A stretch of 32,042 nucleotides of DNA from Anaerolineae bacterium (lineage in GTDB: Bacteria; Chloroflexota; Anaerolineae; JACIWR01). Numbering within the stretch: the first letter of the stretch is position 1; each line of letters opens with the position of its first letter. Of the stretch, positions 1-32,042 are shown piece after piece. Position numbers and translations under genes: made by a program. The notes beneath the pieces are model-generated. The model saw only the letters and a list, made by a program, of their open reading frames with translations, had not been told where the DNA came from and ran no database searches. The stretch spans positions 1-32,042 of the forward strand of contig JACIWR010000006.1 of the NCBI GenBank assembly GCA_014360845.1, read 5' to 3'.

Positions 1-114
1 CATCCTTCGACTACGTTCGTCCCTCCGCTGCCGCTTCGGGACTCACTCCGCTCAGGATGACTACTGCAACAGCCCTGCTCTAGATACCGTGTAGCCTGCT
101 TTTTGCATTATGTC

Positions 115-148
115 TAGTAAATATTTAGTAAATCCTGCATGGTATAAT
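115..148 (+). promoter_or_regulatory. Putative promoter/activator site: two TAGTAAAT direct repeats 11 bp apart upstream of a TATAAT
   Basis: TAGTAAAT at 115-122 and 126-133, TATAAT at 143-148, AT-rich island upstream of the small ORF at 194. Confidence 0.35.
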
Positions 149-193
149 ATTGGCAGTTATTTTGAAACATAAATTCACAGGGAGGAAGTACCG

Positions 194-316
194 ATGAAAG
201 AGATCAAGTACCTTTACAACAAGTATGCCAACGTCCGGTCACTGCGGGTGCTGTACGTGCTGCTCGCCCTGGTTGCTGTCGTTCTAGCTGGTGGGGCACC
301 GCACGCAAACCCGTAA
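194..316 (+). CDS. 40-aa hydrophobic small peptide (MKEIKYLYNKYANVRSLRVLYVLLALVAVVLAGGAPHANP), possible exported or membrane peptide
   Basis: ATG at 194 with GGAGG at 181-185; single hydrophobic stretch; TAA 314-316. Below the ORF-track size cut-off. Confidence 0.5.
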   Translation: MKEIKYLYNKYANVRSLRVLYVLLALVAVVLAGGAPHANP

Positions 317-646
317 GATTGACCTTCATCGTACTCATCAACGCCGTCATCGCCGTCACCCAAATAACTAGAGGCCTGGTACAGGGGGGACCGAGGCCAC
401 TCCCAATGTGCCCCCTGGAGGGGGACAGATGCTGCTTGCTTCGTCACGCAACGCCCTATTCATCCACTAGGTGGCGGATGAGAGCAGCGTCTTTTTTTCT
501 CTAGAGGCCGTTGGCTCCTTGTTCCCCGCCTCGCTCATTACTGGGCAAGATCAGGGGTTTTCGGGAAGCACCGTCATAAGCTTTGCGGCCCAAGAAGTTC
601 CAGATTAACACAACCATCTCATCAGCAGGGAATTGAGGAGACTAAC

Positions 647-940
647 ATGTTAGACTATACACTGAATAAACTTATCGGTACAGCCATCACCGACAAGAGC
701 TTTGGCACGCTACTGTTGACCAATCCCCGTGCGACTGCGCGGCGCTTTGGATTGGGCACGGAAGAAGTAGAAGCAGTGGCTGCCATCCACGCAACTACTC
801 TGAGCGAGTTCGCTCAACAATTGGATGAATGGATGAGACAACGGCATCATCGCCTCGATGCCGAAGATTATCAAGGGCAGCGAACAACACCGGCCTACAT
901 CCCGACCATGCCTGCCACGGTGAGGTACTCTACGGCTTAA
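647..940 (+). CDS. NHLP/Os1348-type leader-like small protein (possible RiPP precursor)
   Basis: N-terminus LNKLIGTAITDKSFGTLLLTNPRATARRFGLGTEEVEAVAAI resembles the nitrile-hydratase-alpha-like leader pattern (..A..D..F...LL.NP..A...FGL..EE...); GAGGA upstream. Confidence 0.6.
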   Translation: MLDYTLNKLIGTAITDKSFGTLLLTNPRATARRFGLGTEEVEAVAAIHATTLSEFAQQLDEWMRQRHHRLDAEDYQGQRTTPAYIPTMPATVRYSTA

Positions 941-1049
941 CCAATAGCCAGTCAAGAGAGAAGCATTGACCCGTCACCTTAATATCGTGCTCGCCCGGTG
1001 TCATGCAGGTTCGTTCCAACTGCGCAATCGCTGCTGCTGGGAGGGCAGC

Positions 1050-1838
1050 ATGTATTGTCCGAATTATTCGGCCAAAACGCAAATAGGAAAATCCGCTGTG
1101 CAAGATAACGCCGCCAGGCGCATCGCCGAACTGGAAGCACAACTCGTGCACTCGGCTAAGTTGGTCACAGTCGGTCAACTGGCTGCTTGCGTCGCTCACG
1201 AGATCAAAAACCCCCTGACCAGCATCTTAGGCTACGCTTATCAAGTGCGCAAAGCCGTATCTGACGACTCGCCTATGGCCAAAGACCTGGACATTATCAT
1301 CACCCAGGCACAGCGTATCAGCCGCATGACCCACAGCTTGCTGGACCTCTCCCGGCAAGAGATAGGGCCCATATCACCCTGCGACATTCACCGCCTCCTC
1401 GACCAGGCCCTAGATCTGCTCAAGTTCCAGATGAAAACCGTTGAAGTCAGGCAAGAGTACGACAAACAAGTTCCCTTCATTCTGGGCTCAGCCAGTCAGT
1501 TGGAACAGGTTTTCCTCAACTTACTTCTGAACGCTCTACAGGCCATGCCCCACGGTGGGACCTTGACCATCCGCACCGCTCTGGTACGTAGCAGTGAGGA
1601 AGGCGATCAGGTGCAAATCTCCATCAGTGACACCGGGCAGGGCATTCCACCTGAGCACATGGAACAGATATTTCAACCCTTTTTCACCACCAGAGGTGAA
1701 AGCGGCACCGGCCTGGGCCTATATGTCTCCCAACGCATCATCCATAATCACGGAGGTTCTATCACCGTCGAAAGCACCGCTGGCGTTGGCTCAACTTTCA
1801 CCGTTTCACTACCGCTCGACGATCCTTCCGCATCATAA
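1050..1838 (+). CDS. Sensor histidine kinase (HisKA + HATPase_c), no obvious TM
   Basis: H-box VAHEIKNPLTSILGYA; N-box QVFLNLLLNALQAMP; DTGQGIP; GTGLGLYVSQRII. GGGAGG before ATG 1050; ORF open from 966. Confidence 0.9.
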   Translation: MYCPNYSAKTQIGKSAVQDNAARRIAELEAQLVHSAKLVTVGQLAACVAHEIKNPLTSILGYAYQVRKAVSDDSPMAKDLDIIITQAQRISRMTHSLLDLSRQEIGPISPCDIHRLLDQALDLLKFQMKTVEVRQEYDKQVPFILGSASQLEQVFLNLLLNALQAMPHGGTLTIRTALVRSSEEGDQVQISISDTGQGIPPEHMEQIFQPFFTTRGESGTGLGLYVSQRIIHNHGGSITVESTAGVGSTFTVSLPLDDPSAS

Positions 1839-1858
1839 AAGAACCTGCTCACGCCTCC

Positions 1859-1896
1859 GTAAAGCCCCGTTGTGACCAGCGGGGCTTTACTTTTTG
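1859..1896 (+). terminator. Rho-independent terminator
   Basis: GTAAAGCCCC-12 nt-GGGGCTTTAC followed by TTTTT, 20 bp after the kinase stop. Confidence 0.9.
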
Positions 1897-2026
1897 CCTC
1901 GGCGGTTCTTTCGTATCCCTTCAGATGGTCCCTCTGGTGGATGACAAAGTATCCGAACTAGGGTACAATGAAACTGAGCTATCTCGTATATTAGTGCGAA
2001 CACGACCCAGGGAGAAGCAACGACTC

Positions 2027-2929
2027 ATGTACCGTGAGGTGGCGCGATACGTATTTCTCGGTTTCATCCAAGGAATCACTGAAGTGCTGCCCATTAGCAG
2101 CGCCGGTCACCTGGCGCTCAGCGATGCGCTGTTCAATTTGGGTACCGTGTCCATGAACCTGGCGCTATTCTTGCATCTGGGCACTTTTCTCGCCATCCTC
2201 ATCTATTTCGCGCAAGATGTCCGGGACCTGCTGGCAGCTTTCCTGCGCTCCTGGAAAATACTTCTGTTCCCCCGTGCTGACCAATCGAGAAATCCCCTCC
2301 GGCGGCGCGACACACGGGTACCCTGGTATCTCCTGTGTAGCACTGCGGTCACCGGCGTAATAGGTTATACCTTCCAAGAGGCCGTGAGCGCGACCTTCCG
2401 CTCACAGAGCTGGGCCATCACTTTGCTTCTCCTCCTCAACGGGCTGCTGATCATCGCCACCAGCCAGCGAACGATGGGCCACAAGACCATGGCCGAGATT
2501 GGCCTGCGAGACTATTTGCTGATCGGTCTGGCCCAGGGTTTGGCGGTGTTCCCCGGCCTCTCGCGGCTGGGGCTCACTCTATGCATGGGCCTGATCCGCA
2601 AAATGAACTGGTTCGAAGCCTTGAAGCTCTCGTTTTTGCTGTCCCTGCCTACCATCGCCGGCGGTGTCGTCCTCCGCGCCCCGACGATGCGGTACACACC
2701 TGCTACCGAGACGTGGCTGGGGATAGCCCTGGGCATCGCTGCTGCCACCGGTGGCGGCCTGCTCGCTGTCCGCTTCCTGATGAACAATGTGCTTGAACGC
2801 CACTCGCTGGTCGCCTTTGGAGTGTATTGCGTATTGGCCGGGACCTTTTTCACCATTCTCTTCCTGACTTTTCCCCAGGCGAGGGTCCAGGCAGAAGCCC
2901 TGTTGAACAGCTTGCCGGGAGGCATATAA
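2027..2929 (+). CDS. uppP: Undecaprenyl-diphosphatase UppP/BacA family
   Basis: FIQGITEVLPISSAGHLAL and GLAQGLAVFPGLSRLGLTLCMGL...FLLSLPTIAGG motifs; multiple TM; start moved to 2027 after GGGAGAAG. Confidence 0.88.
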   Translation: MYREVARYVFLGFIQGITEVLPISSAGHLALSDALFNLGTVSMNLALFLHLGTFLAILIYFAQDVRDLLAAFLRSWKILLFPRADQSRNPLRRRDTRVPWYLLCSTAVTGVIGYTFQEAVSATFRSQSWAITLLLLLNGLLIIATSQRTMGHKTMAEIGLRDYLLIGLAQGLAVFPGLSRLGLTLCMGLIRKMNWFEALKLSFLLSLPTIAGGVVLRAPTMRYTPATETWLGIALGIAAATGGGLLAVRFLMNNVLERHSLVAFGVYCVLAGTFFTILFLTFPQARVQAEALLNSLPGGI

Positions 2930-2931
2930 GC

Positions 2932-5900
2932 GTGAACACCTGGCAGCGCAACTGGCAACGGATAGCCAACTTCATCAGGCGAACTCAGGTGTACCAGTTC
3001 TTGCAGTATGGCATTCACACCGAGCATGGAGTCCTCACCGCTTTATTCTATCTCCGTTTCGCCATTCTCATCGGTGTGACAGTGCATTTCGGCCTGGCTG
3101 CCGGTCAGAGCACGTCTCCCACCATTGTCGCAGCCCAAAAGTGGAGCTGCGTCTGCTTCTTCTGGTATGTGATACTTCTGGGCTACCTGCATCTTTTCCA
3201 TCCCGACTTATACATCTCGCCGAGGGTGAAAATACTGCAAGTTATCGCCGACCTGGTCTTCTTCTCCCTGTTCTATCTCCTGAACGGCGATCCCGACTCC
3301 GTGCTCATCGCCCTCTACCTCCTACCCCTAACCCTGGTAGCTCATCGGTACAGCCGTACCTTGTTGATAGTCACCTCGGCCCTGGTCGTAATCGCTCTCA
3401 TTGTCGCTTTGTTGGGCATCGCCATCTGGACCAATCGAAGCGGGGAAGTCGGTTGGACCCTGTGGCCGGGGATCATTTTCCTGATCACTCTCACTTTGGC
3501 CACGCGCCTGTTCCGCCGCCGAGAAGCTCTGGATCAACTGGGCGAGGCGCGACAGCAACTGATCAGCGATACGGAAAACATTTCTGATAGTTGGTTCATT
3601 ATTGACAGTAAATACAGTGTGATCGCTGCCGATGACCGGCTCCTGGCGTGGACGGGCACCGATCTTATCCACACCCACTGCTTTGAATCCCTGCGCGGCC
3701 ACAATTCGCCCTGCGGCGATTGCCCCCTGCGCCCCAACTCCCCAGGAGGCAACAGCCAGACCCCGTTGACCACCCACTTCCACGACCATGCCGGACAGCG
3801 CTTCCGCGTGCAGGTCAGCGCCGCATCTCTTCCGGGTGACGCTGGCGAGGGTGACGCCGCGCGCGCCATCCTCTTCGTCCGCAACCTCTCCGCGCGCGAA
3901 AGCCTCCAGCGGGAGCTCCACAATTACTTCGACAACGTGGACCAGACTGTGGATTTGCTCACCTCGGAGTTGCGGGAGCGTACCGAGGCGCTGCGACGAC
4001 AACTGAGCACGGTGTTCTCCGCCTCGCTGGCCGCCGTCTCCGCCGACGAAACGGCCAGCATCGAGCGCATCATCAGCGAGACGGTGCACACTCTGGGCTG
4101 TGCGGCAGCCTCCCTCCGCCTGGTAGGTCAGGATGAACACGGTAACGATGGATTGATCTTGCACTACGCCTACGGATGGCCCCAGGAGTACGCCCAGGAG
4201 GCCCACATCCTCAGGTTGGATCACGAGAGCCTGGTGGTGGACGCTTTCCGCTGCCGCCAGGTCCGAACCGCCAGCCAAATCAGCCACCGGGGACGTGGGG
4301 CTATTCACTTCATCCAATACGCGGCCCGGCTGAATCTGCACTCGGTCATCTGCTTCCCTTTGATGGTCGGTGCAAAACCCATCGGCACCCTATCCCTATA
4401 CCGCACTCAAGCACGAGGCTTTACCCCGGAGGAAAAACGCCTGGGGCAAGCTTTGGCCAACAACCTGGCCATCTGCGTCCACAACTTTGAGCTCTACCAC
4501 AAAGTATCCCGCGAAGCCGAAGCGCGCCGCCGCTGGCTGGATGTGCTCCACATCCTCAGTCAGCGCCTGACCGGCGTCAGCCAGCTTGATCCCCTGTTCC
4601 AACTGGTAGTAGACACCACCCGCGAGCGATTGAACGCCGAAATATCCTCCCTCTTTCTCCTGGAAAAGGGCCGCCTGGTGCGCAAAGCCATCGCCGGAGT
4701 GGAGAACGAGTGGTTTCCAGAGGAAAGCTACGAACCCGGTCAGGGACTGACCGGCCGCGCCCTCCTGTCCCTCGATGACAGTCGACGCGGTGAGGCCGTT
4801 CTCGTAAACGAGGTGGACAAAAGCGCCGACGTCATTCAATCGCATCTGGCCCGTTACCAGGCCCGCCTCCCTTCGGGACAGGTAAAGCATCTACTCGCCG
4901 TGCCGTTGAACGGGCACGATGGGCCGTTCGGCGTGCTGAGGGTGGTAAACCGCCTCCAGGCCGATGGGTCAATAAACCCGCAGGGCTTCGGACAGGATGA
5001 CGTAGACCTGCTCTCCACCATCGCCAGCCTGGTGGCCGTCGCCGTGGACAACGCCCGGCTCCTCAGCGCCGCCGCCCAGGCCCGGGAGCGGGTCGAAACC
5101 CTGTATAACATCACCACCCAATTCAGCACCAGACTCGACCTGCGCAGCGTGATGGAGACCATCCTGCGCCTGACCATCTCCAGCGTAGGCGCTGAGGATG
5201 GGAATATCTTCGTCTTGGCCGAGGACGGCAGCCCTCTGACCCACATCCGCATCCGGCGAGGTCTTATCAGAGAAGTGCCAGCCCCGGTCATAGACCGCGT
5301 GTTCAAGGAAGGATTAGCCGGCTGGCTTCTGAGTCACAAGCGGGGCATTATCATCAAAGATGCTCACCAGGATAGCCGCTGGCTTATCCTGACGCCGAAG
5401 CAGCAGAGGACACGCTCTGTCATCGCCGTGCCCCTCATCTGGCGCGAGCGGGTGAACGGTCTCCTGTTCCTGGAGCACTCCCAGCCCGGCGTGTTCACCC
5501 AGGAACACTTGAATCTGGTCACGGCCAGTGCGACGCAAGCCGCCATCGCCATTGAAAATGCACGACTGTGGGAACAAGTCGTGGAACAGAAAGGCCGTCT
5601 GCAGGAGTACCTGGCCGGTTTAAGCGACAGCATGGCTCAGCTCACCGACTTAGAGGGCCTGTACAAGATGATTGTGCACGCTGGCGCTCGCTTCCTCAGC
5701 GCGGCGGAATGCTCGCTCTACGTCCGAGACAAGGAGAAAAACGCCCTGGTCCTGGTGGCGTCCAATCAGCAAAGCGAGGTTCTATCCGCCAGCCAGGCGA
5801 CTCCCATCAGCGCTGAGCCAGGCGGGGGATTAGCCGCATATGTAGCCGCCACGGGCGAGAGCCTGAACTTCGCCTCTCCGGAGGAATGCCGGGCACATCC

Positions 5901-6783
5901 CTCCTGGAGTGAAAGCTATTGCCGGGAATGCCTGTTCAGCCTGCCCAATATCTCCTGCGGCACCCTTCTGCTGGTGCCGATGCGCGATCCCTCCGGCGAG
6001 ATCGTGGGAGTGCTGCGGGTGCAACACAAAGAACGAGGCTCCTTTTCCGAGTTTGATCAGGGCCTGCTCTCCACTCTGGCCAACCACGCCGCGGTCAACA
6101 TCCAGCGCGTGCGACGCATGGCCGAGTTGCGAGATGACATACTGCAGAGAGAGCGGCAGCGTCTGCAGGGGGACCTGCACGACACCATGAATATCTTACA
6201 TGCGGGGGTGATGCTGGAAGCGGAAAGCGTCAAAGTTAAGCTGGAAAGGGGAAAAAACACCGAGGCTCAAGAGGGAATCAGGCAACTTCTAGAGTCGTCA
6301 CGCCACGTCTACCGTGACCTGCGCGGGCTGTTAGAGAACCTGCGCTTGCCCATCCAAAAAGGGGAAGGTGTCATACCGGCGCTGCGACATTACGCGCAGA
6401 TGATGCGCTTTCAGCGCATTCACTTCGACGACGCTCTGGGGCGCTCCCTGCCCCCCGATGTCGAGTACGCGCTGGTACGCATCGGACAGGTCGCCCTGCA
6501 CAACATCGTCCGCCACGCACGGCTGGACACGGTGGAAGAGGGACGGGCGCGGGTCGTGCTGGACGGTCAGGACGACCTAGTCGTGCTGTGGATCGAGGAC
6601 AACGGCGTCGGCTTCGATGCCGAGACGACATTGCACAGCGAAGAAGCACTGGGCCTCAAGAGCATGTTCTGGTGGGCGGAATCCATAGGCGGTGATCTGC
6701 ACATTGATTCCCAACCAGGAAAAGGGACCAGGATTCGGGCCGCCGTGACTTTGAATTGCGCAGATGAACAGGAGATTGTATAA
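2932..6783 (+). CDS. Multi-TM, PAS-like, four-GAF sensor histidine kinase (HisKA_3/NarL-type)
   Basis: N-terminal TMs; PAS-like region with HCFESLRGHNSPCGDCPLRP; four GAF-like regions; RQRLQGDLHDTMN H-box; HNIVRHA N-box; WIEDNGVGFD. GTG 2932 immediately follows the uppP stop. Confidence 0.88.
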   Translation: MNTWQRNWQRIANFIRRTQVYQFLQYGIHTEHGVLTALFYLRFAILIGVTVHFGLAAGQSTSPTIVAAQKWSCVCFFWYVILLGYLHLFHPDLYISPRVKILQVIADLVFFSLFYLLNGDPDSVLIALYLLPLTLVAHRYSRTLLIVTSALVVIALIVALLGIAIWTNRSGEVGWTLWPGIIFLITLTLATRLFRRREALDQLGEARQQLISDTENISDSWFIIDSKYSVIAADDRLLAWTGTDLIHTHCFESLRGHNSPCGDCPLRPNSPGGNSQTPLTTHFHDHAGQRFRVQVSAASLPGDAGEGDAARAILFVRNLSARESLQRELHNYFDNVDQTVDLLTSELRERTEALRRQLSTVFSASLAAVSADETASIERIISETVHTLGCAAASLRLVGQDEHGNDGLILHYAYGWPQEYAQEAHILRLDHESLVVDAFRCRQVRTASQISHRGRGAIHFIQYAARLNLHSVICFPLMVGAKPIGTLSLYRTQARGFTPEEKRLGQALANNLAICVHNFELYHKVSREAEARRRWLDVLHILSQRLTGVSQLDPLFQLVVDTTRERLNAEISSLFLLEKGRLVRKAIAGVENEWFPEESYEPGQGLTGRALLSLDDSRRGEAVLVNEVDKSADVIQSHLARYQARLPSGQVKHLLAVPLNGHDGPFGVLRVVNRLQADGSINPQGFGQDDVDLLSTIASLVAVAVDNARLLSAAAQARERVETLYNITTQFSTRLDLRSVMETILRLTISSVGAEDGNIFVLAEDGSPLTHIRIRRGLIREVPAPVIDRVFKEGLAGWLLSHKRGIIIKDAHQDSRWLILTPKQQRTRSVIAVPLIWRERVNGLLFLEHSQPGVFTQEHLNLVTASATQAAIAIENARLWEQVVEQKGRLQEYLAGLSDSMAQLTDLEGLYKMIVHAGARFLSAAECSLYVRDKEKNALVLVASNQQSEVLSASQATPISAEPGGGLAAYVAATGESLNFASPEECRAHPSWSESYCRECLFSLPNISCGTLLLVPMRDPSGEIVGVLRVQHKERGSFSEFDQGLLSTLANHAAVNIQRVRRMAELRDDILQRERQRLQGDLHDTMNILHAGVMLEAESVKVKLERGKNTEAQEGIRQLLESSRHVYRDLRGLLENLRLPIQKGEGVIPALRHYAQMMRFQRIHFDDALGRSLPPDVEYALVRIGQVALHNIVRHARLDTVEEGRARVVLDGQDDLVVLWIEDNGVGFDAETTLHSEEALGLKSMFWWAESIGGDLHIDSQPGKGTRIRAAVTLNCADEQEIV

Positions 6784-7175
6784 TGGATAAAGTGATAAGG
6801 GTATTGATAGCGGACGACCATCTGACAGAACGTCAAGGCATAGCCAAAGTACTCAACTCCGCCGAGGACATCCTCGTGGTCGGTCAGGTGGGACAGATTG
6901 AGTTGGTGCTGGATGAAGTGCGCCAACGCCAGCCCGACGTAGTGCTGATGGATCTGAAATGGGAAGACGATGAAAGGGCGGGGATCACGGCCACCACCGA
7001 GCTTAAGCAACGCTATCCGGCCATGCGGGTGATCGCCATCAGCGTCTACGATCACCTGATACCCGAGGCACTAAAGGCAGGCGCCGACGCGGCCCTGTTG
7101 AAAGGTTTTTCCGGGGAAGAGCTTTTGCAAGCTATCAGAGGCGGTCATCGGCCCCTACAGGGCGATGACTATTGA
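6783..7175 (+). CDS. Stand-alone receiver-domain response regulator
   Basis: VLIADDH, VVLMDLKW, AISVYD, ALLKGF; no HTH; ATG overlaps kinase stop by 1 nt. Confidence 0.85.
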   Translation: MDKVIRVLIADDHLTERQGIAKVLNSAEDILVVGQVGQIELVLDEVRQRQPDVVLMDLKWEDDERAGITATTELKQRYPAMRVIAISVYDHLIPEALKAGADAALLKGFSGEELLQAIRGGHRPLQGDDY

Positions 7176-7198
7176 GGTAAAGATACTCGGGGGGAATT

Positions 7199-7822
7199 AT
7201 GATACGGAACGCAACGGAGCCTATCCGCATTCTAATCGCCGACGATCAAGTGGTCATGCGCGAAGGGTTGAAAAAGGTGCTGGAACCTCATGACGACATG
7301 ATCATCATCGGTGAGGCGACTGTGGCCCAGGAAGTGCTGGGAAAAGCACAGGACTTTCAACCGGATATTATCCTCTTGGACTTGCTCTGGTTCCAAGATG
7401 AGAGCGCAGGGATAGCCGCCCTGGAACAATTGAAGCAAGCCATGCCTCAAACCAAAGTGGTGGCCATTACCGCTTATGACGATTTGATCGAGAAAGCACG
7501 TAGAGCAGGAGCAGAGGCAGCCCTGCCCAAAGGCTTTACCGTCGAAGAACTGGTCAGTGTCATCCGCAGCGTGCATCGCTTACCCGCATTCCCCGCCGCA
7601 CCAACGGAGAATGAGCACCCCAGCGATCTGCTGAGCGAAAGGGAGCTGGAAGTCCTGGCCCTCCTGGTCGAGGGCCTCAGCGACCGGGAAATCGGGGAAA
7701 AGCTCTATCTGGCGGAGAGCACCGTCAAGAAGCATGTATCCAATATCCGCGATAAGTTAGGCGCTGTCAACCGCACCCACGCTGTGTCTATCGCTCTGCA
7801 AAAGGGATTTGTCCAGCGGTAG
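7199..7822 (+). CDS. NarL/FixJ-family response regulator (REC + LuxR HTH)
   Basis: ILIADDQ, IILLDLLW, LSERELEVLALLVEGLSDREIGEKLYLAESTVKKHVSNIRDKL. Confidence 0.93.
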   Translation: MIRNATEPIRILIADDQVVMREGLKKVLEPHDDMIIIGEATVAQEVLGKAQDFQPDIILLDLLWFQDESAGIAALEQLKQAMPQTKVVAITAYDDLIEKARRAGAEAALPKGFTVEELVSVIRSVHRLPAFPAAPTENEHPSDLLSERELEVLALLVEGLSDREIGEKLYLAESTVKKHVSNIRDKLGAVNRTHAVSIALQKGFVQR

Positions 7823-8072
7823 AGGTCAGCGGATGGAACGGATGAAACGGAGGGATGACTCGTCATCTACACCATCCCTATCGACCGCATCGGCTAACCC
7901 CCTCCGCTCTCGCGGAGTTAATGAACTTTCAGAAAATAATTGGGTTATCGCCTCTGGCCTCGCCTGGGACTCGAAGCCCCAGGCTGAGCGGCGGAAGGGC
8001 GCTTGCAGCGCCCTGAAAGTTGCCTGGAAAGCTCAATAGCCCGCTTGGAAGCGGGCTTGAGCTGCTCAGCCC

Positions 8073-8118
8073 TGAGCCTTCGGCGTGAGCGTTCGCCTGA
8101 GCTCACGCCGAAGGCTCA
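8073..8118. repeat. Perfect 18-bp inverted repeat hairpin between convergent genes
   Basis: TGAGCCTTCGGCGTGAGC-10 nt-GCTCACGCCGAAGGCTCA. Confidence 0.85.
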
Positions 8119-8166
8119 GACGAACGCTCGGGCCGAACGAAAGCACCAGCTACATCGGCTGACCCC

Positions 8167-11070
8167 CTAGGGCCGGGCAGACTCGACGGTCACAGGCCCC
8201 AATAGCACGTGATCTCCCACCACCTGGCCCGTCTCGTCCAGGATGGGCAGCCGCTCTCCCGTCTCCAGCCGATACATCCCCACCTCGATAGCGTACTCAC
8301 CCGCCGGCGCGTCGTCCTTGACGGGGATGAGGTATTCGTCGCTCACCACCTCGCCAGCCATCCAGAGGGCGGTCGGATACTGCCCTCCCAGTGGTGGGCT
8401 GTCCTTCTGGCCCCACACCTGGCCCGCTCCGTCCAGCAGGTGAGTAAACACCGTGTAACTCTCCGCCATCTCCGTCAAAGCTCGCCAGTAAAGCCGCAAG
8501 CGCAGGCCATCGCCCGCTTGAACAGTTTTACTCTCCAGGTCGTACCCCAACAACTCCACCTGGTCCCCCAGATTAACGTACAAAGGGTATGCCATCTCCG
8601 GCACCACAAACTGCCGCTCCACCACTTCCACTTGCAAGCTTCCCAGCGACAGCACCGTCGCCCCCGTTCCCGTGGTCAGCGGCTGTCCCCCGTCAACGCC
8701 CACCTGCAGTTCAATCTCATACTCACCGGGAGGAATGCCGGGGTCAATGAGCAGAGCATAGCGATCTTTCACGATCTCGCCCTCCGTCCACTGCCCCGTG
8801 GGATATGTTCCCTGCACCGGCGCCCCCTGCCACAGAAGCCATTCCGCGCCATCTTGTCCCCGCAGCCGAATTGTGACCTCGTAGTCCTCTGCCACATCCC
8901 GGCGGGCCTGCCAGTACAGCACCGGATAGAACTTCTCCCCAGATCGTACCTCGCGCCGGGGCCAGTCATATCCCAGAAAGACAAGAGCTTCTCCCAGAAC
9001 CTCCTCCCGACTTTCTTGAATATCCAACTCCGTCCGCGCCACCGGCTGCGTCGCGCGCGTCACCTGCAGAGGCCCCAGGACAATCGTATCCCCTGCCACA
9101 CGACCCTCCTCGTCCAGGGGCGGCAAAGGAGCGTCCAGAGAAGAAGAATACACACCCACCGCCAGCCAATACTCCCCCGGAGGAGTTCCCGCTTCCACTT
9201 CAACTCGCTTGTGGCTCACCATCACATCGCCAGGACGCCATTGCGCCGAGGGGTAATCGAAGAAATCATCCCGGCCCCACTGGAACCCCCACTCATCACG
9301 CAACCAGACAAACATGCTCCAGTCGCCCGTGGGCGTCGCTTGCAACACCCGCCAGTACAGGGTGAAGTCCACCGCCTCACCGGAGGGAACCGGGCTGCTC
9401 AGATCATATCCCAGGAGTTCCAGAGTATTACCCAGATTCACCCTGTGAGGATGCTGAGGCATCGGTTGAGGCAGCTCCTCTGGAGAGAAAAGATAAGCCG
9501 TGAAAGCGGGCTGGCCCATCGCCCCCTGCCCTTCCACCAGCAACGCCGGCGCGGGGAAAAACCGCTTCAGGAGAGACGGGTCGAGGGGGCTCTGGTGAGG
9601 AAACACATAGAGAACCTCCCGCTCCGCGCCCCCAGGGAAGACCACGGTATCACCACCGACCAGCCAGCGAATACGAGCATAATGGGGGGTCAAAAGGGCA
9701 ACCGTGGGATGTTGATAGTGAATAGACGAGACGAAAATATCCTGCTGCCCCATCTCCCACCGATTGAGATAGCGAGCCGCATCAGCCACATCGCCGTCGT
9801 TGAGGTAATAGACGTAAGGCTCACCGGCCCAATCCACAAAATAATACCAAAAGGTCAGAATTCCACCGCCGACAAGCAACAAGGCCAGCGTCCCAGGCCA
9901 GATGAGAGGCGAGTATGACAGCCGCTCCCGCACCCTGTCCAAGAGGCCCACCAGGCCCCAGGCGGGGAAGACGAACAGCAGGGGCATAATGCCCACTGCC
10001 CGCAGGTAATGGGGCACTTCGTCCAGAGCGAGAGTGGTGGGCAAGAGCATCACCACCAGGGTAACGAGGGAGAGAAAATGCGCCGCCCGTGACCATCGCT
10101 CGCGCCCACGGAGGATTTGATGCACGCTCAGCAGCAGGCCAATGTAGAAGAAAAACGAGATAATCACACCAAAGACGGGCCGATGGGCGATGTTGAAGCG
10201 CCAGTTGTCCGTCCCCCGGAAGCTGAACATGCCCGCCGTCTGGCAAATGGCCCGCCAGAGCGCAGACCATCCCCCATTTCCATCTCCCCAAAGACTCAGC
10301 AAGCCCACCTGTCCCATGCGCACGAAAAAGCTCTGGGGGTGGGTGAGAAAATAATAGCCCAAGGGCGCAAAGACGATACCCGCCACCACCGCGAAAAGGA
10401 GGAGTTGACCCAGGCGCTTGCGAAAGGCATGGCGGTCATCGAACAAAATCCAGAGGGAGAAGAGGAACAAGACCAGGGGGAAAGGACGACTGGCCAGATA
10501 GGTGTAGGCCGTCGCACCACAAAAGAAACCGCCGAGGACCAAAAACCCGACCCGCTCCTGCCGCAATCCTCGCCACAAGAAATACAGCGTGAGCCCTTGC
10601 AATAACGGCTGGCTGACAGCCCGCAGCCCATAGCGGCTGATGGTCACATTCCAATAAGAAGTGGCCAGTAGAGCCGCACTGAACAGCGCCAGCCAATGGG
10701 CTCGCTCCCGCCCCTCGTTGATGAACAGCTCCCGCACCAGAGCATAGGTCAACCCCACCGTGAGCACGCTGAGCAAAGCCGAAGTCAGGCGCAGAGCCCA
10801 GAGATTGACCCCCAGCAGCTTCATCAAGGCCGCAACCAGGTAGAAGTACAGCACCTCCTTGCCCGTATAGGATTGAATAAACAGGGGGTAGTCCCTGCCC
10901 AGGGCGATGTCGGCGCTGAGAAGACCATTGGCCGCTTCGTCGTAGTAGGGGCCATGAGGGAGAGATTGGAGGCGATACACCCGCAGAAAAAGGGCCACCA
11001 GCAAGATAGCAATCAGCCAGACCGATATGGAAATAGAAGTTCGCCTTTTGTGTTGTTGGGATTCGCTCAT
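8167..11070 (-). CDS. GT-C (family 39-like) membrane glycosyltransferase with three C-terminal beta-sandwich-like repeats
   Basis: LRVYRLQSLPHGPYYDEAANG acidic loop motif, many TM helices, long soluble C-terminus with repeated LLGYDL...LYWR...G.YPT..W..GE...D.Y...PPGEY units; start set at MSESQQHK. Confidence 0.8.
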   Translation of the reverse strand: MSESQQHKRRTSISISVWLIAILLVALFLRVYRLQSLPHGPYYDEAANGLLSADIALGRDYPLFIQSYTGKEVLYFYLVAALMKLLGVNLWALRLTSALLSVLTVGLTYALVRELFINEGRERAHWLALFSAALLATSYWNVTISRYGLRAVSQPLLQGLTLYFLWRGLRQERVGFLVLGGFFCGATAYTYLASRPFPLVLFLFSLWILFDDRHAFRKRLGQLLLFAVVAGIVFAPLGYYFLTHPQSFFVRMGQVGLLSLWGDGNGGWSALWRAICQTAGMFSFRGTDNWRFNIAHRPVFGVIISFFFYIGLLLSVHQILRGRERWSRAAHFLSLVTLVVMLLPTTLALDEVPHYLRAVGIMPLLFVFPAWGLVGLLDRVRERLSYSPLIWPGTLALLLVGGGILTFWYYFVDWAGEPYVYYLNDGDVADAARYLNRWEMGQQDIFVSSIHYQHPTVALLTPHYARIRWLVGGDTVVFPGGAEREVLYVFPHQSPLDPSLLKRFFPAPALLVEGQGAMGQPAFTAYLFSPEELPQPMPQHPHRVNLGNTLELLGYDLSSPVPSGEAVDFTLYWRVLQATPTGDWSMFVWLRDEWGFQWGRDDFFDYPSAQWRPGDVMVSHKRVEVEAGTPPGEYWLAVGVYSSSLDAPLPPLDEEGRVAGDTIVLGPLQVTRATQPVARTELDIQESREEVLGEALVFLGYDWPRREVRSGEKFYPVLYWQARRDVAEDYEVTIRLRGQDGAEWLLWQGAPVQGTYPTGQWTEGEIVKDRYALLIDPGIPPGEYEIELQVGVDGGQPLTTGTGATVLSLGSLQVEVVERQFVVPEMAYPLYVNLGDQVELLGYDLESKTVQAGDGLRLRLYWRALTEMAESYTVFTHLLDGAGQVWGQKDSPPLGGQYPTALWMAGEVVSDEYLIPVKDDAPAGEYAIEVGMYRLETGERLPILDETGQVVGDHVLLGPVTVESARP

Positions 11071-11597
11071 GAAGGCGATTATACACCGACCCAGACCCCG
11101 GCGCAACTCCTCGCGTTTCGCTCCCATGTCGCACCATCGTTGTCCTGTGGTTGCACTGCGGGACTATCCTCGCCTCTCGTGGAGTACGACTCCGCGAGAT
11201 CAGGTGAGGTCCAACCCCGCGAGGCACGGGAGACCCGGACACGGTACGTTTGGAGTACTCAAGGTGGGCCCTTTGGGGGATTACAACAAACAAATTGTGA
11301 TGTAAAATACAAATAGTAAAAAGGGGGAGAAGACCACGCATGGAAAGCGCGCAAGACAGCAGGTGGGCAATGGCAGAGATGAAGTGGACTATCACCGATC
11401 TCATCAGTCGTGAATTTGTGGATGTTGACTACGTCAACCCGCGCAAGGCCCATACCGGCGGGAGTCGCTACTACCATGCCGGAGACGCGCCACGAGTCAA
11501 CAATGCCTCACACCTCCACCCCTGCGTCTACGGCGCGACAAGGTGTAACCGTTGTCGCTAAAGCAACCCCATTTGCTTCCTGGAAATCTGGGGTCGA

Positions 11598-11640
11598 AAA
11601 ATCCGCTCCCGCCTGAACCAACAAGGTGAGAGCGGATTTT
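11598..11640 (+). terminator. Hairpin with 3' T-run just upstream of the PH-domain gene (terminator or leader structure)
   Basis: AAAATCCGCTC ... GAGCGGATTTT, 11-bp stem. Confidence 0.5.
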
Positions 11641-11664
11641 AGTTTCAGAGAGGAGGTGACCGAG

Positions 11665-12585
11665 ATGTCGCGCATAAGATGGGAGGACAGGGGACAGGAT
11701 GACAGGGTGGTCTTCCGCACCCACTGGATCTTCCTGGTCAAGCGGCTGGCGACGTGGGTGCCACTCCTCGCCCTGAGCATCGGCTTCGTCGCTCTGGTCA
11801 GGCCAGGTAGCGTCTTCTGGCCATTACGGCTGCTGCCTCTCATCCCCCTCAGCGCCATCGTCTGGAACATCGCCGATTGGCGACAACGCATCTTCGTGTT
11901 CTACAAAGGCAGGCTGTACAGGCCAGATGGCATCCTGCACCTGCGTCAGCGCGTGCTCAACTTCCCCTTCTCCAACTGGACTCTCATCCAGTCCTTCCTG
12001 GGGAGGCTGCTGGACTACGGCGATGTGGAAATCGGCATGGGTGCCAACCCGGATCGGCTGGAGTGCATTGGCCGCTTCGCCGCCTTCACCGAAGCTCTGG
12101 ACGTGCTGCGCCAGCAACAAGCAGCCGGCAACCAGTCAAAGCCTTCACAGGTACAGCAGCAGGCAGTGGTATTCATGACCATCCCCCCAGAAGGCAGAGG
12201 CACAGTTCCCGGTGCCAGGCATCCCGTCCGCACCCAGGGAGAAGAGCTTTGGAGCCAGGGATACGTCTACCAAGGCACCCCTTTTGAGGTAGATGTGCCC
12301 AGCTACGCCGGGTTCCTGGCCTTCTGTGAGGAGTTCGTGCTACGTCAGCACAACTGGGATACCTGGTACTGCATCAGCGCCGATGCAAACCGTTGCTACT
12401 ACCCCCACGGCATCGGGGAACGTGCTGCGCAGTTCTACCTGGAATTGCTGGAGCGAGCCCACATCATCCGCGGGGCGAAGAACGGCGACAACGGTTGGGT
12501 ATCCCCCCGCATCCGCACGCTGGAGGACATCAAGCGGCGAATACCTTACTTCGAGCGCTTCAAACCCATTGGGGCGGCGAATTAA
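11665..12585 (+). CDS. Bacterial PH-domain (YdbT/bPH2-like) membrane protein with uncharacterised C-terminal domain
   Basis: Two TM stretches then RIFVFYKGRLYRPDGILHLRQRVLNFPFSNWTLIQSFLGRLLDYGDVEIGM; GAGGAGGTGACC RBS before ATG 11665. Confidence 0.65.
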   Translation: MSRIRWEDRGQDDRVVFRTHWIFLVKRLATWVPLLALSIGFVALVRPGSVFWPLRLLPLIPLSAIVWNIADWRQRIFVFYKGRLYRPDGILHLRQRVLNFPFSNWTLIQSFLGRLLDYGDVEIGMGANPDRLECIGRFAAFTEALDVLRQQQAAGNQSKPSQVQQQAVVFMTIPPEGRGTVPGARHPVRTQGEELWSQGYVYQGTPFEVDVPSYAGFLAFCEEFVLRQHNWDTWYCISADANRCYYPHGIGERAAQFYLELLERAHIIRGAKNGDNGWVSPRIRTLEDIKRRIPYFERFKPIGAAN

Positions 12586-12650
12586 ATCACTCCCGGGGCG
12601 ACCCGCGCGGGTCGCCCCCACCCTGCACTCCGCAAAGGAGGTGCACCACC

Positions 12651-13049
12651 ATGAACTTGAAATTGCTGTTCCCGAACGAAATAGAGGAGCTGGCCGCCGC
12701 GCTAGACGGCATCAGCGCAGCCACCGCCCAGGCCGCACAGGAGGGCTCAGAGAGCTTACGGGCCTTCCGTCTGGGTGTGCAGGTCACGCTGGCGGCGATG
12801 GTCAAGGCCACGGGCGGTCAGAGCCAGCCGATTAAGCCGAGGGACCCGATGAATCAGATCAATCGGGCACATCGGCTGACCAGCCCTTGCCCCCTCAAGG
12901 GCGTCTACGCCGGGCAAGCCAACGGTTACTACTGCCGCTTCTATCAGGGCCGCTGCCCGATGTTGGAAGACCTGGCGTACAACTATCTCGACTGCCCCGG
13001 CTGGCACAACTACGAGGCCGAGCGCCAGCGAAACGTTTGCTTCGGCTAA
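12651..13049 (+). CDS. Hypothetical 132-aa protein with Cys-containing C-terminus
   Basis: AAAGGAGGTG RBS before ATG 12651; C-terminus CPLKGVY..YYCRFYQGRCPMLED...DCPGWHNYEAERQRNVCFG. Confidence 0.7.
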   Translation: MNLKLLFPNEIEELAAALDGISAATAQAAQEGSESLRAFRLGVQVTLAAMVKATGGQSQPIKPRDPMNQINRAHRLTSPCPLKGVYAGQANGYYCRFYQGRCPMLEDLAYNYLDCPGWHNYEAERQRNVCFG

Positions 13050-13145
13050 GCTGCGGTCAGCTCTGGTCAGCCGATTAAGCCGATGGACCCGATGGATCGG
13101 CTCAATCGGGTACACCGGTTGACCCACATCAGGTGACCAACATAG

Positions 13146-13180
13146 GCCCGTGCGCCAAAATTCACCCAGGGCGCACGGGC
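13146..13180. terminator. Strong hairpin between convergent genes, possible terminator without a clear T-run
   Basis: GCCCGTGCGCC ... GGCGCACGGGC. Confidence 0.45.
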
Positions 13181-13205
13181 TCATACGTCTCACAGGGCCA
13201 AAAGT

Positions 13206-13281
13206 GTTCGACAGTCGAACATCTTCTTCCCCCCCACCACGATAAGGGCAAGTCCTCGTAGCACTGTTCGACAGTCGAACA
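13206..13281. repeat. Two copies of palindrome TGTTCGACAGTCGAACA
   Basis: 13206-13222 and 13265-13281; outer AAAAG / CTTTT arms make the pair a larger near-inverted repeat. Confidence 0.8.
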
Positions 13282-13405
13282 CTTTTCCACCACAGAGCAC
13301 GCAGAGATCGCCGAGAATAGCAGAGCCCTTTTACGTCGCCGTAAACCGGCGGCGCTGACAAAGTGGCGTCGCCCCATGTAATGCCGTCGGGGGCAAGCCC
13401 CGCCG

Positions 13406-16309
13406 CTACTCCCTGCGAGCTCGCCGCTTGGCCCGCAGCAGACGGGCGGTCAGTTCCTCGCCTTCCTCGCCACCCTCGTCTCTTGCGCCCTCCTGTCCCT
13501 CCCCAGTTCCCCTGAGTGCCCCCACTTCCCTCAATCTTCCTGCTTCCCGCCTCTTGCCTCTTGCTTCTTGCCTCTTGTTTCTTGCCTCTTGCCCTCTACC
13601 TCCTGCCTCCTGCTTCCTCACTCCTCTCTCTTTGGCCACCAACAGCCGCTCCAGACCGGAGGGCGCTGGCTGTAGCACCCGTCGCCTCCGCAGGCGAGCC
13701 CAGCCCCGCGCCAGCCAACGGCGCACGTCCGCCAGACTTATCATCACGCGGCGCAATCCTACGTCCAGGGGCAGCAGACAGACGGCGACCGTCAACAGCC
13801 AGGGCCACACGTCGGCGTGGGTGCGCACGGCGGCCAGGGGCCGGGTAAAAGCCTCCTCGGGCGAGTGCAACTCACGTCCGTGGCCTATTTCCGCCAGACG
13901 GGCCAGCAGGGCGGTGTCCGCTCCGAAGCGGCGGTACTCGTCCGAGTAGCCGCGCACGAAGCCGGTGGCCTGTGAGGCCAGTGTGTGCACAGCGCCGTCG
14001 GCCTCCTCACGCCCCGCAGTAATGCCCAGCAGATAGACGCCCTCTTCCGGCGCGGCGAACTCCCCCTCGTAGTGGCCCGGCGCGGTCTGCCGCAGGACCA
14101 GGGGCGCAAGGCCTTGCGCTCCTACCTGCGTCGGGGCGACGACGTTGACCCGCACCACCAGCCCGTTCAAGTAATCGCCGGCCTGGTCCACCACGTCCAC
14201 GGTGACGCGCGCCTGCTCGCCTTCCTGGACCACCCGCGTCTCCAGGCCGCTCTCCGCCGCCTCGATGATAGTCCAACGCACGGCCTGCGCCCAGAAGCGC
14301 GGGAATCCCTCCCAGGTCACCCACTCCCGCGCCCACCGCCCCCAGGCATCCGAGGTCCAGGCCACGGCCCGTCCCAGCCCGTACTGCCACGCAGCTAGAA
14401 TGGGGTCGTTCTGGGCGGAAACGAGCACCACCTGAGCTGCGTCCTTGCCCGAGGTACCCACGTAACCGTACAGGGCGGGCACAGCTGCGATCCCGTCCAG
14501 GATGGGACTGGGCGCGACCTGCTCCGGGAAGAAGGTCTCCTCGATGATGTACGCCCGCTGGACCACAGCCGTCTCCTGGGCGAATATCTCCGGGATGGAA
14601 GCCGGGTCCTGCACGAAGTGAAAGCGCCCACCACCGCGCACGGCCAACGGCTCCAGAAACGGGGCGTAGTCCTGGCCCACAGCCACCACCGAGAGGGTGA
14701 CGTCGGCGGCGCGCATCTCGTCTACCAGTTCGGGGATGCCGCTGGGATCAGCCCCGCCATCGGTGAGGAGCACCACGTGCTTTACCTGTGCCTCGGCAGG
14801 GATAATGGCCTTGGCAGCAGCCTTGAGCCCGGCAAAGATGTCGGTGCCGCCCCCGGCGCGGATGGTGCCCACCATCCCCTGCACCACAGCCACGTCCTCC
14901 AGCGGAGCCAGGTCCACCACCCAGTAGGCGCTGTCGTCGAAGGCCACCACCCCTAGTTGATCCTCTGGACCCAGCAGCTCCACGGAACGGATCACGGCCT
15001 CTTTGGCCAGCTCCACCTTGGGCGGGCCGCCCGCCGTCCCACCGGAACTCATGCTCCCCGACTTATCCACGACGAAAACCAGGGCCACGGTGGGCATCCG
15101 CGCCTTGTCCTTGATGCGCATCTCCACGGGCAGGACTTCTTCCAGAGGAGTGCGGAAATACCCCCCTACCCCGTAGCTCTCCTCGCCCCCAATGCACACC
15201 AACCCCCGCCCCAGGTCGCGGACGTAAGTCTGCAACGCGGCCATCTTACGCGGTCCCAGTTCGGCGGCTGGGACATTGACCAGCACGATCACGGCGTACT
15301 CGCCCAGCTCGGTCAGGTCGGAGGAAAGGCGGGCCGGCGTGGTCTCCTCGACCTGAAGCCCCGTGGCCGTGAGAGCAGCCACCAGGTTCTCGCTCTCGGA
15401 TGCTTCGCGAGCTACGAGGAGCACTCGCGGCGCACCATGCACCAGACTGAAAGCGGCCAACTGATTGTTCTGATGAAAGGTATCCTGATCAGCCACTACT
15501 TGCACACGGAAGGTGCTGAATCCGGGCGCGCCGGCCACCAGGGGCAGGACGTAGGAGTTGAGACCGGGCTCGAGCTGAACCGCTTCCTCGGCGACTAGCT
15601 GTCCATCACTCACTACGCGAATAGTGGCCGCCGTCCCCGTGGTGCTCTGCACCTTCACCACCAGGTTGAAAGACTCACCCTGATGCAGGGTGGGCGGGGC
15701 CTCCACCGCATCCACCCACACCTCCTCGCCCGCGCTGGTGAGCAGGGGGACCACGTCCAATTCGACCCCGTGAGCCGCCGCCAGGGACGCTGCTCTCTCC
15801 GCCGTGCCCTCGTTTTCCTGTCCATCGGAGAGAAGCACCAGCCGCTTCTGGGTCGCCCCGGGGAAGAGGGCCAGCCCCAGGCGAAGGGCTTCTTCGATGT
15901 CGGTGTGACCGGTGGCCGGGATGGAAAACAGATCACCCAGTTCCCGCGCCGTCGTGACGGGGCGGTCTACCAGCGCATCGCTGCCGAAGACCACAATCCC
16001 GGCCCGGTCGTGAGGTCCCATCTCCGCCAGCGCCGCTTCCACGAAGCTCAGCGCCGACGCCTTCCAGGCCGACGAGACGCTGTCCGAGACATCCACCAGG
16101 AAGATCACGGCCAGCTCGTCCACCGCGCGCACGAGCTGCATCCCGGCAATGCTCAACGTCAGCAGGACCAGGATGAGCAGGCGCGTCAGCAGGATGAGCG
16201 CCGACCGGACACGACGCACGCGGCTACGCCCCTGTCGCCACAACCAGACGATGGGCAACAGGGCGAGGAGCAGTATCAGGGCCCAGGGGTGAGTAAAAGC
16301 AATGGGCAT
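13406..16309 (-). CDS. VWA-domain membrane protein with two VWA regions
   Basis: N-terminal TMs, VIFLVDVSDSVS and VALVFVVDKSGSMSSGG MIDAS motifs, low-complexity charged C-terminus. Confidence 0.85.
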   Translation of the reverse strand: MPIAFTHPWALILLLALLPIVWLWRQGRSRVRRVRSALILLTRLLILVLLTLSIAGMQLVRAVDELAVIFLVDVSDSVSSAWKASALSFVEAALAEMGPHDRAGIVVFGSDALVDRPVTTARELGDLFSIPATGHTDIEEALRLGLALFPGATQKRLVLLSDGQENEGTAERAASLAAAHGVELDVVPLLTSAGEEVWVDAVEAPPTLHQGESFNLVVKVQSTTGTAATIRVVSDGQLVAEEAVQLEPGLNSYVLPLVAGAPGFSTFRVQVVADQDTFHQNNQLAAFSLVHGAPRVLLVAREASESENLVAALTATGLQVEETTPARLSSDLTELGEYAVIVLVNVPAAELGPRKMAALQTYVRDLGRGLVCIGGEESYGVGGYFRTPLEEVLPVEMRIKDKARMPTVALVFVVDKSGSMSSGGTAGGPPKVELAKEAVIRSVELLGPEDQLGVVAFDDSAYWVVDLAPLEDVAVVQGMVGTIRAGGGTDIFAGLKAAAKAIIPAEAQVKHVVLLTDGGADPSGIPELVDEMRAADVTLSVVAVGQDYAPFLEPLAVRGGGRFHFVQDPASIPEIFAQETAVVQRAYIIEETFFPEQVAPSPILDGIAAVPALYGYVGTSGKDAAQVVLVSAQNDPILAAWQYGLGRAVAWTSDAWGRWAREWVTWEGFPRFWAQAVRWTIIEAAESGLETRVVQEGEQARVTVDVVDQAGDYLNGLVVRVNVVAPTQVGAQGLAPLVLRQTAPGHYEGEFAAPEEGVYLLGITAGREEADGAVHTLASQATGFVRGYSDEYRRFGADTALLARLAEIGHGRELHSPEEAFTRPLAAVRTHADVWPWLLTVAVCLLPLDVGLRRVMISLADVRRWLARGWARLRRRRVLQPAPSGLERLLVAKERGVRKQEAGGRGQEARNKRQEARGKRREAGRLREVGALRGTGEGQEGARDEGGEEGEELTARLLRAKRRARRE
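13540..13625. repeat. CTTGCCTCTTG-type low-complexity minisatellite inside a coding frame
   Basis: CCTCTTGCCTCTTGCTTCTTGCCTCTTGTTTCTTGCCTCTTGCC...; minus-strand translation RKQEAGGRGQEARNKRQEARGKRREAGR. Confidence 0.75.
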
Positions 16310-16322
16310 GGTAGTCCTAGCC

Positions 16323-16356
16323 TGTTGCGTGTTGCGTCTCTACGAAACACGCAACA
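16323..16356. repeat. Inverted repeat TGTTGCGTGTT/AACACGCAACA
   Basis: 11-bp arms at 16323-16333 and 16346-16356 between two minus-strand genes. Confidence 0.7.
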
Positions 16357-16366
16357 CGTAACAATC

Positions 16367-16960
16367 TCAGTCCAGCACGACCACGTCGTGGCGGGTTCTG
16401 GGCACCACTTGCAGTTCCTCGCCGAAGACGTTGATCTGGCCGGTGGCCCGCAGTTTTGTGCCCACACTGATGGCTTCCGGCTCCGGCAAATTGGCGTAGA
16501 TGTTCTGCCACAGAAGCAGCACCGCCTCGCCCGTGGCATCGCGGAGACGGGCCTTCATCCCCCGGCTGAAAGCCCACACCTCGGCGATCTCCCCCTGGAC
16601 GGTGCGCCACTGCCCGGCGAGCTCGGCGCTGACCTCGCCCAGGGGAGTCACCTGGGCCGTAGGCGGCTCTTTGACGATGACCACATCCTCGCCGCTTTGG
16701 GGCACGACTTGCAGCTCGTCCCCGTAGCGGCCCACCTTGCCCCGGGCCTGTATCTGCGCCCCGACGCCCAGCTTGTCCGGTTCCGCCAGCGCCTCGTACA
16801 CGTTGCGCCAGACGACAAGGGCGATCTGGGCCGTGCCGTCGGTGAGCACAAACTTGTAGCCTTTGCCCGCCAGCGAGCGCACATCCATCAGCGTGCCCTG
16901 CACGGCGACGGTCTGATCCGCCTGATCGGCGGCAATCTGATTGATGGGTATTACTTCCAC
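16367..16960 (-). CDS. Tandem OB-fold nucleic-acid-binding-like protein
   Basis: Two internal repeats: VQGTLMDVRSL..KFVLTDGTAQIALVVW.NVYEAL...LGVGAQIQARGKVGRYGDELQVVP / VQGEIAEVWAF..KARLRDATGEAVLLLWQNIYANL..ISVGTKLRATGQINVFGEELQVVP. Confidence 0.8.
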   Translation of the reverse strand: MEVIPINQIAADQADQTVAVQGTLMDVRSLAGKGYKFVLTDGTAQIALVVWRNVYEALAEPDKLGVGAQIQARGKVGRYGDELQVVPQSGEDVVIVKEPPTAQVTPLGEVSAELAGQWRTVQGEIAEVWAFSRGMKARLRDATGEAVLLLWQNIYANLPEPEAISVGTKLRATGQINVFGEELQVVPRTRHDVVVLD

Positions 16961-16979
16961 GGAAACCTCCTTATAGCAA

Positions 16980-18875
16980 TCAGTATAGCAGTCTCCCGCC
17001 CCGCCAATGCACCCACCACTCGACGAGCAACACGATTACAGCAGCGAGGGCCAGCCAGCGCCACCACTCCTGTCGGCCCTGTAGACCCTCCTGAGGCACG
17101 GCGATCTGCTGCGCGCCGATGGTGATCACCTCGCGCGGAGCGATGTCCGATTCCATCTCGCTGAACAGGTTGACGGCGAAGTGGTCAGCCTGGTCAGCCG
17201 ATTGAGCCGATGAAGCCGATGGGGCCGATGACTGGTAGACGGTGTAGACGCCAAGCTCGGTTGTTTCAGCAAAGGGAATGGGTTCACCGGTGACGGGGTA
17301 GGTCCAGCGCTGGCCCGACGGCGATTGCACCACGAGCTGGGTAGCGTCCATTGCGGGGCGCAGGGTGAGCGGATCACCAGGGCGCAAGGTGGCCGGCACC
17401 TCCATCCCGCCGGTCGGGGCCAGCCAGCTCACCAGATTGGACATGAGAATGGGGAAAGCGATCTTCAAAGGCAGGTCGGAGGCGTGCAAATCAAAGGTGA
17501 GCACCGCCACCCGCCGCCCTTCCCTCTCCCCGACCAGGAGCAGTGGTCCGCCCTCGGCCTGCACCAGCACGCGCATCCATCCCGGCGGGGTGACCAGGCG
17601 CGCGCGGGCGATGTGCACGTCGTCCCAGGTCACGTAGCGCAACAGCGGATCCCCGCTCTCGGCGCGTATCACCTGGGTCGCGGTGAAGACCTCCCCCACG
17701 GTGAAAAGCTCGGTGGAGTGGGGGGGATTGACGATGAGCAGGTTGCCAGGGGGAAGGGATTCCGTGAGCAGGCCATCGAGCACGGTTATGGAAGGTTGGA
17801 GGTTGGAGGGTTGGGAGGTTGGAAAGTTGGGTGCATCCCTCCGGTCTTCCAGACTTCCGGCCTTCCAGACTTCCACGTTCGGCAACAAGCCCAGCGCTCG
17901 CTCCAGGAAAACGTTACCCGCCGACAAAAGGATCACCTGCGCCGGCTGCGAGGTAGCGCGTACGGCCCAGGCCGTATCGTCCACGAGCAGGAGGTCCTCG
18001 CCGCTCAGCCGCGCCACCACCTGACGGGCATCCAGTGGCAGTCCGGTGAAGGTGAGCCCTTGCTTGTCCCGAGGTGGCAGGGTGAGCTGCCGGGCGTCGA
18101 AGAGCTGGCCGTCCACTGCGAGCTCGACCAGCGCTGTGGCCTCCGCCGCACCGAGGTTGGCCACGCGCACGAAGACCTGCGGCCCCTGGGCCCCGTCGCG
18201 CACAGCCAGGGCCAGGATGGCGCGATTGTCGTCACCCCGCCCCACGGGCACGTAAGTGACCGGCACGGGCATATCCGGCAGATCGGCGGGCAGGCCGCCA
18301 TCGGAAACGATGACCACCGTCGAGCGGGGGGTGGCCTGCGCGCTGGCCGCCGCTAAAGTGAGCGCCGCCTGCCAGTCGGCCTGCCCCTCGGTGGATGATG
18401 CGGTGGCCACGGCCCGGCGCAGCGCGGTCTTATCGCCCGTGGTCGAGGCCAGCACGCGGGGCGACGGTCCAATGGAGATGATGGTCATCACCTCGCCCGC
18501 GCCCAGGCCGTCTATCAGGCCCCGCGCCACCTCCTGCGCCGCCGCAAAACGGGTGGGAGCCACGTCAGTGGCCCTCATGCTCGCCGAGGCGTCCAGCAGC
18601 AGAACGATGTTGCCCCGCGCTACAGCCGCTACGTGGCGATAGGGTCGGGCCAGGGCCAGCACCAGCAAGACCAGAATAAGCAGTTGCAGCAGCAACAGCA
18701 GATTACGACGCAGCCGCTGCCAGGGGGAATTGGCCTCGCGGTCGCGGAGCAATCGCCGCCACAGCATGGTGCTGGAGACCAGCACCTCCTGCCGACGTAG
18801 CTTGAGCATGTAGAAAAGGATAATGGGCAACGCCAGCACCGCCAGTGCCAGCGCGCCCGGAACGAGGAAGCTCAC
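16980..18875 (-). CDS. BatA-like N-terminal membrane domain + VWA domain protein
   Basis: MSFLVPGALALAVLALPIILFYMLKLRRQEVLVSSTMLWRRLLRD...LLLLLQLLILVLLVLALARPY; IVLLLDASASM. Confidence 0.87.
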   Translation of the reverse strand: MSFLVPGALALAVLALPIILFYMLKLRRQEVLVSSTMLWRRLLRDREANSPWQRLRRNLLLLLQLLILVLLVLALARPYRHVAAVARGNIVLLLDASASMRATDVAPTRFAAAQEVARGLIDGLGAGEVMTIISIGPSPRVLASTTGDKTALRRAVATASSTEGQADWQAALTLAAASAQATPRSTVVIVSDGGLPADLPDMPVPVTYVPVGRGDDNRAILALAVRDGAQGPQVFVRVANLGAAEATALVELAVDGQLFDARQLTLPPRDKQGLTFTGLPLDARQVVARLSGEDLLLVDDTAWAVRATSQPAQVILLSAGNVFLERALGLLPNVEVWKAGSLEDRRDAPNFPTSQPSNLQPSITVLDGLLTESLPPGNLLIVNPPHSTELFTVGEVFTATQVIRAESGDPLLRYVTWDDVHIARARLVTPPGWMRVLVQAEGGPLLLVGEREGRRVAVLTFDLHASDLPLKIAFPILMSNLVSWLAPTGGMEVPATLRPGDPLTLRPAMDATQLVVQSPSGQRWTYPVTGEPIPFAETTELGVYTVYQSSAPSASSAQSADQADHFAVNLFSEMESDIAPREVITIGAQQIAVPQEGLQGRQEWWRWLALAAVIVLLVEWWVHWRGGRLLY

Positions 18876-18967
18876 CTGTTGCTCCTACACCGGGAACAAA
18901 CATCATGCCGGTTTCGACAACGTTACTACTCAGGCTAGCAGGCGCACTGTCCTCCCCAGGCTCGTAG

Positions 18968-19047
18968 CCCCCGTCCCGGGGGCGTCTCGGCTGAGAAAAC
19001 CGCGCAAAAGACAGCATCTTGCCGCATGGAACGTCCCCGGGACGGGG
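18968..19047. repeat. CCCCGTCCCGGGG ... CCCCGGGACGGGG inverted repeat
   Basis: 13-bp arms (18969-18981 and 19035-19047); intergenic. Confidence 0.7.
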
Positions 19048-19081
19048 ACTTGGAGCATAGGCTGAGTAGTCACTAGAAAAC

Positions 19082-19109
19082 AAAAAGGGCCGGGGCAAAG
19101 CCCGGCCCT
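19082..19109 (-). terminator. Rho-independent terminator on minus strand
   Basis: Minus-strand reading AGGGCCGGGCTTTGCCCCGGCCCTTTTTG; lies downstream of the 19142-19561 minus gene. Confidence 0.88.
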
Positions 19110-19141
19110 GCCATGGGCTCAGCGGGCCGGACAAATGGGCC

Positions 19142-19561
19142 TTATTCGCAAGAGCACGTACCGGCTTCTACCCACCAGCAATAAATATCGCAGCATCCCG
19201 TTGGACAGCGATCGGGGTCGTTGCAACAACGGTGACACCAGTGCTCCCAGTATTGATGCGTCTGGCAATCGCAGAAGCTCAGAGCCCGATAGTCCCAGCA
19301 GTAGGTATCGGGCTGTGGTGGAGCCACTGGGAGAGGAAATACCTCCAGCTTGTAGCGATCCGAGAGGTACTCCAGGGGTGCAGACTGTGGAGAAACATCC
19401 GGTGAATCGGGCGGCAGGAACGCTTCTATTCTGAATCGGCCCTGAAGGGGGTCCTGGGCCAATGCCGCTTGCACCGAGATGCCAGCAAGTAAGAATGCGG
19501 CCATCAGCATCACAGTGAGGACCATGAAGGTTCTTTTATGCGCTATATTGGATCCGAACAT
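19142..19561 (-). CDS. Exported small protein with 12-Cys, Trp/Tyr-rich C-terminus
   Basis: Sec-like signal MFGSNIAHKRTFMVLTVMLMAAFLLAGISVQAALA; C-terminus YCWDYRALSFCDCQTHQYWEHWCHRCCNDPDRCPTGCCDIYCWWVEAGTCSCE; GGAGGTGATT RBS before ATG. Confidence 0.82.
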   Translation of the reverse strand: MFGSNIAHKRTFMVLTVMLMAAFLLAGISVQAALAQDPLQGRFRIEAFLPPDSPDVSPQSAPLEYLSDRYKLEVFPLPVAPPQPDTYCWDYRALSFCDCQTHQYWEHWCHRCCNDPDRCPTGCCDIYCWWVEAGTCSCE

Positions 19562-19645
19562 CTGAATCACCTCCTTTCCGTCGGATTGTATAGAGTCTAT
19601 ACCCATACCCGTTCAGCACATCATCTTTCCCATCGAGAAACGAAA

Positions 19646-19738
19646 TGTATCTTCTCAATAATTTGGGGTAGGGGCAGGTCTTGCACCTGCCCGCCTGGGC
19701 GACCGCAAGGGTTCGCCCCTACATTTTGAGAAGATACA
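19646..19738. mobile_element. MITE-like element: 13-bp TIRs, inner GTAGGGGC/GCCCCTAC arms, candidate ACGAAA target-site duplication
   Basis: TGTATCTTCTCAA (19646-19658) / TTGAGAAGATACA (19726-19738), flanked by ACGAAA at 19640-19645 and 19739-19744. Confidence 0.75.
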
Positions 19739-19744
19739 ACGAAA

Positions 19745-20296
19745 TTACTGGCTTGTCTTGACCAGGTTTTCTAATTGCTCCAATGAGAGGGCTATGTCTC
19801 GGCTGACAATGTTTCCCTGCCGGTCTAGCAGGTAAAAGAAAGGGAAGGCCGGCACTTGGTACTCCCTCACCAACTCATCTTGCCCGCTCAGGACAGGGAA
19901 GGTAAGTCCTTCTTTACGAACTATTGTCGCGTTATCTTCTTGAGAGCCACGCGAGATAAGCAGGACAGCGATATCAGGATGCAGCTCCTGAAAATCCTTC
20001 AGAATAAGGTAAATTTGCGGGCAAGCAGGGCTTGTAGTAGAAGTGAAAGCAAGGAGCACCTGCCTTCCGGCGAAATCTCGGAGTGAAACGGACTGCCCTG
20101 TTGTGTCAGATAAAGTGAACAGGGGAGCGCGGGTTCCTACATTAAGGCCCATCGGCCTCTGGAAAGGTTCCAGCGCCTGGATGACACGGCTTTGTAATTG
20201 GTTCATCCGCACGAACAGGCCCAGGTTAGCTACCATCAATAAGATCACGATGCCCAGCAGCATCAAAATCAGTGTGTCAGTTTTAACTTTGTTCAT
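19745..20296 (-). CDS. Membrane-anchored redoxin/MauD-TlpA-like thioredoxin-fold protein
   Basis: N-terminal TM; VGTRAPLFTLSDTTGQSVSLRDFAGRQVLLAFTSTTSPACPQIYLILKDFQELHPDIAVLLIS; YQVPAFPFFYLLDRQGNIV (cis-Pro region). Only one Cys at the usual CxxC site. Confidence 0.85.
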   Translation of the reverse strand: MNKVKTDTLILMLLGIVILLMVANLGLFVRMNQLQSRVIQALEPFQRPMGLNVGTRAPLFTLSDTTGQSVSLRDFAGRQVLLAFTSTTSPACPQIYLILKDFQELHPDIAVLLISRGSQEDNATIVRKEGLTFPVLSGQDELVREYQVPAFPFFYLLDRQGNIVSRDIALSLEQLENLVKTSQ

Positions 20297-21189
20297 CGTG
20301 TGTCCCTTTTCAATGGCACCATTGATTGGGCGATCTTAAGCATCTCTTCATCTGAGAGGTTGGAGAGCATCACAACCTGGATGTCGTCGGTGTACCAAGT
20401 AAGCTGCTTCCCGTCTGTGTAGATGTAAACAGAAGAACAAGCGGATCCTTGTACTGCAAAGCTGGGAGTGAATTCGAATTTGCCCTGCAGGCCGGTCTTC
20501 AGGATACCTGGCTGACCGTTGATACTCACCTCCCTGCCAGTGGGTAGAGACCTCTCGGCAGAAGACCGGGTCTGGATGATGTCAACGAACCAGTCTTTTC
20601 CGGCATACGCCTGCCTGAAACCCTCCCCCTGGCCTTTGCCCTCGTCTTCCAGAGTGCACATGAGTTGGGCCGGCAGATAAGTCGGACGCAGAGGGGTAAA
20701 GTCCACGCCAGGAGATGGTATCCTGATCATGAACCTGCCACCAGGGACCTCAAAGTGGAATCGCTGGGCAATCACCTTCACTACTTGAGCCCTGATGGAA
20801 GGGACGAAAGCCATTGTCCCTGTGATAATGACCAGGGCCGCAACGAGGGCCAACGCGAATCTTTGTGTCAGAGCCATCCCTTCCCTCGGTTGACAGGCTT
20901 GTCTGACACGTCGAACGGCCAACGCCGGGCGTTGGAACCAAGAGGAGGAGCGCGACTCCCTCGCCAGCCTCGCCTGCAGGCGGCTCCAGGCCTGCGGAGA
21001 GGGGGCTACCTGAGCAGCCCTGACTCGCAGGAACTGACTGACCCGGCTCTGCAGTGCCGATAGAGCAGCCAATTCCTGTTGACAGGTATCACACCCGGCC
21101 AGATGGGTCTGCATTAACACCCGTTCAGAAGGCGTCACTTCATTGTCCAGATAAGCAACAAGCAATCTGTTCACTTCCTGACACCTCAT
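20293..21189 (-). CDS. Anti-sigma factor with zf-HC2 zinc finger and one TM
   Basis: MRCQEVNRLLVAYLDNEVTPSERVLMQTHLAGCDTCQQELAAL; TM near RFALALVAALVIITGTMAFV; overlaps upstream sigma gene. Confidence 0.88.
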   Translation of the reverse strand: MRCQEVNRLLVAYLDNEVTPSERVLMQTHLAGCDTCQQELAALSALQSRVSQFLRVRAAQVAPSPQAWSRLQARLARESRSSSWFQRPALAVRRVRQACQPREGMALTQRFALALVAALVIITGTMAFVPSIRAQVVKVIAQRFHFEVPGGRFMIRIPSPGVDFTPLRPTYLPAQLMCTLEDEGKGQGEGFRQAYAGKDWFVDIIQTRSSAERSLPTGREVSINGQPGILKTGLQGKFEFTPSFAVQGSACSSVYIYTDGKQLTWYTDDIQVVMLSNLSDEEMLKIAQSMVPLKRDTR

Positions 21190-21731
21190 CTTGCCGTCTC
21201 CTTCAGAGGACAGTTGCCCGGGGCTGTCCCCAGCTCCTTGCGCAGGGTTTTGAGCGCCAGGGCAAGCCGTGATTTGACCGTGCCTATGGGGATATTCAGG
21301 ATTTGAGCGATCTCAGCATATGACAGTCCCAGATAATAACGCAGGACTATAACTACGCGCAGTTTTTTGCTCAACCGACTCAATGCCTGCTGGACTGCTT
21401 CTTCGTTTTCCACTCGTCCCTGGAACGAGGGACGCTCGGCCAACAACGGAGAAACTCTGTCTAACGAGATGGAAAGACGACTTTTGCGCCGCCGATTCAG
21501 ACAATGGTTCACCGTGATGCGATACAGCCAGGTCGTGAAAGCCCCTTTCGCGGGCTCAAAGGTGGACAGCGATCTGTACACCCGGAGAAATACCTCCTGG
21601 AGCGCATCTTCGGCTTCATCAGCGCTGTCCAGCATCAGGTAAGCGATCTTATAGACCAGGTTTTTGTATTGATGAAAGAGAGCGGCGAAAGCCTCTTCAT
21701 CGCCTGCCTGACAACGGCGTATCAGGTCCAC
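21186..21731 (-). CDS. ECF-family RNA polymerase sigma factor
   Basis: DEAEDALQEVFLRVYRSLSTFEP region 2 and YYLGLSYAEIAQILNIPIGTVKSRLALALKTLRKEL region 4; GTG start after AAGGAGACGAGCC. Confidence 0.93.
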   Translation of the reverse strand: MDLIRRCQAGDEEAFAALFHQYKNLVYKIAYLMLDSADEAEDALQEVFLRVYRSLSTFEPAKGAFTTWLYRITVNHCLNRRRKSRLSISLDRVSPLLAERPSFQGRVENEEAVQQALSRLSKKLRVVIVLRYYLGLSYAEIAQILNIPIGTVKSRLALALKTLRKELGTAPGNCPLKETAR

Positions 21732-21867
21732 GGCTCGTCTCCTTGCGCTTGCAGTTCAAATAAATTGTACACCGTTTTCCAATCAAAAGTTCGGTAGCAT
21801 GAGGTGACAGTCGCTTGGAAAGTGACCGTCACCCGAACAGCGAGATATGTGGATGTAGTGGCGGACG

Positions 21868-21963
21868 GCCCTTCGACGAAGCTCAGGGCATGCCCTTCGA
21901 CGAAGCTCAGGACAGGCCCTTCGACGAAGCTCAGGACAGGCCCTTCGCCAGGGCTCAGGGCAT
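21868..21963. repeat. Four tandem 24-bp GCCCTTCGACGAAGCTCAGGRCAK units
   Basis: Units at 21868, 21892, 21916, 21940 (last one diverged). Confidence 0.92.
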
Positions 21964-22036
21964 GCCCTGTCCGCCCGGGAACGCGGCCACGGCGGGCCGC
22001 CGCTACGCCTTTGCACTAATTATACGAGGAGGAACG

Positions 22037-22876
22037 ATGAAACTGATTTGTCTGGTGGACAACGTCACCCTTCCCTACTCCCCCTTCTGGGGCGAGCACG
22101 GCCTGGCTTTCCTGGTGGAATCAGCCGAGGGCCGGGTGCTCTTCGACACGGGGGCCAGCGGGACCGTGCTCATGCACAATCTGGAGGTGGCGGGGATCGC
22201 CCCGGAAACGATAGACGCCCTGGCCATCAGCCACAGCCACCACGACCACACCGGTGGGCTGCCCAAATTCCTGGAACAACGCTCGGGCCTGCCGCTCTAT
22301 GCCAACCCCGATCTCTTGCGGGAGCGATTCTCACAGCGGGAAGGGAAAATGCGCTCCGTTGGCATACCGCTGGCCCCGGAGAAACTGCGCCAGTTGGCCG
22401 ACCTGCGCCTCAGCGCGGAGCCCCAGAAGGTCCTGCCCGGCATCTGGACCAGCGGCGAGATCACCGAGCGGCCCGAGCCGGAGGGCCGAAGCGCCCATCA
22501 TTTTGTCCGTGGCGAAAAGGGGTTGGAGCCGGACCCCTACCGGGACGACATGGCCCTGGTGTTGGAAACGGAGCGAGGGCTGGTGCTGCTCTGCGGCTGC
22601 TGTCACGCCGGCCTGCTTAACACCCTGGCCCACGTGGAGCAGGCGTTCCAGCGGCTGGTTGTGGCCATTATCGGCGGCACCCACCTCATCAGCGCCGACG
22701 CCGATCACCTGGAGCGCGTGCGCCAGAAGATGCTGGAGATGGAATCGGTGCGGCACATCTACCTGAACCACTGCTCCGGGGAGGCGGCCTTCTTCACCCT
22801 GATGATGACTCTGGGGCCTGGGGTGGTGCATTCCTGTCCGGCGGGGACGCAGATTGACCTGGAGGAGTTACAATGA
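22037..22876 (+). CDS. MBL-fold metallohydrolase (COG1237-like)
   Basis: VLFDTGASG, ISHSHHDHTGGL, CGCCHAGLLNTL, NHCSG; GAGGAGGAACG RBS. Confidence 0.88.
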   Translation: MKLICLVDNVTLPYSPFWGEHGLAFLVESAEGRVLFDTGASGTVLMHNLEVAGIAPETIDALAISHSHHDHTGGLPKFLEQRSGLPLYANPDLLRERFSQREGKMRSVGIPLAPEKLRQLADLRLSAEPQKVLPGIWTSGEITERPEPEGRSAHHFVRGEKGLEPDPYRDDMALVLETERGLVLLCGCCHAGLLNTLAHVEQAFQRLVVAIIGGTHLISADADHLERVRQKMLEMESVRHIYLNHCSGEAAFFTLMMTLGPGVVHSCPAGTQIDLEELQ

Positions 22877-23751
22877 TCGTCGCTGTAGCCAGCGGCAAAG
22901 GGGGCACGGGCAAAACCACGGTGGCCGTCAGCCTGGCGCTGAGTTTGCTGGAAGATAACTCCTCACCTGCCAGCAAACTGCTGTACCTGGATTGTGATGT
23001 GGAAGAGCCCAACGCTGCTCTTTTCCTAAAACCCGTCTTCGAACAGCGCGAGGAGGTAGGGATCCTCGTCCCGGAGGTGGATTTCGACAAATGTACCTAC
23101 TGCGGGCGCTGCGCCGAGGTCTGCCAATACCACGCCATCGCCGTCGTCGCCCAGAAGGTGCTCATCTTTCCTGAACTGTGCCATGGCTGCGGGAGTTGCA
23201 CCCTCAACTGCCCGGAAGGAGCCATCCACGAGGTGTTGAACGTGACGGGCGTGATCGAGATGGGGCACGCCGGTCCCCTCGCCTTCGGGCAAGGGGTGAT
23301 GAACGTGGGCCAAGCCATGGCCGTGCCCATCATCCGGCAATTGAAAAAGAAAGCCATCCCACCCGACCCATCACAGCAGGTGGTGATCCTCGATGCACCA
23401 CCCGGCACCTCGTGTCCGGTGGTGGAGAGCATGCGCGGAGCCGACTTCGTGTTGCTGGTCACCGAGCCTACCCCCTTCGGCCTGCACGACCTGCGCCTGG
23501 CCGTGGAAGTGGCCCGCGAGGAGTTGGGATTGCCCGTCGGCGTGGTGGTTAACCGCGACGGCGTGGGGGATCAAAGCGTGGACGAGTACTGCACCGCCGA
23601 AAACATCCCTATCCTGATGCGCATCCCCCTCGACCGGCGCATCGCCGAGGCGTACTCTGAGGGCGTGCCGCTGGTGAAGGCGTTGCCGGAGTACAGGGAG
23701 AAGTTTCGGGAGCTGTACAGAAAAATTCCATCTGTGCGGTTGACGATGTAG
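22873..23751 (+). CDS. MinD-superfamily P-loop ATPase with inserted 2x[4Fe-4S] ferredoxin domain
   Basis: ASGKGGTGKTTVAVSLAL; CTYCGRCAEVCQYHAI and CHGCGSCTLNCPEGAI; ILDAPPGTSCPVV. ATGA overlap with upstream gene. Confidence 0.93.
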   Translation: MIVAVASGKGGTGKTTVAVSLALSLLEDNSSPASKLLYLDCDVEEPNAALFLKPVFEQREEVGILVPEVDFDKCTYCGRCAEVCQYHAIAVVAQKVLIFPELCHGCGSCTLNCPEGAIHEVLNVTGVIEMGHAGPLAFGQGVMNVGQAMAVPIIRQLKKKAIPPDPSQQVVILDAPPGTSCPVVESMRGADFVLLVTEPTPFGLHDLRLAVEVAREELGLPVGVVVNRDGVGDQSVDEYCTAENIPILMRIPLDRRIAEAYSEGVPLVKALPEYREKFRELYRKIPSVRLTM

Positions 23752-23814
23752 GCGCGGTTTCCATACCGCGCATAGGCTGTACAAAGGGCTTCGCGCTATG
23801 GAAAGCGCGGCTAC
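23748..23814. repeat. Imperfect inverted repeat GTAGGCGCGGTTTCCATACCGCGC...GCGCTATGGAAAGCGCGGCTAC
   Basis: Ends are near reverse complements; contains the upstream ATPase TAG stop. Confidence 0.7.
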
Positions 23815-23870
23815 AGAAAGCACGACCAGTGCTGCCCAGCGTTTAATCGCACAGGTGGAAAAATTGAGGA

Positions 23871-24230
23871 TCAGGTGGGCTCAGGGGCGAGGACGATGCC
23901 CTCGGACTGAATGGCCTGGTAGATGGGGAAATGGTAGCGGGATAGCTCTTCCCACTGGGAGCGGCTTACAGCACGCACGGAGAGGAGCAGATCGTATTCC
24001 AACGAGACGCGCGCGGCCAATCGCTGCACATTCCAACGCAACTCTGGATCGTCGTCGGCCAACGTCACCAACACATCCACATCGGAATCGGGACCGGCAT
24101 CGCCCCGCGCCTTGGAGCCAAAAAGGACCACCGAGCGTACCCGGTCGCCGTAGTCCGCGTATAACCGACGCACGAAAGTATCCAGCGCGCGGCGTTCGTT
24201 ATCAGTCAGGGGGATTTGATCCATCATCAT
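23871..24230 (-). CDS. MNT-type nucleotidyltransferase domain protein
   Basis: VVLFGSKARGDAGPDSDVDVLV. Confidence 0.87.
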   Translation of the reverse strand: MMMDQIPLTDNERRALDTFVRRLYADYGDRVRSVVLFGSKARGDAGPDSDVDVLVTLADDDPELRWNVQRLAARVSLEYDLLLSVRAVSRSQWEELSRYHFPIYQAIQSEGIVLAPEPT

Positions 24231-24640
24231 CGAATACCCTCGGTGTCCCAGAGATACTTTGCCACCCGCTCGACGAAACGGCGGGCCGAAGCCAGTGATT
24301 TCTCGGCGATTGCCCGATCCGCGTCGAATACCATCTCGTAATCGGCAGCCGTCCTGAACTCCATCACCGTGCCATAAAGATCGCTGTACTCGGCCTCGAT
24401 AAGCCCCGGTTTGATAAAGTGCTGGCGAAAGGCGGCGATGACACCAGCGTGTTTGCTCCGGCTGATGCCTTTGGTCAACAGCAAACCGCTGGCGGCGTAG
24501 AAAATGGCGTAATAAGCACGGTTAATAGCCGTGTTTTAGAAACCATGCTCCAGGCTTGATGCCGCTGACGCCAGCGCCCGACGAGCGTGACCAAGATAGG
24601 TTTCGATCTAATAGCGTCGGTTCAGGGTTTCATCTTCCAT
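24227..24640 (-). pseudogene. HEPN-domain protein interrupted by two in-frame stops
   Basis: Minus-frame reading MEDETLNRRY*IETYLGHARRALASAASSLEHGF*NTAINRAYYAIFYAASGLLLTKGISRSKHAGVIAAFRQHFIKPG...; TAG at 24608-24610, TAA at 24536-24538. Confidence 0.8.
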
Positions 24641-24685
24641 GATCATATTATACAGTTTCCGGCAAGCACTGTCAAAGGAGTATCG

Positions 24686-25585
24686 GTGAAACAAATCGTG
24701 ATTTTAAGCGGCAAAGGAGGCACCGGCAAGACCACCGTCACGGCGGCGCTGGCCCATCTGGCTTCCCAGGAATTCCCCATCGTCCTGGCCGACGCCGACG
24801 TGGACGCGGCCAACCTGGAGCTGGTGCTGTCTCCCACCCAACTGGAGGAACACGACTTTTACGGCGGTCAGGTGGCCATCATTGACCCTGAAAAATGCAT
24901 CGCCTGCGGCATCTGCGCCGAGGTCTGTCGCTTCGACGCCCCTCGCCCCTTGCAGGGAGAAGGGGTTGAGGTCTACACCGTAGACCCCATCGCCTGCGAG
25001 GGTTGCGCCTCCTGCTTCTATCAATGCCCCGAGGGTGCAATACGCATGGAGGAGCAGATGGCCGGGCGCTGGTTTCGCTCTGCCACGCGCTTTGGACCGC
25101 TTTTCCACGCTCACCTCTTCGCCGCCCAAGAGAACTCCGGCAAGCTGGTGACGCTGGTCAAACAGCAGGCGCGGCTGTTGGCCCTCGACACCGGGGCTGA
25201 GTTCTTGCTCGTGGACGGCCCGCCGGGCATCGGTTGCCCGGTCATCTCGGCCAGCGCCGGAGCCGACCTGGCCCTGCTGGTCACGGAACCCACCGTCTCC
25301 GGCGTGCACGATCTGGAGCGAGCGCTGAGCACGGTGAATCACTTCGGCGTGCCGGCGCTGGTGTGCATCAACAAATACGACGTTAACCCGGACAGGTCAC
25401 GGGAGATCGCCGACTTCTGCGCGGAACGGGGCATCGAGGTCGTGGGGAAGATTCCCTTCGATACGGTGGTGACCGAGGCCATGGTACGGGGATTGCCGGT
25501 GACCGCCTTCGACGACGGCGTGGTGAGCCAGGAGCTGCGGCGGATGTGGGTTCGCATCACCGTAGGGCGGATTGGGCCCGGTTGA
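24686..25585 (+). CDS. Second MinD-superfamily P-loop ATPase with inserted ferredoxin domain
   Basis: LSGKGGTGKTTVTAALA; CIACGICAEVCRFDAP and CEGCASCFYQCPEGAI; VDGPPGIGCPV. AAAGGAG before GTG 24686. Confidence 0.92.
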   Translation: MKQIVILSGKGGTGKTTVTAALAHLASQEFPIVLADADVDAANLELVLSPTQLEEHDFYGGQVAIIDPEKCIACGICAEVCRFDAPRPLQGEGVEVYTVDPIACEGCASCFYQCPEGAIRMEEQMAGRWFRSATRFGPLFHAHLFAAQENSGKLVTLVKQQARLLALDTGAEFLLVDGPPGIGCPVISASAGADLALLVTEPTVSGVHDLERALSTVNHFGVPALVCINKYDVNPDRSREIADFCAERGIEVVGKIPFDTVVTEAMVRGLPVTAFDDGVVSQELRRMWVRITVGRIGPG

Positions 25586-25691
25586 GCAGGTCAACCTGGT
25601 GAACCACAAGCCCTCTCAAGCAAGGAGAGGCGGCTCTATTGCGCGCGGAAAAGGGCCTTACCCGCCATAGCCGCCGCCAACCGTCCGACTT

Positions 25692-26072
25692 TCATTGCAA
25701 GTCCAGCGCCATCTGCAGGCGATCGTCCACGGCTTTCAACCCATCGGGGCTCAGATGCCCCAATCGCCGACCGACGGCAGCCCGGGGTACAGCTGCCAGG
25801 TTGGAGACTTTCACCCAGGAAGTCCTTTTCAAGCCAGCCGTCGTCGCTTCGGGAGTGCCTAAACGGATCTCGTAGTCGGTGGGAAGCGGTTGGGACGCGG
25901 GCCGTGAAGATATTGCCGCAATCAACACGTCCGCCGTGTAATCGTGGATGGCCGGGCCGGAGACGATCACTGCCGGTCGGGGCTTGGCCTGTACTCGACC
26001 GCCGATCTCTAAAAAGGGGAAACGGACCAGCACCACTTCACCGCGCTGTGGCTGCCACCGTTGTTGGCTCAT
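25692..26072 (-). CDS. PemK/MazF-family toxin
   Basis: RGEVVLVRFPFLEIGGRVQAKPRPAVIVSGPAIHDYTADVLIAAISS; SWVKVSNLAAVPRAAVGRRLGHLS; start overlaps antitoxin stop. Confidence 0.85.
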   Translation of the reverse strand: MSQQRWQPQRGEVVLVRFPFLEIGGRVQAKPRPAVIVSGPAIHDYTADVLIAAISSRPASQPLPTDYEIRLGTPEATTAGLKRTSWVKVSNLAAVPRAAVGRRLGHLSPDGLKAVDDRLQMALDLQ

Positions 26073-26338
26073 AGCGGTTCTCCGTCTTCCCAGGAGTAAA
26101 CATCTTCGTCCGGGTGATCCCACACCCGGGCCAGAGATGCCTGAGACAAAGCATACCAGTCCACAGAGGAGACCTGAGAAAGACGCTCCATTAACCTGTC
26201 GTAGCTATCCACGCCGAGCAAGACAGCCTGAGCGCGCCCGTGCCTGGTGATGAATACCGGCTCAGTGCCCGCTTTGACCTGTTCCAAAACATCGCTAAGC
26301 CGCTCCCGCAGCTCAGTAACCGGCAGAATCGTTGTCAT
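26069..26338 (-). CDS. Phd/YefM-type antitoxin
   Basis: ILPVTELRERLSDVLEQVKAGTEPVFITRHGRAQAVLLGVDSYDRLMERL. Confidence 0.87.
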   Translation of the reverse strand: MTTILPVTELRERLSDVLEQVKAGTEPVFITRHGRAQAVLLGVDSYDRLMERLSQVSSVDWYALSQASLARVWDHPDEDVYSWEDGEPL

Positions 26339-26349
26339 GCTACACTCCT

Positions 26350-26372
26350 TTCTACAGGAATTCTGTACAGAA
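26350..26372. promoter_or_regulatory. Putative Phd operator: TTCTACAGGAA + TTCTGTACAGAA palindrome
   Basis: TTCTGTACAGAA (26361-26372) is a perfect 12-bp palindrome, adjacent imperfect copy at 26350-26360, immediately upstream of the antitoxin. Confidence 0.55.
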
Positions 26373-26423
26373 TTATATTACAAATAACGTATGAAAGCAA
26401 GCTTCAATCTGGAGGAAAGAAAA

Positions 26424-26729
26424 ATGCCGCCACAGACGGTTGACACAGATAACCTGCGCCAGCGTATCGTCACCCGCTTATCGCGGGTCATAGACCCCGA
26501 GACCGGCGTGGATGTGTTGCGCATGAGACTCATCGAGGACCTGTCGGTGGACGAGGACGGGACCGTGCGCTACAAGTTCCGACCCTCGTCGCCGCTGTGC
26601 CCCATCGCCGTGACCCTGGCCCTGGACATCAAACGTGCCGTGGCGGAGGTAGAGGGGGTGACACGGCAAGAGATCGAGGTCATTGGCTACGTCGGTGCGG
26701 ACGAGCTAAATGCCCTGCTGCGGGAGTAG
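26424..26729 (+). CDS. MIP18/DUF59-family Fe-S assembly-like protein
   Basis: RQRIVTRLSRVIDPETGVDVLRMRLIEDLSVDEDGTVRYKFRPSSPLCPIAVTLALDIKRAV; GGAGGAAAGAAAA RBS. Confidence 0.85.
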   Translation: MPPQTVDTDNLRQRIVTRLSRVIDPETGVDVLRMRLIEDLSVDEDGTVRYKFRPSSPLCPIAVTLALDIKRAVAEVEGVTRQEIEVIGYVGADELNALLRE

Positions 26730-26808
26730 CGGAACAAGATTGGAGAACCACGCTGCTGGGGCTATACACAGCATCTGAGAGTGGACAAGCGAGAGGAGAT
26801 GGGGAAAG

Positions 26809-26964
26809 ATGGATGTCAAGAGCAACAGGGTGCAGGAGCTAGAGAGGGAAATAGAGGAACTGAAAAGCCGTTGGCCGGCCCATTCGGTGCCCCCGGCGAT
26901 GTTGCAGCGTCTGGAAGAGCTGGAGGAGGAATTAGAGCTGATCCGCAGAGAAGAGGGTAACTGA
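26809..26964 (+). CDS. 51-aa charged coiled-coil small protein
   Basis: MDVKSNRVQELEREIEELKSRWPAHSVPPAMLQRLEELEEELELIRREEGN; AGAGGAG upstream; stop 4 bp before the radical SAM start. Missing from ORF track because of size. Confidence 0.72.
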   Translation: MDVKSNRVQELEREIEELKSRWPAHSVPPAMLQRLEELEEELELIRREEGN

Positions 26965-26967
26965 GCG

Positions 26968-27927
26968 ATGGCTTACGTCTATGGCCCCGTCCCCTCGCGG
27001 CGGCTGGGGCAATCGCTAGGGGTGGACCCCATCCCTTTCAAAACGTGCAACTACAACTGTGTCTATTGCCAGTTGGGACGCACCAGTCCGGTCACCAACG
27101 AGCGGCGCGATTTCTTCCCGCCGGAGGACATCCTGACCCAGGTGCGCGTCGCTCTGGAACGCCACCGACCCGGCGAGATTGACTACATCACTTTCGTCGG
27201 ACAGGGCGAGCCAACCCTCTGTGCCAGCCTGGGATGGCTCATCCGCCAAGTGAAGGCCATGACCGATATTCCCGTGGCGGTGATCACCAATGGCGCGTTG
27301 CTTTGCCAGGCTGATGTACGTGATGAGCTGACCGCCGCCGATGTGGTCATGCCCACCCTTGACGCGGCGGATCAAACCACCTTCCGGCGCATCAACCGTC
27401 CCTGGCCCCGTTTCCGCATCACCGAGATCATCGAGGGCATGGCCGTCTTCCGCGAGATGTTCCACGGCCAGTTTTGGATGGAAGTCATGCTGGTCAAGGG
27501 ATTGAACGACGACGAGCCCACGTTGCTGAGCATTCGCGACGCGCTGGCTCGCATCGGTCCCGACCGGATACAGATCAACGTACCCATCCGCCCACCGGCC
27601 GAACATTGGGTGGAGGTCCCTGACGACGAGGCCATCGTGCAGGCCACGGCCATCCTGGGCGAGGCCGCTGAGGTAGTCGCACCTTACGAGGGCACCTTTG
27701 ACCTCTCCGGTTTTACAGACGTAACTGAAGCGGTACTGGAAGTGATCCGCCGCCATCCGATGCGCGAAGCGCGGCTCGTAGAGACGCTGGACCATTTTGC
27801 ACCAGGGAAGGTACAGTCTACCCTGGCACGGCTGGAATCCAGCGGCCAGGTACAGCGGCACGTCTATCGGGGTGAGATTTTCTGGCAATACGCTGCCAGT
27901 ACCTTTGAGAGGAAAAAACTGCCATGA
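26968..27927 (+). CDS. Radical SAM protein (COG0731-like) with C-terminal winged-helix-like region
   Basis: FKTCNYNCVYCQLGRT CxxxCxxC motif; FVGQGEPTL. Confidence 0.9.
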   Translation: MAYVYGPVPSRRLGQSLGVDPIPFKTCNYNCVYCQLGRTSPVTNERRDFFPPEDILTQVRVALERHRPGEIDYITFVGQGEPTLCASLGWLIRQVKAMTDIPVAVITNGALLCQADVRDELTAADVVMPTLDAADQTTFRRINRPWPRFRITEIIEGMAVFREMFHGQFWMEVMLVKGLNDDEPTLLSIRDALARIGPDRIQINVPIRPPAEHWVEVPDDEAIVQATAILGEAAEVVAPYEGTFDLSGFTDVTEAVLEVIRRHPMREARLVETLDHFAPGKVQSTLARLESSGQVQRHVYRGEIFWQYAASTFERKKLP

Positions 27928-29135
27928 ACGTTGAGCGTTGGGGCTGGTATTCCATCGCCGTCAATGTCATCCTGGCGCTGATCAACCTGGTCATCGCCCT
28001 GGCCTCCGGCAGCCTGGCCGTTGGTGCGGAGATGGTCCACAACCTGGTGGACCTGTTGACGGCGGTTGGGGTACTGATCGGGCTGAAACTCTCGACGCGG
28101 AAGTCCAAGTCCTTTCCCTACGGCCTGTACAAGCTGGAGAACGTGGTCACCGTGGTACTGGCGGTGATGATTTTCTTCACCGCCTACGAGATCACCCGGG
28201 ACGCGCTCTTTTCCCCAACTCGCCAGGCCACGGTGGACCTCTGGATGCTGGGCGGTGTGATAGTAGCCACGGCCATTCCCCTGGTCTTCAGCCATTTCGA
28301 ACTGCAAGCCGGACAGGCAGCCAACTCCCCGGCCCTGATCGCCGACGCGAGGGAGTACCGCGCTCACGTCTTCACCACCGGCGTGGTCTTCGCCGCCCTT
28401 CTGGCGCAGTGGTTCAACCTCCCGCTGGACCGTCTTGCAGCACTGGTCATCGTTGTCGCCATCGGCAAAACAGGGTGGGAGTTGCTAGCCGACGGCATGC
28501 GGGTACTGTTGGACGCCTCGCTGGACGCCGAGACGCTGAACCACATCCGCGAGATCATCACCGGCGAGCCGGGCGTGGCCGAGGTGAAATGGGTCACCGG
28601 GCGCAACTCAGGGCGCTTCCGCTTCATCGAGGCGGACATCGTGCTACGTTTCCACGATCTGGAGAAGGCCCACGCTGCGACCCAACGCATCGAGCAGAGC
28701 ATCCGCGCGGCCGTGCCCCATGTAGACCGGGTGCTGATCCACGCCGAACCGTTGGAGCGCACACACCTGCGTTACGCCGTTCCTCTGGCCGATCTGCAGG
28801 GCACGGTTAGCGAGCATTTCGGAGAAGCGCCTTACTTCGCGCTGGTCACTTTGCGCCTGGCGGATGGACAGGTGGAACAACAGCAGATTGTCGCCAATCC
28901 TCACACTGCCGTGTCCAAAGCCAAGGGCATTCGCGTGGCCGAATGGCTGGTGGCCCAGAAAGTGGACGCGGTGCTATTACGAGAGAGCCTGCAAGGCAAG
29001 GGACCGACCTACGTCTTTGGGGAGGCCGGAGTAGAGATGCAGCTTACCACAGCGGAGACGCTGGCCGACGTGCTGACCATGCTCGCGCGCGAGCACACAA
29101 CGCAGAATGCCCCACCGGATCAACAGGAAGGCTGA
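27924..29135 (+). CDS. CDF-family cation transporter fused to a C-terminal NifX/NifB-type (dinitrogenase FeMo-co biosynthesis-like) domain
   Basis: N-term: SLAVGAEMVHNLVDLLTAVGVLIGLKLS; mid: VAEVKWVTGRNSGRFRFIEADIVL; C-term: YAVPLADLQGTVSEHFGEAPYFALVTL...QIVANPHTAVSKAKGIRVAEWLVAQKVDAVLLRES. Confidence 0.87.
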   Translation: MNVERWGWYSIAVNVILALINLVIALASGSLAVGAEMVHNLVDLLTAVGVLIGLKLSTRKSKSFPYGLYKLENVVTVVLAVMIFFTAYEITRDALFSPTRQATVDLWMLGGVIVATAIPLVFSHFELQAGQAANSPALIADAREYRAHVFTTGVVFAALLAQWFNLPLDRLAALVIVVAIGKTGWELLADGMRVLLDASLDAETLNHIREIITGEPGVAEVKWVTGRNSGRFRFIEADIVLRFHDLEKAHAATQRIEQSIRAAVPHVDRVLIHAEPLERTHLRYAVPLADLQGTVSEHFGEAPYFALVTLRLADGQVEQQQIVANPHTAVSKAKGIRVAEWLVAQKVDAVLLRESLQGKGPTYVFGEAGVEMQLTTAETLADVLTMLAREHTTQNAPPDQQEG

Positions 29136-29136
29136 G

Positions 29137-30078
29137 ATGATCTGCCGCCACTGGGTTCGACCGATAATCATAACCCTGACTGGACTGGCTTTTCTGTGTG
29201 GCTGCCGATATGATGGGCCGTTGATGGTGGAGACGATCACCCCCAGTGTCACCGAAGGGCCAACTTCCGTGAAACCGACGACCAGCCCCACAGCCACCGC
29301 GACAATGACACCCGTGCTGGCCACACCGACTGCACTGCCCAGTCCAACGGCTACTACGGAGAGTGAGACAGTGATCATCACCGTTGTGTACGATAACAAC
29401 GCCTACGATCCGCGACTCCAGACCGCTTGGGGTTTCGGCTGTGTGGTGGAGCGGTGGGAGACGACTATTCTCTTCGATACCGGTGGGAATGGTGCGATAC
29501 TGTTGAGCAACATGGCCACTCTAGGCATTGACCCGGTGGAGATTGACATCGTCGTTCTCTCGCACATCCACGGCGACCACACCGGCGGGCTGGGCGACCT
29601 GCTGGCCACCGGTGTGCGGCCCACGGTTTACGTGCCCGCATCCTTCCCCGCCAGTTTCAAAAAACAAGTACGGGCGATCACCACATTGCACGAAGTAGAC
29701 GGGTCGCAGGAGATCCTGCCGGGCATCCACACCACCGGCCAGATGGGAACCAATCCTGTCGAGCAGGCCCTGGTCGTCGAGACATCCCAGGGGTTGGTGG
29801 TGATCACCGGTTGTGCTCATCCGGGCCTGGCGGAGATGGTGCGCCGCGCTGGACAAATCGGCGAAAATGAGGTATACCTGGTGCTGGGCGGCTTTCACCT
29901 GGGCGGCGCGAGCAGAAGCCGCATCGCGGGCATCATCACCGCTTTTCGGGAGATGGGGGTCCAGAAAGTGGCTCCCTGCCACTGCACCGGAGATCAGGCG
30001 ATTAACATGTTCGCCGCTGAATACGATGATGATTTCATTCAGAACGGCGCAGGCAAGATTGTAGAGATCACACCATAG
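29137..30078 (+). CDS. Lipoprotein MBL-fold hydrolase (COG1237-like)
   Basis: LTGLAFLCGC lipobox; Thr/Pro-rich linker; ILFDTGGNG, LSHIHGDHTGGL, ITGCAHPGL, CHCTG. Confidence 0.87.
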   Translation: MICRHWVRPIIITLTGLAFLCGCRYDGPLMVETITPSVTEGPTSVKPTTSPTATATMTPVLATPTALPSPTATTESETVIITVVYDNNAYDPRLQTAWGFGCVVERWETTILFDTGGNGAILLSNMATLGIDPVEIDIVVLSHIHGDHTGGLGDLLATGVRPTVYVPASFPASFKKQVRAITTLHEVDGSQEILPGIHTTGQMGTNPVEQALVVETSQGLVVITGCAHPGLAEMVRRAGQIGENEVYLVLGGFHLGGASRSRIAGIITAFREMGVQKVAPCHCTGDQAINMFAAEYDDDFIQNGAGKIVEITP

Positions 30079-30098
30079 ATACAGGAGTTGACTGAGGA

Positions 30099-30515
30099 AT
30101 GGACTACACCGACATCGTACTCGACCATGCACGCAATCCGCGCAACGTGGGCTTCATCGAGGATCACGACGGGATGGGCACCTACGGCGACCCGAACTGC
30201 GGGGATTTCGCCGTGATGACCATCAAAGTACGGGGCGAGAGGCTGACCGACGTGCGTTACCTGGTACAGGGGTGCGGAGCAGCCATCGCCACCTGTAGCA
30301 TGGCCACCGAACTGGTCAAAGGCAAGCCATTGTCCGAGGCGCGGAAATTGACCGACGAGGACGTCACCGAGGCCCTGGGCGGCTTGCCGGAGGTCAAGCT
30401 GCATTGCTCCAACCTGGCAGCCTCGGCCCTGCAAAACGCCATCGAGGACTACTACAAGCGGCAACGCACCGACCTGCACAACTGGAGAGCATTGTACACC
30501 AGAGCCATGCGCTAG
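30099..30515 (+). CDS. IscU/NifU-N type Fe-S scaffold
   Basis: DHARNPRNVG, GDPNCGD, VQGCGAAIATCSM, KLHCSNLAASAL. Confidence 0.92.
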   Translation: MDYTDIVLDHARNPRNVGFIEDHDGMGTYGDPNCGDFAVMTIKVRGERLTDVRYLVQGCGAAIATCSMATELVKGKPLSEARKLTDEDVTEALGGLPEVKLHCSNLAASALQNAIEDYYKRQRTDLHNWRALYTRAMR

Positions 30516-30881
30516 CCCGATCTGTAGGGCAGGTTGGCTGCGGCATCGTCCCAGCGCTTGCTGCGATCCGCCTCGCCCTCTGATGGCTCAACTACCTTGC
30601 ACAGGACACGGAGCAGCCTACCTGCCGCCCGGTCCGGTAGCCAGGTGGCAGGTAGGCGACGGGACGGTCTGTCATCGGAAAGGCAGAGACCAAGTAGCTG
30701 GTTGAGGTCAGAATGGCGGTCTTCCTTACCCTGCCGCCAACCTGCCCTACAAATCCCGTACCTGTCATTCTGACTGAGCGCCCGAAGGGCGCGGCATCCC
30801 GTTTCAGGAGCACAATACCACAAGCGGCAACGCACCGACCTGCACAACTGGAGAGCATTGTACACCAGAGCCATGCGTTAG
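30454..30881. repeat. 62-bp direct repeat (iscU 3' end) flanking a ~300-bp insertion
   Basis: 30454-30515 and 30820-30881 differ at one base (C30512/T30878). Confidence 0.9.
30519..30755. mobile_element. MITE-like element with 20-bp TIRs (one mismatch)
   Basis: GATCTGTAGGGCAGGTTGGC (30519-30538) / GCCAACCTGCCCTACAAATC (30736-30755); no coding capacity recognised. Confidence 0.7.
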
Positions 30882-30893
30882 GAGGAAAGCACC

Positions 30894-31133
30894 ATGCCCA
30901 TCTATGAGTACCGCTGCCATAACTGTGGTAGCCGGGTGGAGATATTGGTTCGCCCTGGAGATCACGCCCCCTCCTGTCCCCACTGCGGTAGTCCACTACG
31001 CGAAAAACTGCTGTCCGCCCCCTACGTGATGAGCGAGCGGAGCAGTCGTCCAGCGGGCCATACTTGCTGCGGGCGGGAAGAGCGCTGCGCAGCACCGCCC
31101 TGCTCCAGCGGGGGCAGTTGCCGAAGGGGATAG
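30894..31133 (+). CDS. FmdB-type zinc-ribbon protein with Cys-rich tail
   Basis: MPIYEYRCHNCGSRVEILV...APSCPHCGSPLREKLLSAP. Confidence 0.88.
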   Translation: MPIYEYRCHNCGSRVEILVRPGDHAPSCPHCGSPLREKLLSAPYVMSERSSRPAGHTCCGREERCAAPPCSSGGSCRRG

Positions 31134-31134
31134 C

Positions 31135-31557
31135 ATGGACGTAGAACGCATCCTGCGCGCTAGGGGCCGGCGCATCACCCCGCAGCGCAGACTGATCCTC
31201 AGCATCATTCAAGAACATGAAGGACACCTGAGCGCCGACGAAATATACCACCTGGCCAGAGAGAAACGGCCTCGCCTCAGCCTGTCCACGGTATATCGCA
31301 CCCTGGACATACTGCGCGAGAGCGGGTTGATTAGCGAGCTACACCTGGACAGAGACCTGCTGCGCTACGAGATACAGCGCGACGAGGAGCATCAACATCT
31401 GGTCTGTCTAGGCTGCGGGCGAGTGATCGAGTTCAAATGCGCTCACTGTACCCGCATGCACCAGGACTTGGCCTTGCAATACGGGTTTAAGATTACCGGC
31501 AGCCGAGTGGAATTGCTGGGCTACTGCGCAGAGTGTCAGCAGAAGCAAGCAGAGTGA
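31135..31557 (+). CDS. Fur-family metal-responsive regulator
   Basis: RGRRITPQRRLILSIIQEHEGHLSADEIYHLAREKRPRLSLSTVYRTLDILRESGLI; EHQHLVCLGCGRVIEF; CAEC. Confidence 0.93.
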   Translation: MDVERILRARGRRITPQRRLILSIIQEHEGHLSADEIYHLAREKRPRLSLSTVYRTLDILRESGLISELHLDRDLLRYEIQRDEEHQHLVCLGCGRVIEFKCAHCTRMHQDLALQYGFKITGSRVELLGYCAECQQKQAE

Positions 31558-31575
31558 ATGAAGGAGGTGATAAAG

Positions 31576-31770
31576 GTGGGTCGAGGTCAAGGACGTGGTG
31601 GCGGTCGTGGTGGAGGCCGTGGACCGGGCCGCATGGGTGGGCCCAAGGCCGCCGGCCCCGGCGGCTACTGCGTGTGCCCTCATTGCGGCCACAAAGTGCC
31701 CCACCAGGCCGGACAGCCTTGTTATCAGATGAACTGTCCCAAGTGTGGCACGCAGATGATACGCGAGTAA
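31576..31770 (+). CDS. GR-rich N-terminus + zinc-ribbon small protein
   Basis: GRGQGRGGGRGGGRGPGRMGGPK...CVCPHCGHKVPHQAGQPCYQMNCPKCGTQMIRE; AAGGAGGTGAT SD at 31561-31571 precedes GTG 31576. Confidence 0.75.
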   Translation: MGRGQGRGGGRGGGRGPGRMGGPKAAGPGGYCVCPHCGHKVPHQAGQPCYQMNCPKCGTQMIRE

Positions 31771-31819
31771 ATACCGGATCGTACAGCAACGGCGCGAAAA
31801 GGAATCCAGTTACCCCTGT

Positions 31820-31857
31820 GGGCCTCCGGCTATAAAAGACAGCCGGAGGCCCGTTTT
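31820..31857 (+). terminator. Rho-independent terminator
   Basis: GGGCCTCCGGCT-9 nt-AGCCGGAGGCCC-GTTTT. Confidence 0.92.
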
Positions 31858-31928
31858 CGATGCAAAAACGGGGCTCGGATGGGTGCGCTTCAGATTCGGA
31901 CAGATTTGTCCCGTAGCGGCCGACCGCT

Positions 31929-32042
31929 GCTGCGTCCTGAGTGGAAGCGAAGGGCTGCGTCCTGAGCGGAGACGAAGGGCTGCGTCCTGAGCGGAGACGA
32001 AGGGCTGCGTCCTGAGCGGAGACGAAGGGCTGCGTCCTGAGC
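31929..32042. repeat. Tandem 25-bp GCTGCGTCCTGAGCGGAGACGAAGG array running off the window
   Basis: Units at 31929, 31954, 31979, 32004 plus a partial from 32029. Confidence 0.95.

What the first reader, a model, noticed from the sequence alone, without database searches (positions are those of the whole stretch)
19142..21731. ECF sigma / zf-HC2 anti-sigma / MauD-like redoxin / exported 12-Cys Trp-rich mini-protein as one minus-strand unit
Seen: four co-oriented genes; sigma and anti-sigma overlap, anti-sigma and redoxin overlap, and the last gene has a signal peptide and exactly 12 Cys in its final ~53 residues, interspersed with Trp (CW, CWW) and Tyr. A terminator follows. Known: ECF/anti-sigma pairs usually regulate neighbouring envelope genes; MauD-type thioredoxin-fold proteins help mature the methylamine dehydrogenase light chain, which is small, exported, rich in disulfides and carries a Trp-derived cofactor. 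Inference: the redoxin may oxidise or isomerise the 12-Cys protein, which could be a disulfide-knotted exported protein or even a modified-Trp protein, under control of an envelope redox signal.
Basis: partly seen in the sequence, partly recalled or inferred. Interest (0 to 1): 0.74.

Follow-up and report, generated by a model that had tools for sequence, protein, structure and literature searches.

The report
Redoxin paired with secreted Cys-rich mini-protein
The four genes are real and belong to a widespread but apparently undescribed set of Chloroflexota gene cassettes, in which a membrane-tethered thioredoxin-like protein sits next to a small secreted protein with a shared leader and a highly variable cysteine-, tryptophan- and tyrosine-rich body.

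Summary
In detail: ECF sigma, zf-HC2 anti-sigma, redoxin and an exported protein with 12 Cys in its last 52 residues, on one strand, ending in a terminator. Three corrections: the last gene probably starts at 19561; a mobile 91-bp MITE (at least 40 identical genomic copies) sits between redoxin and Cys gene; this redoxin has lost the first active-site Cys (SPAC; its 94%-identical relative has CPAC). Comparative genomics supports the main inference. A profile of this redoxin picks out a distinct Chloroflexota family, and all 10 independently found loci with enough flank carry a small exported Cys/Trp/Tyr-rich gene on the same strand (RecA control 2/30, both spurious-looking). These mini-proteins share a leader, but their mature parts are related only within small clusters. 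One locus also encodes MauE fused to a 10-Cys tail. ECF sigma/DUF4367 anti-sigma pairs accompany the Cys-rich gene in five loci; other loci have FtsX-type ABC transporters or tandem solute-binding proteins. Nothing supports a methylamine-dehydrogenase-type modified Trp. Best reading: a MauD-like disulfide-maturation module for diversified secreted mini-proteins. MauD/MauE with Cys-rich precursors has a published precedent as candidate RiPP families in Streptomyces.

The parts
21186..21731 (-). ECF sigma factor (GTG start)
   Evidence: Sigma70_r2 6.5e-22, Sigma70_r4_2 6.4e-19; closest NCBIfam model SigW, 135 bits, below its cut-off
21764..21792 (-). possible promoter of the sigma gene: GAACTT-N17-TACAAT, matched by GAACTT-N17-TATAAT in L001
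   Evidence: read by eye from the upstream sequences; conserved in position although the spacer differs; not statistically tested
20293..21189 (-). membrane anti-sigma factor: N-terminal zf-HC2, one transmembrane stretch, C-terminal DUF4367 domain
   Evidence: zf-HC2 1.7e-10; DUF4367 1.8e-4, just over cut-off
19745..20296 (-). membrane-anchored MauD/ResA-type redoxin; active-site motif SPAC in place of CPAC
   Evidence: AhpC-TSA 1.3e-15; MauD model 8.1e-17 but below cut-off; AlphaFold model: N-terminal helix 2-45 plus thioredoxin fold, pLDDT 86; motif in alignment
19647..19737 (.). MITE inserted between redoxin and Cys gene; 12-bp terminal inverted repeats GTATCTTCTCAA/TTGAGAAGATAC, target duplication ATTTCGTT (19738-19745 and 19639-19646)
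   Evidence: at least 40 identical 91-bp copies in the genome; empty site in L001
19142..19561 (-). exported Cys/Trp/Tyr-rich mini-protein, 139 aa: leader about 1-36, linker 37-85, 12-Cys core 86-139
   Evidence: strong Shine-Dalgarno sequence before the ATG at 19561, conserved in L001
19086..19109 (-). intrinsic-terminator-like hairpin with T-run
   Evidence: 9 pairs, 8 GC

Best explanation
The unit is a dedicated maturation-and-control cassette for a secreted, disulfide-rich mini-protein. Shown by sequence: a leader-bearing protein with a 12-Cys core, a membrane-anchored MauD-like redoxin, and an ECF sigma/anti-sigma pair, with the redoxin/Cys-rich pairing recurring across Chloroflexota. Inferred: the mini-protein leaves through Sec; outside the membrane the tethered redoxin makes, proofreads or isomerises its disulfides, as proposed for MauD/MauE acting on the methylamine dehydrogenase light chain; the anti-sigma factor's outer domain reports an envelope or extracellular condition and releases sigma, which transcribes the cassette. 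The mature part is the variable, selected payload, most likely an extracellular effector or binding protein, and the FtsX-type ABC transporters or solute-binding proteins found in sister cassettes serve its export, reception or self-protection. In this genome the redoxin has lost one active-site Cys and a MITE separates the payload gene, so this copy may be partly degraded or may rely on another thiol enzyme.
For: Redoxin profile: 13 loci in 12 of 298 class genomes match at E<1e-37 and no others at E<=1e-22. All 10 independent family loci with enough flank, plus the seeds window, L001 and L002/L038, have a same-strand exported Cys-rich ORF next to the redoxin; RecA control 2/30, both 5-Cys ORFs of spurious look. 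Leaders are alike (72 of 153 pairs z>4) while mature parts are alike in 12 of 153 pairs; pooled mature composition C 16%, W 8%, Y 9%. A MauE domain fused to a 10-Cys tail lies in the same locus as redoxin, Cys protein and FtsX transporter in G693. MauD is the best-scoring NCBIfam model for the family and matches all 13 members. Sigma plus DUF4367 anti-sigma lie directly upstream of the Cys-rich gene or of the redoxin in the window, L001, L059, L062 and L036. All 12 Cys conserved in window, L001 and L002. Published precedent: Streptomyces candidate RiPP families with mauE/mauD homologues and precursors with at least 8 Cys (PMC7794033).
Against: The window's redoxin lacks the nucleophilic Cys (SPAC). 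No MauE or VKOR was found in the window's genome, which is about 90% complete. A same-genus genome lacks both the Cys gene and the redoxin. Sigma/anti-sigma is present in only part of the cassettes. No disulfide, expression or export has been measured. The AlphaFold model of the Cys protein is of middling confidence (pLDDT 59; core 70-78) and matched no solved fold. The sequences are draft metagenome assemblies as far as named.
Confidence: 0.62

Rival explanations
1. The mini-proteins are extracellular ligand- (for example glycan-) binding modules that work with the tandem SBP_bac_1 solute-binding proteins beside them in several loci; Trp/Tyr form the binding face and disulfides hold the small fold.
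For: Tandem sugar-type SBP genes adjoin Cys-rich genes in L037, L060/L095, L062 and probably L068; mature parts hold 8% Trp and 9% Tyr.
Against: Window, L001, L038, L059, L063 and L093 have no SBP seen next to the pair; no similarity to a known binding module in Pfam or PDB.
Confidence: 0.18
2. The mini-proteins are antagonistic peptides (bacteriocin-like), matured by the redoxin, with the FtsX/MacB-type transporter as exporter or immunity and ECF sigma as a competition sensor.
For: Conserved leader with diversified Cys-rich mature part; FtsX-type permease beside seven of the pairs, with an ABC ATPase in five of them; low-GC cassette and uneven divergence that suggest transfer.
Against: No immunity gene identified; no activity data; the core is acidic rather than cationic (9 D+E against 3 K+R); within cluster L063/L064 the core is better conserved than the leader.
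Confidence: 0.22
3. A methylamine-dehydrogenase-light-chain relative with a Trp-derived cofactor, as the first reader also suggested.
For: 12 Cys, Trp-rich, exported, MauD-like neighbour.
Against: No PF02975 match of the protein or above cut-off in the genome and five kin; hhalign probability 0.5% against the light chain.
Confidence: 0.02
4. The sigma/anti-sigma pair is only a chance neighbour; the functional unit is redoxin plus Cys protein alone.
For: Sigma and MBL genes diverged far more (dS 0.96 and 0.63) between window and L001 than redoxin and Cys gene (dS about 0.13); many cassettes have no sigma pair.
Against: Anti-sigma overlaps the redoxin in the window and shares its low divergence from L001 (92.7% DNA identity); three further genome families show sigma/anti-sigma directly upstream of Cys-rich genes, with anti-sigma and Cys gene overlapping (L059) or 8 bp apart (L062).
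Confidence: 0.2

Closest known systems
MauD/MauE and the methylamine dehydrogenase light chain (mau cluster)
   Same: Membrane-anchored redoxin of the same superfamily beside a small exported protein with many disulfide-capable Cys; one sister locus (G693) also has MauE, fused to a 10-Cys tail
   Different: Redoxin scores far below the MauD cut-off; no light chain found; MauE not found in the window's genome; Sec-type leader here; payload sequence unrelated to the light chain
Streptomyces mauE/mauD candidate RiPP families (decRiPPter, PMC7794033)
   Same: MauD/MauE homologues with a precursor of at least 8 Cys and no methylamine function
   Different: Chloroflexota; typical Sec leader; ECF sigma/anti-sigma, FtsX-type transporter or tandem SBP partners; mature part not shown to be cut or cross-linked. 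Compared with the paper's text only, not with its sequences
ECF sigma / zf-HC2 membrane anti-sigma pairs
   Same: Overlapping genes, region 2 and 4 domains, zinc-finger anti-sigma domain, membrane anchor
   Different: The outer DUF4367 domain has no known ligand; in three sister loci (L036, L059, L062) the anti-sigma shows DUF4367 but no zf-HC2 match
ResA/TlpA thiol-disulfide oxidoreductases
   Same: Membrane-anchored thioredoxin fold, CxxC in sister copies
   Different: Active site mostly CPAC/CPGC, SPAC in the window; neighbour is a Cys-rich mini-protein, not cytochrome c maturation genes

Membership tests
MauD (TIGR02661) | score above curated cut-off (188.6 bits) | tested here: not met
   61.3 bits for the window protein; it is the best model, and all 13 family members match it at E<=0.001
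MauD (TIGR02661) | redox-active CxxC | tested here: not met
   SPAC in the window; CxxC in all other family members
MauD (TIGR02661) | membrane anchor plus thioredoxin fold | tested here: met
   AlphaFold: helix 2-45, thioredoxin fold, pLDDT 86
MauD (TIGR02661) | encoded with methylamine dehydrogenase genes | tested here: not met
   no PF02975 above cut-off in own genome; the PF06433 search was uninformative, as it rang in no control genome
MADH light chain (PF02975) | sequence match to the family model | tested here: not met
   no match up to E=1; hhalign probability 0.5%
MADH light chain (PF02975) | tryptophan tryptophylquinone cofactor | not testable with these tools
   needs mass spectrometry
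ECF sigma factor with membrane anti-sigma | sigma regions 2 and 4; partner with anti-sigma domain | tested here: met
ECF sigma factor with membrane anti-sigma | anti-sigma binds and inhibits the sigma factor | not testable with these tools
   needs binding or reporter assay
mauE/mauD candidate RiPP (decRiPPter type) | precursor with at least 8 Cys beside a mauD homologue | tested here: met
   12 Cys; MauD-like redoxin next to it
mauE/mauD candidate RiPP (decRiPPter type) | mauE homologue in the cluster | tested here: not met
   none in the window's genome; present in the G693 locus
mauE/mauD candidate RiPP (decRiPPter type) | post-translational modification beyond disulfides | not testable with these tools
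   needs mass spectrometry
MITE (19647-19737) | short, terminal inverted repeats, target duplication, many copies | tested here: met

The most novel reading that the evidence does not exclude
A new class of leader-guided extracellular mini-proteins in Chloroflexota: one conserved leader and one dedicated MauD-like redoxin serve many unrelated Cys/Trp/Tyr-rich bodies, exchanged between lineages as cassettes and controlled by ECF sigma factors or protected/exported by FtsX-type transporters.
Probability: 0.4. Interest if true: 0.8.

Novelty: new variant of a known kind. Interest (0 to 1): 0.6.

Why it matters
If the pairing is functional, it shows that MauD-type redoxins, known from the maturation of one enzyme, are general folding partners for diversified secreted disulfide-rich proteins. 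It also gives a genomic handle (redoxin neighbour plus leader) to find small secreted proteins that ordinary annotation misses, in a phylum whose secretion biology is little known. The mature parts are a library of natural, very dense disulfide folds (up to 13 Cys in about 60 residues).

Tried and rejected
Modified-Trp/MADH light chain: no match by Pfam, profile comparison or genome search. Structure search of the Cys protein: nothing above noise (best E 1.6 in the fold search). Viral contigs: no relative. The first intended control, other MauD/TlpA-like redoxins of the phylum, proved not to be a clean negative: 6 of 20 also have exported Cys-rich neighbours, several with a twin-arginine-like leader, so RecA loci were used instead. 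The radical SAM gene in L062 was considered as a modifying enzyme for the mini-proteins; it is closest to HxsB of the His-Xaa-Ser system (306 bits, cut-off 370), was seen in one locus only, and was not pursued. Cys-profile hits with E between 0.002 and 0.1 in the class search: those held as loci carry neither a qualifying exported Cys-rich ORF at the match nor the redoxin; the one real member among the weak hits is the L062 copy, recognised from its locus.

Full report
What is there. The minus strand of 19142-21731 holds four co-oriented genes: an ECF sigma factor, a zf-HC2/DUF4367 membrane anti-sigma factor, a membrane-anchored redoxin and an exported protein with 12 Cys in its last 52 residues. 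The first two junctions are 4-base overlaps. A 9-pair hairpin with a T-run closes the unit. The last gene most likely starts at 19561, after AAAGGAGGTGATTCAG; both the ribosome site and the start are conserved in the relative L001.

First, a 91-bp element with 12-bp terminal inverted repeats and an 8-bp target duplication lies between redoxin and Cys gene. At least 40 identical copies are in the genome (the search scored 40 of 152 candidates), and L001 has the empty site: a recent MITE. Second, the redoxin's active site reads SPAC. L001, 94% identical, has CPAC, and every other family member keeps CxxC. A real C-to-S change removes the nucleophilic thiol; a sequence error cannot be excluded without reads.

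Horizontal signal. Anti-sigma, redoxin and Cys gene of window and L001 (different families of one class) are 92-95% identical in DNA, whereas sigma and the neighbouring MBL gene are 76-77% identical (dS 0.96 and 0.63 against about 0.13 for redoxin and Cys gene). The four genes have 50-56% GC against 64-67% in the flanking genes. A same-genus genome lacks both the Cys gene and the redoxin. This fits a cassette moved or exchanged between lineages.

Selection on the Cys core. Between window and L001 the 54-codon core has 6 amino-acid and 1 silent change; none of them hits a Cys or Trp. L002 keeps all 12 Cys as well. A divergent member, L037, lacks C3, C6, C8 and one of C11/C12; another, L062b, lacks C2, C3, C11 and C12. 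The simplest reading, an inference, is that C6-C8 and {C2,C3}-{C11,C12} are disulfide pairs. The AlphaFold model has a three-stranded core at pLDDT 70-78 but is too weak overall to test this.

The redoxin leads to the system. A profile of three redoxins found 13 hits in 12 of 298 class genomes at E between 1e-109 and 1e-37, and no others at E<=1e-22. Reading the neighbourhoods showed small exported Cys-rich proteins beside them that the Cys profile had not found, because their mature parts are different. With one criterion (ORF of at most 230 aa, hydrophobic stretch, at least 5 Cys and over 5% Cys behind it, within 1500 bp), all 10 independent family loci with enough downstream sequence score, all on the redoxin's strand (L059, L060, L061, L062, L063, L064, L065, L066, L068, L070/L093; L067 ends at the contig edge). 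Thirty RecA loci gave 2 hits, both with 5 Cys and no convincing leader. By hand, 10/10 against 2/30 gives a hypergeometric probability of about 8e-8. The criterion was set after seeing the first loci, and some loci come from the same genome family, so this number is a guide only.

Leader and payload. Leaders are recognisably related in 72 of 153 pairs (z>4), mature parts in 12 of 153 (z>5), falling into three clusters: window/L001/L038/L037/L062b, L063/L064, and L060a/L094. Pooled mature composition is 16% Cys, 8% Trp and 9% Tyr. Within L063/L064 the core looks better conserved than the leader, so the bodies are under constraint within a cluster.

Partners. (a) ECF sigma and DUF4367 anti-sigma directly before redoxin or Cys gene: window, L001, L059, L062, L036; in L036 the Cys gene is a remnant at a contig end, with an internal stop. 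(b) FtsX-type permease: L038, L059, L096, L063, L064, L098, L093, with an ABC ATPase seen in all of these but L063 and L064. (c) Tandem SBP_bac_1 proteins: L037, L060/L095, L062, and weakly L068. (d) In G693 a MauE domain (67 bits, cut-off 27) is fused to a tail with 10 Cys, about 2 kb upstream of redoxin, Cys protein, permease and ATPase. This natural fusion is the strongest single hint that Mau-type redox proteins act on such Cys-rich domains. VKOR is present in 6 of 13 genomes, not in the window's.

How it most likely works. Shown: gene pairing, leaders, Cys conservation, domain content. Inferred: Sec export, disulfide formation or proofreading by the tethered redoxin, control by ECF sigma through the anti-sigma factor's outer domain. 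Unknown: the payload's job. Binding together with SBPs, and antagonism with an FtsX transporter as exporter or immunity, are both open.

Comparison with what is known. It works like MauD/MauE on the methylamine dehydrogenase light chain, but is not a member of MauD by the curated model, and the payload is not a light chain. The nearest published idea is the decRiPPter study, which reported Streptomyces candidate RiPP families with mauE/mauD homologues and precursors of at least 8 Cys (PMC7794033). My literature searches found no description of the Chloroflexota cassettes; the held library is partial.

Limits. The genomes are drafts, mostly or all metagenome assemblies; samples are even draws from larger groups; export and disulfides are predictions. 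The decisive tests are biochemical.

Noticed in passing
window 19647-19737: A 91-bp MITE with at least 40 identical copies in this genome; a very recently active element.
   Followed up: partly
L062 6642-7769 (-): Radical SAM/SPASM gene closest to HxsB (His-Xaa-Ser system) amid tandem SBP genes and two Cys-rich mini-protein genes; its N-terminal part seems missing or frameshifted.
   Followed up: partly
L093 7569-8510 (-): MauE domain naturally fused to a C-terminal tail with 10 Cys.
   Followed up: partly
L075 41-616 (+): Protein with a PqqD-like N-terminal region (by eye), a twin-arginine-like leader and a Cys-rich tail, next to a MauD/TlpA-like redoxin; L078, L088 and L089 show similar twin-arginine Cys-rich neighbours.
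   Followed up: no
L095 8325-9252 (+): Second Cys-rich gene followed by a second, divergent redoxin (CEAC) in the same contig, between tandem SBP genes.
   Followed up: no
window 21809-21960: Array of short repeats (CCTGAGCTTCGTCGAAGGGC) upstream of the sigma gene, and a GTGACNNTCAC inverted motif that also recurs in L001.
   Followed up: no
window 21815-23751 (+): MBL-fold hydrolase and a ParA/Mrp-type ATPase with inserted 4Fe-4S domain, divergent from the sigma gene; the MBL gene is also beside the cassette in L001.
   Followed up: no
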